Below, in pieces: positions 1 to 63,620 of a stretch of DNA of 63,620 bases (its first letter is position 1; every line of letters begins with the position of its first letter). The translations under genes were made by a program, and so were the position numbers. Source of the DNA: an uncultured Erysipelotrichaceae bacterium (lineage in GTDB: Bacteria > Bacillota_I > Bacilli_A > Erysipelotrichales > Erysipelotrichaceae); assembly GCA_902793635.1 (NCBI GenBank), contig CADBEA010000009.1:1-63620 (forward strand), read 5' to 3'. The notes beneath the pieces were generated by a model. The model did not search any database. It was not told the DNA's origin and saw only the letters and a list, made by a program, of their open reading frames with translations.

Positions 1-74
1 TAATCAGCATATTCCTTACCTCTTTGCGTTTAGATTAGTCTTTTTCCCGAAAATCGCTGTACACTGCCAGGTAC

Positions 75-99
75 ATCAACTAATTCTTTGAAAAGAGCG
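75..99 (+). repeat. Right terminal inverted repeat of an IS1595-like element (partial copy)
   Basis: This 25-base stretch differs at one base from the right end of the complete insertion sequence at 38004-39203. As in that copy, it carries a TAA stop inside the repeat, preceded by the codons for Ile-Asn. Upstream to the window edge only a short frame ending in SLYTARYIN is open before a stop at 36-38, so the rest of this element is either outside the window or decayed. The identity of the repeat is seen directly; that it marks a second IS copy is inference. Confidence 0.65.
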
Positions 100-104
100 A
101 CTAA

Positions 105-129
105 ATTAAAAACCTGCTTTCCGCAGGTT
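105..129 (-). terminator. Intrinsic terminator after Ntdp gene
   Basis: On the minus strand a 7-bp stem (AACCTGC / GCAGGTT) with a 5-base loop is followed by TTTTTAA. It lies 34 bases past the stop codon of the DUF402 gene and separates that gene from the IS end at 75-99. Confidence 0.7.
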
Positions 130-162
130 ATGCATGCATATATCAGAGCAAATCAGTGTATG

Positions 163-690
163 TCATCCGATCATATCCAGATACTGGTGATAATACTTTT
201 CAATACATTCTTCGTTGAACGGTTCCATACCCTTTTCCATTCTCTGGATCAGATCACCCATCTGTTTTTCAACGATATGTCTGACTTCGTCAGAATACTC
301 CATCTGTTTCGCATGTTCACTGTATTCATTTTCGTCAAGGATCTGATAACCGCCGTCCGGATACAGTTTGACATCCAGGTCGTAATCAATATTCTTGATT
401 GCTTCCCCGTCATATAAACTCGGTGAAGCAAGATTGCAGTAATAATAGATGCCGCTCATACGAATCATGGAAATGATATTGAACCAGAGATGTGTATAGA
501 AGAAACAGACTGCCGGCTCACGGGTCAGCCAGCGGCGGCCGTCCGCTTCAATGACCCATGTCTTGTCAGTGACTGCGACGATGCGGTCCTCGTTCGCTTC
601 CAGAACAAAACCTCTGCACCAGGTGCGGTGCAGGCTGCCATCATGTTTATAACTCTGTATATATACATAACTGCCAGTTTCCGGAAGCAT
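163..690 (-). CDS. Nucleoside tri-/diphosphatase, DUF402 (Ntdp/YgaC family)
   Basis: A 175-residue protein that matches the Ntdp/YgaC family of Firmicutes along its whole length. Recognisable parts are YIQSYKHDGSLHRTW near the N-terminus, the DGRRWLTREPAVCFFY block (about residues 50-65), YYYCNLASP (about 83-91), and NIDYDLDVKLYPDGGY (about 100-115). Family members are metal-dependent cytosolic phosphatases of nucleoside tri- and diphosphates. It is transcribed alone: a terminator follows and the next gene upstream has its own terminator at 752-777. The ribosome binding site is a weak purine run (AGAGAGAAA) before the ATG. No sign of damage. Confidence 0.85.
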   Translation of the reverse strand: MLPETGSYVYIQSYKHDGSLHRTWCRGFVLEANEDRIVAVTDKTWVIEADGRRWLTREPAVCFFYTHLWFNIISMIRMSGIYYYCNLASPSLYDGEAIKNIDYDLDVKLYPDGGYQILDENEYSEHAKQMEYSDEVRHIVEKQMGDLIQRMEKGMEPFNEECIEKYYHQYLDMIG

Positions 691-749
691 ACATTTCTCT
701 CTTTCTTCTACTCATTTTACCCTTTCGGACGGAAAGCGCAAATCCAAAA

Positions 750-777
750 AGAAATAATGCCGGAAATTCCGGCATTA
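750..777 (-). terminator. Terminator of the DUF3783-psuK-psuG-AAC(3) operon
   Basis: Minus-strand hairpin TAATGCCGG / CCGGCATTA with loop AAATT, followed by TTTCTTTTT. It overlaps the stop codon of the AAC(3)-like gene. Confidence 0.75.
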
Positions 778-1590
778 TCGGTACAGATCATAGACTACGG
801 TTCTTTCGTAGTAATGGGTTGCCTCATCGATGGCATGGGATGCTGAGAAAAACTGAATCGTTCCGCCGCCGAGGACGGTCTGACGGATCATGTTCTTCTT
901 CTGCATGATCGCCTTTACCTTCATAAAGGATTCACAGTTGGTATCCAGATCAAGATATTTCTTCCAGACCTGTTTTCCTTCATGTATCATGCTGGCGCCG
1001 CAGATTTTCACCGGCCGGCAGTCGCAGCGGTATTCAGCCAGATGCATGCATGTGCATGTATCGAAGTCGGTTCCAAGCAGCAGCACCGAGCCTTTCAGTT
1101 CATACAGTCTGGCGCACGGCGATTCTTCGGAAAGCGGAAAATGCACCGACTGCCGGTTGCACAGCAGTTTGGCATATCTGCCCCATGCGGCATAACTGAC
1201 AGCGGGATGGGAAGAAATCACCACACCTTCCCGATGCCGGAAGTTTTCCGCTACTTCACCCATGGCACGGATGTTGCCGTGGTGGCGGTCATAGGGCGGA
1301 ATTGCTTCGCGGATCTCTTTATAAAGATATGGTTCGATACCCGGATACTGCCAGTCGCTGGGCTCGCTGTTGTCAATGTTCTGCGTCGGCATCAGAATCG
1401 TGCCGCCGTCGCCGCAGATTTCCATCAGGGCATCTACCACGGTTCTGGCACCGCCGACGATGTAATCAAACGAAGACATTTTTGAATGCACTTCGATGAT
1501 CTGACTGCCGCTGACACCAAGTTTCTTCAATGCTGTTATCAGCATGTCCTTGGTGACCGGCTGGGCAACTGTCCTTTTCGTTTTCTCCAT
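775..1590 (-). CDS. AAC(3)-family acetyltransferase (Antibiotic_NAT fold)
   Basis: A 271-residue protein with the AAC(3)/YokD family pattern: an N-terminal region with VHSKMSSF and GGTILMPTQ, then RAMGEVAENFR and the family block SSHPAVSYAAWG, whose His is the likely acetyl-transfer residue, and LLLGTDFDTCTCMHLAEY further on. Family members move acetyl from acetyl-CoA to an amino group; aminoglycosides are only one known substrate, and most chromosomal relatives are not resistance genes. The start is the ATG after CAGGTAATC, five bases after the psuG stop, so it is the last gene of the pseudouridine operon. Substrate unknown; the link with pseudouridine breakdown is only from position. Confidence 0.75.
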   Translation of the reverse strand: MEKTKRTVAQPVTKDMLITALKKLGVSGSQIIEVHSKMSSFDYIVGGARTVVDALMEICGDGGTILMPTQNIDNSEPSDWQYPGIEPYLYKEIREAIPPYDRHHGNIRAMGEVAENFRHREGVVISSHPAVSYAAWGRYAKLLCNRQSVHFPLSEESPCARLYELKGSVLLLGTDFDTCTCMHLAEYRCDCRPVKICGASMIHEGKQVWKKYLDLDTNCESFMKVKAIMQKKNMIRQTVLGGGTIQFFSASHAIDEATHYYERTVVYDLYR

Positions 1591-1595
1591 AAAGA

Positions 1596-2501
1596 TTACC
1601 TGTAATATTCCTTCGCGATTTCCGTACCTACGGCTGCGTTGTTGAAAACCAGCTGAATATTTGCGGCAAGCGATTTGCCTTCTGTGATCTCGGCAATGCG
1701 GGCCAGCAGGAACGGTGTGCATTCCTTGCCTTTGATGCCCTTTTCATCCATGTCTCTGATCGCCTGTTCGATGTGAGCGTTGATGAAAGACGGATCCATG
1801 GATTCCGCTTCCGGAATCGGATTGGTGATCAGCACGCCGCCGTCAAGGCCCAGTTCTCTTTTGGCTCTGATGATATCAGCCGCTTCTTTGGCGCTGTCCA
1901 CTCTGGCATCGACTTTCAGACCTGATGTACGAGTATAGAAAGCCGGCAGTTCGTCTGTCTGGTAGCCGAGTACCGGCACACCTTTGGTTTCCAGAACTTC
2001 CAGGGTTTTCGGCAGATCGAGGATCGCCTTGGCACCGGCGCAGATAACCGTCACGTTGGTGCGGGCCAGTTCTTCCAGATCAGCCGAGATATCAAATGTT
2101 TCTTCAGCGCCTCTGTGAACACCGCCGATACCGCCGGTCACGAAGAATTCCACACCGCCCAGTGCGGCGATGATCATCGTTGTTGCGACGGTTGTCGCAC
2201 CCCAGGATTTGCGGGCCATGATCACCGGCAGATCGCGGCGGGACACTTTCGGAATGCTCATACCGCGGCGGCCGAACTCCTCGATCTCCTGCGGATTCAT
2301 ACCGACAACACCAACACCGTCAATGATACCGATGGTAGCCGGCACCCCACCGTGCTCACGTACGATCTTTTCCACGGAAAGCGCTGTTTCGACATTCTGC
2401 GGATATGGCATGCCGTGGGAAATGATCGTGGATTCCAGGGCGACAACTGCCTTTTTTTCTTTTAAAGCCTGTTCGACTTCGGGATTAACTCTGATCAGCA
2501 T
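1596..2501 (-). CDS. psuG: Pseudouridine-5'-phosphate glycosidase
   Basis: A 301-residue PsuG. It cleaves the C-C bond of pseudouridine 5'-phosphate to uracil and ribose 5-phosphate in the cytosol. Conserved blocks seen are ALESTIISHGMPYPQN (about 22-36), KSWGATTVATTM (about 98-109), FVTGGIGGVHRGAE (about 119-132), the AGAKAILDLPKTLE block with the active-site Lys (about 155-168) and GVLITNPIP. It overlaps the 3' end of psuK by 7 bases, so the two are translationally coupled. Length is normal for the family. Confidence 0.95.
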   Translation of the reverse strand: MLIRVNPEVEQALKEKKAVVALESTIISHGMPYPQNVETALSVEKIVREHGGVPATIGIIDGVGVVGMNPQEIEEFGRRGMSIPKVSRRDLPVIMARKSWGATTVATTMIIAALGGVEFFVTGGIGGVHRGAEETFDISADLEELARTNVTVICAGAKAILDLPKTLEVLETKGVPVLGYQTDELPAFYTRTSGLKVDARVDSAKEAADIIRAKRELGLDGGVLITNPIPEAESMDPSFINAHIEQAIRDMDEKGIKGKECTPFLLARIAEITEGKSLAANIQLVFNNAAVGTEIAKEYYR

Positions 2502-3436
2502 AGATTGACCTCTCTTATTTCCATTGACGCCTCTGCTTCTTCAATATCAGCAAGACACAGACGGCGCCGGTTTACCGCATCCTGTTCGATCGTCATGACA
2601 GCCGCGCTGATGGCGGAACGCACCGCCTGCCGCGGGTCGATGCCATGCAGACGTCTCGTCAGATACGCACCCAGGAAGGAGTCGCCTCCGCCGGTCGCGT
2701 TATCCAGATCGATCAGCCGGTGGGTAAACCATTTTTTTTCTTTTTCCGTCCCTAATAATACACCCTGCTCAGCCATGGAAATAATGATTTCCTTCACACC
2801 TCTTTCCAGAAACCAGTCCAGACTTCGGCAGGCACTTTCTTCATCAATGATCTCAATGCCGTTCAGCTGCTGTGCTTCAAAGACATTGGGTTTGAAAATA
2901 GCCAGTGAGGGCAGCACATCCTGCAGCCGGAGACATTTGGAGGCACTGACCGGATCGGCCGCCAGAGCACAGGGTGCGTTTTCCGCCACATAGCGGATAC
3001 ATTCCAGTTCAAGGTTGGCGTCGATGACAATCATATCATTCTTTGTCAGTCCTGACAGCACCGGTTTCAGATGTTCCGGCTTCATCTCCCTGAGGTTGCG
3101 CATATCACTCATCGCCACCCGCATATCATGATTGCTGTCGAGAATGGCAATATACATCGAACTCGGATAATCCTCACTGACAATGCTGAAGGAAGTATCC
3201 ATACCCAGCGCGTCACAGTCCGCTTTCATCATCCGGCCGTAACTGTCAGCTGAAAATACCGAGACAAACAACGGCTTTTCACCAAGCAGCGCCAGGATCT
3301 GGGCAATGTTTCTTCCCACCCCGCCGAAACTGACGTCGATCACGCCGGGGTTAGAGTCAAAATTACGGAGCGGTTCCAGACTGGCTCCGCAGATATCGAT
3401 ATTGGATCCGCCGATTACACAGATTCTTTCCTGCAT
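2495..3436 (-). CDS. psuK: PfkB-family kinase, pseudouridine kinase
   Basis: A 313-residue PfkB sugar/nucleoside kinase. The N-terminal signature CVIGGSNIDI and GGVGRNIAQ are present, and the catalytic motif near the C-terminus reads TGGGDSF in place of the usual GAGDS, the Asp being the expected base. Position directly upstream of and overlapping psuG points to pseudouridine as substrate, giving pseudouridine 5'-phosphate for PsuG. The start is the ATG after AGAGGAAT; a longer open frame upstream has no ribosome binding site and runs into DUF3783. The Gly-for-Ala change in the motif is minor. Confidence 0.88.
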   Translation of the reverse strand: MQERICVIGGSNIDICGASLEPLRNFDSNPGVIDVSFGGVGRNIAQILALLGEKPLFVSVFSADSYGRMMKADCDALGMDTSFSIVSEDYPSSMYIAILDSNHDMRVAMSDMRNLREMKPEHLKPVLSGLTKNDMIVIDANLELECIRYVAENAPCALAADPVSASKCLRLQDVLPSLAIFKPNVFEAQQLNGIEIIDEESACRSLDWFLERGVKEIIISMAEQGVLLGTEKEKKWFTHRLIDLDNATGGGDSFLGAYLTRRLHGIDPRQAVRSAISAAVMTIEQDAVNRRRLCLADIEEAEASMEIREVNLC

Positions 3437-3449
3437 ATTCCTCTGTCTC

Positions 3450-4007
3450 CTAGTGTACGATCTTGACGGCCGGCTCCATTGCCTTCCGCAGCCGCCGGAT
3501 CGCTTCATCGACTTCCGCCAGTTCCTGCTGATCATCTTTCAGCAGAAGATATCCTTCCAGCAGTGCGGCTTTGAGTTCGGTACTGTCCGAAGCATCCATC
3601 GCCGAAAGATCGATGCCGTTGCAGTCCTGCAGCATTTCATCCAGTTCATTCAGTTTTTCCATCAGAACATGTTCTTCCCGCACTTCATCGAGAAGTTTGG
3701 CAAGCGTCCAGGTTTCATTGATTCTGGTGCGGACGATCACCGTTCCCTTGAACGGCCGGCCGGCATCTTCAAAAGCTTTCAGAAGAACGATCAGATCTTC
3801 CGAGCTGATGCCATCCATCAGCATGTATTCACCCTCCGCTTCCGCATGCATGTTATCCAGGTCGTCATTCAGTTCAAAAAGATCCCGGACAAGTACGGAC
3901 ATGCATGTGTCATTGAGGATATACATTGCCACATCATAGCCGATCGCGACATTCTGATACAGATCGGCATCTATTTCATTAATTCCATAAAGCAGTATTT
4001 TTTTCAT
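3450..4007 (-). CDS. DUF3783-like protein
   Basis: A 185-residue acidic cytosolic protein that begins KKILLYGINEID and carries a central block (about 60-110) resembling DUF3783, then a charged helical C-terminal half with repeated Leu/Glu that may form a coiled coil. No catalytic motif is visible. It is the first gene of the operon with psuK 13 bases downstream. The ATG follows a TAAAAT box by only six bases (4014-4019), so the message could start at or near the start codon; no convincing -35 is seen. Function unknown. Confidence 0.6.
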   Translation of the reverse strand: MKKILLYGINEIDADLYQNVAIGYDVAMYILNDTCMSVLVRDLFELNDDLDNMHAEAEGEYMLMDGISSEDLIVLLKAFEDAGRPFKGTVIVRTRINETWTLAKLLDEVREEHVLMEKLNELDEMLQDCNGIDLSAMDASDSTELKAALLEGYLLLKDDQQELAEVDEAIRRLRKAMEPAVKIVH

Positions 4008-4113
4008 GATTCCATTTTATCTTATTCTGCCGCATAATCCCATCCTTAGCGTTGGCCTTCCCTTTTTCCCGAATTGTCATTACAATAAAAATAGCATCAG
4101 GAGGAAGTGTTTT

Positions 4114-4491
4114 ATGACAATGCCGATTTATGAATCCGCGGAAGATTATCTGGAGGCGATACTGCGTATCCAGCAGGAAAAAGGAGTCGTTCATTCTGTT
4201 GATATTGCCGGACTGAAGCACTTCTCCAAAGCAAGTGTCAGTGTGGCCATGAAAAAACTGCGTGAGAACGGCTATATCACAATGGAAAAGAACGGTGTCA
4301 TCAATCTGCTCGAGCCCGGCCGGAAAATAGCCGAGCGTATCTATGAACGCCATCAGTTCCTGACAAATCTCTTTGTAAATCTGGGTGTCGACCAGGAGAC
4401 AGCCGAGGATGACGCATGCAAAGTCGAGCATGATCTCAGTGAAGTCACCTTCCAGAAGATCAAGGACGCATACACAGCGAAGAAGATCTGA
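4114..4491 (+). CDS. mntR: DtxR/MntR-family metal-dependent regulator
   Basis: A 125-residue regulator: winged helix-turn-helix (about 1-65, with the recognition helix around SKASVSVAMKKL) and a metal-binding dimerisation domain. There is no C-terminal SH3-like domain, as in MntR. Metal-ligand positions by family alignment: Asp11, Glu14, His80, Cys102, Glu105 and His106; Cys at the fifth site is typical of iron-type DtxR, while Asp/Glu at 11/14 are MntR-like. AGGAGG lies nine bases before the ATG. It diverges from the DUF3783 gene. Metal (Mn or Fe) cannot be told from the sequence; the gene symbol is by family. Confidence 0.82.
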   Translation: MTMPIYESAEDYLEAILRIQQEKGVVHSVDIAGLKHFSKASVSVAMKKLRENGYITMEKNGVINLLEPGRKIAERIYERHQFLTNLFVNLGVDQETAEDDACKVEHDLSEVTFQKIKDAYTAKKI

Positions 4492-4516
4492 AAACAGCCA
4501 CGGCTGTTTTTTTTAT
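4492..4516 (+). terminator. Terminator of the metal regulator gene
   Basis: Stem AAACAGCC / GGCTGTTT with a 2-base loop, continuing into a run of eight T, right after the TGA stop. Confidence 0.8.
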
Positions 4517-4526
4517 GTCTTTCCGT

Positions 4527-4556
4527 AAAAAAAGGCCTGCATTTTCATGCAGACCC
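4527..4556 (-). terminator. Terminator of the OB-fold lipoprotein gene
   Basis: Minus-strand stem GGTCTGCAT / ATGCAGGCC with loop GAAA, followed by seven T. Confidence 0.8.
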
Positions 4557-4573
4557 GAATCGATCAGAACTTC

Positions 4574-5332
4574 TTATTTGACTTTGACAGATGTGATATG
4601 CGGGTTCATTCCTTCATACCAGTAAAGGAAGCCTTCCATATCAATGACATCGCCGACCTTGAGGTTTTCAACAGTGTTGTAAACTTCTGTCGTGCTGTCG
4701 GTCAGATAGGATTCAACTGTGAATGTGTACTTCTTGCCGTCCAGGGAAGCATCGAAGTAGAGGTCGTCGCCTTCGTTGCCGGAGTTGTCCCAGTTGTAAT
4801 AGAACGCATTTCCGTCACCCTTGTCTTCGACTGTCAGTCCGTTGAAGCCTACCTTCTGGTTCATGAAGCTGACCAGTTCGTCAGTGCCCAGAGCGGAAGT
4901 AACATCAGTAACCGGAGCGACCCATTTGCCGTCTGCCAGTTCGAATGTGCCTTCAGCGATTTCGATGACACCGGTGCCTTCCGGCCACTGTGTCTTGGTG
5001 CCCTTGACACGGATCAGCTGACCTTCTGTCAGTTTCTTGTAGTCATCTTCAGAACATGCCATGTTGTAGAACAGATAACCGCCGTCTTTGTCCTGAGCGT
5101 AAACGGTCGCAGTGTCCTGCCACCAGGACTGCTTGCCCTGAACAAATGCTTCGACGACGACTTCGCTGCCCATGTCAGCTGCCATAAAGTCAGCATAGCT
5201 CATAACGCCTTCCGACTTTTCAACATCAGCGGTCTGCTCTGTTGTTTCAGCCGGTTTCTCTTCCTGCTTGGCTCCGCAGCCAGCGGCCAGCAGTACTGAG
5301 AGTGTCAATACTGAAGCAAATACCTTTTTCAT
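4574..5332 (-). CDS. Lipoprotein with two OB-fold-like domains
   Basis: A 252-residue exported protein. The N-terminus is a lipoprotein signal peptide ending LLAAGC (Cys19 lipidated), then a Glu/Thr-rich linker. Two similar beta-rich halves follow: one with EVVVEAFVQG and GQLIRVKGTKTQW (about 55-135) and one with KVGFNGLTVE and VGDVIDMEGFLYWYEG (about 155-250), each resembling the tRNA_anti/OB-fold pattern of other Firmicute lipoproteins. No enzyme motif is seen. It would sit on the outer face of the membrane. It is downstream of the sugar ABC binding protein on the same strand with a 70-base gap containing a TATAAT box and GGAGAG ribosome binding site, so it probably has its own promoter. 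Confidence 0.6.
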   Translation of the reverse strand: MKKVFASVLTLSVLLAAGCGAKQEEKPAETTEQTADVEKSEGVMSYADFMAADMGSEVVVEAFVQGKQSWWQDTATVYAQDKDGGYLFYNMACSEDDYKKLTEGQLIRVKGTKTQWPEGTGVIEIAEGTFELADGKWVAPVTDVTSALGTDELVSFMNQKVGFNGLTVEDKGDGNAFYYNWDNSGNEGDDLYFDASLDGKKYTFTVESYLTDSTTEVYNTVENLKVGDVIDMEGFLYWYEGMNPHITSVKVK

Positions 5333-5402
5333 TCTTTCTCTCCTTGTTGTAGATCATTCTACGGTTTTATTATAAACGGTTTTTGATAAAGCGTATGTAT
5401 TA

Positions 5403-6992
5403 TCAACTGCTTTTGCGGCGGTTTTTTGCCTGCTCGTATGCGTAATAGATACCCATCAGCACCCAGATCACCACCAGGGTGATCAGCAGGTTGCGGGAAG
5501 CGGCGGGCAGTTCGCCCAGTTCCGCCTTGCCAGCCGCGGCGCTGCCGAGGTTGTCGAGGTGATACAGCGACGTCACGCTTGCGAATAGTTCTTCCAGATA
5601 AGCGTCGTCGATCTCCTCCTTGCGGCGCACGGATTTCGTCACGCTTTCGATCATCTGACCGGCCGCGTCACGCACCGAAGCCGAACCGTTGAAGACCGGT
5701 GTGACAAATGTGTACTGAACATTGTCCATCAGCAGCTGTGATGCCTTGATCTTGACGTCGTAATGGGCTGTGTTGTCAGTGCCGATCAGCGACAGATATT
5801 CCTGATAGGACGGATCGTTCTGGGCTCTGAGAGTTACCGGCACATAGCCTTCTGTTTCGGCATAGGCAATCTGCACGTCATTGCTCAGAAGATACTGGGC
5901 AAACAGCCACGACGCCAGCACTTCCTGCGGATCGTGCTTGTTGAAGACGCAGACCGACGGTCCCTGGGAAATCATCTTCGGATGGGACGGATCAAACTGC
6001 GGCACGGTCATGACTTCCGTTTCAAATTCCACGAAACGGTCGGCACTGATATCGGAAAGCGGCGCGTAGGTTCCCATCCAGGTTGAGCCGGCTGTCGAGT
6101 CAATGGCGAACAGACACTGGCCGGCATTCAGGAAGTTGGCCGGATAACTGGAGATCTTAAACGTCGAGAAAGCCTTGGTGCGGCCGTGTTCGCCGATCAT
6201 TTTCAGCAGATCCTTGGTCGTGTCGTTGAACATCAGGATCTCGCCGTCGGCGGTCGAATAGCCGGAACCCTTCTGTTCGATCATCTGGATCATCATATTG
6301 TCGGTTGACTTATAGATGATCGGAATCATGACCTTCTGGCCGTTGACGAGGAAGTTGTCCTCCTCATCCTTCTGCATGGCTGCTTCCGCAACTTCAAACA
6401 TGAAGTCCCATGTCAATGTTTCCGGCAGTGTGTAGCCCAGTTTTTCAACATATGTCCGGTTGACATAAACCGCTTCCGTCGAACGCATGTAGGGCAGCGC
6501 GTAATAGTGATCCTGGAAGGAACATTCCTGCAGGAACTGGGGAACGATTTCATCCTTCCCTACCGAATCGTAAACGACCTCACTGCCGCCGAGACCGTAT
6601 TTCGGATCCGCGAAGAGATCGTCCAGACTGATCACAGCATTGCCGGTCAGATAGGTTGCGATATGATCCGGATAGGTAATACAGATATTCGGAGTGGTGT
6701 TGGTGGCGATATTGGTAATGACATCGTTGTAGATCTTGCCGTAATCAGTATACAGACGCAGATTGACATGGATATTCGGATAATATTTTTCAAAATCCTG
6801 AATGGCCTGTTCATAGATCATTGTCTGTGTCTTGTTGGTGTCATTCTTGGCCCAGAAAGTGATTTCATACTGGCGGCTTGTATCGAAGGCTTCGGGAATC
6901 TCAAAGGCAGCAGCGGCAGTTGAGCCGTGGCAGCCGCTCAGCAGACTCACCAGCAGAGCAGCCGAAGCCAGAATCTTTCCTGTCTTTCTCAT
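5403..6992 (-). CDS. ABC transporter solute-binding lipoprotein, family 1, with extra C-terminal membrane segment
   Basis: A 529-residue solute-binding protein of the carbohydrate family 1 (ITFWAKNDTN at the mature N-terminus, typical of sugar binders). Signal peptide with lipobox LLSGC (Cys21). Unusually the C-terminus has a hydrophobic stretch, about residues 502-518 (LITLVVIWVLMGIYYAY), followed by a basic tail, so the protein would be held in the membrane at both ends. Length is about 100 residues above a typical family 1 protein. It is the last gene of the operon and overlaps the upstream permease by 4 bases (ATGA). Substrate not determined. Confidence 0.85.
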   Translation of the reverse strand: MRKTGKILASAALLVSLLSGCHGSTAAAAFEIPEAFDTSRQYEITFWAKNDTNKTQTMIYEQAIQDFEKYYPNIHVNLRLYTDYGKIYNDVITNIATNTTPNICITYPDHIATYLTGNAVISLDDLFADPKYGLGGSEVVYDSVGKDEIVPQFLQECSFQDHYYALPYMRSTEAVYVNRTYVEKLGYTLPETLTWDFMFEVAEAAMQKDEEDNFLVNGQKVMIPIIYKSTDNMMIQMIEQKGSGYSTADGEILMFNDTTKDLLKMIGEHGRTKAFSTFKISSYPANFLNAGQCLFAIDSTAGSTWMGTYAPLSDISADRFVEFETEVMTVPQFDPSHPKMISQGPSVCVFNKHDPQEVLASWLFAQYLLSNDVQIAYAETEGYVPVTLRAQNDPSYQEYLSLIGTDNTAHYDVKIKASQLLMDNVQYTFVTPVFNGSASVRDAAGQMIESVTKSVRRKEEIDDAYLEELFASVTSLYHLDNLGSAAAGKAELGELPAASRNLLITLVVIWVLMGIYYAYEQAKNRRKSS

Positions 6993-7864
6993 CCTTTCGT
7001 ACCTCCCCGCGAGACACCTTCCATGATCTTCTTGTGGAAGATCAGGAACAGTATGATCAGCGGAATGGAAATGACGACGACAGCCGCCATCATGGCCGGG
7101 ATGTTCTCACGGCCGAAGCCGCTTTCACGGATGGTCTGAATACCGTTGGACACCAGGAAGTATTCCTGCTTGTCAGTGATCAGACGCGGCCATACATAGG
7201 AATTCCAGCATTCGATGATCTTCAGAATGGTAATCGTGACGATCGTCGGTGAGCAGATCGGGATCATGACCTTCCACAGATACTTGAAGTCGGAAGTGCC
7301 GTCCACTTTCGCGGCTTTGTACAGTTCATCGGGAACCTGCTCGAAATTTTCCTTCAGCAGGTAGATATAGAAGATCGACGTGACGGAAGGCAGAATCAGA
7401 CCCCAGAAGGTATTGCGCATACCCCAGTTGGTGATCGTCACGAAGTTGGTGATGATAACCAGTTCATTGGGGATCATCATCAGCGACAGGAACATGCCGA
7501 ATGTCATATCACGGCCGGCGAACTTCAGTCTGGCAAAGGCAAACGCCGCCAGCACTATCACCGCCAGCATGATCACTGTTGTAGACAGTGTGAAGATAAT
7601 GGTGTTGCTGAAATATCTGGCCAGCGGCACCGCCGTGAAGGCTTCCTTGTAATTCTCCATCGTCGGTGAGGTGGTAAAGAACTGCGGAATGTATTCGCCG
7701 TTATAGGCACTGTAGCTTTTGACGGACGTCAGCAGCATCCAGTAGAACGGGAACAGAACGATCAGCGCCCAGAGGGTAAGCAGAACATAGGTGACGGTCG
7801 TACGGATACTGTCCGCCCGCTTCTGCCTTTTTTCAATTTTCATGTATTCACTGTTGGTAGTCAT
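6989..7864 (-). CDS. Carbohydrate ABC transporter permease (second, MalG/UgpE-like)
   Basis: A 291-residue inner-membrane permease with about six membrane segments and the EAA loop ELYKAAKVDGTSDFKYLWKV about 90 residues before the C-terminus, which contacts the ATPase. The N-terminus starts with a short cytosolic tail and VTYVLLTLWALIVLFPFYWML. The ATG chosen follows AGAGGTG by six bases; a GTG three codons upstream is less likely. It pairs with the permease at 7877-8767 to form the channel. Confidence 0.9.
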   Translation of the reverse strand: MTTNSEYMKIEKRQKRADSIRTTVTYVLLTLWALIVLFPFYWMLLTSVKSYSAYNGEYIPQFFTTSPTMENYKEAFTAVPLARYFSNTIIFTLSTTVIMLAVIVLAAFAFARLKFAGRDMTFGMFLSLMMIPNELVIITNFVTITNWGMRNTFWGLILPSVTSIFYIYLLKENFEQVPDELYKAAKVDGTSDFKYLWKVMIPICSPTIVTITILKIIECWNSYVWPRLITDKQEYFLVSNGIQTIRESGFGRENIPAMMAAVVVISIPLIILFLIFHKKIMEGVSRGGTKG

Positions 7865-7876
7865 ACACTTCACCTC

Positions 7877-8767
7877 TTAAACCACCGATGACTTCCTGCT
7901 GATCAGCAGGTTGATGCAGGTAATCGTCAGAACGATGGCGAACAGAATCAGGGCTGCCGCCGAAGCATAGGACGGATAGCCGCCGCCGGTTCCGTACAGC
8001 ATGTCATAGACGTAGCCGACGATCGTATTCATGCCGGCTGCGTTCAGGTCCGTGCCGAACAGCGCAACCGCGTCGGAGTATGCCTTGAAGGCGCCGATGA
8101 AACCGGTGATGATCAGATAGAACAGCATCGGGGCGATCATCGGCAGTGTGATCCTTGTGAAGATACGCCATTTCGTCGCGCCGTCGACTCTGGCCGCCTT
8201 GTAGTAATCCGGATTGACTGACGCAAGCGCACTCGTCAGGATCAGGATCTTAAACGGCAGAACCACCCATACGGTATAGAAGCAGAGCACGAACATCTTG
8301 GCCCAGTAGGGACCGTCAATGAAGTCGACGGACGTACCGCCAAAGCTCTGGATCAGCAGATTGACGAGACCGTCGCTGTAGGCGGTCTTTTTGAACAGGA
8401 TCATGAAGACCAGACCTACTGCCAGTGTATTGGTTACGTACGGCAGGAAGAATATCGTCTGAAACAGTTCCTTCAGTTTCGTGATCGAATTCAGTCCGAC
8501 GGAAATCAGCAGTGCGATGCCGGTCGAAAGCGGCACGGTGATGATAACCAGAATGAAAGTATTCTTCAGGGCCTGAATGAAATACGGATCATGAAGAACA
8601 TAAGCGTAATTGTAAAGACCGATGCCGAATGATGTCTGGGAAGCGGAGTTGTATCCCTCTTCCACCGAATAGACAAGAACATCAAACAGCGGATAGATCA
8701 TGAACACGGCCAGAAAAGCCAGGGCCGGCAGAAGATAGATCCATCCTTTCAGTGACTGCTTTTCCAT
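7877..8767 (-). CDS. Carbohydrate ABC transporter permease (first, MalF/UgpA-like)
   Basis: A 296-residue permease with six predicted membrane segments, beginning GWIYLLPALAFLAVFMIYPL. The EAA loop (PDYYKAARVDGATKWRIFTR, around 200-220) is intact. It follows the ATPase gene by 11 bases and precedes the second permease by 12 bases. The pairing with a family 1 binding protein and a UgpC/MsmX-type ATPase indicates a sugar or sugar-derivative importer. Confidence 0.9.
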   Translation of the reverse strand: MEKQSLKGWIYLLPALAFLAVFMIYPLFDVLVYSVEEGYNSASQTSFGIGLYNYAYVLHDPYFIQALKNTFILVIITVPLSTGIALLISVGLNSITKLKELFQTIFFLPYVTNTLAVGLVFMILFKKTAYSDGLVNLLIQSFGGTSVDFIDGPYWAKMFVLCFYTVWVVLPFKILILTSALASVNPDYYKAARVDGATKWRIFTRITLPMIAPMLFYLIITGFIGAFKAYSDAVALFGTDLNAAGMNTIVGYVYDMLYGTGGGYPSYASAAALILFAIVLTITCINLLISRKSSVV

Positions 8768-8778
8768 AACGTCACCTC

Positions 8779-9870
8779 TTATTCCAGCACGCTGTAGGCA
8801 AGCGTTTCTTCCGTATCATCCGCGAACAGGACAGTCTTGAACGGCTTCAGACGGAAGCGGACTGTATCCCCTGCCACCTTGTTTTCCGCACTGATAATGG
8901 AACATACCGTTGGATTGCGGGATGCCGGGTGGGAAGAGACAACACTGGTGTCGCGGCCCATGACCTGTACACCGATCAGCTTGCAGCAGAGCGGTCCGTT
9001 TTCATCGAGGATGAAGCCTTCCGGACGGACACCGACGATGACCTTGCGGTCTTCGAGGTTTACCTTCATGACAGCGTCTTCACCGATATACAGCATATGA
9101 TCTCTGACTTCACCGTCGAAAACATTGATCGGCGGTGTACCGAGGAAACTGGCCACGAACAGATTGACCGGATGATCATAGACATCCTGCGGATTGTCGA
9201 TCTGCTGGACAACGCCCGCTTTCATGACAACGATCTGATCGGAGATACTCATCGCCTCTTCCTGATCGTGGGTTACGAAGACGGTCGTGATGCCGGTCTC
9301 GCGCTGAATGCGGCGGATCTCTTCACGGGTCTGCAGACGGAGACGGGCGTCAAGATTGGAGAGCGGTTCGTCGAGAAGCAGGACACGCGGACGCTTGACT
9401 AAAGCGCGGGCAATCGCGACACGCTGCTGCTGACCGCCCGACATCTGGGCCGGTTTGCGTTCCAGAAACGGTTCGATCTGAACCAGACGCGCGGCCTCAA
9501 GTGCCTTTTCTTTCATTTCTTCCTTGCTCAGCCGGTCCTTGCCCTTGAAGTTTTCCAGCGGGAACATGATGTTCTGCAGAACGGTCATGTGCGGATAGAG
9601 CGCATAGCTCTGGAAGACCAGACCAATGCCGCGGTTTTCCGGCGGCAGATTGGTCACATCGTCGTCTCCGAAGAAGATCTTTCCGCTGGTCGGTGTTTCC
9701 AGACCGCTGATCAGATTCAGCGTCGTGCTCTTGCCGCAGCCGGAAGGTCCCAGAAGGCCGATCAGTTTGCCGTCCGGGATCTCAAAGTTAAAGTCATTGA
9801 CAGCGATTACATCCGGGCCTTTGTCACGGCTCGGATATATCTTGGTCAAATTCTGAAGTACCACTTTCAT
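8779..9870 (-). CDS. ugpC: ABC transporter ATPase, UgpC/MsmX type
   Basis: A 363-residue carbohydrate-type ATPase. Walker A GPSGCGKST (about 40-48), Q-loop VFQSYALYPH, signature MSGGQQQR, Walker B LLLDEPLSNLD and the switch His in FVTHDQ are all present; the last 110 residues form the OB-like regulatory domain of the MalK family. It is the first gene of the importer operon, reading from a strong promoter at 9928-9956. In many Firmicutes one such ATPase serves several sugar importers; here it is in an operon with its permeases. Confidence 0.92.
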   Translation of the reverse strand: MKVVLQNLTKIYPSRDKGPDVIAVNDFNFEIPDGKLIGLLGPSGCGKSTTLNLISGLETPTSGKIFFGDDDVTNLPPENRGIGLVFQSYALYPHMTVLQNIMFPLENFKGKDRLSKEEMKEKALEAARLVQIEPFLERKPAQMSGGQQQRVAIARALVKRPRVLLLDEPLSNLDARLRLQTREEIRRIQRETGITTVFVTHDQEEAMSISDQIVVMKAGVVQQIDNPQDVYDHPVNLFVASFLGTPPINVFDGEVRDHMLYIGEDAVMKVNLEDRKVIVGVRPEGFILDENGPLCCKLIGVQVMGRDTSVVSSHPASRNPTVCSIISAENKVAGDTVRFRLKPFKTVLFADDTEETLAYSVLE

Positions 9871-9927
9871 ATCGATTATCCCCTCTCATGCGGAAACTCT
9901 TTTTCCCGCACAATTATTTATGTTTTT

Positions 9928-9956
9928 ATTGTACCTTCCCAGCGGCTTTCGTGCAA
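9928..9956 (-). promoter_or_regulatory. Promoter of the sugar ABC operon
   Basis: On the minus strand TTGCAC, a 17-base spacer and TACAAT, about 55 bases before the ATPase start codon. The -35 box touches the U-run of the amidase terminator. No obvious cre-like palindrome was seen. Confidence 0.75.
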
Positions 9957-9981
9957 AAAAAGCATATCTTTTCGATATGCT
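9954..9981 (-). terminator. Terminator of the amidase gene
   Basis: Minus-strand stem AGCATATC / GATATGCT with loop GAAAA, then seven T; it overlaps the last base of the stop codon. Confidence 0.8.
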
Positions 9982-11384
9982 CAGAATTCCTCAGCCCAGT
10001 CCGGACAGCAGTGCAGCTGCAGATTCTGTTCGAGAATATAAGCGGTATGCAGGAGAATGTCTTCCCGGAAAGGTCCGGCCATCAGATAGTAACTGCACGC
10101 CTGCCAGTTTTCCGTATCCCCTTCACAGGCCGGCAGACTCAGGCAGGGATTGCCGGAAATCGGTGAAAAGTTGCTGCAGGGACGGCTGCCGCAGCCAAGC
10201 AGACAGTCGGCCCCGTATTTTTCAAGCGTCCCCAGCAGTCTTTCTTCCGAGACCTTCTGCAGTTCCAGACGTTTTTCAATATATTCCTTTTCGATCAGCC
10301 GGCCGCTCTTCGCATCGCTGCTTTCCAACAGATCCTGCCCATGGACAAGACAGGTATCAGGATGGGCATTGTTATAGGCAATGATATCGGAAAGACTGCG
10401 GCAGGCGGAGGAATGACTGCTGAGATACAGATTCAGGCTCTGCTTGAATTCATGCATCAAGGCTTCCGACTCATCGAGATACGGATCTTCCAGTTCCGCT
10501 TCCACAACTTCCGCACCGGCTGCTTCGAGAATCGCACGGGCTTTCTGCAATGCTTCATATTCCCGCTCATTGCCATTGTTGAAGAAGACGGCGACTTTCA
10601 GCCCGCGGCCGTTTGTGTTCAATGAAGCCGGATAATCTCTGACGATCTGACGGCCGGTCGCGGCATCTTTTTCATCCGGGCCGGCAATGGCCTGCAGGAC
10701 AAGCGCGCAGTCAGTCACGCTGGTACCCATCGGTCCGGCGGTATCCTGGATACTGCTGATCGGCAGAATGCCGCTTCTTGAGACAAGACCGACCGTCGGC
10801 TTAATTGAAACGATGGCGTTGGCAATCGACGGTGACATCAGGGAACCGTCGGTTTCCGTACCGATCGCATATGGCACAAAGCGGGCGGAAACCGCAACCG
10901 CGGAGCCGCTGGAACTGCCGGAAGGATCCACACCGGGAACGTAGGCATGCACGACCTGTCCGCCGCGCGAACTGTAGCCTGACGGCATATCCTGACGGGA
11001 CATGAAATATGCGAACTCGGAAAGATTGCTTTTGCCAAGGATCAAAGCACCCGCCTGACGCAGCCGTTCGCTCAGCGGCGCATCTTCCTCGGCAATCAGA
11101 TCAGCCAGGGCCAGGGAGCCGGCAGTCGTATGCATATTCCGGACGTCGATATTGTCTTTCAGAAGGACCGGCACACCGTGCAGCGGCGAACGTCTGCCCT
11201 TCTCTCTGATCTCCGCATCGATCCGGTCCGCCTCAAAAAACACATCGGGATTGATTTCCGCGACACTGTTCAGTTTCCGGCCGGCGCTGTCATTTGCCGC
11301 AATCGCCGCAAGACACCTGCATACCAGATCACGGCAGGTCCATTTTCCTTCTTCGATACCGCGGGATAATTCTTCGATCGTCAT
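9981..11384 (-). CDS. Amidase-signature family hydrolase
   Basis: A 467-residue cytosolic amidase (no signal peptide). The Ser-cisSer-Lys triad is visible: Lys in PVLLKDNID (about 75), the Gly/Ser-rich signature DPSGSSSGSAVAV (about 150-163) and the nucleophile Ser in ISSIQDTAGPM (about 210). The family includes GatA, but this gene has no gatB or gatC next to it and lacks GatA-specific context, so it is a stand-alone amidase of unknown substrate. The start is the ATG after AAGGCGGAA; 19 extra upstream codons lack a ribosome binding site. Monocistronic, with its own promoter and terminator. Confidence 0.85.
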   Translation of the reverse strand: MTIEELSRGIEEGKWTCRDLVCRCLAAIAANDSAGRKLNSVAEINPDVFFEADRIDAEIREKGRRSPLHGVPVLLKDNIDVRNMHTTAGSLALADLIAEEDAPLSERLRQAGALILGKSNLSEFAYFMSRQDMPSGYSSRGGQVVHAYVPGVDPSGSSSGSAVAVSARFVPYAIGTETDGSLMSPSIANAIVSIKPTVGLVSRSGILPISSIQDTAGPMGTSVTDCALVLQAIAGPDEKDAATGRQIVRDYPASLNTNGRGLKVAVFFNNGNEREYEALQKARAILEAAGAEVVEAELEDPYLDESEALMHEFKQSLNLYLSSHSSACRSLSDIIAYNNAHPDTCLVHGQDLLESSDAKSGRLIEKEYIEKRLELQKVSEERLLGTLEKYGADCLLGCGSRPCSNFSPISGNPCLSLPACEGDTENWQACSYYLMAGPFREDILLHTAYILEQNLQLHCCPDWAEEF

Positions 11385-11412
11385 AACTGTTCCGCCTTTC
11401 TTTTTTGTTTTC

Positions 11413-11441
11413 ATCTTACGCAACCTGATGGGTCCAAACAA
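11413..11441 (-). promoter_or_regulatory. Putative promoter of the amidase gene
   Basis: Minus strand TTGTTT, 17 bases, TAAGAT, located about 30 bases before the chosen ATG. Imperfect match, but correct spacing and position between an upstream terminator and the gene. Confidence 0.5.
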
Positions 11442-11453
11442 CCGACATGCACA

Positions 11454-11481
11454 TAAAAAGGCAGATCCGAAAGACCTGCCT
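11454..11481 (-). terminator. Terminator of the metallophosphoesterase gene
   Basis: Minus-strand stem AGGCAGGTC / GATCTGCCT with a 5-base loop, followed by TTTTTA, six bases after the stop codon. Confidence 0.8.
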
Positions 11482-11486
11482 GTCAG

Positions 11487-13268
11487 TCAATTATGTTCCG
11501 CATAACGCAGCCGGCAGAACAGCACGGCACCGAACAGCAGCACGGAAACACCCAGTTCCCCGCTGTACAGATACCAGCCATGATCATCCCCGGTCAGCGC
11601 GCCGGCATGAGCGGCAGCCGGATCAATCACGGTCAGTTCAGTCTTCACAGTTCTGTCGTCAAAACTGATTTCCACCGTATGCTGTCCTGCAGACAGCGTC
11701 TGCAGGAACACACTGGTGAGCATGAGGGTCCTTTCCGGCGCATTCACAGTGAAACAATCCCCGGAAAGTACTGTTCCGTCGACGGAAATGCTGCGGTAAT
11801 GGTCAAAGGATGTTTCATCCTCTATGCTTCGCCGCACTTTCAGTGTGTATGCTGCACCGCTTCCCTTTGTCCAGCTGCCATCTGCGCCGGATACCAGCGC
11901 ATACTCTGCTGTTTCTGGTATCAGAGCGGGGATGGCTTCTGTTTCCGTATGGGAAGGATCGTTACCGCAGATGCGCACCTTTTCACCTTCGGCGGAATAT
12001 GTCGGTTCCTTCGTGATTGACCATTCACCCCAGTCATGACCGTATGCGCCGTCAATGACTTCGGTTCTTGCCATTTCCTTTCCGCAGACCGTGCAGTAAA
12101 CAGCTTCGTCATGATGTCCGTCTGTTTCGCATGTCGGATCCGCTTCGTTTTCAATCACTGTTTCGGAAGGAATGTGCTGCTGACGGGCAATCACAGCTTC
12201 CGTTCCGGCAGGTTCAAGTGTATTCGGATCAATACCGACAATAACATTTTCACCGCCGTTATGTTTGTCGAGAACGATCGTTTCATCGTCAATCGCCACC
12301 AGCGTGGCATTGCCGCTGGTCTTCAGATAACCGGCGGTCAGTGAAGTGTAGTAGATATTCGACATGACACCTTCCGCTTGCGGCCGCGGCGGTCTTTCTG
12401 TCAGGATCGGATCGTCATCTTCATCTTCTTCGTCATATTCCGCTTCCGTTTCCTCTTCTGCGGCAGGTTCACTGTTCTGCGACAGCAGTGAAACCGGTGT
12501 GCTGTCGATCTGTATATTCATGGTGCCGCCCGGCGGGCAGTAGTATTCCGCCGGATCTATGGAATGATTGTGACCGCTGAAGAACAGGACATCACGGATC
12601 ACAGCACCGGTCTGATCGGTGGATGTGATTCCTCCCATACCGGTAGCCGCGTAGTTCAGCGCTTCGTTCCAGTAGGTGGCACCTCTGTTGTCAGCCCGCT
12701 TTGCAATCATCGGCACATGACACAGAACAATGACGGGAATCGTGTGATCGACACCGCTGACCCAGTCTTTGAACTGCTGAGCCGCTTCCTGACTCACCGC
12801 AGAACCAGCAGACATTTCATAATGTCCGATACCGTAAACATAATAAGCCGTCGAGCCGTCTTCGTTCTTTCCTTCGAAAATTACTCCGGATCCATAGCCG
12901 CCCATACATTTGACGATGGATTCCGTATCATCGACATTCTCGTCATGGGACGCCCACAGAATGGCAAAGTTCGATGCCGGAAAACTGCCGCTCATAGCAG
13001 TCTGCACTTCACTCAGGATCTGGGATGAGGCAAACGGCGGAGCATCCTTGCCGCGGCCGCCGACCATATCGCCGATCAGGCAGACATATTCCACAGTTTC
13101 CGGCATCCCCATCATGGCGTTTTCAATACTTCCTTCGGTATTGTGGTAATCCGAGGCGAAAACAAGATAATGAACATCCTGCTGCTCATCATCCAATGCC
13201 GCTGTTATCAGAATATTGCTGCTGAATATGATTAGTGCCAGAAATAGCCGTATCATCCTTTTCACCAT
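11487..13268 (-). CDS. Surface-anchored metallophosphoesterase
   Basis: A 593-residue exported protein. N-terminal signal peptide (about 1-24), then a calcineurin-like phosphoesterase domain: FASDYHNTEG (metal-binding Asp/His, about 38-46), LIGDMVGG, WASHDE, VLCHVP and FFSGHNHS (about 230). A very acidic linker (about 278-292) follows, then a module with CETDGHHDEAVYCTVCGKE, of the kind repeated in Firmicute surface proteins, and two beta-rich segments. The last 30 residues hold a membrane helix (about 570-585) with a basic tail but no LPXTG motif. The catalytic site should face outward. The substrate is unknown; phosphodiester or nucleotide substrates are usual for the fold. Confidence 0.75.
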   Translation of the reverse strand: MVKRMIRLFLALIIFSSNILITAALDDEQQDVHYLVFASDYHNTEGSIENAMMGMPETVEYVCLIGDMVGGRGKDAPPFASSQILSEVQTAMSGSFPASNFAILWASHDENVDDTESIVKCMGGYGSGVIFEGKNEDGSTAYYVYGIGHYEMSAGSAVSQEAAQQFKDWVSGVDHTIPVIVLCHVPMIAKRADNRGATYWNEALNYAATGMGGITSTDQTGAVIRDVLFFSGHNHSIDPAEYYCPPGGTMNIQIDSTPVSLLSQNSEPAAEEETEAEYDEEDEDDDPILTERPPRPQAEGVMSNIYYTSLTAGYLKTSGNATLVAIDDETIVLDKHNGGENVIVGIDPNTLEPAGTEAVIARQQHIPSETVIENEADPTCETDGHHDEAVYCTVCGKEMARTEVIDGAYGHDWGEWSITKEPTYSAEGEKVRICGNDPSHTETEAIPALIPETAEYALVSGADGSWTKGSGAAYTLKVRRSIEDETSFDHYRSISVDGTVLSGDCFTVNAPERTLMLTSVFLQTLSAGQHTVEISFDDRTVKTELTVIDPAAAHAGALTGDDHGWYLYSGELGVSVLLFGAVLFCRLRYAEHN

Positions 13269-13332
13269 AACCGTCTGATCCCCATCCGCAGTTTTACTTC
13301 TCTCATTTTACTGTTTCAGTCTCCGTTTCAAA

Positions 13333-13381
13333 AGAAAAAAAACTGCCGGCAGCAGGAATTCTCTTCCCGCTTTTCGGCAGT
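13333..13381 (-). terminator. Terminator of the glycine cleavage operon
   Basis: Minus-strand long imperfect hairpin with outer stem ACTGCCG / CGGCAGT (inner part GCGGGAA / TTCCTGC) followed by eight T. It lies just after the lpdA stop. Confidence 0.85.
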
Positions 13382-13392
13382 CATTATGATTT

Positions 13393-14751
13393 TCAGAGTT
13401 TTTTCTGCAGTGCTTCCAGCGCTGAAACGACGACTTCAGTGAAGGTCGGATGGCCGTGGATGACCTGCAGCATTTCACTGACCGTCATTCCCTGCGCCGC
13501 TCCGACAGCCAGTTCCTGGATCAGATCGGTCGCTCTTTCGCACATCATGACGGCGCCGAGGATCCGGCCGGTTTCCTTTTCAGCCGTGATCTTGACAAAG
13601 CCTCTTTCACCGCCGCTGATCAGCGATCTCGCATTGGCCATTGTATTGGCTTTGCCGCTGACAACGCTCATTCCTTTCGCCAATGCTTCCTTTTCACTGA
13701 GACCGACAGCAGCGATTTCCGGTGCGGTATAAACACCGGACGGGATCATCTGCAGATTCCGATGACCGTCCGTGCCGGTAATATGCGCCACCGCATTGAC
13801 TGCCATGGCCATGGCGGTATGAGCCAGCTGGGGATAGCCGGCCGCCGCATCACCTATGACATACAGACCTTCCATATCGGAACAGCCGTTTTCATCGACC
13901 GTGATACGGCCTCTTTCCATCGCCGGTGCTTCCTTTTCAAACACATCTATCGCAGCTTTACGGCCGGTGGCGATCAGGATCTTTTCCGCCGTGACAGTTT
14001 TCAGCACGCCTTTTTCCTCGTAGCTCAGCGTCAGACCGTTTTCCGCCGCTTCGATCTTTTTCGCGAAGGCCTTGCAGTGAACATCGATGCCGCGGTTTTT
14101 ATACAGCATGGCAAGACTGCGGCCGGCTTCACTGTCCAGGGTCGGCAGAAGATTGTCCATCGCTTCAAGAACGGTTACCTGCGTCCCGAATGATTCGTAT
14201 ATACCGGCCAGTTCACAGCCGATGACACCGCCGCCGATAATGATCAGGTTGCTGAAGACGGGAATATCCTTCAGGATATCGTCACTGCTGATGACTCCCG
14301 CCAGATCACTGCCTTCGATCGGTAGTCCGGCCGGAACGCTGCCGCTGGCCAGGATCACATGGTCAGCACTCAGCTCTTCATCATTGACACGTACTGTATG
14401 TCCGTCAATGATCACAGCATGGCCGTTGATCACGGTGATGCCGCTTGCCTTCAGCTGCTTTTCCAGACCGCTTCTCAGGGTGCCGACGACCTGTTCCTTC
14501 TTCGCGTTCAAAGCCGGAATGTCCAGCTGCGCGCCATCAAGAACGATGCCGTCCGCTGCCGCATGTTTCATTTCCCGGTAGAGATCCGCTGTATGGACCA
14601 GCGTTTTGGTCGGGATACAGCCGCGGTTCAGACAGGTGCCGCCGATTTCCCTTTCTTCGATCAGAACTGTATTCAGTTTCTTCGCGGCCGCTTCGAAAGC
14701 AGCTGTATAGCCGCCCGGTCCGCCGCCGACAATGATCAGATCATAATGCAT
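13393..14751 (-). CDS. lpdA: Dihydrolipoyl dehydrogenase (L protein)
   Basis: A 452-residue flavoprotein that reoxidises dihydrolipoamide with NAD+. FAD site IIVGGGPGGYTAA (about 6-18), redox disulfide GGTCLNRGCIPTK (about 37-49), NAD site IIIGGGVIGCELA (about 170-182), and the C-terminal His-Glu pair in HGHPTFTEVV are intact. There is no N-terminal lipoyl domain, so GcvH must supply the lipoyl group. It starts one base after the lplA stop and ends the gcv operon. Confidence 0.95.
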   Translation of the reverse strand: MHYDLIIVGGGPGGYTAAFEAAAKKLNTVLIEEREIGGTCLNRGCIPTKTLVHTADLYREMKHAAADGIVLDGAQLDIPALNAKKEQVVGTLRSGLEKQLKASGITVINGHAVIIDGHTVRVNDEELSADHVILASGSVPAGLPIEGSDLAGVISSDDILKDIPVFSNLIIIGGGVIGCELAGIYESFGTQVTVLEAMDNLLPTLDSEAGRSLAMLYKNRGIDVHCKAFAKKIEAAENGLTLSYEEKGVLKTVTAEKILIATGRKAAIDVFEKEAPAMERGRITVDENGCSDMEGLYVIGDAAAGYPQLAHTAMAMAVNAVAHITGTDGHRNLQMIPSGVYTAPEIAAVGLSEKEALAKGMSVVSGKANTMANARSLISGGERGFVKITAEKETGRILGAVMMCERATDLIQELAVGAAQGMTVSEMLQVIHGHPTFTEVVVSALEALQKKL

Positions 14752-14752
14752 T

Positions 14753-15727
14753 TCATACCTCCTGGTTCAGGATCCAAGCCGCGATATCGCGGTATTCCTC
14801 TTTTCCGCATTTCTGCAGAGCTTCATACATAACAGACGGTGAAAAGACGCAGTCTGCGAGAACCTCCGGCAGTACTCCGGCAATTTCCGTATCCATGGCA
14901 TCCGTCCAGACGGTCAGTCCGTCGATCTTTCCCGCTTTGATGCGGAATTCCAGACGGATCCCGCCCCATGCGAAACGGTTTTCCATAAACATATCAAACG
15001 GCGGATTCTTTCCGTACGTCCATGCCTCGGAAGAGAACCGTTCCTCTTCTCTCCTCAGAGCCTGCGGATCAACGAGCAGATCCGTCTTTGCTGTTGTGTT
15101 GAGCATCGCTTCACAGCTTCTGATGATTTCTTCCTTCAGAATGCCGATATCCGCTTTTTCACTGATTTCTTTCAGATTGGTTACCCGGCTGCGGACGGAA
15201 TCCACACCCTTCGCCTTCAGTTTGGCGGGATCAACGTTCAGATACATGCCCATCCGGGAAAGGTCGCTGTTCACCAGCAGCGTACCATGCTGGCAGGAAA
15301 AGCCGCGGTGATGCTGGTAGGCATTGCCGGAAACCTTTTTCCCGTCGGCCAGGATGTCGTTGCGGCCGCTCATTTCCGTTTCAATGCCGAGGGCAGCCAG
15401 TGCCTTCACGATCATCCGGGTCTGTCTTTCAATATCAAAATGCGCATCGTCGGCAATGATCGAGAAATTCAGATTGCCAAGATCGTGGTAAACTGCCCCT
15501 CCACCGGAAGGACGGCGCACTATCGTGACGCCGTCTCTTTCGATATTCTTCAGATTACATTCTTTCCAGATATTCTGATTGCGGCCGATGACAACGGTAT
15601 TGTCATTCTGCCACAGATACAGAATCATGGTATTTTCCTTCGCCGTTTCCAGCAGAACCGCTTCCAGCGCCAGATTATGACGCGGGTCGGTGCTGTCGGA
15701 AATGATCAGGGAAAGCCGCTCAGTCAT
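14753..15727 (-). CDS. lplA: Lipoate-protein ligase A
   Basis: A 324-residue enzyme that attaches lipoate to the Lys of GcvH. Motifs: WQNDNTVVIGRNQN (about 39-52), RRPSGGGAVYHDLGNLNFS (about 70-88), and the active-site Lys in DGKKVSGNAY (about 125), plus the C-terminal accessory domain of the long LplA type. It overlaps the end of gcvPB by 8 bases, so it belongs to the operon and probably serves GcvH. No lipB or lipA is seen in the window, which agrees with use of scavenged lipoate. Confidence 0.93.
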   Translation of the reverse strand: MTERLSLIISDSTDPRHNLALEAVLLETAKENTMILYLWQNDNTVVIGRNQNIWKECNLKNIERDGVTIVRRPSGGGAVYHDLGNLNFSIIADDAHFDIERQTRMIVKALAALGIETEMSGRNDILADGKKVSGNAYQHHRGFSCQHGTLLVNSDLSRMGMYLNVDPAKLKAKGVDSVRSRVTNLKEISEKADIGILKEEIIRSCEAMLNTTAKTDLLVDPQALRREEERFSSEAWTYGKNPPFDMFMENRFAWGGIRLEFRIKAGKIDGLTVWTDAMDTEIAGVLPEVLADCVFSPSVMYEALQKCGKEEYRDIAAWILNQEV

Positions 15728-17147
15728 CAAACTGGTACCGCAGCACAGGATGTCTGGCGGCTTTGACTTCGTCAGGTCTTGTGATCGGCGAATTGTACGG
15801 TGTATGGTGCATCGCTTCCGGATCCGCTTTCGCCTTCGCATAGATTTCCAGGAAAGCCGCCGCTGCCGCATCCAGTGTTTCCTTGGATTCGGTTTCCGTC
15901 GGTTCCACCATCAGTGCTTCATGGACATTCAGCGGGAAATACATTGTCGGCGGATGCATATCATAGTCCTGCAGTGCTTTGGCAATATCCATGGCACTGA
16001 CGCCGATTTCCTTCTTCTCCCTCTCCAGGGTCAGCACGAATTCATGCATGCACACACCCTTGTTGGTCACTTCATATGTACCTTCGAGCAGATGCTTCAG
16101 ATAGTTGGCATTGAGTACGGCATTCTGGGCGACAGCCGGCACACCCTCTCTGCCCAGCGAAAGCAGATAGGTAAAGGCCTTGATGACAACCAGGAAGTTG
16201 CCGTGGAAACTGCGCACTGCGCCGATGCTTTCCGGACCTCTGTCCTGCCATGCGTAGCGGCCGTCTTCACAGACGACTTTTTTGCCCGGCAGATACGGTG
16301 CCAGGAAGGATTTGCAGCCGACCGGACCGCTGCCCGGACCGCCGCCGCCATGCGGGGTGGAGAATGACTTATGCAGATTCAGGTGAATGCAGTCAAAGCC
16401 CATGTCACCCGGTCTTGCGATACCCATGACAGCATTCAGATTGGCGCCGTCATAGTAGCAGAGACCGCCTGCTTCATGAACGATATCGGTGATTTCCCGG
16501 ATGTGCTTGTCGAAAATACCGAGGGTGTTCGGATTTGTCAGCATCAATCCGGCAGTGTCTTCACCGCATGCCTCACGCAGTTTGGCAAGATCGACGCAGC
16601 CGTCTTCAGCCGACGGAATATTGACGACGGTAAAGCCACACATTGCCGAGCTGGCCGGATTGGTGCCGTGCGCGCTGTCCGGAACGATGATCTTGTTGCG
16701 GGCGGTATTGCCGTGCAGTTCATGGTATCTCTTGATCAGCATCAGGCCGGTCAGTTCGCCATGGGCGCCGGCCGCCGGCTGGAATGTCATGGCATCCATG
16801 CCGGTGATTTCGCAGAGATATTTCTCGGCTGTTGCCAGCACTTCCAGACAGCCCTGTACATTGTCCTGCAGCGGATGGACATCCGCGAAGCCTTCCAGAG
16901 CAGCTGTCTGTTCATTGATCTTCGGATTGTATTTCATCGTGCAGGAACCGAGCGGATAGAAACCATCGTTGACGCCGAATGTCTGACCGGCGAGTTCCGT
17001 ATAATGCCGGCTGATGTCAGTCTCGGAGAGTTCCGGCAGACGCAGCGCCTGTTTGCGGGTTCTTTCCGGCAGGCATGCCGGTACGTCGAGTTCCGGCAGG
17101 ATCGCGCAGGATCTTCCCTTCACGCTTCTTTCAAATAATGTCTTCAT
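15720..17147 (-). CDS. gcvPB: Glycine dehydrogenase (decarboxylating) subunit 2
   Basis: A 475-residue PLP subunit of the two-subunit P protein. The PLP-binding Lys is in HLNLHKSFSTPHGGGGPG (around residue 258), and FYPLGSCTMKYNPK (about 62-75) and DSAHGTNPASSAM are typical. Together with GcvPA it decarboxylates glycine and passes the methylamine to the lipoyl arm of GcvH. It overlaps gcvPA by 4 bases (ATGA). Full length. Confidence 0.95.
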   Translation of the reverse strand: MKTLFERSVKGRSCAILPELDVPACLPERTRKQALRLPELSETDISRHYTELAGQTFGVNDGFYPLGSCTMKYNPKINEQTAALEGFADVHPLQDNVQGCLEVLATAEKYLCEITGMDAMTFQPAAGAHGELTGLMLIKRYHELHGNTARNKIIVPDSAHGTNPASSAMCGFTVVNIPSAEDGCVDLAKLREACGEDTAGLMLTNPNTLGIFDKHIREITDIVHEAGGLCYYDGANLNAVMGIARPGDMGFDCIHLNLHKSFSTPHGGGGPGSGPVGCKSFLAPYLPGKKVVCEDGRYAWQDRGPESIGAVRSFHGNFLVVIKAFTYLLSLGREGVPAVAQNAVLNANYLKHLLEGTYEVTNKGVCMHEFVLTLEREKKEIGVSAMDIAKALQDYDMHPPTMYFPLNVHEALMVEPTETESKETLDAAAAAFLEIYAKAKADPEAMHHTPYNSPITRPDEVKAARHPVLRYQFDD

Positions 17148-18433
17148 GCCGACACCTCCTTTACCAGGGCATCGATCTCTTCTTTGCTGTTGAGTTCGGT
17201 TGCACACCACAGGATGCCGTTTTCCACCGGCAGACCGCCGAGGATCCCCTTCTCATCCAGTCTGGCAAGCAGGCCTTCAGGATCGGCGCATTCGGTTACG
17301 AATTCATTGAAGAAATCCGCTTCGAAGCATCTCTTCAGACCGGATTTTTCGAGCTCGGCCGCCAGATAATGCGCTTTGGCATAGCACTGGGATGCGGCGT
17401 TCTTCATACCTTCCGGACCCATGGCTGCCAGATATACAGCAGCCGTCATGGCACAGAGGGCTTCGTTGGAGCAGATGTTGGAGGATGCCTTTTCACGGCG
17501 GATGTGCTGTTCACGGGCCTGCAAGGTCAGAACGAACGCTCTTCTTCCTTCCGTATCCTCGGTTTCACCAACGATACGGCCCGGCAGTTTGCGCATCATT
17601 TTGGTCGTGGCCGCCATAAAACCGAGGTACGGTCCGCCGAAGGACAGCGGCATGCCGAGCGGCTGGCCTTCACCGACCGCGATATCGACACCGCATTCCG
17701 CAGGTGTTTCAAGCAGGCACATCGCAAACGGCTCCATGCCGGCAATAACCTGCAGACCGAGGGCATGCGCCTTTTCGGCAATATCCTTCAGGTCTTCGAT
17801 AACACCGTAATAATTCGGCTGCTGCACATAGACGCAGCTGGCTTCGCTGTCAAGACCGCTGAGATCGGTCAGACCGTCTTTCAGCGGCAGAACGACGACT
17901 TCCTCGGAAGCCGCCCAGCTGTACGTACGGATGACTTTCAGGGTATCCGGATGAATACCGGCCGAGACAAATACCTTCTTTTTCTTCGGGGTGCGGCACA
18001 TACTGATGGCTTCGGCAGCCGCTACCGCTCCGTCATAAACGGATGCGTTGGCGACATCCATGCCGGTCAGTTCGCAGATCATCGTCTGATATTCAAAGAT
18101 GGACTGCAGGACACCCTGGGAAATCTCCGCCTGATACGGTGTATAGGCGGTAACGAATTCTTCTTTGTTGACGACGCTTTTCACAATGGCCGGAATATAG
18201 TGCCGGTAGGCGCCGGCACCGCGGAAAACAGAGTCATAGACTTTGTTTTTGCCGGCCAGGCGGCGCATCGTCCGGGCCGTTTCCAGTTCCGACATTCCTT
18301 TCGGAAGGTTAAGTTCTTTCTGCAGTTTCAGAGCTTCCGGAACATCCCGGTAAAGATCCTTCATGGAGGAAAAGCCGGCTTCTTTCAGCATTTCCTCCTG
18401 CTGCAGAACAGTTGAAGGAATATAGCCTCCCAT
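17144..18433 (-). CDS. gcvPA: Glycine dehydrogenase (decarboxylating) subunit 1
   Basis: A 429-residue GcvPA, beginning GGYIPSTVLQQEEMLKEAG, with typical blocks FRGAGAYRHYIPAIV, TAYTPYQAEISQG and GEGQPLGMPLSFGGPYLG. It lacks the PLP Lys, which lies on GcvPB, as expected for this subunit. The ATG is one base after the gcvH stop. Length normal. Confidence 0.95.
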   Translation of the reverse strand: MGGYIPSTVLQQEEMLKEAGFSSMKDLYRDVPEALKLQKELNLPKGMSELETARTMRRLAGKNKVYDSVFRGAGAYRHYIPAIVKSVVNKEEFVTAYTPYQAEISQGVLQSIFEYQTMICELTGMDVANASVYDGAVAAAEAISMCRTPKKKKVFVSAGIHPDTLKVIRTYSWAASEEVVVLPLKDGLTDLSGLDSEASCVYVQQPNYYGVIEDLKDIAEKAHALGLQVIAGMEPFAMCLLETPAECGVDIAVGEGQPLGMPLSFGGPYLGFMAATTKMMRKLPGRIVGETEDTEGRRAFVLTLQAREQHIRREKASSNICSNEALCAMTAAVYLAAMGPEGMKNAASQCYAKAHYLAAELEKSGLKRCFEADFFNEFVTECADPEGLLARLDEKGILGGLPVENGILWCATELNSKEEIDALVKEVSA

Positions 18434-18434
18434 C

Positions 18435-18818
18435 TCAGTGTTCCTCTTCAGCGCAGAATTTATCGTATGCTTCAGCATCCAGCAGTTCTTCCGGGCAGCT
18501 GACATCGCTCAGCCGGAACAGCCAGGCGCCATACGGATCTTCGTTGATCTTTTCCGGGCTGTCGAGCAGTTCTTCGTTGACTTCCGTGACGGTGCCGCTG
18601 ACCGGTGCGTAGACATCGGAAACGGCCTTGACGGATTCGACGTCACAGATCGTCTCGCCCTGGACAGCTTCCGTGCCGACTTCCGGCAGATTGACGAAAA
18701 CCAGATCGCCAAGGGCGTCCTGAGCGAAATCACTCAGACCGACTTCACATTCTGTTTCAGATGTGAAACGGACCCATTCATGGGTTTTTGCATACTTCAG
18801 TTCTTTTGGTGTGTTCAT
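18435..18818 (-). CDS. gcvH: Glycine cleavage system H protein
   Basis: A 127-residue lipoyl carrier. The lipoyl Lys is in CDVESVKAVSDVYAPVSG (about residue 63), and the C-terminal block NEDPYGAWLFRL is typical. It moves the aminomethyl group between the P, T and L proteins. Three bases separate it from gcvT; the ribosome binding site overlaps the gcvT end (GGGAGAAA). Confidence 0.96.
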   Translation of the reverse strand: MNTPKELKYAKTHEWVRFTSETECEVGLSDFAQDALGDLVFVNLPEVGTEAVQGETICDVESVKAVSDVYAPVSGTVTEVNEELLDSPEKINEDPYGAWLFRLSDVSCPEELLDAEAYDKFCAEEEH

Positions 18819-18821
18819 TTT

Positions 18822-19877
18822 TTATTTCTCCCTTTTATAAAACGGTAATGTTACAACCTTTCCTTCAATTCTTCTGCCGCGCACGTCAACTGTTACCGGC
18901 GTGCCGGGTTCATATGCTTCATCGACCAGCGCCATGGCATAGGCGCCTTTCAGATACGGGCAGTGGGTGCCGGACGTCGTATGACCGATCAGCCGGTCTT
19001 CCTGATAGACATCGCAATGTTCTCTGGCAATGCCGCGGCCGGTGATCTGAATGCCGATTCGGTGGCGGTTCTTCCTCGCGGCCATGGCGTCTCTGCCGAT
19101 AAAGTCCTTGTTCATCTTCACACCGAAATCCAGCCCTGTTTCCAGCGGACTCACGGTTTCGTCCATTTCATGGCCGTACAGCGGCATGGACGCTTCCAGA
19201 CGCAATGTGTCACGGGCACCAAGTCCGCACGGGATGACTCTTTCATCCTTCAGCAGCTCACGCCACAGTTCAACAGCATCTTCCGGTTTGCAGTAAATTT
19301 CAAAGCCGTATTCACCGGTATAGCCGGTCTGGGAAACGATCACTTCTTTGCCAAGGATCGTCGTGTTGATGAAACTGTAGTATTTCTGCGGCAGTTCTGT
19401 GTATTTGCCAAGCACTTCGCCGGACAGCGGTCCCTGCAGAGCCAACTGGGCATATTCATCCGAGACATCGGCGAATTCCACTTCACCGAACAGATGCTCT
19501 TTGATCCAGGCGACATCCTTATGACGGTTGGATGCGTTGACAACGACAAAGAAATCTTCTTCACCCATGCGGTAAACGATCAGATCGTCCACACAGCCGC
19601 CGTCTTCATAGCACATGACACCATAGCGGACCCGGCCGTTTTTCAGATTCGTGTAGTCATTGGTGAAAATGTAGTTCAGGTTGGCCAGGGCATCTTTGCC
19701 GCGGAAGGTCACTTCACCCATGTGCGATACGTCAAACAGACCGACGCCTTCCCGTACCGCCATGTGCTCTTTGATCACTCCCGTCGGATACTGGACAGGC
19801 AAAAAATAACCGGCAAAATCGACGATTCTGCCATCCAGTGCGAGATGTTCCTCATAAAGAGGGGTTTTGTTAGTCAT
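18822..19877 (-). CDS. gcvT: Glycine cleavage system T protein (aminomethyltransferase)
   Basis: A 351-residue enzyme that transfers the one-carbon unit from H protein to tetrahydrofolate and releases ammonia. Family blocks LFDVSHMGEV (about 47-56), GQTGYTGEYG-type (SQTGYTGEYGFEIY, about 185-198) and the C-terminal barrel with GHTTSGTHCPYL (Cys where most have Ser/Phe) are seen. It is the first gene of the six-gene operon, with GGAGG ten bases before the ATG. A TACAAT box lies about 65 bases upstream; no glycine riboswitch was found in the leader. Confidence 0.95.
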   Translation of the reverse strand: MTNKTPLYEEHLALDGRIVDFAGYFLPVQYPTGVIKEHMAVREGVGLFDVSHMGEVTFRGKDALANLNYIFTNDYTNLKNGRVRYGVMCYEDGGCVDDLIVYRMGEEDFFVVVNASNRHKDVAWIKEHLFGEVEFADVSDEYAQLALQGPLSGEVLGKYTELPQKYYSFINTTILGKEVIVSQTGYTGEYGFEIYCKPEDAVELWRELLKDERVIPCGLGARDTLRLEASMPLYGHEMDETVSPLETGLDFGVKMNKDFIGRDAMAARKNRHRIGIQITGRGIAREHCDVYQEDRLIGHTTSGTHCPYLKGAYAMALVDEAYEPGTPVTVDVRGRRIEGKVVTLPFYKREK

Positions 19878-20041
19878 ATCGAATTATCCTCCGAAAAACC
19901 AGAAATGATTTTCTTCACTAACATTGTACCGTAATTTACTGCTTTCGGCAGAAAATCTCTTTCTTTTCATCATTTTCCGGGCATGTGGGAGTTCTCTTCG
20001 CCGATTATCCTCTACAATAACTCTCAGAAAGGAAAACGCCC

Positions 20042-20734
20042 ATGAAACTGAAGGCACTGAAAGCAGCTTTTCCATATACCATTCCGATCTTCGCGGGATT
20101 CTGGTTTCTCGCCCTTGCCTACGGTATCTACATGAACGTGTCCGGCTTCAGTTTCTGGTATCCGTTCCTGATGAGCATCACGATCTTCGGCGGTTCGCTG
20201 GAGTTTGTCGCTGTCAGTATGCTGCTGGCTCCGTTTGCGCCGCTGCAGACATTCATCATGGCTCTTCTGGTACAGGCAAGACACCTGTTCTACGGCATCT
20301 CCATGCTGGACAAATATAAAAACATGGGCTGGAAGAAGTTCTATCTGATCTTCGCCATGTGTGACGAATCCTTCTCGATCAATTACACAGCCGAGATTCC
20401 CGAGGATGTTGACCGCGGCTGGTTCTATTTCTGGGTTTCCCTGCTCAATCAGTCCTACTGGGTCAGCGGTGCCCTGATCGGCGGTCTGACCGGCTCTCTG
20501 CTGAAGTTCAATACCGCAGGTCTCGACTTCGTCATGACGGCGATGTTCGTTGTCATTTTCATGGAACAGTGGATGAAGCAGAAAAAACATCATACCGGCC
20601 TGATCGGCATCGGCTGTACGGCACTGTGTCTGTATTTCTTCGGCAGCACATCTTTCATGGTGCCGGCCATGATCCTGATCATTGTCATTCTGCTTGCCTT
20701 CCGCAAACCGCTGGAAGAAGGAGGTCTGCAATGA
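20042..20734 (+). CDS. azlC: Branched-chain amino acid exporter, large subunit (AzlC)
   Basis: A 230-residue membrane protein with about six helices, matching Azl[21 protein letters not shown] at the start, [24 protein letters not shown] (about 79-90) and CDESFSINY. With AzlD it exports branched-chain amino acids or analogues. GAAAGG lies ten bases before the ATG, and a TACAAT box is about 25 bases upstream. It diverges from the gcv operon. Confidence 0.92.
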
Positions 20735-21066
20735 GCCCGATGACCTTACCGCAGCAGATCATGACGATCGCCCTCTGTGTCATTGCGACGATGCTGACAA
20801 GATTCCTGCCCTTCCTTGTCTTTTCGGGAAAAAAGGAAACGCCGCAGACCGTCCAGTATCTCGGCAAAGCCCTGCCGCTGGCGGTATTCGGCATGCTGGT
20901 GGTGTACTGCCTGAAGAATGTGTCCTTTCTTTCCGGCAGCCATGGCATTCCCGAACTGGCCGCGATTGCTGTAACGATCCTGATTCACAAATGGAAACGG
21001 CAGATGCTGCTGTCAATTGCCGCCGGCACTGTCTGCTACATGTTCCTGATTCAGATCATCTTCTGA
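20731..21066 (+). CDS. azlD: Branched-chain amino acid exporter, small subunit (AzlD)
   Basis: A 111-residue membrane protein with four helices, typical of AzlD ([13 protein letters not shown] and [15 protein letters not shown]). It overlaps the azlC stop by 4 bases (ATGA) after a GGAGG inside azlC, so it is coupled. Length is normal. Confidence 0.92.
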
Positions 21067-21095
21067 GCAGAAAACATATACATAGTGAATAAACT

Positions 21096-21101
21096 TATAA
21101 T
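21096..21101 (+). promoter_or_regulatory. -10 box for the GG-leader peptide gene
   Basis: A perfect TATAAT, 41 bases before the ATG at 21143, with no good -35 hexamer at 16-18 bases upstream. This gives the small gene its own transcription start downstream of azlD. Confidence 0.5.
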
Positions 21102-21142
21102 ATCTGCGAAGGCATACAGCCGGAAGAAAGGATCATAATCAT

Positions 21143-21322
21143 ATGGAAGACAAAAAAATCAGAGATGAATCCCTTCTGGAAGTCAGCGGCGGAAAATGGA
21201 CCTTTGATACATTGACACCGGAAGAAAAGGAAAGATTCAATGAGGTAAGCACCGGTCTCACAAGAGAATGGGATTATATCTCATACAATGAATTCATTCA
21301 CGAAATGAACGCGAAATACTAG
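21143..21322 (+). CDS. Small double-glycine leader peptide (bacteriocin-like or signalling)
   Basis: A 59-residue ORF. Residues 1-17 look like a double-glycine leader: charged start and LLEVSGG ending in Gly-Gly at 16-17, the processing site used by C39-peptidase ABC exporters. The remaining 42 residues (from KWTFDTLT to the end) are acidic and aromatic with no Cys. A purine-rich ribosome binding site (GAAAGGA) precedes the ATG by ten bases; a TATAAT box is upstream and a strong terminator follows the stop. No exporter, peptidase or immunity gene is seen nearby in the window. It could be a bacteriocin precursor, a signalling peptide, or an unrelated small protein with a chance motif. Confidence 0.55.
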   Translation: MEDKKIRDESLLEVSGGKWTFDTLTPEEKERFNEVSTGLTREWDYISYNEFIHEMNAKY

Positions 21323-21343
21323 CAGACTGAAAAATCCGCAAAC

Positions 21344-21371
21344 AAAAAAGCCGAATGATTCGGCTTTTCTT
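21344..21371. terminator. Bidirectional terminator
   Basis: Stem AAAAGCCGAA / TTCGGCTTTT with a 3-base loop, with T-runs on both strands. It serves the GG-leader peptide on the plus strand and the carboxymuconolactone decarboxylase-like gene on the minus strand. Confidence 0.85.
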
Positions 21372-21388
21372 TATGCTTCAAAGATTTG

Positions 21389-22147
21389 TTATTTGACTTC
21401 TTCCGCTGCCTTATTGACAACCCGCAGAGCATTGAGGGTGCGCGGATAGCCGATATAAGGAACGTTGCGGGAAATGATCTTGACCAGCAGTTCCTTGTCA
21501 TTGCCAAGGCGCATATTGGCCGCGGTGTGGGAAGCCAGCTGCGGTTCGCAGCCGCCCTGGGCATACAGGAAGCAGAAGGTAACCAGTTCTCTCGTTTTGA
21601 GATCCAGACCTTTGCGGGTGTAGTAGTCACCGAAGCAGTTGGCAGCCAGCCATCTGTTGATATGTCTGGTGTCTTCCGGTCCGCTCTTCCAGAAGTCCTT
21701 CATATGATCGCCGAAGATTTCGACCTGGGCCTTTGTACCCTTTTCTCTTCTGTTTTCCGCTGTCGTCGTAGTACGCGGCTCGTCGGAAACCTTGACACCA
21801 CTCTCGGCGAAGACTTCGTTGCAGGCCTTCAGGAACGGGAAGACTCTGCCGATACCGAGATATGCGGTGGCCTGGTAGATCGTTTCCTTGATTTCCACCG
21901 GATCAACGTCGAAGTTGAGGGCGGCCTTGACCATGATGCGGAATTCATCGATGCCGCCGCATCCCAGCAATACAGCCAGAGTGCTCAGGAATGCAGTTCT
22001 GTCCTCCAGATCACACTGGCTGACGACTTCATCCATCGCAAAGTTGGCAAACAGTTCAAAGAATTCCGGATCGCTTTTTGCGAATGGTCCTTCTTCACTG
22101 TTTCTCATTTTTTCTCTGTAAGATTCTGCTTTTGGATTGATTGCCAT
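21389..22147 (-). CDS. Carboxymuconolactone decarboxylase (AhpD-like) family protein
   Basis: A 252-residue protein made of two CMD-type helical repeats (about 30-115 and 140-230). The second has the LKTRELVTFCFLYAQGGCEPQLASHTAAN block. In AhpD a CxxC pair is redox-active; here the pattern near the second repeat has only separated Cys, so peroxidase activity is doubtful. The ATG follows AAGGAGAAT. A TATAAT box lies just upstream, and the aldo/keto reductase gene is 53 bases further up on the same strand, so the two may be co-transcribed. Function not known. Confidence 0.8.
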   Translation of the reverse strand: MAINPKAESYREKMRNSEEGPFAKSDPEFFELFANFAMDEVVSQCDLEDRTAFLSTLAVLLGCGGIDEFRIMVKAALNFDVDPVEIKETIYQATAYLGIGRVFPFLKACNEVFAESGVKVSDEPRTTTTAENRREKGTKAQVEIFGDHMKDFWKSGPEDTRHINRWLAANCFGDYYTRKGLDLKTRELVTFCFLYAQGGCEPQLASHTAANMRLGNDKELLVKIISRNVPYIGYPRTLNALRVVNKAAEEVK

Positions 22148-22200
22148 GTTATTCTCCTTATTTCTCCTCAACTATTATACTCATTTGGATAAGTCTTTTT

Positions 22201-23322
22201 TTATTGTTTTTCAAATTCCGCCGCGACCTTTTCCAGCAGACTGCGGATCGGCAGATGCTGCGGGCACACGCTTTCACACATGCCGCATTTGACGCAGTCG
22301 GAAGCCTTGCCATGATTGCTGACGGCGCGCTCGTAATAGTGATTCACGTTCCAGTCACGCTTAATCTGGGCGGAATTGTAGCTGGCAAACAGATCGGGAA
22401 TGCGGATGTCCATCGGGCAGGTATTTTCCTCGACGCAGTAACGGCATGCCGTGCAGGGAATCATGTTCTTCGAATTGAATACTTCTGTGACCTTGCGGAC
22501 CGCATCCATTTCCTTTTCATTCAGCGGTTCGAAGTTTTCCATGAAGGAAACATTATCCTGCATCTGTTCGAAGGTGCTCATGCCGGAAAGAACGACACGA
22601 ATATTTTTGAATCCGGCCGCGAAACGGATGGCATAGCTGGCATTGGAGCCGCCGTTCAGTTCATCGAAGTACTTCTGGGCATCTTCGGGAAGATTGACCA
22701 GACTGCCGCCCTTGACCGGTTCCATGACCAGTACCGGTTTGTCATGCTTTTCGCATACCTCGTATACTCTGCGGGATTCGACGGATGCGCTGTCATAGTC
22801 CAGGTAGTTGAACTGGATCTGGACGATCTCGATCTGAGGATACTCGGTCAGGATCCTGTCGAGGACATCCGCCTTGTCATGGAAGGAAATGCCAACATGT
22901 TTTACCTTGCCTTCCTTTTTCAGTTCGAAGGCTGTTTCGTAAGCCCTGCATTTTTGGAATTTTTCAAAGATGTCGCTGTTCTGGGCATGCATCAGATAGA
23001 AATCGAAGTAATCCACGCCGCAGGCTTCCAGCTGAGTTTCAAGCAGCGGACGGATGTCTTCCTGTTTGTTGAAATAAGTTCCTGTCAGTTTGTTGGTCAG
23101 GATGTATCTGCTGCGGTCATACCGCGAAGTCAGGCATTCTCTGACGGCGATTTCGCTCTTGCCGCCGATGTAACCATGGGCAGTATCGAAATAGTTGAAA
23201 CCGTGGTCGATAAAGAAGTCGACCATTTTCTTTGTCTGTTCGTTATCGACTTCCTCATTCTTCATGGGAAGACGCATCATACCAAAACCAAACTTGCCAT
23301 TGATAAATTCAAATTGTTCCAT
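22201..23322 (-). CDS. Aldo/keto reductase with C-terminal 4Fe-4S domain
   Basis: A 373-residue protein. Residues about 1-270 are an aldo/keto reductase barrel (FGFGMMRLP, NYFDTAHGYIGGKSE with the catalytic Tyr, YILTNKL with the catalytic Lys). The C-terminus has ferredoxin-like Cys groups, CTACRYCVEENTCP and CVKCGMCESVCP, which bind one or two 4Fe-4S clusters. This architecture is common in anaerobic Firmicutes. The physiological substrate is unknown. The ribosome binding site is AAGGAGG. Confidence 0.9.
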   Translation of the reverse strand: MEQFEFINGKFGFGMMRLPMKNEEVDNEQTKKMVDFFIDHGFNYFDTAHGYIGGKSEIAVRECLTSRYDRSRYILTNKLTGTYFNKQEDIRPLLETQLEACGVDYFDFYLMHAQNSDIFEKFQKCRAYETAFELKKEGKVKHVGISFHDKADVLDRILTEYPQIEIVQIQFNYLDYDSASVESRRVYEVCEKHDKPVLVMEPVKGGSLVNLPEDAQKYFDELNGGSNASYAIRFAAGFKNIRVVLSGMSTFEQMQDNVSFMENFEPLNEKEMDAVRKVTEVFNSKNMIPCTACRYCVEENTCPMDIRIPDLFASYNSAQIKRDWNVNHYYERAVSNHGKASDCVKCGMCESVCPQHLPIRSLLEKVAAEFEKQ

Positions 23323-23382
23323 CTCATGTTCCTCCTTATTTCTATTTTACCGTATGCATTCCATTCCCGGCAAAGGTTCCTG

Positions 23383-23408
23383 AAATAAAAACCGGCATAA
23401 AGCCGGTT
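23383..23408 (-). terminator. Terminator of glnS
   Basis: Minus-strand stem AACCGGC / GCCGGTT with loop TTTAT, followed by TTTTATTT, 8 bases after the stop. Confidence 0.8.
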
Positions 23409-23415
23409 AGGAGTA

Positions 23416-25152
23416 TTACTTTTTGAAACCGTCACGCAGCGAGACGCTTCTGTTGAAGACAAGGTGATCAGCACTGCTGTCCTTGTTGTCGAGGCAGAAG
23501 AAGCCCACCCGCATGAACTGGAAGGTCGGTGCGTTGGTGCCGGTGCGGTTTTCCCGGGTGTCGAATTCTCTGGCGATATCAACCATTGAAGTTTCAACTT
23601 TGCAGTTTTTGAGAACTGTCAGGCTTTCCGGATTCATTGCCTCCAGGAAGTTCTTGTCCGGTCCGTCCGGATTCGGATCCGTGAACAGGTTGTCGTACAG
23701 ACGGACTTCGGCATCGACGCAGTTCTCGGAATCGACCCAGTGGATCGTCGCGCCTTTGACTTTACGGCCGTCAGCCGGATCACCGCCGCGGGAATCCGGA
23801 TCATATTCACAGAGCACTTCCGTAACCTTGCCGTTTTCATCCTTCACACAGCCGGTGCAGGTGACAAGATAGGCGCCTTTGAGACGTACTTCGTTGCCCG
23901 GATACATTCTCTTGTACTTCGGAATCGGTTCTTCCAGGAAGTCCTCTTCCTCGATCCAGAGATGACGGCTGAAGGTGATCTTATGCGTGCCCTGGGAAGG
24001 ATCAAGCGGATTGTTCTCCACTTCGAATGTTTCCGACTGTCCTTCCGGATAGTTGGTAACTGTCAGCTTGACCGGATGCAGAACCGCCATGGTTCTTTCC
24101 GCTGTGGCGTTGAGGTCGTCACGCAGGCATCTTTCCAGTTCCGCGAAAGCAATCGTATTGGTGCTCTTGGCAACGCCGATGGAATCGCAGAAGTTGCGGA
24201 TGGAACGGGCTGTATAGCCGCGGCGTCTGAGACCGCACAGCGTCGGCATACGGGGATCATCCCAGCCGGACACGTAACCTTCTTCGACCAGCTGTCTCAA
24301 CTTGCGCTTGGACATGACAGTATGGTCAATGCCGAGACGGGCGAATTCAATCTGACGCGGTTTGTGATACGGAATCGAAACATTCTCAACGACCCAGTTG
24401 TATAAAGGTCTGTGGTCTTCATATTCCAGCGAGCACAGGGAATGGGTAATGCCTTCCAGGGCATCCTGGATCGGATGCGCGAAGTCATACATCGGATAGA
24501 TGCACCATTTGGTTCCCTGACGGTGGTGGTTGATATAACGGATACGGTAGATAACCGGGTCACGCATGTTGAAGTTGCCGCTGGCCAGATCGATCTTGGC
24601 ACGCAGCGTCATCTTTCCTTCTTCCACTTCGCCGTTCTTCATCTTTTCGAACAGACGCAGGTTTTCTTCGATCGGCCGGTCACGGTACGGTGATCTGGCC
24701 GGTGTCGAAGTGTCGCCTCTGTATTCCCTGAACTGTTCCGGTGTCAGTTCACAGACATAGGCCAGTCCTTTTTTGATCAGTTCTACAGCAAATTCATAGT
24801 CCTGATCGAAATAATCGGAGCCGTAAAAGAATCTGTCGCCCCAGTCAAAACCGAGCCAGTGAATATCCTGCTGGATGGCATCGACATATTCGGTGTCTTC
24901 CTTGGCCGGATTGGTATCATCCATGCGCAGATTGCAGAGACCGTTGAACTTCTCAGCCATGCCGAAGTCAATGCACAGAGCCTTGCAGTGACCGATATGA
25001 AGATATCCGTTCGGCTCCGGCGGGAAACGGGTATGCACTGTCATACCTTCAAACTGTCCGCCCGGCGCAATGTCCTCTTCAATAAAATTGTAGATAAAGT
25101 TACGGTTCAGATTCACTTCATCCACAGCTATGTCTTTCTTTTCATCAGCCAT
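23416..25152 (-). CDS. glnS: Glutaminyl-tRNA synthetase
   Basis: A 578-residue class I synthetase. HIGH motif in GYLHIGHCKAL (residues 52-55), the KMSKS equivalent VMSKRK (around 275), and RFPPEPNGY that distinguishes GlnRS/GluRS. The C-terminal anticodon-binding beta-barrels are present. It makes Gln-tRNA directly, so this organism does not depend only on the GatCAB amidation route for glutamine. The start is the ATG after AAAGGAGAT; upstream codons in frame lack a ribosome binding site. The leader has a short palindrome at 25173-25190 but no T-box. Confidence 0.96.
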   Translation of the reverse strand: MADEKKDIAVDEVNLNRNFIYNFIEEDIAPGGQFEGMTVHTRFPPEPNGYLHIGHCKALCIDFGMAEKFNGLCNLRMDDTNPAKEDTEYVDAIQQDIHWLGFDWGDRFFYGSDYFDQDYEFAVELIKKGLAYVCELTPEQFREYRGDTSTPARSPYRDRPIEENLRLFEKMKNGEVEEGKMTLRAKIDLASGNFNMRDPVIYRIRYINHHRQGTKWCIYPMYDFAHPIQDALEGITHSLCSLEYEDHRPLYNWVVENVSIPYHKPRQIEFARLGIDHTVMSKRKLRQLVEEGYVSGWDDPRMPTLCGLRRRGYTARSIRNFCDSIGVAKSTNTIAFAELERCLRDDLNATAERTMAVLHPVKLTVTNYPEGQSETFEVENNPLDPSQGTHKITFSRHLWIEEEDFLEEPIPKYKRMYPGNEVRLKGAYLVTCTGCVKDENGKVTEVLCEYDPDSRGGDPADGRKVKGATIHWVDSENCVDAEVRLYDNLFTDPNPDGPDKNFLEAMNPESLTVLKNCKVETSMVDIAREFDTRENRTGTNAPTFQFMRVGFFCLDNKDSSADHLVFNRSVSLRDGFKK

Positions 25153-25172
25153 AGTTCTATCTCCTTTAAAAG

Positions 25173-25190
25173 CGGATACATGTGTATCCG
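25173..25190 (-). promoter_or_regulatory. Palindrome in the glnS leader
   Basis: A perfect 18-base palindrome (CGGATACA / TGTATCCG) lies about 20 bases before the glnS start and just before the ribosome binding site. It could be an operator or an RNA hairpin. It is followed by CTTTT only, too weak for a normal terminator. Confidence 0.4.
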
Positions 25191-25235
25191 TGATTACCCT
25201 ACAAGTATAACGCATCATGCTCATTTCAGTCACCT

Positions 25236-25288
25236 GCAAAAAACACCTGCTTTTCAGGATGACAATTCATTTCATCCCCGGCAGGTGT
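25236..25288 (-). terminator. Terminator of the GNAT fusion gene
   Basis: Minus-strand stem ACACCTGC / GCAGGTGT with a long loop, then TTTTTT. The 5' arm lies within the last codons of the gene. Confidence 0.65.
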
Positions 25289-26297
25289 TCTGATGTGAAG
25301 TATCGTACGTTTGCGGAAAAAGAATGCCGTTGACGACCCAGATATCCGTCAGGTCCGGCTGACCGTCCTCTCCCTTGCGGCAGATCAGATAATCACCGCT
25401 GCCATGCGCCACACCGCTCAGATTGACATGCAGATTATAACCGGAAGCAGTCCGTACGGTCAGAGCGATTTCCGCCGGTACAAACATGGCATAACAGGAA
25501 TCAGGAGCTGCTATCGAAACAAGATCGATGAATGTATCCCTTCTGGCAAAATCATCTATGCTGATCCTTCTGCCGTCCGGCCGGCTGTAATTCATGAACG
25601 CTTTGTCCATAGATACCGGCCACAGTTCACCGGCTGTTCCCTTCATGATTACCGTCACTCCGTCATCATTGACGGTATAATCAGCTCCTTCAAGTTCATT
25701 CCGAAAGCTGGTTTCTCTGGATACCATCATGGCCTGCAGCGGATATTTCTTTTTGCCGGTCAGAAACCATTTTTCACATCCTGTTTCAAGATATTCCGCC
25801 AGTGTCATTTTCTGCTGCGGCGGATCACTCTGCAGATCATGAATCATAATATATTCCTCCGCTGTTTCCGAAACGGTCTGAAAGCCGCACCACCGGTACA
25901 GCCGGACAGCCGGATTGGCTTTCTGCACGGACAGGGAAACCTTCTGATACCCTTTCTCCTTCAGCACGCCCAGTATCTGCTTCAGCAGGGATGTGCCGAT
26001 GCCTCTGCCGCGGTACTCTTTCTTAACGGAAACAGCGAGGGATGGTGTTTCATCATCCACATGGCCGTAGTCAGACATGATTCTGCTCCAGACCGCACCA
26101 ACGATTTTTCCTTCCTCTTCAGCCGCCATACAGCAATCTGCCTGACCGCTGCCAAAGTCTTCATAATAAAGGCGCAGTTCGGGAAGTTCGATCACAGATC
26201 TCTCCGGTGCCTTTACACCTTCCGGGATATATATCGCTTCATATAGAAAATCCTTCAGTATTTCTGTTTCATCTTCTCTGAGATAGCGAATCATCAT
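25272..26297 (-). CDS. GNAT acetyltransferase fused to a C-terminal domain of unknown function
   Basis: A 341-residue protein. Residues about 1-150 are a GNAT domain with the acetyl-CoA loop VKKEYRGRGIGTSLL and a typical NPAVRLYRWCGF block. The remaining about 185 residues form a separate domain starting around MTLAEYLETGCEKWF; its end, SGDYLICRKGEDGQPDL followed by VNGILFPQTYD, recalls the PGDYG-type domain (weak similarity by eye). The substrate is unknown. The chosen ATG is eight bases after AGGGGAG; a GTG three codons earlier is possible. It is alone between the glnS promoter region and a gene-free stretch. Confidence 0.7.
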   Translation of the reverse strand: MMIRYLREDETEILKDFLYEAIYIPEGVKAPERSVIELPELRLYYEDFGSGQADCCMAAEEEGKIVGAVWSRIMSDYGHVDDETPSLAVSVKKEYRGRGIGTSLLKQILGVLKEKGYQKVSLSVQKANPAVRLYRWCGFQTVSETAEEYIMIHDLQSDPPQQKMTLAEYLETGCEKWFLTGKKKYPLQAMMVSRETSFRNELEGADYTVNDDGVTVIMKGTAGELWPVSMDKAFMNYSRPDGRRISIDDFARRDTFIDLVSIAAPDSCYAMFVPAEIALTVRTASGYNLHVNLSGVAHGSGDYLICRKGEDGQPDLTDIWVVNGILFPQTYDTSHQNTCRG

Positions 26298-26641
26298 TAC
26301 CGTCACTCCCCTGCCTTCACCTTTCGGCTGATTTCATTATAGAACAAAACCTCTGGCCGTCTGATTTATGTGAGCCATCATCAGATTTTCAAAACGACAG
26401 TTAACATACCATGCTGCATGTTGTATAAATATCTATCCCTGCTGAGGCCCTGGCCGAGGCAGGCTAAAATTTTTATAGGTCATGCCTGGTTTTAAAAATG
26501 CCGGACTGATCTGATCTTTTCGTCGTGATTTGGCAGTCTTATCCAAATATTTAAAATAAGGCTTGACAGATATTAGCAGGTTTATCTATTTCCTTGTCAT
26601 CAATGTCACGCACTCCACATGCGTTGCTTCAGGTGACATAT
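26298..26641. other. Gene-free, AT-rich stretch bordering decayed accessory DNA
   Basis: No ORF with supporting signals is present. A GC-rich imperfect hairpin at 26438-26463 (CCTGC / GCAGG outer and GGCC / GGCC inner pairs) is followed, after two bases, by AAAATTTTTAT and could be an old plus-strand terminator. A lone TTGACA at 26563 has no matching -10 box. Composition shifts to AT-rich here. Confidence 0.5.
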
Positions 26642-27811
26642 CTACTCATTTCTGATTGTTTCCGCAACACCTGTGTAATGAATGTATCTGCAGTTATGAA
26701 ATGATTCATAATAATCACCACAGTACACCACCGTCATTTCTCCGGAATTCACTTCACTGCTGCAGAACATTTTCATATTTCTGGCAAAATCTTTGTTAGG
26801 GGTCATAGAGGACTTTATCTCAAAAGGAAACAGCATCCCTTCCTTTTTCAGAATCAGATCTATTTCAATGCCCTTTTCTGTCCTTACATAGTAAAGATTT
26901 GGTTCTCTGTTATCATTCAACCGTGTTTTCATTGCCTCAAGAACGACAATATTTTCAAATAAATTTCCCCTGAGCGGATCTCTGGATGCCTGACGAGCAC
27001 TCTCGATTCCAAGAAGATATGCCGCCAGACCCGGTTCAGTAAAATATACTTTAGGTGATTTTACAATCCTCTTACTGATATTTGAAAAATAAGGCTGCAG
27101 TCTGAACACAACAAAGGAGTCTTCCAATACAGAAAGCCATTCACTAAGCGTAGTTGATGATACTCCAACTTCTCCTGACATTCCGGAAAGGTTAACAACC
27201 TGCCCTGCTCTTCCGGCAAGCAATGTTAAAAATCTTAAAAATGCATTTAAGTCTTTCACCGCAATCATCTGGCGTAAATCTTTTTCAATATATGTATCCA
27301 GATAATCTCTGTAGTACACATATGGATCTCTTGCGTTTTCCAGATATTATTCCGGCATGAATCCTCGAATTATATTTTCGTCTAAGTCTTCCAGTTTTCC
27401 ACTTTTCACTATTTCTTCAAGACTAAGCGGAAGTAATGTGTGAATAGTCGTTCTTCCTGCCAGTGACTGTGCCACTGCCTCACGCAGTCTCGGCTGATGA
27501 CTGCCGGTCAGAATAAACCTCCCGTTCTTCCTTCTGTCCTCATCCACTTTAACCTGAATAGCTGAAAGAAGCTCCGGTACACGCTGCACTTCATCAATGA
27601 TCATAGGTTCGCTGTATCTCTTAAAGAAACCAATATAATCATTCTCAGCCAGTTCTCTTGTGGCTTTATCCTCAAGATTAACATAGGTATAATCCGGAAA
27701 AAGTTCTCTTACCAGAGTAGTCTTACCGGCCTGATGCGGTCCTAAGACTGTGACGACAGGGACCTGCGATATGCTTTTTTCTATCTTATCCGCAATTATT
27801 CTCTCAATCAT
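26642..27811 (-). pseudogene. AAA ATPase with DUF4143 domain, interrupted by an in-frame stop
   Basis: The AAA_14/DUF4143 type of ATPase: Walker A in GPHQAGKTTL (about 20-29), Walker B in MIIDEVQRVPEL, then a DUF4143/restriction-like C-terminal half with TEKGIEIDLILKK and FEIKSS. The reading frame continues across 27347-27349, but that codon is TAA, between FMPE and YLENARDP, so translation would stop after 155 residues. The downstream half has no good start. Start chosen at the ATG after AGAAGGGC. Such ATPases are frequent accessory genes of uncertain role. Either a real nonsense mutation or a sequencing error; the domain content is clear. Confidence 0.85.
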
Positions 27812-28085
27812 AAAAGCCCTTCTTTCTTGATATGTCATATGCTCAACGGGCGTAATATTCAAGTTCAATTTGAATATTACGCCCAATAAACCAATCGTTC
27901 ATATTGCTTTCCCAGATGTCAAAGACCTGTACAAGTTTGCCGTCGGCTAAGGGCGCCAGGCTGACTGCGTTCGAGGCTGCGATGTTGTTCTCCTGTCTTT
28001 TGCAACTTAAGGCTCATCAGCGTCCAGGAGTTTTCTTCTGCCAGCCTCCTTTTCTCGAAATTCTTGGGTTGTGATTTTCACTTTT
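27812..28085. other. Remnant DNA between the ATPase and the RepA fragment
   Basis: On the minus strand an open frame ending at 27843 encodes a peptide with VSLAPLADGKLVQVF and DIWESNMNDWFIGR but has no start codon or ribosome binding site. It looks like the C-terminal end of a lost protein; I do not recognise the family. Nothing else is seen. Confidence 0.4.
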
Positions 28086-28470
28086 CTAGAATTGTGATCC
28101 CGGATCATTCTGTGAACAGACTGCGGAAAACTTCAGAACATAGATCAAAGACAGCTTTCCAAGATCCTGGCGTTTCTTCTTAATCAATCCTGCATTCTTC
28201 TCAAGTTCAGAGACCAGTTTGCAGACTTTCTGAATACTGCAATGCATATCTTCCATGGCATCTTCGATCATATAGATGATGTACACACGATTGAGCGCAT
28301 CAAACCACCCGTTCTTTATATACAAGGAGAGCCGGTCAAGCATCAGCCCATAAAACCTTTGCCTCAACGAAGACATCCTTGAACTGATCACTGTTAATCA
28401 GCAGCTTCGAGGTCCGATAGAACTGATACTGCTCGGCATCTTCCGGTCCATAGAAATAGTCAAACTCCAT
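28086..28470 (-). pseudogene. Replication initiator RepA_N fragment, frameshifted
   Basis: The N-terminal domain of RepA_N-type replication initiators (plasmids and integrative elements of Firmicutes). The start MEFDYFYGPEDAEQYQFYR follows GGAGGAGAGCAG. The frame is lost near 28350-28356 (two bases seem missing between AKVL and YGLMLDR) and resumes as YGLMLDRLSLYIKNG, then VYIIYMIEDAMEDMHC and IKKKRQDLGKLSLIYVLKF. The C-terminal part of the protein is absent. The gene is clearly dead. It marks a lost plasmid-like or ICE-like element next to rlmD. Confidence 0.85.
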
Positions 28471-28719
28471 CTGCTCTCCTCCTTTCTCAAAACTTCTTTT
28501 AACGCAAAATGGACGTTTACTCTCCGCGAAATGCAGAAAATAAACGTCCATAATCTGTTCAGTATTCTATTGTCTATAAGTCCTCGAGTTTTGTTCCTGC
28601 AGTAACGAGTTCAATTACTATAGACACCCGAACGTACTTTGCGAGGCGTTTTCCACGCTTCGACCAGGTGGTCTTTCCGAAGGTGAAATGCTCGTAAAAG
28701 TGCTTAAAATAAAGGATTT
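28471..28719. other. Repeat-rich junction next to the rlmD 3' end
   Basis: No gene. It contains an inverted pair TGTCTATA (28571-28578) / TATAGACA (28619-28626), another inverted pair CTCGTAAAA (28691) / TTTCTACGAG (ending 28726), and a 10-base direct repeat ACGAGTTCAA at 28605-28614 and 28722-28731, the second copy covering the rlmD stop codon. This is the arrangement expected at an attachment site of an integrated element. That it is an att site is inference. Confidence 0.5.
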
Positions 28720-30051
28720 CTACGAGTTCAACTTTTGTAGCAACACTACCGTCTCGACATGAACTGTCTGCGGAAACATGTCCACCGGTTGGATCTTATC
28801 TACCGTAAACCCGTTTTCCATAAGAATCTTTACATCCCTGGCCAGGGTGGCCGGATCGCAGGATACGTATACCAGCCGTTTCGGAGCAATCTTTACGATC
28901 GCATCCAGCGTTTCTCTGGAACAGCCTTTGCGGGGCGGATCAACGATCACCGCGTCGGCTTTGATCTTCGAACGCAATACAGCCTGAGCTCCGTGCGAGG
29001 CATCCATATTCAGGAATTCAATATTCTCCACGCCATTGATATGGGCGTTGACTTTCGCGTCCTTTACCGCGTCGGCGACGATTTCAATACCATACACTTT
29101 TTTTGCGTGTTTTGCGGCAAGAATACCGATCGTACCGGTGCCGCAGTACAGATCAATGACCGTTTCCCGGCCCGTCAGTCCGGCAAATTCCAGGGCTTTC
29201 GCATACAGCAGCTTTGTCGCATACGGATTGATCTGGAAGAAGGATCTGGCACTGATGCGGAAGCGGCAGTCCAGAAGTTCCTCTTCAATATACGGCTCAC
29301 CATACAGGACATATTCCTTACCGTCGAGAATGACATTGTCTTCCCGGCGGTTTTCGATTGCCGTCATACTGCATACCTGCGGGAAAGCCTGAACGGTCTT
29401 CTTCACAAGTTCCTCTTCCTGATTGAAAGGATGACGGCGGACGATCAGCACGATCATGACCTGATCTGTCACATGGGCATGCTTGATCAGGACATGGCGG
29501 ATGTTGGCCGCGCAGCCGAAACGGGCAAACTGTTCTTTCAGGAAAACAGTGATCCGGTTGGACAGTTCCGACTGCACGTCACACGTGTCGTAATTGATGA
29601 TGCGGTTGGTGTGATTCTGATAGAAACCCATTTCCACTTCACCTTTATTGAACTGCACCGGCACCTGTACTTTGTTGCGGTAATGATAATACGGTTCCGT
29701 GCGGATGATCGGCAGGGTGTCAACATCCATATCAGCGTTGGTCCTAAAACAGTTTCTGACCTTTTCTTCCTTGAAATAACACTGGGCATGGTCATTCATG
29801 TGCTGCAGCTGACAGCCGCCGCACGGCCGCGATACACTGCACTGCGGTTCGACTCTGTCCGGGGATGGTTTGATCAGTCTGACGATGCGTCCGTAGCCAT
29901 GGTTCTTCTTCAGAGCGGTAATGCCAATCTCCGCCTCCTCATCAGCCATCAGACCTTTGACGAATACGACAAAACCGTCGATGCGGACAACACCGGCGCC
30001 GTCTTCTGTATAGCCAGTACATCTGGCAATGTAAGTGTCATTCTTCTTCAT
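28720..30051 (-). CDS. rlmD: 23S rRNA (uracil-5-)-methyltransferase, RumA/RlmD family
   Basis: A 443-residue SAM-dependent methyltransferase. N-terminal TRAM domain (TGYTEDGAGVVRIDGFVVFV), a 4Fe-4S Cys group CSVSRPCGGCQLQH (about 67-80), SAM motif DLYCGTGTIGILA (about 302-314), and the catalytic Cys in YVSCDPATLARD. The C-terminus HVETVVLLQKLNS lies on the repeat-rich junction with decayed mobile DNA. The ATG at 30051 has no Shine-Dalgarno sequence and comes just after the U-run of a terminator-like hairpin; upstream in-frame codons give no better start. In the family this enzyme methylates U1939 or nearby. Confidence 0.9.
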   Translation of the reverse strand: MKKNDTYIARCTGYTEDGAGVVRIDGFVVFVKGLMADEEAEIGITALKKNHGYGRIVRLIKPSPDRVEPQCSVSRPCGGCQLQHMNDHAQCYFKEEKVRNCFRTNADMDVDTLPIIRTEPYYHYRNKVQVPVQFNKGEVEMGFYQNHTNRIINYDTCDVQSELSNRITVFLKEQFARFGCAANIRHVLIKHAHVTDQVMIVLIVRRHPFNQEEELVKKTVQAFPQVCSMTAIENRREDNVILDGKEYVLYGEPYIEEELLDCRFRISARSFFQINPYATKLLYAKALEFAGLTGRETVIDLYCGTGTIGILAAKHAKKVYGIEIVADAVKDAKVNAHINGVENIEFLNMDASHGAQAVLRSKIKADAVIVDPPRKGCSRETLDAIVKIAPKRLVYVSCDPATLARDVKILMENGFTVDKIQPVDMFPQTVHVETVVLLQKLNS

Positions 30052-30057
30052 AATCTG

Positions 30058-30081
30058 AAAAAAGGGGTACGCATACCCCTT
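30058..30081 (-). terminator. Terminator between the acidic-tail protein and rlmD
   Basis: Minus-strand stem AAGGGGTA / TACCCCTT with a 4-base loop, then TTTTTT. It ends seven bases before the rlmD ATG, so it may also affect rlmD expression. Confidence 0.7.
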
Positions 30082-30085
30082 CCTG

Positions 30086-30853
30086 TTATTCTCCTTCGCC
30101 TTCGGCAGGTGCTTCTTCCTCAGCCGGTGCTTCTTCGGCCGGGGCTTCTTCACCTTCGCCTTCACCCTGTTCAGCCTGCTGAGCAGCTTCCGCTTCAGCC
30201 TGAGCCTGTGCTTCGGCTTCCAGTCTTGCCTGTTCCTCAGCCGCCAGACGTGCCGCTGTTTCATCACGCAGCTGCTGAGCCAGTCCGGCATCGACCGGTG
30301 TGGAAACGACCTGACTGCGCGGATCGCCCATGCTGGAAGTCTTTGTCTTGATCACATAGACAAATCCGTCGTCGTCGGTTTCGGTCGATTTCTGATGGTT
30401 GTAGACATGGATCTCCATGTCATACATCTTCTTGCCGTCGGCCTGTGTGAAGTATACGGACGGATCCAGGACGCTGGTAATCACGCCATAGATCTCATCA
30501 GCTTTCGCGTTGGCTGTATCTGCACCGGCATCATCCGCGATGTCCGCGTAGACACGCAGCGTGGCGGTCGGCATTGTTACGGTATAGGATTCAATGCCTT
30601 CCAGTGCCGCGACACCGTTTTCGATCGCTGTCATCTGATCTTTGGTGATTGCCGGGTCAAGGTCGCCTTCGTAGCGGTTGCCGAGAACCGGTTTGCCGGT
30701 ATCCTGCTGGGAAGAATAGAGGATCCAGCCGAGAACTGCCGGCGGTGTCACCAGCAGAATCAGACATATCCAGAACAGGAAACCGGTAAAATGACCTGTT
30801 CTGTTTTTTCTGGCAGCCCTTTTTCTGGCCTGCGTATTTTTCGTATTTGCCAT
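30086..30853 (-). CDS. Single-pass membrane protein with acidic Ala/Glu-rich tail
   Basis: A 255-residue protein not recognised as a named family. Basic N-terminus (TQARKRAARKNRTGH), one membrane helix (about 24-46, TGFLFWICLILLVTPPAVLGWILY), an extracellular alpha/beta segment (about 60-170) that may resemble the DUF-type lipid-side domains of other cell-envelope proteins, an Ala/Glu/Gln coiled-coil stretch (about 190-225), and a low-complexity tail of EGEGEEAPAEE repeats. The topology is probably N-in. Upstream is a long leader with two hairpins; downstream a terminator. Function unknown. Confidence 0.6.
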   Translation of the reverse strand: MANTKNTQARKRAARKNRTGHFTGFLFWICLILLVTPPAVLGWILYSSQQDTGKPVLGNRYEGDLDPAITKDQMTAIENGVAALEGIESYTVTMPTATLRVYADIADDAGADTANAKADEIYGVITSVLDPSVYFTQADGKKMYDMEIHVYNHQKSTETDDDGFVYVIKTKTSSMGDPRSQVVSTPVDAGLAQQLRDETAARLAAEEQARLEAEAQAQAEAEAAQQAEQGEGEGEEAPAEEAPAEEEAPAEGEGE

Positions 30854-31029
30854 ATTTCAATCTCCGCTTATCATTGTAAACTCTTTTATCCGGCAAAGCC
30901 AGTACTGCCGGCTTCTGCCTTCGCACACGGATCCCGCAGAGGGGGTCCTTCGTTAATCATAATCCGACAGACCTGTTTCGCCTAGTTTTTTTTCAAGTTC
31001 TGTCCTGCAAGAGTATACCTTAACATTGT
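30854..31029 (-). other. Leader/intergenic region of the acidic-tail protein gene
   Basis: Two GC-rich hairpins are visible (GGATCC-type arms around 30927-30948 and CCGGCA / TGCCGG around 30891-30914) between ligA and the acidic-tail protein gene. TACAAT, followed by GCGGAG, precedes the start codon. I could not match the region to a known riboswitch; the hairpins may simply be an old ligA terminator. Confidence 0.35.
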
Positions 31030-33006
31030 TCAATTGACAAATCGTTCCAGGAATTCATCTTCGGAAATGATGGCGATGCCGAGACTTCTCGCCTTCGTGT
31101 TCTTGGAGGATGTGGAAGCCGGATCGTTGTTGATCAGGAAATCCGTGGAACGGGATACCGAACCGGTCACTTTGCCGCCCTGTGATTCGATATATGCTTT
31201 CAGGGCATTACGGTTGGGATAATGATGCACGTCACCGGTCACGACAAAGGTCAGCTGATCGCAGCGGTTTCCGGATGCTTTGACCTCGGAAGCCTCGACT
31301 TTCACTTCGGTAAGCAGGTCTTCCAGATCACTGCGGTTTCTTTCGTCTTTGATCCAGCTGACAAAGGCACGGGACTTTTCCGGACCGATGCCGTCGATGG
31401 CCGAAAAGACTGTTTCGTCTTCACTTTCCGCGGCGATACTGATCAGTTCATCCAGCGGATATCTGCCAAGCAGTTTCTTCGCTACATCAGCGCCGACCAG
31501 CGGAATATTCAGGGCAAACAGCAGTTTCTGATCGGAAACCGTCGAAGCCTTCTGCAATGAAGCCATCAGGTTGGCGGATGATTTCTCACCAAAGCCGTCC
31601 AGCTGAGCGATTTCCGCGGCATGTTCACGGAGCCGGTAAATATCACCGTATCTGCTGATCCATCCTTCGTTGACAAAGCGGGACAGCGTCGCTTCGGAAA
31701 TGCCGTCGATATCCATGCCGGCTTTCGAGACAAAGCGGGCGAATTTCTTCAGCTGCTTGGCCGGGCATTCCGGATTCGTGCAGCGCAGCGTCCGGGTCCC
31801 GGACGCCTCGCTGACCGCGATCTTCGTCGCCGCCTGACAGACCGGACACTGTTCGGGAATATGCAGTGCGCCGACTGTTTCATTGACCCGGATGACCTTG
31901 GGAATGATCTTGTTGGCTTTGATCACAGCGATCTTCGTGCCGGCATCGCCGATGCCGAGACGCTCACATTCGGAAATGTTGCACAGGGATGCACGCTTGA
32001 CAGTCGTGCCTTCCAGTTCCACCGGTTCAAAGACAGCGACCGGTGTGATCGTCGAAGCGGCACAGGACCATTCGATATACTGCAGAACAGACTCAGCTGC
32101 CTCATCCTGCCATTTGAACGCATAGCCGGCCCGGGTCGCGTGATGCCCCGTCACTGAGCCGGACTGGGCATACAGCGTGTCGTCGTAGCAGATGACCAGA
32201 CCGTCGACTGGATACGGATTCCTGCCGTCCGTGACCTTTTTCGTCCATGTTTCGATTGCCTGCTGAACCGTCGCAAGATCCGGACTGTCCACACTCTCAT
32301 GTTCGACACAGACAAAGCCAAGTTTTTCCAGGAATGTCATCTGGTCACCCCAGGATATGATTTCTTCATCGGTATGGACAAGCGTGAACGGCAGCCAGTG
32401 GATCTCTCTCTTTCTCACTTCATTAACATCCTTCAGACTCAGTGAGCCGGAAGCGAGATTGCGGGGATTGGCATAATCTTCGCCGGACTCCATGCGGAAC
32501 TTTTCAAAGTCCTCATAGGAAATCACCGCCTCGCCTCTGATCACCAGGTGACCCGGATAATCGATCTTTGGCAGGATGCCCTGGATAGCCGGTGCGAGAT
32601 GGGTGATGTTGGTGCCAATGTGACCGTCTCCTCTGGTCACGACTTTACGGAGCCGGCCGTTGTCATATGTGACGACAAGCGTCAGGCCGTCCAGTTTCCA
32701 TGACAGCCAGATCTTCCTGCCTTCCGCCCACTTCACGAGATCTTCCGGTTTCTTTGTCTTGGCCAGGGAAAGAGCCGCGAATTCATGCGGTTCCTTGGCA
32801 CCGGCGATCTGATCGGCGGATACATTCATCGTCGGACTGTCTTCCAGAACCGTGCCGGTCTCTTCTTCCAGCTTTTTCAGTTCGTCAAACAGAGCGTCCC
32901 ATTCATAGTCCGTCATCAGTTCCTGACGGCCGTTATAATAAGCGTCCGCGGCTTCGTTCAGACGGTCAGTCATCTGCCGCATCAGCTTCAGTTTATCTTC
33001 ACTCAT
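31030..33006 (-). CDS. ligA: NAD+-dependent DNA ligase
   Basis: A 658-residue ligase. Adenylation Lys104 in SWKLDG, TRGDG block, OB-fold, a four-Cys zinc finger (CPVC and CTNPEC, about 380-405), helix-hairpin-helix repeats, and a C-terminal BRCT domain (about 580-658). Some core motifs differ from standard LigA: around the active site it reads LSWKLDGLTLVV and GTNITHLAP where most have a GEDVT-type block. The ATG is seven bases after CAGGTG. It follows pcrA by 14 bases, as often seen in Firmicutes. Probably the replicative ligase but on a divergent branch. Confidence 0.9.
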   Translation of the reverse strand: MSEDKLKLMRQMTDRLNEAADAYYNGRQELMTDYEWDALFDELKKLEEETGTVLEDSPTMNVSADQIAGAKEPHEFAALSLAKTKKPEDLVKWAEGRKIWLSWKLDGLTLVVTYDNGRLRKVVTRGDGHIGTNITHLAPAIQGILPKIDYPGHLVIRGEAVISYEDFEKFRMESGEDYANPRNLASGSLSLKDVNEVRKREIHWLPFTLVHTDEEIISWGDQMTFLEKLGFVCVEHESVDSPDLATVQQAIETWTKKVTDGRNPYPVDGLVICYDDTLYAQSGSVTGHHATRAGYAFKWQDEAAESVLQYIEWSCAASTITPVAVFEPVELEGTTVKRASLCNISECERLGIGDAGTKIAVIKANKIIPKVIRVNETVGALHIPEQCPVCQAATKIAVSEASGTRTLRCTNPECPAKQLKKFARFVSKAGMDIDGISEATLSRFVNEGWISRYGDIYRLREHAAEIAQLDGFGEKSSANLMASLQKASTVSDQKLLFALNIPLVGADVAKKLLGRYPLDELISIAAESEDETVFSAIDGIGPEKSRAFVSWIKDERNRSDLEDLLTEVKVEASEVKASGNRCDQLTFVVTGDVHHYPNRNALKAYIESQGGKVTGSVSRSTDFLINNDPASTSSKNTKARSLGIAIISEDEFLERFVN

Positions 33007-33020
33007 AAGCAATCACCTGG

Positions 33021-35180
33021 TTATTTTTTACGTTTCAGAGTCGGATGGCCGCTGGCGATCTTCTTGATGCCATGCGGATACGGAAAGGCGATCTCGGCAA
33101 TGCCGTTGACGCATTTGATGACGACGCCCTCGCCGAATTTCGTGTGGGTGACCATTTCACCCTTCTTCAGCTGCGGCGTTTTTGTCTTCGCGAGTTTTTC
33201 GGCAAACGGTGCCGTGTCGTTGTCAAAAAGCAGGGATGACAGTCTTGCCTCACTGCGGGAAGGTTCCGGTGTCAGGCCGATATGTTCAATGCAGGCCGGA
33301 TCGATTTCCTTGATGAAACGGGAAGTCGTCCGCACTCTCTGCAGAATATAGGAATAGCCGCCGGCTTCCATCAGATACAGTTTGTTGCGGGCTCTGGTAA
33401 AGGCGACGTACGCCAGTCTTCTTTCTTCTTCCACACCGCGGCTTCCTTCGCTCATCGCCCGTTCGTTCGGGAAGATGCCGTCGTTCATGTCTGTCACGAA
33501 TACCGTGTCGAATTCCAGACCTTTAGCGGCATGCACCGTCATCAGCTGCAGATAGTCCGCCGTGGCGGTTTCTTCCCGGTCGCCGTACAGTGCCACGACC
33601 TGCAGATATTCGTCCAGACCGCTGTCCGGATTGTTTTCACAGAATTCTTCAATATCGTCCACCAGTTCCTTCAGGTTTTCGATACGTTCATGTTCACCGG
33701 CGTCTTCCAGCATCCCTTTATAGCCGCTTTCCGTCAGGATCGTTTCAAAGAGTTCATCGATCTCCATCGTGTGTTCCATGGCAATGGCGCGCCATTTCTC
33801 CACCATGGCGGTAAACCTCTGCAGCGTTGTTCTTACCTTACCGGAGAACAGCTGGTCCTGCTTCAGCACTTCATACATCGATATTTCCTGCTCACGGGCA
33901 CTGTCGGCAATCATGTCCATCGTCTTATTGCCGATGCCGCGGCGCGGTACGTTGATCACTCTCTGCAGAGCCAGATCGTCGGCACTGACTGCCATGCGCA
34001 GATAACAGAGCGCGTCTTTGATTTCCTTGCGCTCATAGAACCGGATGCCGCCGTAGATGATATAGGGAATGCGGGCGTCCAGCATCGCTTTTTCCAGTGA
34101 ACGGGAAAGATAATTGGAACGGTAGAGCACCGCCATATCGAGATATGATTTGCCCTTGCGGTGCAGTTCGGAAACCTTGCCGGCCACCCAGGCCGCTTCG
34201 GCGTCATCGGCCGCGCAGGCACAGTGGGTGATCTTGTCGTCCCCTTCCCGGTTTGTGAAAAGATCCTTCTTCATCCGTGAACGGTTGTTGGCAATGACCG
34301 AGTTGGCGCCGTTCAGGATCATATTGGTCGAGCGGTAGTTTTCATTCAGAATGATCGTTTCCGCATCCGGATAGTCCTTGCTGAAATTCATGATGATATT
34401 CACGTCAGCGCCGCGCCAGGTATAGATCGTCTGGTCCGGATCTCCGACGACATACAGCATACTGTCTTCGCCGGCCAGTAATCTGATCAGTTCATACTGC
34501 AGGGCGTCGATATCCTGGAACTCGTCGACCAGCACACAACTGAGGCGGTCCTGCCACTTTTTTCTGATCTGCGGGAAGCGGCGGAACATCCGCACTGTCC
34601 AGAGGATCAGATCGTCAAAGTCGAGGGCCAGCAGATCGTGCTGCCGGTTCAGGTAGTACTCGTATACTTTCGCCCTTGTCTTATCGGCGGAATAATCACC
34701 GGCGATCTCATAGGCTTTTTCAATTGAGATATCGGCTGCTTTGTTGTTGGAAATATAATCGATCATACTGCCGTACGGCCAGCTGGTCGTATCAAGATTC
34801 AGCTGCTTGTAGGCTTCTTTCAGTACCGCCTTCTGATCGTCAGCGTCCATGATCGTATAATTGCGGGGATAATCCATCACTTCGATATCTTCCCGAAGGA
34901 TCCTGACGCAGAGGGAATGAATGGTGCTGATGCGTGGCAGATATGTCTGATCTTCCAGCATCCGGCTGACTCTTTCCTTCATTTCGTTGGCCGCCTTGTT
35001 GGTGAAGGTAATGGCGAGAATGCGGCTGGCGAACATGCCGCAGTCTTCGATCAGATGAATGATCCGCATGGTAAGAACACGTGTCTTGCCGGAACCAGCG
35101 CCGGCAATGACACGGATATATTTCGCTTCCGAAAGAACAGCTTCTTTCTGGTTTTTGTTTAATAAGGATACGTCTGTCAT
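33021..35180 (-). CDS. pcrA: ATP-dependent DNA helicase PcrA/UvrD
   Basis: A 719-residue superfamily 1 helicase. Walker A AGAGSGKTRVL (about 27-37), motif II VDEFQDIDALQ, motif III VGDPDQTIYTWRGA, motif IV ILNENYRSTN and motif VI VEEERRLAYVAFTRAR are intact; the C-terminal part (about 660-719) has a small Tudor-like domain. It acts in repair and rolling-circle type unwinding. The true start is the ATG after ACGGAGTGC; the open frame extends 16 codons upstream without signal. TATAAT lies about 30 bases upstream. Confidence 0.95.
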   Translation of the reverse strand: MTDVSLLNKNQKEAVLSEAKYIRVIAGAGSGKTRVLTMRIIHLIEDCGMFASRILAITFTNKAANEMKERVSRMLEDQTYLPRISTIHSLCVRILREDIEVMDYPRNYTIMDADDQKAVLKEAYKQLNLDTTSWPYGSMIDYISNNKAADISIEKAYEIAGDYSADKTRAKVYEYYLNRQHDLLALDFDDLILWTVRMFRRFPQIRKKWQDRLSCVLVDEFQDIDALQYELIRLLAGEDSMLYVVGDPDQTIYTWRGADVNIIMNFSKDYPDAETIILNENYRSTNMILNGANSVIANNRSRMKKDLFTNREGDDKITHCACAADDAEAAWVAGKVSELHRKGKSYLDMAVLYRSNYLSRSLEKAMLDARIPYIIYGGIRFYERKEIKDALCYLRMAVSADDLALQRVINVPRRGIGNKTMDMIADSAREQEISMYEVLKQDQLFSGKVRTTLQRFTAMVEKWRAIAMEHTMEIDELFETILTESGYKGMLEDAGEHERIENLKELVDDIEEFCENNPDSGLDEYLQVVALYGDREETATADYLQLMTVHAAKGLEFDTVFVTDMNDGIFPNERAMSEGSRGVEEERRLAYVAFTRARNKLYLMEAGGYSYILQRVRTTSRFIKEIDPACIEHIGLTPEPSRSEARLSSLLFDNDTAPFAEKLAKTKTPQLKKGEMVTHTKFGEGVVIKCVNGIAEIAFPYPHGIKKIASGHPTLKRKK

Positions 35181-35258
35181 GTATGCACTCCGTTTGAACT
35201 GCCCTATTATATCATGATTCGTATGCATTCACTGTTCGCAATCATGTATAATTACCGT

Positions 35259-36137
35259 ATGTTACGTATTGCGAATCAATGGAAAGATTATGCCTGCCTT
35301 GAAGCGGGCAATGGCGAAAAGCTGGAACAGTGGAAGGATGTCATTCTGCGCCGTCCCGACCCGCAGGCGATCTGGCCTGCTGATCAGAGAAAAGGCGCCT
35401 GGCAGAAAGCAGACGCGGTTTATCACCGTTCAAATAAAGGCGGCGGCAGCTGGGAATACCGCAAGAAACTGCCCGAGTCATGGACTGTCTCCTACCGCGC
35501 TTTGACCTTCCGGGTCTCACCTACCGGCTTTAAGCATACCGGCCTGTTCCCGGAACAGGCGGTGAACTGGGACTGGATGAGTGATCTGATCCGTACCCAT
35601 CAGGATGAGCAGCTGCGCATTCTGAATCTGTTTGCCTATACGGGCGGTGCCACCATGGCATGCGCCGAAGCCGGGGCGGCAGAAGTCGTTCATGTGGATG
35701 CCTCCAAAGGCATGGTGCAGTGGGCCAAGGAAAACCGCGACCTCTCGCACCTGGAAGATAAGAAGATCCGTTTCATCGTTGACGACTGTCTGAAATTCGT
35801 GGAACGGGAAAAGCGCCGCGGTCATACCTACCACGGCATCCTGATGGATCCGCCCTCCTACGGCCGCGGACCGAACGGGGAAATGTGGAAGTTTGAAAAG
35901 GAAATCGTCGGTCTGATCGAAGCATGCATGGATATTCTTGACGACCATGCCCTCTTCTTTCTGATCAACAGCTATACGACCGGTTTCTCCTCCATCGTTC
36001 TGGAAGATCTGATGAAAACGATCATCCTGCCGGAACATCAGGACGGTACGGTCGAGACCGGCGAAGTCGCTCTGCCGATCACCGGCAGCGGTTTACTGCT
36101 GCCCTGCGGCATATATGGAAGATGGCAGCGGAAATGA
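35259..36137 (+). CDS. SAM-dependent methyltransferase, RlmI-like
   Basis: A 292-residue class I methyltransferase: AFTEQ-type preface, LNLFAYTGGATMACAEAGA (SAM site, about 125-143), VDASKGMVQWAKEN, and LMDPPSYGRGPNGEMW (about 205-220), typical of RlmI/RlmK-like rRNA cytosine methyltransferases but without the PUA domain. The ATG comes six bases after a TATAAT (35247-35252) and has no Shine-Dalgarno, so the mRNA is probably leaderless. It overlaps the next gene by 4 bases (ATGA). Target RNA unknown. Confidence 0.85.
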   Translation: MLRIANQWKDYACLEAGNGEKLEQWKDVILRRPDPQAIWPADQRKGAWQKADAVYHRSNKGGGSWEYRKKLPESWTVSYRALTFRVSPTGFKHTGLFPEQAVNWDWMSDLIRTHQDEQLRILNLFAYTGGATMACAEAGAAEVVHVDASKGMVQWAKENRDLSHLEDKKIRFIVDDCLKFVEREKRRGHTYHGILMDPPSYGRGPNGEMWKFEKEIVGLIEACMDILDDHALFFLINSYTTGFSSIVLEDLMKTIILPEHQDGTVETGEVALPITGSGLLLPCGIYGRWQRK

Positions 36138-36808
36138 TCAATGTTCTGTACGAAGACAATCACCTTCTCTGTGTTGAAAAACCGGTGAATGTGCCTGTCT
36201 GTGAAGATGAAAGCAAGGACGACGATCTGCTGTCGATGGCCAAACGGTATATCAAGGATAAATATGACAAGCCGGGCAATGTCTGGCTTGGCCTGGTGCA
36301 CCGGCTGGACAGACCGGTCGGCGGCGTCATTGTCTTCGCCCGCACTTCCAAGGCCGCTTCACGGCTTTCCGAAAGTGTGCGCACCCATCAGCTCGGCAAG
36401 GAATACTACGCCATTCTTGACGGTGTTCCAAAGCAGCCGCAGGGAACATTGACGGACTATCTGCGCAAGGATGCCCGCACCAATACCACCCGCGTCACGG
36501 ATGCCGAACATGGCAAAAAGAGCACGCTCCGTTATGAAACGGTCGCGGTTAGAGACGGAAAGACACTGGTCAGGGTACAGTTGGAAACCGGCCGCTCCCA
36601 CCAGATCCGTGTGCAGTTCGCCAGCCGCAATCTGCCGCTCGTCAACGATCAGCGCTATCATCCGCATCCAAGCCACGGACCGATTGCCTTGTATGCCTGC
36701 CGGCTGCGGGTTCCCCATCCGATCAGCCGTGAGGAAATCGTCGTTTCCCATAATCCGCCATCCGTATCACCATGGCTGTTATTCGAGGATTGTTATGACT
36801 GTGAATAA
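36134..36808 (+). CDS. RluA-family pseudouridine synthase
   Basis: A 224-residue single-domain pseudouridine synthase. The catalytic Asp is in LVHRLDRPVGGV (about 56-67), and the motif SHQIRVQFA (about 155-163) is typical of the family. There is no S4 domain. The substrate (rRNA or tRNA) cannot be set from sequence. The start overlapping the stop of the methyltransferase gene (ATGA) was preferred over an ATG four codons earlier. It overlaps vanY by 14 bases, so the three genes form an operon. Confidence 0.9.
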   Translation: MINVLYEDNHLLCVEKPVNVPVCEDESKDDDLLSMAKRYIKDKYDKPGNVWLGLVHRLDRPVGGVIVFARTSKAASRLSESVRTHQLGKEYYAILDGVPKQPQGTLTDYLRKDARTNTTRVTDAEHGKKSTLRYETVAVRDGKTLVRVQLETGRSHQIRVQFASRNLPLVNDQRYHPHPSHGPIALYACRLRVPHPISREEIVVSHNPPSVSPWLLFEDCYDCE

Positions 36809-37979
36809 GAAAACAGGAAAAAAGAAAAGCGGCCGCCGGAAACCAAGGCGGCGGGTGCGCTGGTGGCTTCTGGTGCCGGTAGCGATGGTCATCGCCGCCA
36901 TTGTGTATCTTGCCACCATGCCATACCGCAATGACAACGAGAAACTTGCGAATCTCGGCTATGACAAGGAAACGATCGCCCTGATCAGGGAAAAGGAACT
37001 TCTCCATCTGATCCTGGACAATGATTACTATTCCGATCAGCTGGCGCAGGCTATCAAAGACGGCACACTGCGGACGGACTATATTGATCTTTACACCTGT
37101 CTGCCGAAGCGCAGTCCGGAAGCACTGGACTTTCTGATCTACCGGCGGCTGGCTGATGAAGGATATGAAAACGACCAGATCGTGAACCTGTTTCACAGTC
37201 TGGAACAGAAGGAACTGACTCCCCTGCTGGTCTATGACTATCAGTGGGATGAAATCTCCTATATCAATGACGTCATCGACTGCCGCAAAAGCGGACATTT
37301 CGATCTGAGCAGTGACTACCGGCAGATGTGCAAAGTTACCGGCAAGGCAGACAACCCGGATTCCCTGCAGGTGCTTGTCAACCGCCGCAATTATCTGGAA
37401 GACAGCTATGAACCGGCTGATCTGAAAACGATCTCGGACGAGTTCGCCATCAACGGCTGCCAGCTCCGCAAGGAAGCTGCTGACGCGGCTGTGCGGATGA
37501 TCCAGGCAGCTCAGAACAATGGCATTTACTTCTTCATCAGCGACGCCTACTGGGATTATGACAGCCTGGTCGAACTGAATGACCGTCTGCTGTCCTACAT
37601 GACGGAAGTGGAAGTTGACGTTTCCCTCGCCAAGCCCGGCTTCAATGAACATCAGACCGGTCTGGCTCTGAATTTCGCGCCGACTTTCGAAAACGAAGAC
37701 AATTTCCGACTTACCGAAGCTTACAAATGGCTGAAGGAACACGCCGCCTCCTATGGCTTCGTGGAACGCTTTCCGCAGTACAAGGAAGCCATCACCGGCC
37801 GGGAAACGGAACCAGCTCATTTCCGCTATGTCGGCAAAAACACCGCCATGGCAGTCAAGGAGTCAGGTCTCACCTATGACGAATTCTACAACCTCTATCT
37901 GAAGGACTGGGACAACCCGGAACTGGAACCTTCCCAGAGCATTCTTTCCGATATTGAGTGGTATCAGATAACGGACTGA
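36795..37979 (+). CDS. VanY-like D,D-carboxypeptidase family protein with altered zinc ligand
   Basis: A 394-residue membrane-anchored protein: basic N-terminus, one membrane helix (about 19-42), a long middle region (about 50-230) and a C-terminal VanY domain. The family motif SxHxxGxAxD reads NEHQTGLALN, with Asn293 in place of the usual metal-binding Asp; His286 remains, and the second motif is EPAHFRYVG with Glu339 and His342 (Trp usual before His is Ala). In active VanY proteins these groups hold zinc at D-Ala-D-Ala or D-Ala-D-Lac ends. The change suggests loss or change of activity. GAGGA is six bases before the ATG. Confidence 0.8.
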   Translation: MTVNKKTGKKKSGRRKPRRRVRWWLLVPVAMVIAAIVYLATMPYRNDNEKLANLGYDKETIALIREKELLHLILDNDYYSDQLAQAIKDGTLRTDYIDLYTCLPKRSPEALDFLIYRRLADEGYENDQIVNLFHSLEQKELTPLLVYDYQWDEISYINDVIDCRKSGHFDLSSDYRQMCKVTGKADNPDSLQVLVNRRNYLEDSYEPADLKTISDEFAINGCQLRKEAADAAVRMIQAAQNNGIYFFISDAYWDYDSLVELNDRLLSYMTEVEVDVSLAKPGFNEHQTGLALNFAPTFENEDNFRLTEAYKWLKEHAASYGFVERFPQYKEAITGRETEPAHFRYVGKNTAMAVKESGLTYDEFYNLYLKDWDNPELEPSQSILSDIEWYQITD

Positions 37980-37998
37980 CAAAGTCCGTTTTTTTTTT
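37970..37998 (+). terminator. Terminator of the methyltransferase-rluA-vanY operon
   Basis: Stem AACGGAC / GTCCGTT with a 7-base loop that includes the stop codon, then a run of T. The IS1595-family element has inserted at the end of this T-run. Confidence 0.85.
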
Positions 37999-38003
37999 GA
38001 TAC
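37996..38003 (+). repeat. Target site duplication, left
   Basis: TTTGATAC, identical to 39204-39211 on the other side of the IS; the bases are the end of the vanY terminator T-run plus GATAC. Confidence 0.85.
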
Positions 38004-39203
38004 CGCTATTTTCAAAGAAATAGTTGATGGTGTTCCTAACAAGGTACAGTGATAAATGCTGGAAGACATATTCTTAACATAGAGAGGTCGAGAATATGTT
38101 GATCAATCAGGAATTCATTAATCATCTGACACCTGTAGAAGTATCTTTTATCAGGATAGGCATTGAAAAGCTTTATAAGGAGAAGGTCAGGCCTGACACC
38201 ACAAATTATGAGAATGTTTCATCTCATGTGGAATGTTGTCCGCACTGCGGCTCGGTTCATTTCGTGAAGAACGGATTTAATCCGCATCACAGGCAGAAGT
38301 ACAGATGTAAAGACTGTAACGCTGTATTCATGGCTACCACCGGGACAATGTTTACGCATTCGAAGACCAATTTTGATACATGGTCTACATTCATAGCCGG
38401 AGAATTGAACAGTTTAACGTTGGAACAGCAGAGCATCGCCACCGGCTTATCCAAGACGACATGTTTCAATATGCGTCATAAGCTTTATCAGGCCGCCTCC
38501 AGAGTGCAGAATCAATCGATTCTCTCCGGAGAAGTGGAACTGGATCCCACTTATACAAGCATCAATCTGAAAGGCACAAAGCCAGTAAAAATGCCACGCT
38601 ACAGTAAGCACAGAGGGAAAGGACGTTACAGAAAACAAGCGTCTTCCGGGAATACACTCCTTGGACTGAACCATCACAAGGTATGTATCGTCGCAGCAAT
38701 CGATGAACATGACAATATGCTTTTCAAAGTGGGCGGTTTAGGAAGAGAAAGCTTTGATATTCTGAATCAATTCAGAGATCACTATTCTTCCAATAGTATG
38801 ATCATCAGTGATGACAGTCACAGTATTCAGACATTTGTAAGCAAGAACAGATTCCGCAGTGATATTATTCCTTCCAATGCCCTCACATCACCGAGCGGCA
38901 GAAGTGTAGCTTCTGTAAATGAAATGCATACAGAACTCAAGAATCTGATCAGAAGGAAACATGGAATCAGTACCAGGCATCTGCAGGGCTATCTCGATTG
39001 GCTTGTTTTTCTCAAATGTCTTAGATACACCCTTGATATGAGAAAGTGGAGACCAGAAGCATACATGATGACAATGAAGGAAATCATTCCTTTCCGGTGC
39101 TGCGACATTCCTAAGAAGCCAATGCCTATCAGTTTATATGCCGCATATAGCGAATATCACTACGGTATTTACAGCCTTATCAACTAAATCTTTGAAAAGA
39201 GCG
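38004..39203 (+). mobile_element. IS1595-family insertion sequence, complete
   Basis: A 1200-bp element bounded by inverted repeats of about 24 bases (38004-38028 and 39179-39203; shared core CGCT, TTTTCAAAGA, TAGTTGAT) and flanked by 8-bp direct repeats TTTGATAC at 37996-38003 and 39204-39211. Eight-base target duplication agrees with the family. It carries one intact transposase and no passenger gene. The element lies between the vanY terminator and the patatin terminator, so it disrupts no gene. Confidence 0.92.
38096..39187 (+). CDS. IS1595-family transposase
   Basis: A 363-residue transposase. N-terminal zinc-ribbon (CCPHCGS and CKDC, about 42-72), then the ISXO2-like DDE domain with Asp in ELDPTYTS (about 145), Asp in IISDDSHS (about 238), and Asn/Glu residues in VNEMHTEL (about 280). 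The gene is intact. The stop codon lies inside the right terminal repeat. Ribosome binding site GAGAGGTCGAGAAT. AT-richer than its neighbours, as expected for a recent arrival. Confidence 0.92.
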   Translation: MLINQEFINHLTPVEVSFIRIGIEKLYKEKVRPDTTNYENVSSHVECCPHCGSVHFVKNGFNPHHRQKYRCKDCNAVFMATTGTMFTHSKTNFDTWSTFIAGELNSLTLEQQSIATGLSKTTCFNMRHKLYQAASRVQNQSILSGEVELDPTYTSINLKGTKPVKMPRYSKHRGKGRYRKQASSGNTLLGLNHHKVCIVAAIDEHDNMLFKVGGLGRESFDILNQFRDHYSSNSMIISDDSHSIQTFVSKNRFRSDIIPSNALTSPSGRSVASVNEMHTELKNLIRRKHGISTRHLQGYLDWLVFLKCLRYTLDMRKWRPEAYMMTMKEIIPFRCCDIPKKPMPISLYAAYSEYHYGIYSLIN

Positions 39204-39211
39204 TTTGATAC
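39204..39211 (+). repeat. Target site duplication, right
   Basis: TTTGATAC, identical to 37996-38003. Confidence 0.85.
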
Positions 39212-39240
39212 AGAAAAGATCCGCTGTTACTGCGGATCTT
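39212..39240 (-). terminator. Terminator of the patatin gene
   Basis: Minus-strand stem AAGATCCGC / GCGGATCTT with a 6-base loop, then TTTTC; it overlaps the last codons of the patatin gene. Confidence 0.75.
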
Positions 39241-40105
39241 CCGGATTCTCTTCTTTTTTCATGAAAGCGAGGATTTCTTCCCGGTGGGCTTCCATGTCAT
39301 CGTAACCAAGCTGATAGAGCTCTTTGCATTTGTCCTCATCACCCTTCCAGCGGCTGACTTTTATCGTTTTGGACGGGCACATCAGGATCGCCTTCTTTTC
39401 ATCAGCCAGCGAACGGATGATGTCCATCTGATGGTTGTAGTTCAGATGACGGACATGATAATCTTTGGCGGCCTGCGGGCACTCGCGGTAATCAACTTTC
39501 ATCATGATCTCGACCATCGGAGCAGCCGGTTTGCGGACATAGTCACGCGGTTTGGTCGTGATGACCATGAACTTCGTGCAGCCCTTTTCCATGGCCCTTT
39601 CGATCGGAATCATCTTGGTGATGCCACCGTCCAGCAACCGTCTTCCCTTGTATTCAACGACAGCCGAGGCAATCGGCAATGCGCATGTCGCCCTTAGCAG
39701 ATCCAGATCGTCATCGAGATCTTCCGGTCCGAACCAGCATGTCTCGCCTTTGCCCAGATCATACGCACCGACTTCCATATCCGGTTTGGCAGCCCGGAGC
39801 GGCGCCATGCTCAGACCTTCCTTTTCCTTCAGGCAGACATTGAAAATATATTTATAGGCGACATAATGGCCTTCCTTGAGAAGTGCCTGGATACCGACAC
39901 ATTCCGGACCGGCCGCGTATTTGGTGGCCATGTTCTTCGCGGCTTCCATCTTGTCAGCCAGAAAACATGCCAGATAGACGGCACCTGAAGAAATGCCGAC
40001 GCTGTAGTCAAAGGAAATGTGATTGTCTTTCAGCCAGGTCAGAGCACCGACTGTGTAGGCGCCGCGGACACCGCCGCCTTCCAGAACAAGTCCGATTTTT
40101 TCCAT
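39227..40105 (-). CDS. Patatin-like phospholipase
   Basis: A 292-residue cytosolic or membrane-associated lipid acyl hydrolase. Oxyanion loop LEGGGVRGAY (about 6-15), nucleophile elbow VGISSGAVY (Ser about 41), and the dyad Asp in LLDGGITKMIP (about 160). It is next to a cardiolipin synthase on the same strand, 30 bases apart, suggesting a shared job in phospholipid turnover (inference). The chosen ATG is the second of two, ten bases after GAGG. Confidence 0.88.
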   Translation of the reverse strand: MEKIGLVLEGGGVRGAYTVGALTWLKDNHISFDYSVGISSGAVYLACFLADKMEAAKNMATKYAAGPECVGIQALLKEGHYVAYKYIFNVCLKEKEGLSMAPLRAAKPDMEVGAYDLGKGETCWFGPEDLDDDLDLLRATCALPIASAVVEYKGRRLLDGGITKMIPIERAMEKGCTKFMVITTKPRDYVRKPAAPMVEIMMKVDYRECPQAAKDYHVRHLNYNHQMDIIRSLADEKKAILMCPSKTIKVSRWKGDEDKCKELYQLGYDDMEAHREEILAFMKKEENPEDPQ

Positions 40106-40135
40106 ATACTTCATTACCTCATTCAGTATTGTATC

Positions 40136-41650
40136 TCAGATCAGCGGAATAAACACACTCAGAAGCGCCTGCAACATGCGGACGATCACGTTGGTTTCTT
40201 TCATCTCCGCCACCGTCATTTCATGTGATACTTCCAAAGCCTTTTCAAAGTTCTCCCGGATCTTGATGATTTCCGGTGTATTGTGCAGCAGAACACCGTT
40301 TTCAAAATGCAGGAAGTAACTGCGGTAATCCGTGTTCGCGCTGCCGACGATCGCCATGTTGTCATCGCTGACGAAATCCTTGGCATGATTGAAACCGGGT
40401 GTGTATTCGTAGATCTTCACACCGCCTTCCAGCAGAGGCAGATAATAGGATCTGGTAATCATGAAGACCAGTTTCTTATCAGCGATATGCGGTGTCAGAA
40501 TTCTGACATCCACGCCGTTTTTGGCAGCCAGGATCAGTTCGTTTTTCATGGCTTCCGTCAGGATCAGATAAGGTGTGTCGATATAGATATACCGGTTGGC
40601 ATGGGCGATCATGTTCAGATGCATGTTCATGGCAACCGTCTCGGTATCGGTCGGTGTATCGGAATACGGCTGATAATAGCCGCCGTCGCTTGCTGTATCA
40701 CACGGCAGATGGTACTTTTCGTAATCCACCGGATTGTCATCACCGCGCACATATGTCAGCATGCCCATGAACATGACGGTCATGGACCAGACTGCTTCAC
40801 CGCGGATCATCAGGGCACTGTCCTTCCACTTTCCGAAACGTTCTTCGCGGCCGACATATTCATCCGCCAGATTGACACCGCCGGTAAAGGCCGTGTTGTT
40901 GTCGATGATCGTGATCTTGCGGTGGGAACGGTTGTTCATGCGGAAGATCAGAGCCGGACGGACATGGTTGAAGCGGTAGGCTTCAATACCGAGACTGCGG
41001 AGGTGGCGGTCATAATGCCAGGGCAGTGTGATACTGCCGAAGTCGTCATAGATGATCTTGACTTCGACACCCTGCTTCGCCTTCTCCTTGAGAACTTCCA
41101 GGATCTCCTGCCAGAAGGAACCTTCGTCAATGATGAAGAATTCCATGAAGATATAATGCTGGGCTTTCTTCAGTTCCTCAATATAGGCTTTGCCCCATTC
41201 CTCACCGCTGCTGTAATACGTACAGGTGCTGCCCTGCATCGGCGGAAAACCGCACTGCAGACCATAGCGGAAGACATGGGCCGCTTCTTTATCGAGGCCG
41301 TCCAGCATGCTTTCATCCGTCTGTAAAAGACCGACCATCTTCTGGGAGGCACGGATCGTTCCATTGTTCAGCTTCTTCGGCATTTTCCGGTTCGCGGCAA
41401 GGGCGTAAAGCGGCACTCCGACGACCGGCAGAGCCAACAGAACAATGATCCAGGCAATCTTATAGGACGGGTCAGACTGGGAATTGACGACCATGATAAC
41501 CATCAGTATGGACACAATATTCAGGATCGGCATGACCTTGATATAGATCGAGGCATGGTAAATCAGCACCGCGATCGCTGCGAACTGCAGCCAGAACAGC
41601 GGTACGATCAGCATCAGTCTTCCCGTTAATATTTTGATAATTCTGCGCAT
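40136..41650 (-). CDS. cls: Cardiolipin synthase
   Basis: A 504-residue phospholipase D-type enzyme that joins two phosphatidylglycerols. Two N-terminal membrane helices (about 12-65), then HKD motifs SHRKITIIDN (about 230) and NHAKDFVSDD (about 415). An extended -10 box (TGC-TATAAT, 41657-41665) ends six bases before the ATG, and there is no Shine-Dalgarno, so the message is probably leaderless. A complete protein. Confidence 0.93.
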   Translation of the reverse strand: MRRIIKILTGRLMLIVPLFWLQFAAIAVLIYHASIYIKVMPILNIVSILMVIMVVNSQSDPSYKIAWIIVLLALPVVGVPLYALAANRKMPKKLNNGTIRASQKMVGLLQTDESMLDGLDKEAAHVFRYGLQCGFPPMQGSTCTYYSSGEEWGKAYIEELKKAQHYIFMEFFIIDEGSFWQEILEVLKEKAKQGVEVKIIYDDFGSITLPWHYDRHLRSLGIEAYRFNHVRPALIFRMNNRSHRKITIIDNNTAFTGGVNLADEYVGREERFGKWKDSALMIRGEAVWSMTVMFMGMLTYVRGDDNPVDYEKYHLPCDTASDGGYYQPYSDTPTDTETVAMNMHLNMIAHANRYIYIDTPYLILTEAMKNELILAAKNGVDVRILTPHIADKKLVFMITRSYYLPLLEGGVKIYEYTPGFNHAKDFVSDDNMAIVGSANTDYRSYFLHFENGVLLHNTPEIIKIRENFEKALEVSHEMTVAEMKETNVIVRMLQALLSVFIPLI

Positions 41651-41656
41651 GTAGGT

Positions 41657-41665
41657 ATTATAGCA
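41657..41665 (-). promoter_or_regulatory. Extended -10 promoter of cls, leaderless arrangement
   Basis: TGC followed by TATAAT on the minus strand, with ACCTAC between the box and the cls ATG. The transcription start predicted from the box falls on or one base before the start codon. Confidence 0.6.
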
Positions 41666-41673
41666 AACCCCGC

Positions 41674-42138
41674 TTATTTCAGCGAATAATAGTATATATT
41701 CTTGTTCGTTTCGCCTCTTTTATACAGCCAGTGCCACGCCGGTACATCGACGTTTCCCTTCAGGACACCGCCCAGTTTTTCCAGTGTTTTTCTGGAAGGA
41801 ATATTGTCCGGCGAACAGGTCAGAAGCAGCTCGTCCATGCCGTATTCATCCCGGGCGATTGCAAAAAGGATCAAACAGGCATGATAGGCATAGCCATGGC
41901 CGCGGTAGGCTTCGTAGATACGGTAGCCGATCTGGCCGGCATAATACAGTTCTTCATTCATGCCGAGACGCAGGTCACATTCGCCGATCTTGCGGTTTCC
42001 GCCGTGTTCATAGATTCCGTAGATCACTGATGGTACATAGTTGTTGAAGGCATTGGCAGAACGGGTAAACTCCTGTTTCAGATCAACAGGATCTCCTTCA
42101 TAGCGTTTTCTGCCGAACCAGTCACGAAAACTTTTCAT
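41674..42138 (-). CDS. GNAT-family acetyltransferase
   Basis: A 154-residue GNAT resembling RimJ/RimL-type acetyltransferases: IGYRIYEAYRGHGYAYHACL (acetyl-CoA loop, about 75-94) and CSPDNIPSRKTLEKLG (about 115-130). Substrate unknown. TATAAT (42148-42153) ends nine bases before the ATG and no Shine-Dalgarno is seen, so the leader is very short or absent. The gene follows a terminator of the upstream operon. Confidence 0.8.
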   Translation of the reverse strand: MKSFRDWFGRKRYEGDPVDLKQEFTRSANAFNNYVPSVIYGIYEHGGNRKIGECDLRLGMNEELYYAGQIGYRIYEAYRGHGYAYHACLILFAIARDEYGMDELLLTCSPDNIPSRKTLEKLGGVLKGNVDVPAWHWLYKRGETNKNIYYYSLK

Positions 42139-42158
42139 ATCATACTTATTATACGCGC

Positions 42159-42190
42159 AAAAAAAGCGGCTGTTCAGTCAACAGTCGCTT
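42159..42190 (-). terminator. Terminator of the thioredoxin-like lipoprotein gene
   Basis: Minus-strand stem AAGCGACTGTT / AACAGCCGCTT (one mismatch) with a 5-base loop and a run of T; it overlaps the gene's last codons. Confidence 0.75.
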
Positions 42191-42776
42191 CAACGATCTT
42201 TCGGTAGTATTCCTGCAGTTCTTTTTTCTGATCGTCAGTCAGCTGCTTGTCCTTGATCGTGCCTTCAAAGCTGTCGACCAGTGAGACATGCGCGCCGGTG
42301 ATCTTTCCCTGTTTCACGCCGATCACTTCCGGTACATAGAAGACCGGTCCCTCACCCTCCACGACGATGAAGGTCTCTTCGATATAGGCAACCAGTTCCT
42401 TGACGGTTTCCTGCGGCGGCATCGGGGAAATGCCGGTATTGACATAATAAACCGGAACGCCGTATTCCAGAGCGACCTTGTTCAGTTCCGGCACGGCTCG
42501 GTTGCACCAGTAGCAGTCGTCTTTGCCGTAGTAAAGAATGCCTGAGCCGCCCTCCTTGAAAAAACGGATCGATTCTTCCAGTGTGATTTCGCGGAATTCA
42601 GCTATCGGTTCTGAGAGGTATTCATAGCCGGACATATCCGCTGTCTGATATTTGATATCGACCGGATTGGTTATTACAGCTGTTGTGGGTTCTGCCGGTG
42701 CGGAGCAGCCGCAGAAAACCAACACCGCTGAAACGATGGCCGTCAGTATGTGGTTCTGTTTCTTGTTTTTCATCAT
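42174..42776 (-). CDS. Thioredoxin-like lipoprotein with CxxC site
   Basis: A 200-residue exported protein. Signal peptide with lipobox VFCGC (Cys24 lipidated), then a thioredoxin-fold domain with the redox site DDCYWCNRAVPEL (about 90-102) and a cis-Pro region around VFYVPEVIG. It resembles the bacteriocin-accessory/TlpA-like proteins of Firmicutes that act on disulfides outside the cell. TGC-TATACT (42784-42792) ends seven bases before the ATG, with no Shine-Dalgarno, so it may have its own leaderless message although it is 28 bases downstream of fruK. Confidence 0.75.
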   Translation of the reverse strand: MMKNKKQNHILTAIVSAVLVFCGCSAPAEPTTAVITNPVDIKYQTADMSGYEYLSEPIAEFREITLEESIRFFKEGGSGILYYGKDDCYWCNRAVPELNKVALEYGVPVYYVNTGISPMPPQETVKELVAYIEETFIVVEGEGPVFYVPEVIGVKQGKITGAHVSLVDSFEGTIKDKQLTDDQKKELQEYYRKIVEATVD

Positions 42777-42783
42777 GCCAAAC

Positions 42784-42792
42784 AGTATAGCA
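42784..42792 (-). promoter_or_regulatory. Extended -10 promoter of the thioredoxin-like lipoprotein
   Basis: TGC-TATACT with TAGACT as a -35 candidate 17 bases upstream of TATACT. The box ends seven bases before the start codon. Confidence 0.5.
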
Positions 42793-42804
42793 CTTACCGC
42801 AGGA

Positions 42805-43725
42805 TCAGTCTAATTTTCTTATTTCCGTCTGATCGTAGAACGAGTCGATCTTGGCACGGGTCGCAAGACCTCTCGAATAAGCTGTGGCAGCACCGCTGGA
42901 TACGGCATACTTGAAGCTGTCGAGAACATCGCGGCTGCGCAGATAGTCCATCAGGAAGCCGGCCACCAGCGAGTCACCGGTACCGACCGTATTGACAAAC
43001 TGATCATGATGCAGGACATCACCTTCATAGACGCCGCCTTCATAGACCAGGATCGCCAGCTTGTTGTCAACCAGGACAAGGACATGCTGTACACCGTCTT
43101 CAAAGACTTGCTTGGCGGCTGCGACGATCTGTTTCTTCGACTTCAGTTCTTTGCCGACCAGGACACCAAGATCGTCATCGGTCGTCTTCAGCATGAACGG
43201 ATGAGCCGGAATGACCTGGCGCATCAGGTTCGGATTTGTGTCAATCACGACTTTGACACCCGCGTCGATTGCCTTTTTCAGCATGTCGGCAGTTTCGTCT
43301 TCCAGATATTCCGGTGTGATACCGGCCAGGACGAAGTAGTCCGTGTCACCCAGACGCTCTACCTTTTCCCGCAGGTTCTTCATATCACTGTCAGTGATAT
43401 AAGGTCCGGTGGCATTCAGGTTGGTATGCATTTCCGCATGACATTTGACGTTGATACGGGTATGGCCGTCAATGTACGTGAAGTACGGACGGATCTCCTG
43501 ATATTTAGCCAGCAGGGAAATGTAGAAGTCTTTGGTGAAACCGCCGACAAAGCCGAAAGCTCTCGTCGGGATTCCCAGGTTGTTGAGGACGATGGAAACG
43601 TTGATGCCTTTGCCGCCTGCTTCATAGAATTCCAGATTGGAACGGTTCGGTTTGCCTCTTTCCAGCGGTCCGTCCACTTCCATGTAGTAATCAAGGGAAG
43701 GGTTCATGGTGCATGTTGAAATCAT
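42805..43725 (-). CDS. fruK: 1-phosphofructokinase-type PfkB kinase
   Basis: A 306-residue phosphosugar kinase: TCTMNPSLDYYMEV at the start, GGKGINVSIVLNNLG (about 34-48), and the catalytic TVGTGDSLVAGF (about 245-256; Asp is the base). The family covers fructose-1-phosphate, tagatose-6-phosphate and related kinases; no fruA PTS gene is seen nearby, so the exact sugar is not certain. The ATG chosen is six bases after GAGAGGTG, just behind the pepT stop; a GTG three codons earlier overlaps pepT. Confidence 0.82.
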   Translation of the reverse strand: MISTCTMNPSLDYYMEVDGPLERGKPNRSNLEFYEAGGKGINVSIVLNNLGIPTRAFGFVGGFTKDFYISLLAKYQEIRPYFTYIDGHTRINVKCHAEMHTNLNATGPYITDSDMKNLREKVERLGDTDYFVLAGITPEYLEDETADMLKKAIDAGVKVVIDTNPNLMRQVIPAHPFMLKTTDDDLGVLVGKELKSKKQIVAAAKQVFEDGVQHVLVLVDNKLAILVYEGGVYEGDVLHHDQFVNTVGTGDSLVAGFLMDYLRSRDVLDSFKYAVSSGAATAYSRGLATRAKIDSFYDQTEIRKLD

Positions 43726-43730
43726 AATTG

Positions 43731-44951
43731 TCACCTCTCACAAGTTTTATTAATGATACCGAGAATGACCTGGCAGGCCATCTCGAGTTCTTCACTGACC
43801 AGATATTCATAGCGGCCGTGGAAATTGCCGCCGCCGCAGCCGAGATTCGGACACGGCAGTCCGCGGAATGACAGCTGGGCACCGTCGGTGCCGCCTCTGA
43901 CCGGCGCGCTGACCACACTCAGGCCCAGGCCTTCCATGACCCCGCGGGCAATCGCTGTTACTTCCGGATGCTTGTTCAGCACTTCGATCATATTGCGGTA
44001 GGAATCCCTGAATGACACTTCACATGTGCCTTCGCCGTACTGCAGATTGATATAATCGGCGGCTTTGCGCATGATTTCCTTCATGATTTCCAGCCGGTCC
44101 GCGTCATGATCTCTCAGAATATAATCCATTTCCGCGCTGTCACAGTCACCTTTCATGCCATGCAGGTGAATGAAGCCGTCCCGGCCTTCCGTATGTTCCG
44201 GCACCATGTGCTGGGGCAGCAGCTGTTCGTATTCGGTAGCCACCCGGGCGGCGTTGATCATGCGGTCTTTTGCTTCACCGGGGTGAATCGAGAAACCGGT
44301 GAATTTCACCACCGCTGACGCGGCGTTGAACGTTTCATCCGCCAGTTCGCGGACCGTACCGCCGTCCATCGTATAGGCGAAGTCAGCTCCGAATTTATCA
44401 ATGTCGAAGTACTTCGGACCGTTGCCGATCTCTTCATCAGGGGTAAAACTGACCGCCACAGTGCCGTGCTTTACTTCCGGATGGGCGATCAGATAGGCCA
44501 TCGCCTCCATGATGCAGGCAATGCCGGCCTTGTCATCCGCACCGAGCAGCGTCGTGCCGTCGGTCACGACCAGCCGTTTGCCTTTCAGGCCGCGCATCCA
44601 GGGGAAATCGTCCATCTTCATGGTGACTTCCTCATTCAGCGGAATGTCATTGCCGTCAAAGCATTCAATGATACGCGGCTTCACATCGGTGCCGCTGTAG
44701 TCGGGAGCGGTGTCCATGTGGGCAATGAAGCCGACTGTCTTTGTCTCATAATCCAGATTGGAAGGCAGTTTGGCATAGACATAGCAATGTTCGTCCAGTG
44801 CGACGTCCGCCATTCCCATTTCCAGCAGTTCTTTCTGAAGCACACGGGCCAGATCAAACTGTTTCTGTGAGGACGGTGTGACGTCCTCATTGCCCGGATC
44901 GGACTGGGTATCGATCCGGCAGTAGCGTATCATTCTCTCTTCAGCACTCAT
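43731..44951 (-). CDS. pepT: Peptidase T (tripeptidase)
   Basis: A 406-residue M20B zinc peptidase that removes the N-terminal residue of tripeptides in the cytosol. Metal ligands are in FIAHMDTAPDYSG (about 76-88), GADDKAGIA (about 138-146), and DEEIGNG (about 170-176). It overlaps the upstream DUF1349 gene by 4 bases (ATGA). Normal length. Confidence 0.95.
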   Translation of the reverse strand: MSAEERMIRYCRIDTQSDPGNEDVTPSSQKQFDLARVLQKELLEMGMADVALDEHCYVYAKLPSNLDYETKTVGFIAHMDTAPDYSGTDVKPRIIECFDGNDIPLNEEVTMKMDDFPWMRGLKGKRLVVTDGTTLLGADDKAGIACIMEAMAYLIAHPEVKHGTVAVSFTPDEEIGNGPKYFDIDKFGADFAYTMDGGTVRELADETFNAASAVVKFTGFSIHPGEAKDRMINAARVATEYEQLLPQHMVPEHTEGRDGFIHLHGMKGDCDSAEMDYILRDHDADRLEIMKEIMRKAADYINLQYGEGTCEVSFRDSYRNMIEVLNKHPEVTAIARGVMEGLGLSVVSAPVRGGTDGAQLSFRGLPCPNLGCGGGNFHGRYEYLVSEELEMACQVILGIINKTCER

Positions 44952-45535
44952 TTTTTTCTGCCTCTTTCCGTATCTTCCTCCAGCGTCATGCCTGAAAACG
45001 TGCAGTCAAACCAGGAATCACCGGGACTGCAGGCATATATGCCGAGACTGATTGTTTTTTTGTTTTCGGGATCGATCCAGAATTCCCGAAGGTCCGAATA
45101 GCGGATGCCGGTAAAACTGTACTGGATACGGACCACGCCGCCCCGGTACCAGACTCTGTAATACATACAGGAAATACTGCTGCCGATCTCACGCTTGGAA
45201 ATATCGCCTTTTTCGTCATGATAGACGATGCAGTTCAGCGTCATGCGTTCAGCACTGCGGCATTCCGTGCCGCATACAGCTTTCCTTTTATCCCCTTCAT
45301 AGATGATCATGCCGCACTGGTCAAACGGTCCCCGGAAGGAAAACTCCGACTTCATCGAGAAACAGAAGCTGCCGTTCGGTTCCAGTGACAGTTCAATGGC
45401 CTCGGCGCTTTTGCCGGCAGGTTTCAGATCAGTAAAGGGTTCTGTTTCCAGAACGATTTTGTCAGTGCCCTGCAGATACAGCTGCGGCTTGCAGATCCAG
45501 ATCAGATCACGGGGATCAACATGCCTGCCGGTCAT
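44948..45535 (-). CDS. DUF1349-type concanavalin-like protein
   Basis: A 195-residue beta-rich protein resembling DUF1349 (concanavalin-like; seen in fungal and bacterial sugar-related proteins): FCFSMKSEFSFRGPFDQCGM, CMYYRVWYRGG and SLGIYACSPGDSWFDCTFSG. There is no signal peptide, so it is cytosolic. It overlaps DJ-1 by 4 bases upstream and pepT by 4 bases downstream. The role is unknown; the small-ligand beta-sandwich fold is by family. Confidence 0.75.
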   Translation of the reverse strand: MTGRHVDPRDLIWICKPQLYLQGTDKIVLETEPFTDLKPAGKSAEAIELSLEPNGSFCFSMKSEFSFRGPFDQCGMIIYEGDKRKAVCGTECRSAERMTLNCIVYHDEKGDISKREIGSSISCMYYRVWYRGGVVRIQYSFTGIRYSDLREFWIDPENKKTISLGIYACSPGDSWFDCTFSGMTLEEDTERGRKK

Positions 45536-46101
45536 TGCGGATCAAGGCGGAAGGTATGTTCGTACTGGATGCCGTATTCGACCTTATGGAGGGTTTCCTC
45601 ATCGGCGAGAGCCTTGATGATCTCACGGGCAAATTCAATGGTCGCTCCCATGCCTCTGCCGGTGATCAGATTGCCGTCCCGCACCGCCAGTTCCTGCTGA
45701 TATTCACCTTCGTAGGACGGATCGTCAAACGTCGGGAAGCAGGTGTATCTGCGGTCTTTCAAAAGACCCATGTGGCCGAGGATCGAAGGTGCCGCACAGA
45801 TCGCGCAGGTCAGTTTTCCCGCTTCAAAATGAGCTTTGAGGGCTTCCCGAAGATCATCAAACTGTTCCAGATTCGAAGTCCCCACTTTGCCGCCCGGCAG
45901 GATCAGAACATCATATTCCGCCGGATCGGTTTCCATATAGATTCTGTCCGTCAGCATCTCAATGCCATGGGAACTCTTCACGAAATTATTGTCTTTAATG
46001 GAAATTGTCTCGATTTCAATATTGGCTCTGCGCAGCAGATCGACGGTGATCAGTCCTTCACAGGTTTCGAAACCGTCTGCCAGATAAATTGCACATTTCA
46101 T
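45532..46101 (-). CDS. DJ-1/PfpI-family protein
   Basis: A 189-residue flavodoxin-like protein: AIYLADGFETCEGLITVDLLRR at the start, DVLILPGGKVGT (about 65-76), and the nucleophile elbow CAICAAPSILGHMG (Cys about 106). The family includes chaperones, glyoxalase-like and deglycase-like proteins; the exact activity is not predictable. The ATG is used after GGGAGACAC; the open frame upstream has no signal. TATAAT lies upstream. First gene of an operon with DUF1349, pepT and fruK. Confidence 0.88.
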   Translation of the reverse strand: MKCAIYLADGFETCEGLITVDLLRRANIEIETISIKDNNFVKSSHGIEMLTDRIYMETDPAEYDVLILPGGKVGTSNLEQFDDLREALKAHFEAGKLTCAICAAPSILGHMGLLKDRRYTCFPTFDDPSYEGEYQQELAVRDGNLITGRGMGATIEFAREIIKALADEETLHKVEYGIQYEHTFRLDPQ

Positions 46102-46147
46102 AATATGTGTCTCCCTAAGCCTCATTATAACATCCGTTATCATAATC

Positions 46148-46179
46148 AAAAAGGGAAACCACCCAGGCTTCCCTTTTTT
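46148..46179. terminator. Bidirectional terminator upstream of the DJ-1 operon
   Basis: Stem AAAAAGGGAA / TTCCCTTTTTT with an 11-base loop. No intact gene now ends here on either strand; it may be left over from a minus-strand gene that has decayed in 46200-46510. Confidence 0.65.
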
Positions 46180-46642
46180 CATCTGTGTCCGTCCGCTGAA
46201 TCTTCAGTCTACTTCTCGATCAATTGTGCACGCGATTGATCTTCTAGATTTTCACCTGTTAATCAGAGTGTTTTCTGTCATTTCCGGTTCGGCTCGCAGT
46301 CCAATCTGCCTGCTTGCTTTGCCGGAACTGATTACTGGCAGTCTGACCTCTCGACGACTATGCCTTCAGCTCTCTCTTTTGTGCTTTCCTTAAAGGATAT
46401 GCACATCTGGATCCTTTTCCCGGTTCACACCGTTTCTCGATCTTTTTAACTGTCTCATACAGTGTATGGAAAGAAATTCCGGCTTTTTCAATTAGTGGAT
46501 ACCTAGACCTATATTTCAGCTCGGGCTACAGATTTTCTGATAGTCCGCATGGGCCACGAAAAGCGGTTTTCCAACCGTAGACGCAACCTCTTTATTGTGT
46601 GCAACTATACTTCTTCTACCTTTATAGTATTGATGGGGAAGG
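46180..46642. other. Gene-free stretch, probably decayed gene
   Basis: On the minus strand an open frame from about 46519 to a stop at 46358 encodes a peptide with RYPLIEKAGISFHTLYE and KRCEPGKGSRCAYPLRK but has no start signal, and another frame (46353 down to about 46255) continues with LPVISSGKASRQIGL. This looks like the broken end of a protein I cannot identify. No tRNA, riboswitch or repeat was seen here. Confidence 0.4.
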
Positions 46643-46669
46643 GAAAAAAAAGGCTGTTTTTTCAGCCTT
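46643..46669 (-). terminator. Terminator of typA
   Basis: Minus-strand stem AAGGCTG / CAGCCTT with loop AAAAAA, then eight T; about 70 bases after the typA stop. Confidence 0.75.
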
Positions 46670-46694
46670 CGTTTTGATAGAATAATAATGTTGA

Positions 46695-46717
46695 GGGCAG
46701 AAATACTGCCCTTTTTT
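46695..46717 (+). terminator. Plus-strand terminator-like hairpin downstream of typA
   Basis: GGGCAG / CTGCCC with loop AAATA and six T on the plus strand. On the minus strand it has no T-run, so it does not serve typA. It would stop plus-strand antisense transcription into typA or end a small RNA; no promoter is clear. Confidence 0.5.
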
Positions 46718-46738
46718 CGTGACTGGCAAAGACCCGGC

Positions 46739-48577
46739 TCAGTCATTCTCCTCGCTTTCGATCTTGCCCAGTTCACGCATGTGTCTGCGTCTGTCGAGAG
46801 CGGTCAGATACTTCTTGCGGATGCGGATGTCACTCGGTGTGATTTCCACCAGTTCGTCGTCATTGATGAATTCGATCGCACCTTCCAGCGTCAGGATGCG
46901 CGGCGGCACCAGTTTCATCGCTTCGTCGTTGCCGGTGGAACGGACAGCCGTCATCTTTTTGTTCTTGATCGGATTGACACCCATGTCCATGTTTTTGGCG
47001 GACACACCGATGATCATGCCTTCGTAGACCGGCGTCTGGGCACCTATGAACAGCTGGCCTCTTTCCTGGATATTCCATAACGCATACGTCATGGCACCGC
47101 CGGTCTCGGTGGAGATCAGAGCGCCGTTTTCACGCTGCGGAATGTCACCCTTCCACGGTTCGTAATCAGCCAGTCTCTGCACCATGGTGCCTTCACCGTG
47201 TGTCATGTTGATGAAGTCGGAACGGAAACCGATCAGACCGCGGGTCGGGCACATGTAAGTAATCCTTGTATAAGTGCCGACGTCTTCCATATTCTCCAGC
47301 ATGCCCTTGCGGATGTTGAGGGCGCCGATGACCGAACCGGAATACTCATTCGGGACGTCAATGACTACTTCCTCGACCGGCTCACAGGTCACACCGTCGA
47401 TCTTCTTCAGAATGACTTCCGGACGGGAGACAGCGATTTCATAGCCTTCGCGGCGCATCTGTTCCAGCAGGATCGTCAGATGCAGTTCACCGCGGCCGCT
47501 GACTTTGAAGGTATCAGTGGAATCTGTTTCTTCCACTTTCAGACCGACATTGACTTCCAGTTCCTTTTCCAGACGTTCGCGGATATTGCGGGAGGTGACG
47601 AATTTGCCGACCTGACCGGCAAACGGTGAATCGTTGACCATGAAGTTCATGGACAGTGTCGGTTCTTCGATCTTGATCATCGGCATCGGATCAGGTTCAC
47701 CGACCGGGCACAGCGTATCACCGATATTGATATCGGGAATGCCGGAGATCATGCAGATCTCACCGCACTGGATCTCCGGTACGGAAATCCGGCTGAGTCC
47801 TTTGTAGACAAAGATCTGATTGGTCTTGCCTTTATGGGAACTGCCGGAGGCGTTGCATACTTCATACTGCGTCGCTTCCTTCAGGGTTCCCTTGTAAATG
47901 CGGCCGATACCGAGACGGCCGATATAGTCATCGTACGCCAGAGCGCAGATCTGCATCTGCACCGGCTCTTCCATCAGGTTCGGATAGGCCTGGGCATGTG
48001 AGATGATCGTTTCAAACAGCGGCACGATATCTTCGTTGGTATCTTCCTGCTCGTAGCGGACAATGCCTTCTCTTGCGGTACCGTAGAGGATCGGGAAGTC
48101 CAGCTGATCGTCAGTCGCGTTCAGTTCCAGGAACAGTTCATATACTTCATCGATGACTTCGTTGGCTCTTGCGTCCTGCTTGTCCATCTTGTTGATGATC
48201 AGGATCGGACGCAGACCGATCTCCAGTGACTTCTGCAGAACGAAACGGGTCTGCGGCATCGGACCTTCGGCTGAGTCAACCAGCAGGATAACGGTATCGA
48301 CAGTACGGATAATACGTTCAACTTCGGAAGAGAAATCGGCGTGACCCGGTGTGTCGACGATATTGATTTTATAATCTTTATATGTGACCGAACAGTTCTT
48401 CGAATAGATCGTAATGCCTCTTTCACGTTCCAGATCGTTGGAATCCATGACGCAGTCCACGACCTTCTCGTTGTCCTTGAAGACATGACTCTGCTTCAGG
48501 AAGGCGTCAACCAGTGTCGACTTGCCCGCGTCAACGTGTGCGATTACAGCTATATTAATAATCTTCTGATAATCCAT
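46739..48577 (-). CDS. typA: Ribosome-associated GTPase TypA/BipA
   Basis: A 612-residue translational GTPase. G1 AHVDAGKST (about 13-21), G3 DTPGH, and G4 NKMDKQDA are present, followed by EF-G-like domains and the BipA C-terminal domain ([15 protein letters not shown]). It binds the ribosome and is needed in stress and cold in other bacteria. The ATG chosen is nine bases after the AGGTG; a first ATG three codons earlier is too near it. A promoter is at 48608-48636. Confidence 0.95.
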
Positions 48578-48607
48578 ACCCATCACCTGCTTTCAAAGTG
48601 CGTGCCT

Positions 48608-48636
48608 ATTATACTTGTCAAACGAATAAATTACAA
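48608..48636 (-). promoter_or_regulatory. Promoter of typA
   Basis: Minus-strand TTGTAA, 17-base spacer, TATAAT, about 30 bases before the start codon. It is back to back with the tRNA promoter. Confidence 0.75.
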
Positions 48637-48646
48637 CCAAAATTGA

Positions 48647-48675
48647 TTGACGAACCAGGTAACCGGTTCTATAAT
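48647..48675 (+). promoter_or_regulatory. Promoter of tRNA-Leu
   Basis: TTGACG, 17-base spacer, TATAAT, ending ten bases before the mature tRNA 5' end. Confidence 0.85.
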
Positions 48676-48685
48676 AATTAAGCAC

Positions 48686-48769
48686 GCGCCAGTGGTGGAA
48701 TGGCAGACACGTACGCTTGAGGGGCGTATGAGGAGACTCGTGCAGGTTCAAGTCCTGTCTGGCGCACCA
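48686..48769 (+). tRNA. tRNA-Leu (anticodon GAG)
   Basis: An 84-base class II tRNA including an encoded CCA. Acceptor arms GCGCCAG / CTGGCGC, anticodon stem TACGC / GCGTA with loop TTGAGGG giving anticodon GAG, a long variable arm (TGAGGAGACTCG), and a T-arm CAGGTTCAAGTCCTG. It reads CUC and CUU. It stands alone with its own promoter and terminator. Confidence 0.95.
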
Positions 48770-48774
48770 TTCAG

Positions 48775-48810
48775 AAGACCGGTATCGAAGAGATGCCGGT
48801 CTTTCTTTTT
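48775..48810 (+). terminator. Terminator of tRNA-Leu
   Basis: Stem AAGACCGGTATC / GATGCCGGTCTT (one wobble) with loop GAAGA, then TTCTTTTT, six bases after the tRNA. Confidence 0.85.
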
Positions 48811-48860
48811 GCCTGTCCAGCAGGAAAGACTGCTATGATAGTCAAAGGAAGGTAACGCCT

Positions 48861-49871
48861 ATGAAACAAATGGATATCCGTATGATCACCGACCCCGATC
48901 AGAAACAGACCATTGCCCGGACTGTTCTGGAGGCACTGACCGACTGGTTCGGTGTTACTGAATCCCGCGAGGAATACATCCGATTGAGCCATGACTGGCC
49001 CTTTTTCACAGCCATGGTTCAGGAAAAGCCGGCCGGATTTCTGTGCCTGAAGAAAACCGGACCGAAGACAATCGAACTGACAGTCATGGGGGTCCTGAAA
49101 GAGTACCAGCGCCAGGGGACCGGCAGGGCATTGTTCCAGGCCGCCCGTGAATATGCCGTCAAAGCCGGATATGAATTCATGCAGGTCAAGACCGTGCAGT
49201 CCGGATGGTATGAGGAATATGATGCGACAAACCGGTTCTATCAAAGCCTCGGCTTTCAGGAACTGGAAGTGATCCCGACAGTATGGGATGAGAAAAATCC
49301 CTGTCAGATCTATATCATGTCTTTGAAGAAGGAGACATCTGCGATTGATCTGATCATGTCCCGGCACAGCTACCGGGGCAGATACAGACTGGACAAAGTG
49401 CCGCGGGAAGATCTGAAAACGATCCTGGAAGCCGGCCTGGCCGCCCCTTCCGGCTGTAACATGCAGACAACGTCGCTCATCGCGGTGGATGACGAATCTC
49501 TTCTTAAGGAAATCCTTTCGGTGATCGATCCGCCGGTGGCTAAGACCGCTCCTGCTCTGATCTGTGTCCTGACGCAGCGGATCCCCGCTTACCGTGACAA
49601 ATGCTTTGCCGTGCAGGATTACGCCGCGGCGATTGAAAACATCCTGCTGGCCGCCGTATCCCTCGGCTATCAGAGCTGCTGGTATGAAGGACATATCACC
49701 GACGACGATCGGATCTGTGACAGGATCGCGGATATCCTCAACGTCCGCAAAGACTATGAAGTGGTCTGCATCCTGCCGATTGGCAAAGCGGAAACAGAGC
49801 CGGTGCCGGCAAAGAAAAAGGCGTTTTCTGAGCGGGCCTGGTTCAACGGCTTCCAGACTGACAGTGAATAA
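48861..49871 (+). CDS. GNAT acetyltransferase fused to a nitroreductase domain
   Basis: A 336-residue fusion. Residues about 1-155 are a GNAT domain (LKEYQRQGTGRALFQAAREY is the acetyl-CoA loop; NRFYQSLGFQE follows). Residues about 160-330 are a nitroreductase-fold flavoprotein: SRHSYRGRYRLDKVP (phosphate site), EAGLAAPSGCNMQT, and a C-terminal CWYEGHI and VVCILPIGKAE segment. The nitroreductase part is short and single-domain. GGAAGG is eight bases before the ATG. The join is within one open frame with no stop or shift. Function unknown; the two activities may act on one substrate. Confidence 0.85.
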   Translation: MKQMDIRMITDPDQKQTIARTVLEALTDWFGVTESREEYIRLSHDWPFFTAMVQEKPAGFLCLKKTGPKTIELTVMGVLKEYQRQGTGRALFQAAREYAVKAGYEFMQVKTVQSGWYEEYDATNRFYQSLGFQELEVIPTVWDEKNPCQIYIMSLKKETSAIDLIMSRHSYRGRYRLDKVPREDLKTILEAGLAAPSGCNMQTTSLIAVDDESLLKEILSVIDPPVAKTAPALICVLTQRIPAYRDKCFAVQDYAAAIENILLAAVSLGYQSCWYEGHITDDDRICDRIADILNVRKDYEVVCILPIGKAETEPVPAKKKAFSERAWFNGFQTDSE

Positions 49872-49874
49872 ACT

Positions 49875-49901
49875 AAAAATGCGGTTTGCACCGCATTTTT
49901 A
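49875..49901. terminator. Bidirectional terminator
   Basis: Stem AAAATGCGGT / ACCGCATTTT with loop TTGC, between the convergent GNAT-nitroreductase and Lrp genes. Confidence 0.85.
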
Positions 49902-49902
49902 T

Positions 49903-50394
49903 TTAAGCTGAGATCAGCTGCCGTTCGTCTTCGACTTCCGCCTTCATATCCAGCATGACACCGTTGACTTTGTATTTCTTCAGGACGAACATCGTCACGG
50001 TTGCCGCGACACCGTCGATCGGCGCCAGTTTCTCACCAACAAAGTCAGCTACTTCACGCATTGTTCTGGCGTTGATGCTGAGCAGGAATTCGGAAGTTCC
50101 GCTGGTCAGATACAGGGAACTGACTTCCGGGAATTTACCGATTCTTTCCGCGATCTTGTCATAGCCGGTGCCGCGTTCCGGTTTGGCGCTGACACCGATA
50201 AAGGCATCGACATGATCAATATTCGTTTTATCCCAGTTAATGACGGTATGGTAGCCGCAGATGATTTTCTTGGCTTCCAGGGAATCCTTTGTTTTCGCGA
50301 CTTCCTCTTCGCTTTCGCCGAGAATGTCAGCCAGATCAGTTACTGTTGCCCGCGGATCGTCAGCGAGCAGGTGCAGCAGTTTCATCGCATCCAT
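49903..50394 (-). CDS. Lrp/AsnC-family transcriptional regulator
   Basis: A 163-residue regulator: N-terminal winged helix-turn-helix (about 1-60; VTDLADILGESEEEVAKTKDSL) and a C-terminal RAM domain (about 75-150; GVSAKPERGTGYDKIAERIG and SGTSEFLLSINA) that binds amino acids and makes the octamer. Four bases behind the aminotransferase gene, so it probably controls that operon, a common pairing in Firmicutes. Effector not known. Confidence 0.88.
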   Translation of the reverse strand: MDAMKLLHLLADDPRATVTDLADILGESEEEVAKTKDSLEAKKIICGYHTVINWDKTNIDHVDAFIGVSAKPERGTGYDKIAERIGKFPEVSSLYLTSGTSEFLLSINARTMREVADFVGEKLAPIDGVAATVTMFVLKKYKVNGVMLDMKAEVEDERQLISA

Positions 50395-50398
50395 GATG

Positions 50399-51571
50399 TT
50401 ATTCTCCTTTATGTTCGTTCACGAATTCAGCGATCCGTTTCATCGCTTCTCTTAAATGGTCAATGCTGTAGGCATAGCTGATACGGGCAAATCCTTCGCC
50501 GCTTGCTCCGAAGGCATTGCCGGGAACGATCGCCACATGCTTTTCCTTCAGCAGCGCTTCACAGAATTCATCGCTGGAGAGTCCCAGGATGGAAATGTCC
50601 GGGAAGACATAGAAGGCACCTTTCGGTTCGAATGTCTTCAGACCCATTTCATTCAGCTTGCGTACACAGTACTGTCTTCTCAGGTCATACTGACGGCGCA
50701 TTTCCTCAATGTCGTCGTCGCAGTCCTTCAGAGCGGTAATGGCCGCGTACTGGCTGGTCGTCGGGGCTGACATGATGCAGCTCTGATGGATCTTCGTCAT
50801 TGCCTGGATCAGCGGCTTCGGTCCGGCCGCGTAGCCAAGACGCCAGCCGGTCATTGAGAAGGTCTTTGAGAAACCGTTGACAACGATCGTATGTTCGCGC
50901 ATGCCCGGGAATGAGGCAATTGACTCATGCCGGTATCCGTAGGTCAGTTCGGAATAGATTTCATCGGAAAGAACGATGACGTTGGTATCACGCAGCACTT
51001 CGGCGATCGCTTCGAGATCCTCATGGCGCAGGACAGCACCGGTCGGATTGTTCGGATAGCCGAGAACCAGGATCTTGGTGCGCGACGTCAGGGCTGCCTT
51101 GATTTCTTCCGCTGTCACCCGGAAGTCATTTTCTTCCTTGGTGGCGATCGGTACCGGCACTCCGCCGGTCAGCGTCGTGATCGGATCGTAGCAGACAAAG
51201 CACGGTTCCGGAATAATGACTTCGTCACCCGGTTCCACCAGTGCGCGGATCGCCAGATCGATTGCTTCCGAACCGCCGACTGTCACCAGCACTTCCGTTT
51301 CGTCATAATGCAGTCCGTAGCGTTTCTGCAGCCAGACACCGATTTCTTCACGCAGTTCTTTCAGACCGGCATTGGCCGTGTATTTTGTCCGGCCGACTTC
51401 CAGAGAATGGATGGCGGCATCGCGGATGTCCCATGGTGTCTGAAAGTCAGGTTCGCCGACACCAAGGCTGATGCATTCCGGCATTTCTGCCGCAAGGTCA
51501 AAGAATCTGCGGATCCCCGAGGGACGCATGTCTTTGGCTTTCTGCGAAATCAATTTTTCATAGTCCAACAT
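50399..51571 (-). CDS. Class I/II aminotransferase
   Basis: A 390-residue PLP aminotransferase. ISLGVGEPDFQTPWDI (about 35-50), NPNNPTG-type block (YPNNPTGAVLR, about 165-175), PLP Lys in NGFSKTFSMTGWRLGYAAG (Lys about 233), and C-terminal FARISYAYS with the carboxylate-binding Arg. It belongs to the aspartate/aromatic aminotransferase subgroup (PatA/AraT-like) seen next to Lrp regulators. The second ATG, nine bases after AGAGG, was chosen. TATAAT is just upstream, overlapping the start region of a divergent small gene. Confidence 0.9.
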   Translation of the reverse strand: MLDYEKLISQKAKDMRPSGIRRFFDLAAEMPECISLGVGEPDFQTPWDIRDAAIHSLEVGRTKYTANAGLKELREEIGVWLQKRYGLHYDETEVLVTVGGSEAIDLAIRALVEPGDEVIIPEPCFVCYDPITTLTGGVPVPIATKEENDFRVTAEEIKAALTSRTKILVLGYPNNPTGAVLRHEDLEAIAEVLRDTNVIVLSDEIYSELTYGYRHESIASFPGMREHTIVVNGFSKTFSMTGWRLGYAAGPKPLIQAMTKIHQSCIMSAPTTSQYAAITALKDCDDDIEEMRRQYDLRRQYCVRKLNEMGLKTFEPKGAFYVFPDISILGLSSDEFCEALLKEKHVAIVPGNAFGASGEGFARISYAYSIDHLREAMKRIAEFVNEHKGE

Positions 51572-51618
51572 ACACATTTGCCTCTCATATTGTTATATTA
51601 TACTCTAGACGAGGGAAA

Positions 51619-51834
51619 ATGCCGAACAAAACCATGCCTGAGCGGGAAAATGTCAAAGCCCTGTCAGCCCTTGTGCTGATGGCCTATCTGATCCTCAAGT
51701 TGCTGTCGCTGACAGTGCCTTTTCTTCTGCCCTACATGCGCTGGCCGCTGCGGATCATCTTCGCGGCATTTGCGGTTCTGCTGATCCTCAGTGAAACAAT
51801 GCCGAAAAAAAGATCTGCTCACCGGATAAGGTGA
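51619..51834 (+). CDS. Small two-helix membrane protein
   Basis: A 71-residue ORF, not recognised as a family. It has a charged N-terminus, two hydrophobic segments (about 14-37, ALVLMAYLILKLLSLTVPFL, and 42-58, PLRIIFAAFAVLLIL) and a basic tail that runs into the terminator hairpin. GAGGG is four bases before the ATG, rather close. Divergent from the aminotransferase gene with TTGCCT and TACTCT (17-base spacing) upstream. Real but of unknown function is the likely reading; a chance ORF is possible. Confidence 0.5.
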   Translation: MPNKTMPERENVKALSALVLMAYLILKLLSLTVPFLLPYMRWPLRIIFAAFAVLLILSETMPKKRSAHRIR

Positions 51835-51849
51835 AAAAGCAGATCTTTT
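51805..51849. terminator. Bidirectional terminator
   Basis: Long stem with outer AAAAGATCTGC / GCAGATCTTTT and inner CACC / GGTG; T-runs on both strands. It ends uvrB on the minus strand and the small membrane protein on the plus strand. Confidence 0.85.
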
Positions 51850-51856
51850 CTTTTGT

Positions 51857-53833
51857 TCAGTCTTCCGATTTCAGTTCGAAGATCATATCTCGGAGTTCCG
51901 CCGCTCTTTCGAAGTTCAGTGAGGCGGCTGCCTCTCTCATTTCCGCCTCCAGTTCGCCGATCAGCTTGGCATGATCTTTGGCGGACATCTTTTTCTTTTT
52001 GTTCATATAGCGGGCTGCCATCTCTCTGGTTTCCTTGCCGCGGATCGCGTCTTCGACATTCTTGCGGACCGTCTTCGGGACGATGCCGTGCTCAGCGTTA
52101 TACGCTTCCTGGATGGCCCGGCGCCGGTTGGTTTCGTCGATCGCGAAACGCATCGAGTCGGTGATCGTATCGGCATACATGTAGACTTCGCCGTGCTCGT
52201 TACGGGCGGCACGGCCGATCGTCTGCACCAGAGACCGATGGGAACGCAGGAAGCCTTCCTTGTCGGCATCGAGAATGCACACGAGTGAGACTTCCGGAAT
52301 ATCCAGACCTTCCCTCAGCAGGTTGATGCCGACAATGGCATCAACCTTGCCAAGACGCAGTTCACGGATAATTTCCGTTCTCTCCAGTGTCTTTGTCTCG
52401 TGATGCAGATAAGCAATCTGATAGCCTCTTTCCTTCAGATACTCTGTCAGGTCTTCTGCCATCCGGACGGTCAGGGTCGTGATCAGAACTCTCTCGCCGG
52501 CAGCGATTCTTTGATCAAGAGCCTCACAGATATCATCCACCTGCCCTTTTGTCGGCCTTACACTGATCTTCGGATCCAAAAGACCGGTCGGACGGATGAT
52601 CTGTTCGGTCACATGATGATCCACATGTTCCAGTTCATAGTCACCCGGTGTGGCGGAACAGTAAATGACCTGGTTGATCATGCCTTCAAATTCATCGAAG
52701 CGCATCGGCCGGTTGTCGAGCGCCGACGGCAGACGGAAACCATATTCCACCAGCACTTCCTTACGCTGCCTGTCACCGTTGTACATACCGCGCACCTGCG
52801 GAATGGAAACATGTGACTCATCGACAAACAGCAGGAAATCCTTCGGGAAATAGTCAAACAGATTCCACGGCCGCTGACCGGTCACCCGGCCGTCGATATG
52901 CATGGAATAGTTTTCGATACCCGAACAGTAGCCGTTCTCCCGCAGTGCTTCCAGATCGAAACGGGTACGCTGTTCGAGACGTTCCGCCTCGAGCAGTTTG
53001 CCGTTGTCTTTGAAATACTGCAGACGTTCTTCCAGTTCCGCCTCGATCGCGTCACAGGCTCTTTCCATGGTGGCTTTCGAGCGGGCATAGCCGCTGGCCG
53101 GGAAGATGTTGTAGAACTGATAGGCGTTCTGGGTATGGCCGGTAACCGGATCGATCTCGGTAATGCGGTCGATCTCGTCGCCGAACATTTCAATACGGAT
53201 ATTGAACTTGTCGGTATAGGACGGTGTGAGGTCAATGACGTCACCTCTGACCCGGATCGTGCCGCGGCCCTGATCGACATCATTGCGGCTGTACTGCAGT
53301 TCGATCAGCTTGCGCAGCAGAGCGTTGCGGTCATAGCTTTCACCGACTCTGATCGTCATGAACATATTCCGGTATTCGACCGGATCGGAAGCCGCGTAAA
53401 TACAGGCCACGGAAGCGACGACGATCGTGTCCCTTCTTTCCAGCAGTGAGTTCAGGGTGCTTTCCCTGAACATGTCCAGTTCTTCGTTGATGGCAGCCGT
53501 CTTTTCGATATACATATCGCTTTTCGGCACATAGGCTTCCGGCTGGTAGTAGTCAAAATTAGAGACGAAGAACTCCACCCGGTTTTTCGGGAAGAGTTCC
53601 TTGAATTCCGAATACAGCTGTCCGGCCAGTGTCTTGTTATGGGAAAAGACAAGAGTCGGGCGGTTGACCCGTTCAATGATATTGGCCATCGTGAAAGTCT
53701 TGCCGGTGCCGGTGGCACCTTCCAGAACCTGTTCACGTTTGCCTTCCTGCAGGCCTCTGACCAGTTCGTCAATGGCCTGCGGCTGATCGCCGGTCGGCCG
53801 GAAATCCGACACCAGTTCAAAACGGTCAGCCAT
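51857..53833 (-). CDS. uvrB: Excinuclease ABC subunit B
   Basis: A 658-residue UvrB. Walker [13 protein letters not shown] (about 39-50), the beta-hairpin region [17 protein letters not shown] (about 90-106), helicase motifs [13 protein letters not shown] and [13 protein letters not shown], and a C-terminal UVR motif (about 620-655) that contacts UvrC. It loads onto damaged DNA with UvrA. It overlaps the end of ctpA by 8 bases; the ATG chosen gives the standard N-terminus [17 protein letters not shown]. uvrA is not in the window. Confidence 0.97.
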
Positions 53834-55379
53834 TGAGGATCTCCAGGGCCTTATGGTACTGCGTATCATGATCGAAACTCGTCGAGTAATCGTAGATGAG
53901 GGCAGAATAAAGCGCTTCGTAGGTTTCTTTGTTCAAATCGCCGTCCGCTTTCAGATCATAGGCGATCTGGAACTGCTTCAGGGCTTCTTTCGTCGCCGCT
54001 GAGAAATAGCCATCCGTGCGATCCGGCTGATAGCCGAGATACACCAGCATCAGCTGAGCGTCACATACCGCATCGTCAACCTGGTCGATCGTGAACAGCG
54101 CGTCGTCTTCCAGTTCCGTATAGATATGGCTGATCGCTTCTTCATCCTCGACCACAATATCCGGTTCAATGCCTTCGCCGTTGACCCAGACACCGTTGGG
54201 TGAAAGCCAGCGGGAGGTCGTGAACTTTACGGCCGAGCCGTCCTTGAACATTCTGGTGATCTGCACGGTGCCTTTGCCATAGGTCTTGGTGCCGATGACA
54301 GTGACGTCGTCACGCTGTTCCATCATCGCCGCCGTGAAGACTTCTGATGCACTGGCTGTCGATTCATCGACGAGGATCACGATCGGGCTGAATTCCATCA
54401 TGCCTTTGCCGGCGGTGATCTTGTCGGTCTTTCCGTCACGGTATTCCTGCAACATGACCACGGTTCCTTCCGGAAGGAAGCGGGCCGCGATGCTGGCAAG
54501 AGCGTCCAGATAGCCGCCGCCGTTGCCGCGCAGGTCAATGATCAGTTTCTTTACGTCATTCTGTTTGAAGTCGTCAAGATAGCCGTCGATTTCATTGGCG
54601 GTCATATTGCCGAACTGATAGATATTCAGATAGCCGATATTGTTTTCAACGATCTCGCCGAACGCCGAAGCGCTGATCTTACGGCGCGGTATCGTCAGAG
54701 TGACATCATCACCCTGCCGTCCGAAGACGATCGTGACTGTCGTGCCTTCTTCACCAAGCACCCGTTCCTTGATCTCGTCGGTCGTGAAACCGGATGCGTC
54801 TTCGCCGTCGATCATCTGGATAATGTCACCGGCCTGCACACCGGCTTCCTCGGCCGGCGTGTTCTTGAAGACACGGGTAATGATATTCATATTGCCGCTT
54901 TTGATATACTGCACGCCGATGCCGACATAATCACGGTTGATACCCTGCACGAATTCCTCCACTTCCTTGGCGGACATGTACTCGGTATGCAGGTCTTCTT
55001 CCTGGGATGTCATGCCGCGCAGAGCACTGTCCACCAGCCGTTCGTTGAGGTTTTCGATATCCTTGCCGAAATACCAGTCATTCTCCAGAATATCGAAAGC
55101 TTTCTCAATCTTGTCCGAGGAATCCATCGGCAGAGACTGTCTGGCCTGATCGCTGACATTTCGCAGAGCCGGCAACGGCAGAGCGCTGCCGAACAGCCAG
55201 CCGACAACCAGAGCAAGCACGGAAAAGAATATCAGACCGAAGCGCAGCCGGCTGATCTTCTGTTTCTGTTTTCTGTCTTCGATTTCATCCGGCCAGAGAT
55301 GTCTTTTCAGGCGGATGCGTTTGATTTCTTCTGTACCTGATGCTGTTTCTTCAGCCTGATACGTTTCCTTTTCTTCCAT
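53826..55379 (-). CDS. ctpA: C-terminal processing peptidase, S41 family
   Basis: A 517-residue membrane-anchored serine protease. Cytosolic N-terminus, one membrane helix (about 45-67), a PDZ domain (about 145-225, YVGIGVQY start), the S41 catalytic core with Ser in [12 protein letters not shown] (about 357) and Lys in [11 protein letters not shown] (about 382), and a C-terminal peptidoglycan-binding domain (about 430-500, [18 protein letters not shown]). It acts outside the cell on envelope proteins. It follows ftsEX, a common order in Firmicutes. Ribosome binding site AGAGGT. Confidence 0.93.
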
Positions 55380-55395
55380 ATAAGACCTCTTTTTT

Positions 55396-55426
55396 GAAAA
55401 AGAGTCTCAGGTGCTGAGGCTCTTTA
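55396..55426 (-). terminator. Terminator of ftsEX
   Basis: Minus-strand stem AAAGAGCCTCAG / CTGAGACTCTTT (one mismatch) with loop CAC, then TTTC; overlaps the ftsX stop. Readthrough to ctpA is possible. Confidence 0.65.
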
Positions 55427-56320
55427 TTTGCTACCGCGCAGATATCTGGTCACCGACAGCCAGCTGCCGATAAGACCGACCAGGATACCGATAGCAAGCA
55501 GCACAGCGGAAATATAGTAGATAAACGGTTCCGGCGCGATCATCTTGAACATGCTGGAGAACATGACGCCATGAACCAGCTTGTAAACGAAGAAGTATCC
55601 CTGGATCGTCAGCACGATCGGCAGGATGGCGCCAAGCACACCGGTGATAATGCCTTCCCAGACAAACGGCGCACGGATGAAGCTGTTGGTGGCGCCGACG
55701 TTGCGCATGATATCGATTTCGTCCTGACGGGCATAGATCGTCAGCTTGATCGTGTTCTGGATCAGGAAGATCGCAAGCACGCTCAATGCCAGTACGAAGA
55801 TACCGCCGAACCGTCTGATATTGATCATGGCCGAAACCATGTCAATCGTGGACTGACCGCCGTAGTTGACATCCGACACGCCTTCGATCGCCCGGATCTG
55901 ATCAGCGACAGCACGGATCTGATCACCGCTGACTGCTTCGACATAGAATGCGTCATGCATCGGATTGTCTTCCCTGAACGGTTCGAAGACGGCTCTTGTT
56001 TCTTCATCATCATACTGATTGATGTAGTAGTTGAATTCCTGTTCCTTGGTCGAGAAACTGACTTTGCGGACACCTTCAATGGCCTTGATGCTGTCTTCGA
56101 TCCGTTTCTCTTCGGTACTGCTCTCATAGTCAAAGTCGACCAGGACAGAGATTTCCATCGAGGATTCGACATTTCTGGTGAATGCCTGCAGATGCGATGT
56201 GAAGATCAGAAACAGGGAAATGATCGTCAGGGTGATTGCTACCGCGATCGCCGAGGAAATCGACATTGCCCAGTGTCTGCCGACACCGCTGAAACCTTCT
56301 TTAATTGCTCTACTGATCAT
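55424..56320 (-). CDS. ftsX: Cell division protein FtsX
   Basis: A 298-residue permease-like protein with one N-terminal helix (about 20-42), an extracellular domain (about 43-165) and three C-terminal helices. With FtsE it transmits ATP hydrolysis to peptidoglycan hydrolases outside the cell. Of the possible starts inside ftsE, the ATG eleven bases after GGAGG is preferred; it overlaps ftsE by 11 bases. Confidence 0.92.
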   Translation of the reverse strand: MISRAIKEGFSGVGRHWAMSISSAIAVAITLTIISLFLIFTSHLQAFTRNVESSMEISVLVDFDYESSTEEKRIEDSIKAIEGVRKVSFSTKEQEFNYYINQYDDEETRAVFEPFREDNPMHDAFYVEAVSGDQIRAVADQIRAIEGVSDVNYGGQSTIDMVSAMINIRRFGGIFVLALSVLAIFLIQNTIKLTIYARQDEIDIMRNVGATNSFIRAPFVWEGIITGVLGAILPIVLTIQGYFFVYKLVHGVMFSSMFKMIAPEPFIYYISAVLLAIGILVGLIGSWLSVTRYLRGSK

Positions 56321-57002
56321 GACGGACATAGCCTCCTTCCGCCAGGTCGGCAACGATGTGGCCGTGTTCAAGAACGACGGTGCGCTTGCGGTACTTGTTG
56401 ACCAGTGTCAGGTCATGGGTGACCATCAGGATGGTCGTACCGTAAGTTTCATTGATGCGTTCCAGCAGTTCCATGATCTCATCCGATTTACCCGGGTCGA
56501 GGTTACCGGTCGGCTCGTCCGCGATCAGCACTTTCGGACGGTTGGCGATCGCACGGGCAATGGCCACACGCTGCTGCTGGCCGCCGGACAGTTCTGCCGG
56601 GAAGGCGTTGCCCTTCTCGCTGAGACCGACGACATCCATGATTTCCTTGACACGGATGCGGATCATCTTCTTTTTCATATTGATGACTTCCAGGGCATAA
56701 GAGATATTCTCGAATACTGTCTTGGTCGGCAGCAGACGGAAATCCTGGAAGACGACGCCGATATTCCTGCGGTAGATCGGAATCTGCGAGCGGCGCAGCG
56801 TGCCGACATCGATTCCGACAACCTTGACCTTGCCCTTGGTGGCTTTTTCTTCGCCGTCGAGAAGCTTGATCAGAGTTGACTTGCCGGAGCCGGTCGGTCC
56901 GATGATATAAATGAACTCTCCCTGCTCAACCTTGACGTTGATATCATAGAGGGCATTCGTACCGGTCGGATACCGTTTATATACATTCATGCATTCAATC
57001 AT
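56310..57002 (-). CDS. ftsE: Cell division ATP-binding protein FtsE
   Basis: A 230-residue ABC ATPase. Walker [13 protein letters not shown] (about 36-47), signature [13 protein letters not shown], Walker [14 protein letters not shown], switch His in MVTHDL. The [16 protein letters not shown]-terminus is typical of FtsE. Ribosome binding site AGGAGG, six bases before the ATG, and TATAAT about 35 bases upstream. Confidence 0.95.
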
Positions 57003-57049
57003 GTATGCCTCCTGTGTTTACTGTAACTGGGATATTATACCATGACTCC

Positions 57050-57904
57050 TCAGATGTTTGGTGAAGTATATGTGAAACCTTCGCCCATCATATCAGATGA
57101 ATCAGTCGTGATCACAAAGGCCTTTTCATCATAGGTCCGGATCAGATCGAGAAGATCGTTGTACTGACGCTCATAAACAACGACCATAATCATCTTTTTG
57201 GCTTCTTTTGAATAGCCGCCCTGCACGTCGATGATCGTCAGTCCGCGGTTCAGTCTTACCGGAATTTCAGCAGCGATTTCCTGCCAGTGATCAGAGATGA
57301 TCTGCACCTTCTTGGCAGCCACACCGCGGCCGGCTTCCAGTACCTTGTTGATGGCATAGCCGGAAGCGAAGACTGAGACAAGACCGACCAGAGCAGCAGA
57401 CAAGTCATAGGCCAGAATGCCAAGCAGCACAGTCAGGCCGTCGACGATCATGACCAGAGTGGAAATCTTGATGCCGGTCAGTTTATGCAGGATCAGCGGC
57501 GGTACGTCCATGCCGCCCGTACTGGCGCCGGTCCGCATGACAATGCCGATGCCGATGCCGCCCAGCAGGCCCGCGTAGAACGAAGCCAGAACCGGGTCGA
57601 TGCCGGTTTCCAGCGGCCAGCGGGAAAGCAGTGTCGTGAAGACAGGATAGGCAAGTGAGGAAATGACCGTGTTCAGTGCGAACTCTTTGCCGAGAAACAA
57701 TGAACCGACAACAAACAGCGCGACGATCGTGCAGTTGGCGAAGAGCGTTTTATCAATATGAAAAAAAGGCTCGAGAGCGACCGCGATACCGGCCACCCCG
57801 CCGGAAAGAATATTGTACGGCAGGATGAACATCTCTACTGATACGGCTAGAATAAACGTTCCAAGAAGCACAAGAACGAGGCTGATAAGCTTTTTTCTGA
57901 TCAT
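57050..57904 (-). CDS. YitT family membrane protein (DUF2179)
   Basis: A 284-residue protein: five or six membrane helices (about 5-195), with GGVAGIAVALE and GASTGGMDVPPLIL typical of YitT, and a cytosolic DUF2179 domain (about 200-284; NRGLTIIDVQGGYSKEAKKM). The role in Firmicutes is unsettled. TGC-TATAAT (57912-57920) ends seven bases before the ATG with no Shine-Dalgarno, so the message is probably leaderless. It diverges from the VanZ-like gene. Confidence 0.88.
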   Translation of the reverse strand: MIRKKLISLVLVLLGTFILAVSVEMFILPYNILSGGVAGIAVALEPFFHIDKTLFANCTIVALFVVGSLFLGKEFALNTVISSLAYPVFTTLLSRWPLETGIDPVLASFYAGLLGGIGIGIVMRTGASTGGMDVPPLILHKLTGIKISTLVMIVDGLTVLLGILAYDLSAALVGLVSVFASGYAINKVLEAGRGVAAKKVQIISDHWQEIAAEIPVRLNRGLTIIDVQGGYSKEAKKMIMVVVYERQYNDLLDLIRTYDEKAFVITTDSSDMMGEGFTYTSPNI

Positions 57905-57911
57905 CTTTGGT

Positions 57912-57920
57912 ATTATAGCA
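57912..57920 (-). promoter_or_regulatory. Extended -10 promoter of yitT-like gene, leaderless arrangement
   Basis: TGC-TATAAT on the minus strand, seven bases (ACCAAAG) before the ATG. It lies within the leader of the divergent VanZ-like gene. Confidence 0.6.
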
Positions 57921-57937
57921 TGTGTAACGGAGGTTTT

Positions 57938-58375
57938 ATGAAAAGAAAAGCAGCGCTCCTGTGGGCGCTTTCCCTTCTCTATACATTTGTCATTTTCTCA
58001 TTTTCGCTGATGCCGGGTCATGACTCTGCCGGTCTCAGCGGCCGGATCGCCATGTTCATCATGAACACCCTCCGCCTGTCGGTTTCCTTTGAAGACCTGC
58101 ATCATCTGATCCGTAAGCTGGCCCATTTCAGTGAATACGGCGTCCTTGGTATCCTTGTCTATCATGCCGCGAAGAATTCCCTGCCGGCCGATAAAGTCAT
58201 GCCGGCTATCCTGCTGTACGGCATTGCGGCAGCCAGCATCGATGAAACGATCCAGCTGTTCATCCCGCAGCGGGCCGGAGCAATTACCGACGTGCTGATC
58301 GACCTGTCCGGCTATTGTGCCCTATGGGCCTTCTGCGCGCTTATTCATCAGAATCTCAGCCGTTCGGACGGGTAA
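57938..58375 (+). CDS. VanZ-like membrane protein
   Basis: A 145-residue protein with four membrane helices and the VanZ-family pattern: FSFSLMPGHDSAG near the first helix, LIRKLAHFSEYGVLGIL (about 55-71), and SIDETIQLFIPQRAGAITDVLIDLSG (shown here by its ends; about 105-130). VanZ raises teicoplanin tolerance in enterococci; most relatives are of unknown role. GGAGG is five bases before the ATG. The 3' end overlaps the convergent ybaK gene by 20 bases. Confidence 0.88.
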   Translation: MKRKAALLWALSLLYTFVIFSFSLMPGHDSAGLSGRIAMFIMNTLRLSVSFEDLHHLIRKLAHFSEYGVLGILVYHAAKNSLPADKVMPAILLYGIAAASIDETIQLFIPQRAGAITDVLIDLSGYCALWAFCALIHQNLSRSDG

Positions 58376-58847
58376 TGGCCGCGGTAATGCCGCCGGTGAT
58401 CTTCAGCAGATCATCCGGTGCCGCTTCGATCTGCAGGCCGATACGGCCGCCCGACACAAGAATCGTATCAAACAGGATCACGGTCTCATCGAAGACCGTT
58501 TTCAATTGTTTCTTCATACCGACAGGACTGCAGCCGCCATGGACGTAACCGGTCAGCGGCAGAAGTTCTTTCTGGGGAATCATGGCTACTGACTTCACAC
58601 CGACACTGCGGGCGCAGGCTTTCAGATCCAGTTTTTCCCTGACCGGAATGACAAAGACGTAATGATTCCGGTCATCCCCTTCCGTCACCAGTGTCTTGAA
58701 CACCTGCTCGGGATCCTCATGACATTTCAGAGCCACCGAAACACCGTCGATCAGACCGTCGTCGGTATCATAGGTATGTGTTTCGTAGGCTATGCCGGCG
58801 TTTTCCAGCATCCGCATCGCGTTTGTTTTGTTTTCCTTCTTCGCCAT
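58356..58847 (-). CDS. ybaK: Cys-tRNA(Pro)/Cys-tRNA(Cys) deacylase YbaK/EbsC
   Basis: A 163-residue editing-domain protein. The blocks NAMRMLENAGIAYETHTYD, FKTLVTEGDD, and LTGYVHGGCSPVGMKKQ (conserved Gly-Gly-Cys-Ser-Pro near the active site) are typical. It hydrolyses mis-acylated tRNA(Pro) in trans. TATAAT ends six bases before the ATG (58854-58859), directly after the trp transporter terminator, and there is no Shine-Dalgarno. Confidence 0.92.
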   Translation of the reverse strand: MAKKENKTNAMRMLENAGIAYETHTYDTDDGLIDGVSVALKCHEDPEQVFKTLVTEGDDRNHYVFVIPVREKLDLKACARSVGVKSVAMIPQKELLPLTGYVHGGCSPVGMKKQLKTVFDETVILFDTILVSGGRIGLQIEAAPDDLLKITGGITAAITRPNG

Positions 58848-58853
58848 ATACCC

Positions 58854-58859
58854 ATTATA
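58854..58859 (-). promoter_or_regulatory. -10 box of ybaK, leaderless arrangement
   Basis: TATAAT on the minus strand with GGGTAT between it and the ATG. The expected transcription start coincides with the start codon. Confidence 0.5.
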
Positions 58860-58860
58860 A

Positions 58861-58890
58861 AGAAAAAAGAAACAGTTTTATCTGTTTCTT
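58861..58890 (-). terminator. Terminator of trpXYZ
   Basis: Minus-strand stem AGAAACAG / CTGTTTCT with loop ATAAAA, then TTTTTT, touching the trpZ stop codon. Confidence 0.8.
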
Positions 58891-59690
58891 CAGTCAGACA
58901 GCAGGATCCTATCGTCATCCAGTTCACTGCCGGCTCCCTGGCGGAATCTCTGCATCAGATCGGGAATGGTCAGCTTCTGCCGTTCTTCCTGATCGAGGTC
59001 AAGTACGATCCGGCCGTCAGCCATCATCAGCGTCCGGTTGCCGGTATGCAGACCCTGCATGATGTTATGGGTGATCATCAGGCAGGTTGTATGGTGTTCA
59101 TTGACGATTTCTTCTGTCAGTTTCATGATCTTTTCCGCCGCGCCGGGATCAAGTGCGGCAGTGTGTTCATCCAGCAGCAGAAGCCGGGGCGGAACGATCG
59201 TCGCCATCAGCAGTGTCAATGCCTGCCGCTGGCCGCCGGACAGGGTTCCCACCTGTACCGACATCCTGTCTTCCAGTCCCATATCGAGCCGTTTGAGGGC
59301 ATCGCGGAACATCATCCTGTCGCTTTTGCGGATACGGCTGAAGGAATCTGTCGCCGCACCGGCTCTGAGATAGGCAAGCGCCAGGTTCTCCTCGATCGTC
59401 ATATGCGGTGCCGTTCCTTTCAGCGGATCCTGAAACAGACGGCCGATATACTTTGAACGTTTGTAATCCGGTTCGAACGTGATGTTTCTGTCCGCCAGAA
59501 TGATACGGCCGGAATCAACGAGAAAGACACCGGCGATGGCATTGAACAGCGTCGATTTGCCGGCTCCGTTGGAACCGAGAATGGTAATGAAATCGCCGTC
59601 TTTCACTTCCAGGCTCATGTCATCGAGAGCCTTTTTTTCATTGACTGTGCCGGGATTGAAAACCTTGGATATATGTTCGATCTTCAGCAT
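58890..59690 (-). CDS. trpZ: Tryptophan-type ABC transporter ATPase
   Basis: A 266-residue ATPase: Walker A GSNGAGKSTLFN (about 38-49), signature LSGGQRQALTLL, Walker B LLLDEHTAALDP (with His after Glu), switch His in MITHNI. It overlaps the permease gene by 7 bases, which fixes the ATG; a longer open frame upstream runs through the permease gene and is not used. The T-box on the operon points to tryptophan as the substrate (see leader). Confidence 0.9.
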   Translation of the reverse strand: MLKIEHISKVFNPGTVNEKKALDDMSLEVKDGDFITILGSNGAGKSTLFNAIAGVFLVDSGRIILADRNITFEPDYKRSKYIGRLFQDPLKGTAPHMTIEENLALAYLRAGAATDSFSRIRKSDRMMFRDALKRLDMGLEDRMSVQVGTLSGGQRQALTLLMATIVPPRLLLLDEHTAALDPGAAEKIMKLTEEIVNEHHTTCLMITHNIMQGLHTGNRTLMMADGRIVLDLDQEERQKLTIPDLMQRFRQGAGSELDDDRILLSD

Positions 59691-60592
59691 GACTCGCCCT
59701 TCTCCTTTCTGATCCGCACCATCAGAGCGGCGTTGTCTTTCATTGTCGGAGCGGCAATTGCCAGGGCGACAATGACAGCCGTCATCAGTTTCAGACATTC
59801 GATCGGCAGGATCCGCGTCTGCAGGATCAGCGCGTAGATGAAGCGGTAGATGATATTGCCGATCAGACACGCGGCAATGTTGCGGGTGAGCGATTTGCGG
59901 CCGTTCATAACAGTTTCACCGATGATCAGACAGGCCAGACCGATGACAACGATGCCGGTGCCGGAGTTAATATCCGCCGACTTCTGCATCTGACCGATCA
60001 GGGCGCCGGAAAGAGCGGTAAAACTGTTGGCGATCATCAGCCCGATGAGAATCGTGAAGCGGGGATTGATCGACGAAGCGGAGACCATCTCGCGGTTATC
60101 ACCTGTTGCCCTAATGGAAAGCCCGAGGCGGGTCGTCAGAAACCATCTCACCCCCAGCATGCATACCAGAGTGATGGCCCCGCTCAGGATCAGCTGGCTC
60201 CAGCTGCCGCCGATGCCAAGGTCTTTGAACATTGTATACACCGTCGCCTGCTTGAGAAGCGAAGCGTTGGAGGACCAGCCCATGACCATCAGATTGATCG
60301 TGTAGAGCCCGGTATTGGTGACGATGCCGGCCAGGATGGAAGGCACTCCCATACGGGTCTGCAGGAAGGCAGTAACAGACCCGGCGGCCGCGCCGGCAAT
60401 CAGCGCCAGAAACAGGCCAAGTACGGGATGGCCGGCAAGGGCTGATGTCACAGACACCGCCATGCCGAGCACAAAACACCCGTCAGTTGTCAGGTCCGCG
60501 ATATCCAGCACCCGGTAGCTCAGAAACAGAGCCAGTGCCACCAATGCATAGGTACAGCCAAGTGTCAGGGCTGTCTGAATGATAAATAACAT
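59684..60592 (-). CDS. trpY: Tryptophan-type ABC transporter permease
   Basis: A 302-residue membrane protein with about nine helices, of the branched-chain/sugar permease fold used by TrpY-type transporters: LADLTTDGCFVLGMAVSV near the N-terminus and GLACLIIGETVM later. AAGGAAGG precedes the ATG. It lies 22 bases after trpX. Confidence 0.88.
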   Translation of the reverse strand: MLFIIQTALTLGCTYALVALALFLSYRVLDIADLTTDGCFVLGMAVSVTSALAGHPVLGLFLALIAGAAAGSVTAFLQTRMGVPSILAGIVTNTGLYTINLMVMGWSSNASLLKQATVYTMFKDLGIGGSWSQLILSGAITLVCMLGVRWFLTTRLGLSIRATGDNREMVSASSINPRFTILIGLMIANSFTALSGALIGQMQKSADINSGTGIVVIGLACLIIGETVMNGRKSLTRNIAACLIGNIIYRFIYALILQTRILPIECLKLMTAVIVALAIAAPTMKDNAALMVRIRKEKGESC

Positions 60593-60614
60593 ATTGCCTT
60601 CCTTTCTGTTTTAC

Positions 60615-61616
60615 TTATTCTTCGCTGGTTGTGACTTCCACAAGTTCACCGAAGGATTTGAACGCTTCCGCATAACCGGCCAGGTTCAGTTTCGCGGCTG
60701 TTTCCGTGTTGACGGTAATGATGCCGCCGTCCATCAGATAATAGTCTTCAAGTTTTTCCGTACCGTTGATTGCTGCTTCGTAAGCCAGATCAGCTGTCTT
60801 TGTGCCAAGGTCCGTATAGTTCACACCGCAGGTCGCGAAAGCGCCGTTGCGGACAAAAGAATCAGCACCGGCATAGTGCGGAATGCCTGCTTCAGCAAAG
60901 GTTTCGGCAATGCTGAGCTCCGCTGCCATGACGACGTTGTCAGTCGGTGTGAATACCGCGTCGACCTTCGCCGCACAGAGGGCACTGACTGCCTGAATGA
61001 CTTCATCGGTGGTATTGCCGGTCTTTTCGACATAGGCAATGCCCTTTTCATCGAGGTAGGCTTTCGCTTCCGCGATCGGTTTTTCCGAATTCTTTTCAGA
61101 CTGGGAATATAACAGACCGACAGTTTTGATATCCGGATTCATGGCGAACATCATATCCATGATCTGTTTTGTATTCAGGGCATCGGATGTACCGCTGACA
61201 TTGGCCAGGCCGGTCAGTTCGGCTGCTTCCGGATCGGAGATAGCCGCGTAGACGACCGGGATATCCGTGCCGTCGGCCGCTGACACCATCGTCTGAGCCG
61301 CCAGTGTTGCGATCGGAATGATGACATCGACATCACCGCCGACATACTGAGCTGCGTACTGCTGTAAAGTCGTCGGGTCATTCTGCCCGGAATCGACTGT
61401 GTATTCGATTTTGACATTGTTTGTTTCGGAAAGAACATCGAGTTCAGCCGTAATAGCGTTCGCGATCTCATCGAGGGAAGCGTGGTCAAGCTGTTTGATC
61501 ACGGCGACTTTGATGACCGTTTCGCCGGCCGGCTGCGTTTCCGCTGCCGGTGCTGCGCATCCGCCCAGTACAGAAATTAATGAAGCTGCTGTGATAATGG
61601 AACTGAGTTTTTTCAT
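60615..61616 (-). CDS. trpX: Tryptophan-type ABC transporter solute-binding lipoprotein
   Basis: A 333-residue lipoprotein with signal peptide ending VLGGC (Cys20). The binding domain belongs to the ABC substrate-binding family (PF04392 type): VAVIKQLDHASLDEIANAI, TVGLLYSQSEKNSE, and GVNYTDLGTKTADLAYEA. It captures the amino acid outside the cell for TrpYZ. The ATG follows AAGGAGG. Expression should rise when tRNA-Trp is uncharged, by the T-box leader. Confidence 0.9.
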   Translation of the reverse strand: MKKLSSIITAASLISVLGGCAAPAAETQPAGETVIKVAVIKQLDHASLDEIANAITAELDVLSETNNVKIEYTVDSGQNDPTTLQQYAAQYVGGDVDVIIPIATLAAQTMVSAADGTDIPVVYAAISDPEAAELTGLANVSGTSDALNTKQIMDMMFAMNPDIKTVGLLYSQSEKNSEKPIAEAKAYLDEKGIAYVEKTGNTTDEVIQAVSALCAAKVDAVFTPTDNVVMAAELSIAETFAEAGIPHYAGADSFVRNGAFATCGVNYTDLGTKTADLAYEAAINGTEKLEDYYLMDGGIITVNTETAAKLNLAGYAEAFKSFGELVEVTTSEE

Positions 61617-61619
61617 GTG

Positions 61620-61926
61620 ATTTTTCCTCCTTCATTTCTTTCCGCATTTTCATGTCCGGCTTCCTGTAAACAAAAAGCGCTCATCCGTTAAAGGACAAGC
61701 GCTGTGCCTGCGGTACCACCTTTATTAGCAGAAAAACTGCTCACTCTCTGAAAATGCCATCACATTTCCTGCCCGCTAACGCTGGCACTGCGTCATGAAA
61801 TACTCACCGAAGTTTTCATCATGCCCTCATGGGTCCATTTGCATACCGCTGGCTGCCGGGCTCACACCTTTCCCCCGCTCTCTTGGAACTGCCAGTATGT
61901 TTGATCTCCCAATCATCGGTTTACAA
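61620..61926 (-). promoter_or_regulatory. T-box riboswitch (probable tryptophan specifier) upstream of trpXYZ
   Basis: Minus-strand leader with T-box consensus AGGTGGTACCGC at 61710-61721 and a terminator hairpin (AGCGCTTGTCC / GGATGAGCGCT, then TTTTTG) at 61672-61703. Stem I features AGAGAGCGGGGG and GGTGTGAGCCC are visible upstream, and the likely specifier is UGG at 61835-61837 in the context AAAUGGACC. T-box regulators bind uncharged tRNA and then allow readthrough. The presence of a T-box is seen directly; the Trp specificity is inferred from the codon and the transporter type. Confidence 0.88.
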
Positions 61927-61931
61927 AACTG

Positions 61932-61960
61932 ATGTTAAAGGCTTTCGCTGGGTATGTCAA
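61932..61960 (-). promoter_or_regulatory. Promoter of the trpXYZ T-box leader
   Basis: Minus strand TTGACA, 17-base spacer, TAACAT; transcription would start near 61925, giving a leader of about 300 bases. Confidence 0.75.
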
Positions 61961-62022
61961 TTCTCCCGGCCGCAAAAACTGCAACATTTTTCAATTTAGT
62001 GAAAATTTTTCTGTTTTTATTT

Positions 62023-63531
62023 TCAGAGATACTTCTGCAATGTCTCTCTGACACTGTGCCAGCCGCGGATCTCGTCACGGAACATTTCCTCGATCAGTTC
62101 GCCGATTCCTGCTTCATACAGATCCGAGCCGAAGATGTTGGCATTAGAAAGTACCGGCTTCAGCTGATCCTGCAATGTTTCCGGTCTGCCGATCTCGACA
62201 TCCTTCAGGACCTCCTGCAGTTCTTCGTTCATCGGATCCGGTGACAGTTCAAATTCATTCCCTTCGTCATCCACTGCCAGCAGATAGCGCAGCCAGCCGG
62301 CAATCGCCAGCGGAATGCCCTTCAGAGCGGCCGCGTTGCCGTCCAGGGCAACATATTCCTTGATCGTTTCACCGAAACGGATGCCAACCATCTGGGAAGT
62401 ATCGACGACGATGCGCTGCGGCGTATCGGGAATATAGGCGTTCGGGAAGCGGACGTTGATGCACTCTTCAATAAACGCCTGCGGCGAAAGAATGCCGGGA
62501 TCTTTGACGACCCGCATGCCTTCGCCAAGTCCGACCAGTTCCGCCAGTTTCAGCATTTCTTCATCTTTCATGACATCAGAGAAACGGGTATAGCCCAGCA
62601 CACAGCCGTATGGGGCAAGCGCGGTATGAAGCGGATTCAGACATACCGTGACTTTCATCCGTTCGGCCGCATTGACCGTATCTCTATCAGTCATATAGAC
62701 ACCGCCTTTTTCCAGCGGCGGCCGGCCGTTCGGGAAGGAATCCTCCACGATCAGATACTGCGGACCTTCGGCATTGACGAACGGTGCGATATAGGTGCGC
62801 TTGTCAGTAATGACAATGTCCATATCCTCCATGCCAAGTTCTTCCAGCATGGCCTGCACATCCTCGCTTGGTCTTGGTGTGATCTTGTCGATCATTGACC
62901 ATGGGAATGTGATCTTCGTTTCATCTTTCAGATAAGCCAGGAAGTCTTCACTGACAAAGTCTCTTTCCAGCCAGGCTTCTGCCACTTCCAGCACGGCACT
63001 CCGCAGTTTTTCGCCGTTATGGGAAACGTTGTCCATCGAAACCAGCGCCAGCGGCAGCCGGCCTGCTTCATAACGGTCGAGCAGCAGACTGGTGACCAGC
63101 GGAATCACACTGCCGACAGCAGACGGTCCGTTTTCGATATCCGCCTGCACGAAGCCGAACCATTTGCCGGCCGCATCCCGCAGTGCATATCCCTTCTCGG
63201 TAATTGTAAATGTGACCATCTGCAGGGTTGGTGCCGTGAACACTTCCTTCAGACGGGTGCGGGCTGATGCGTCTTCTTTACGGGCGGCAATTGCCTCGGA
63301 AAGTGCGCCGATGACTTTTTTGTCACTGGTACCGTCGCCGTACAGCGTCACGGCAAGCGCGAGATTGTCATACGGCTTATAGATCTTATCGACCACTTCA
63401 AAATCAAATGTTTCTACACAGGTAATGCCGTGCTGCATATCCCCGTCACTCAGCAGCTGATCGGCAATTCCGCCGATGAAGATGCGGAAGATATTGCCGA
63501 TGCCGAAATGAACCCAGCCGGGCAACGTCAT
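62023..63531 (-). CDS. Mannitol dehydrogenase/fructuronate reductase-family protein, N-terminus missing
   Basis: A 502-residue oxidoreductase of the UxuB/MtlD long-chain family. The NAD-binding fold begins at WVHFGIGNIFR (residue 6), then SMDNVSHNGEKLR (with the catalytic Asn/His pair region, about 190-200), the WSMIDKITPRP block, and LNPLHTALAPYGC. Relatives with this core carry about 30-35 residues before the WVHFG block; here the frame is closed by a stop just upstream and the ATG has no ribosome binding site and follows a terminator-like hairpin. The core is intact, so it may be a 5'-truncated gene. The sugar substrate is not known. Confidence 0.75.
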   Translation of the reverse strand: MTLPGWVHFGIGNIFRIFIGGIADQLLSDGDMQHGITCVETFDFEVVDKIYKPYDNLALAVTLYGDGTSDKKVIGALSEAIAARKEDASARTRLKEVFTAPTLQMVTFTITEKGYALRDAAGKWFGFVQADIENGPSAVGSVIPLVTSLLLDRYEAGRLPLALVSMDNVSHNGEKLRSAVLEVAEAWLERDFVSEDFLAYLKDETKITFPWSMIDKITPRPSEDVQAMLEELGMEDMDIVITDKRTYIAPFVNAEGPQYLIVEDSFPNGRPPLEKGGVYMTDRDTVNAAERMKVTVCLNPLHTALAPYGCVLGYTRFSDVMKDEEMLKLAELVGLGEGMRVVKDPGILSPQAFIEECINVRFPNAYIPDTPQRIVVDTSQMVGIRFGETIKEYVALDGNAAALKGIPLAIAGWLRYLLAVDDEGNEFELSPDPMNEELQEVLKDVEIGRPETLQDQLKPVLSNANIFGSDLYEAGIGELIEEMFRDEIRGWHSVRETLQKYL

Positions 63532-63543
63532 TAAGTTAAGAAG

Positions 63544-63590
63544 AAGTCTGCAGAAACATTATTAGCCATATCTGCAGACTTTTCTTTTCT
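63544..63590. terminator. Terminator-like inverted repeat at the window end
   Basis: Perfect 11-bp stem AAGTCTGCAGA / TCTGCAGACTT with a 16-base loop. On the plus strand TTTTCTTTT follows; on the minus strand TCTTCTTAA follows. It most likely ends a minus-strand gene that lies beyond the window. Confidence 0.6.
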
Positions 63591-63620
63591 AAATAAACAT
63601 CATGCATGACGAAAAAACAT

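What the first reader, a model, noticed from the sequence alone, without database searches (positions are those of the whole stretch)
21143..21322. Orphan double-glycine leader peptide downstream of azlCD
A 59-codon ORF with LLEVSGG at residues 11-17, its own TATAAT, a ribosome binding site and a strong terminator. The acidic, Cys-free 42-residue remainder does not look like a classical class II bacteriocin, and no C39 exporter or immunity gene is nearby. It could be a new type of secreted signal or bacteriocin-like peptide exported by a transporter elsewhere in the genome.
Basis: partly seen in the sequence, partly recalled or inferred. Interest (0 to 1): 0.62.

Follow-up and report, generated by a model that had tools for sequence, protein, structure and literature searches.

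The report
Orphan double-glycine secreted peptide gene
This is a real small gene for a 42-residue peptide that a gut bacterium very probably cuts from its double-glycine leader and exports through an ABC exporter encoded elsewhere in the genome; it is one of at least eleven such peptides there, belongs to a so far unnamed cargo family, and its job outside the cell is unknown.

Summary
The ORF (21143-21322, 59 codons) is real. Orthologues keep the frame and substitutions are mostly silent (dN/dS about 0.07 against L004). The Gly-Gly is invariant in 13 of 13 family members, and all 13 have hydrophobic residues at leader positions -12, -7 and -4, the positions that C39 peptidases read. The genome has one C39 exporter, at G000:C30: an NHLM-type ABC1/ABC2 pair (TIGR03796/TIGR03797, both over cut-off) with the catalytic Cys, His and Asp present. 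All nine genus members with the peptide have this exporter, against 17-18 of 70 overall (Fisher 4e-7 to 7e-7, not tree-corrected). The peptide is not a singleton: at least ten other genes with a similar leader but different cargos lie scattered in the genome, and in relatives it also sits among further GG precursors. The azlCD link looks incidental, since the peptide sits in other contexts elsewhere. No Pfam, NCBIfam or PHROG family matches the cargo. Best reading: an orphan GG peptide, exported unmodified as a small helical hairpin. Its function is inferred only (competition first; signalling or envelope protein as rivals). New cargo family of a known kind.

The parts
21096..21101 (+). TATAAT, -10-like hexamer upstream of the peptide gene
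   Evidence: sequence; same hexamer in L004, TAAAAT in L003; no -35 match, no promoter-like site by scan
21127..21132 (+). ribosome-binding site AAAGGA, 10 nt before the ATG
   Evidence: sequence; conserved in L003 and L004
21143..21193 (+). leader MEDKKIRDESLLEVSGG (17 aa) with I(-12), L(-7), V(-4), G(-2), G(-1)
   Evidence: recognition positions from PMC6363468 and PMC7018657
21194..21319 (+). predicted cargo KWTFDTLTPEEKERFNEVSTGLTREWDYISYNEFIHEMNAKY (42 aa, net charge -4, no Cys), predicted helices at residues 26-40 and 45-58
   Evidence: no Pfam, NCBIfam or PHROG family
21320..21322 (+). TAG stop, early compared with relatives (KYG plus 1-2 residues in most) through a local indel
21346..21368 (+). 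terminator-like hairpin AAAAGCCGAATGATTCGGCTTTT
20042..20734 (+). azlC (PF03591, E 5e-39); neighbour, probably not part of the system
   Evidence: the peptide lies elsewhere in G165, G204, G212, G219, G246, G301 and G314
20731..21066 (+). azlD (PF05437, E 2e-28); neighbour, probably not part of the system

Best explanation
The gene makes a 59-residue double-glycine precursor. Its 17-residue leader is recognised (I-12, L-7, V-4) and cut after Gly17 by the C39 peptidase domain of the only C39 exporter found in the genome, the NHLM-type ABC1/ABC2 pair on contig C30. The exporter releases the 42-residue, acidic, cysteine-free cargo, which is predicted to fold as a two-helix hairpin. No modification enzyme lies beside it, so it is most likely unmodified. 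It is one of a pool of at least eleven GG cargos that share one exporter. Shown: a conserved, selected ORF; invariant GG and leader positions; an exporter with its catalytic residues in the genome; the exporter in every genome found with a close member of the family; clustering with other GG precursors in relatives. Inferred: the cleavage, the export, and an extracellular role, for which competition between neighbouring bacteria is my first guess.
For: One PF03412 hit in the genome, on C30. The gene scores 936 bits against TIGR03796 (cut-off 853), and the next gene is TIGR03797 over cut-off. The C39 domain keeps C (ALECGA), H (NHFVVL) and D (NDPARG), as do the exporters of all eight other peptide-bearing genus genomes. 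Nine of 70 genus genomes have the peptide at E<1e-5 and all nine have this exporter, against 17-18 of 70 overall (Fisher 4e-7 to 7e-7). Two genomes of another genus with close members (G301, G314) also have a C39 exporter. GG16-17 is invariant in 13 members. Ten other GG-leader ORFs in the same genome include C4 (MDNRKLHEEELNAVSGG) and C30 (MEDNKEIKIEDLADVSGG). In G240:C11, G301:C9 and G314:C271 the peptide lies among other GG precursors. Published mutants show that -4 and -7 matter while -5 and -8 do not (PMC6363468). AlphaFold model: leader helix 3-15, break at the GG, helices 26-40 and 45-58, mean pLDDT 75.
Against: No expression, cleavage or secretion data. Co-occurrence is not corrected for shared ancestry. 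Position -8 is Ser, not the usual Glu. A distant relative in G180 (E 2e-7 in the local search) has SDG where the others have GG. The cargo is as conserved as the leader (64% against 64% mean pairwise identity), which is unlike fast-diversifying bacteriocin cores. No immunity gene is seen nearby. The window copy has lost its last residues.
Confidence: 0.72

Rival explanations
1. It is a secreted signal (pheromone): same leader and exporter, but the mature peptide is sensed by the same species.
For: Strong conservation of the cargo within the lineage. GG peptides include pheromones (PMC7018657).
Against: No sensor kinase or Rgg-type regulator was seen next to any copy among the ORFs listed (judged by eye, not systematically searched). 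The 42-residue cargo is long for a pheromone.
Confidence: 0.15
2. It is a cell-surface or envelope peptide delivered by the exporter, as proposed for the MAM protein of Faecalibacterium.
For: MAM is a GG-leader cargo, proposed to be exported by a C39 exporter, found in the cell envelope (PMC12184118). The cargo here is conserved and no immunity gene is seen.
Against: It is much shorter than MAM and no sequence comparison with MAM was made. It is present in only 9 of 70 genus genomes, so it is accessory.
Confidence: 0.15
3. It is a RiPP precursor modified by an enzyme elsewhere before export, as for the Nif11 and NHLP precursors that these exporters are named after.
For: The exporter is of the NHLM type, associated with modified peptides (PMC2887384).
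Against: The cargo has no Cys; no modification enzyme is seen beside any copy; the leader is short and matches neither the NHLP nor the Nif11 model. The genome was not searched for LanM, YcaO or radical-SAM maturases.
Confidence: 0.08
4. The Gly-Gly is incidental and the small protein works inside the cell.
For: No secretion data; one distant relative lacks the pair.
Against: GG invariant in 13 members, co-occurrence with the exporter, clustering and one in-frame fusion with other GG precursors.
Confidence: 0.06
5. The window copy is a decaying gene: the early stop and the absence of the second exporter found beside the relatives' copies mark loss.
For: A local indel removes the C-terminal G and what follows. 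Synteny with L004 ends near 26511, just before the second exporter.
Against: The rest of the frame is intact, there are only 8 nucleotide differences from L003, and the second exporter has a C39 domain without its catalytic Cys and His anyway.
Confidence: 0.06

Closest known systems
Orphan double-glycine (GG) peptides of peptidase-containing ABC exporters (streptococcal rtg/blp/com pools; PMC7018657)
   Same: Short leader ending in GG with hydrophobic -12, -7 and -4; several cargos served by one exporter; gene remote from the exporter
   Different: No quorum-sensing locus seen beside it; -15 is Asp, not hydrophobic; the cargo matches no named family; a different bacterial family
NHLP/Nif11 precursors with the NHLM exporter (TIGR03793, TIGR03798, TIGR03794, TIGR03796, TIGR03797; PMC2887384)
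   Same: The exporter genes of this genome are TIGR03796 and TIGR03797 over cut-off; one exporter with many scattered precursors
   Different: Short leader (17 residues) not matching the NHLP or Nif11 model; cargo without Cys; no modification enzyme seen
Class II bacteriocins with GG leader (TIGR01847, TIGR03949)
   Same: Leader pattern LxxVxGG; probably unmodified peptide
   Different: Cargo acidic and conserved, no immunity gene seen; leader model not matched by the window peptide
MAM of Faecalibacterium (PMC12184118)
   Same: GG-leader cargo of a C39 exporter in a gut Firmicute, not a bacteriocin by sequence
   Different: Different leader (MMMPAN...VxGG), much longer cargo, exporter adjacent

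Membership tests
GG peptide (substrate of a C39 peptidase-containing ABC exporter) | short N-terminal leader ending in Gly-Gly | tested here: met
   17 residues, GG invariant in 13 members
GG peptide (substrate of a C39 peptidase-containing ABC exporter) | hydrophobic residues at -12, -7 and -4 | tested here: met
   I6, L11 and V14 in the window; I/L at -12, L/I at -7 and V/I at -4 in all 13 members (alignment); positions from PMC6363468 and PMC7018657
GG peptide (substrate of a C39 peptidase-containing ABC exporter) | C39 exporter with catalytic Cys/His/Asp in the same genome | tested here: met
GG peptide (substrate of a C39 peptidase-containing ABC exporter) | cleavage after GG and export | not testable with these tools
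   needs biochemistry
NHLP/Nif11 precursor | match to an NHLP or Nif11 leader model | tested here: not met
   no NCBIfam match to the window peptide; none of these models among the matches of the 10 aligned members
NHLP/Nif11 precursor | export by an NHLM-type system | tested here: inconclusive
   genes present; use not shown
Class II bacteriocin | match to a bacteriocin leader or core model | tested here: not met
   no Pfam or NCBIfam hit at E<1 for the window peptide; one aligned member at E 0.087 to TIGR03949
Class II bacteriocin | adjacent immunity gene | tested here: not met
   neighbours are azlD and a convergent 260-codon gene; contexts differ in relatives
Class II bacteriocin | antibacterial activity | not testable with these tools
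   needs an assay

The most novel reading that the evidence does not exclude
The peptide founds an unnamed cargo family, with an aromatic residue just after the GG, an L[TS]xEE stretch and a KY(G) end, of small exported helix-loop-helix peptides whose conserved extracellular function is neither killing nor known signalling. Its members share one NHLM exporter with a dozen unrelated cargos, and in some relatives they sit beside a second exporter whose C39 domain has lost its catalytic Cys and His, which would carry or gate uncut cargo.
Probability: 0.2. Interest if true: 0.65.

Novelty: new member of a known kind. Interest (0 to 1): 0.4.

Why it matters
It shows that Erysipelotrichaceae of the gut and rumen can carry a scattered set of GG-leader genes that match no family in the libraries searched, with one exporter whose natural substrates are unknown. 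The leader pattern plus co-occurrence with the exporter gives a way to list the whole set of exported peptides, and the exporter's C39 domain gives a direct one-tube test of each.

Tried and rejected
Pattern counts alone are a poor measure, because Rossmann-type starts (VVIGGG) also match: all 70 genus genomes match. Exporter-positive genomes are still denser (8.4 against 4.9 net matches per Mb, Mann-Whitney 8e-5), which is indirect. The apparent C-terminal KYG resemblance to paralogues on C4, C25 and C42 did not survive a profile test; only their leaders are alike. A functional link to azlCD is rejected, since the context changes between genomes. Processing by the neighbouring second exporter of relatives is rejected: it is absent from the window genome and its C39 domain has Asn for Cys and Tyr for His. 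Weak profile matches to PDB chains (3fgg 0.0013 with no single stretch passing; ISWI SANT 0.06; calmodulin EF-hand 0.2) and the single Foldseek match at E 8.5 are not evidence of kinship. No relative was found in plasmids (one consensus-like query) or viral contigs. Two first literature searches found nothing.

Full report
Observation. The ORF at 21143-21322 is real and reads MEDKKIRDESLLEVSGGKWTFDTLTPEEKERFNEVSTGLTREWDYISYNEFIHEMNAKY. It has an AAAGGA ribosome-binding site 10 nt before the ATG, a TATAAT without a -35 partner, and a 10-bp terminator hairpin. Two relatives carry it at the same azlCD site (93% and 86% identity) and one at another site (58%), without indels over the 59 residues. 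Window against L004 differs at 3, 4 and 22 first, second and third codon positions (dN 0.08, dS 1.10), so the frame is under purifying selection.

Leader. The last 12 leader residues are IRDESLLEVSGG: Ile at -12, Leu at -7, Val at -4, Gly-Gly. These are positions read by C39 peptidases; in LahT, charged residues at -4 or -7 abolish or strongly reduce cleavage while Glu -5 and Glu -8 are dispensable (PMC6363468; PMC7018657). Ser at -8 is therefore no objection. Gly-Gly is invariant in 13 family members.

Exporter. The genome has one PF03412 domain, on contig C30. The gene is TIGR03796 (936 bits, cut-off 853); the next is TIGR03797 (718 bits, cut-off 709); a short HlyD-like gene precedes them (23.8 bits against TIGR03794, far below its cut-off). 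Similar short genes precede the exporter in relatives, so I do not read it as broken. The catalytic Cys, His and Asp are present here and in the exporters of the eight other peptide-bearing genus genomes.

Co-occurrence. A profile of the peptide finds it in 9 of 70 genus genomes at E<1e-5, with three copies in G240. All nine are among the 17 genomes with TIGR03796 over cut-off, or 18 counting G201 with a full-length C39 domain in a fragmentary frame. One-sided Fisher tests give 4e-7 and 7e-7. These are not corrected for relatedness. An order-wide search adds two genomes of another genus (G301, G314) with close members; both have a C39 exporter.

A pool of cargos. A pattern of ribosome-binding site, ATG and hydrophobic-x-GG matched 102 places in the genome against 29 for the reversed control. 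Reading the candidates gives ten further in-frame GG-leader ORFs: C4, C6, C25, C30, two on C37, two on C42, C56 and C57. Their leaders resemble that of the window peptide; their cargos do not. One on C37 has a weak lantibiotic match (NF000539 E 6e-4, below cut-off). In relatives the window-type peptide lies among other GG precursors (G240:C11, G301:C9, G314:C271), and in G240:C11 it is fused in frame behind another GG precursor, with a possible internal start (GGAGGAG).

Cargo. Forty-two residues, net charge -4, no Cys. Twenty residues are invariant over 12 close members, sixteen of them in the cargo, and cargo and leader are equally conserved. AlphaFold gives two helices, 26-40 and 45-58, at moderate confidence from three sequences. 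No Pfam, NCBIfam or PHROG family matches, and there is no useful structural match. Remoter relatives (L175, L185, L176, L136, L169) keep the L[TS]xEE stretch and mostly end in KYG or KY. Eleven of the twelve other members extend past the window's KY stop as KYG plus one or two residues, and L156b ends KYK; the window stop is brought early by a local indel.

Surroundings. azlC and azlD are confirmed but are probably incidental: in G212 and G204 the peptide lies beside what I read by eye as ribosomal protein genes, and elsewhere in other contexts. In L003 and L004 a second NHLM-type exporter pair lies 5-7 kb away; the C39 domains of three such exporters (a third is in G201) have Asn for Cys and Tyr for His. 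The homology of the window with L004 stops near 26511, just before that pair.

Conclusion. Export by the C30 exporter is well supported by inference and not shown by experiment. That the cargo is unmodified is inferred from the lack of Cys and of neighbouring enzymes. Its action is not known; competition is my first guess, with signalling and an envelope role (as proposed for MAM, PMC12184118) as rivals. Orphan GG peptides are a known kind; the cargo family is new to the libraries searched.

Noticed in passing
L147:6464-8644, L148:13542-15722, L149:2174-4357: A second TIGR03796-like exporter (about 600 bits, below cut-off) has a degenerate C39 domain, Asn for the catalytic Cys and Tyr for the His. 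In L147 and L148 it is paired with an ABC2-type gene and lies 5-7 kb from the peptide gene; L149 has a different GG precursor at 216-506. Absent from the window genome.
   Followed up: partly
L155:4570-4953 (G240:C11): Two GG precursors in one open frame: a Cys-containing cargo followed by a window-type peptide with its own leader and a GGAGGAG before an internal ATG.
   Followed up: partly
window 21318-21325: The window copy stops after KY while the other members go on, mostly as KYG plus 1-2 residues; a local indel shifts the stop.
   Followed up: yes
window 26642-27886: An ATPase-like gene split into two ORFs on the minus strand (27347-27886 and 26642-27319), at the place where relatives carry the second exporter.
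   Followed up: no
L121:2295-2558 (own genome, contig C37): A Cys-containing GG precursor with a weak lantibiotic match (NF000539 E 6e-4, below cut-off); no lanthionine synthetase seen in the 5 kb fetched.
   Followed up: no
L002:4516-5232 (own genome, contig C30): A GG-leader ORF about 5 kb from the exporter with a much longer cargo, including a Listeria-Bacteroides repeat (PF09479 E 2e-6); its 3' end may be frameshifted.
   Followed up: no
L188 (G180:C5) and G180:C19: A distant relative of the peptide occurs twice in G180 with identical scores; the C5 copy reads VSDGD where the family has GG.
   Followed up: partly
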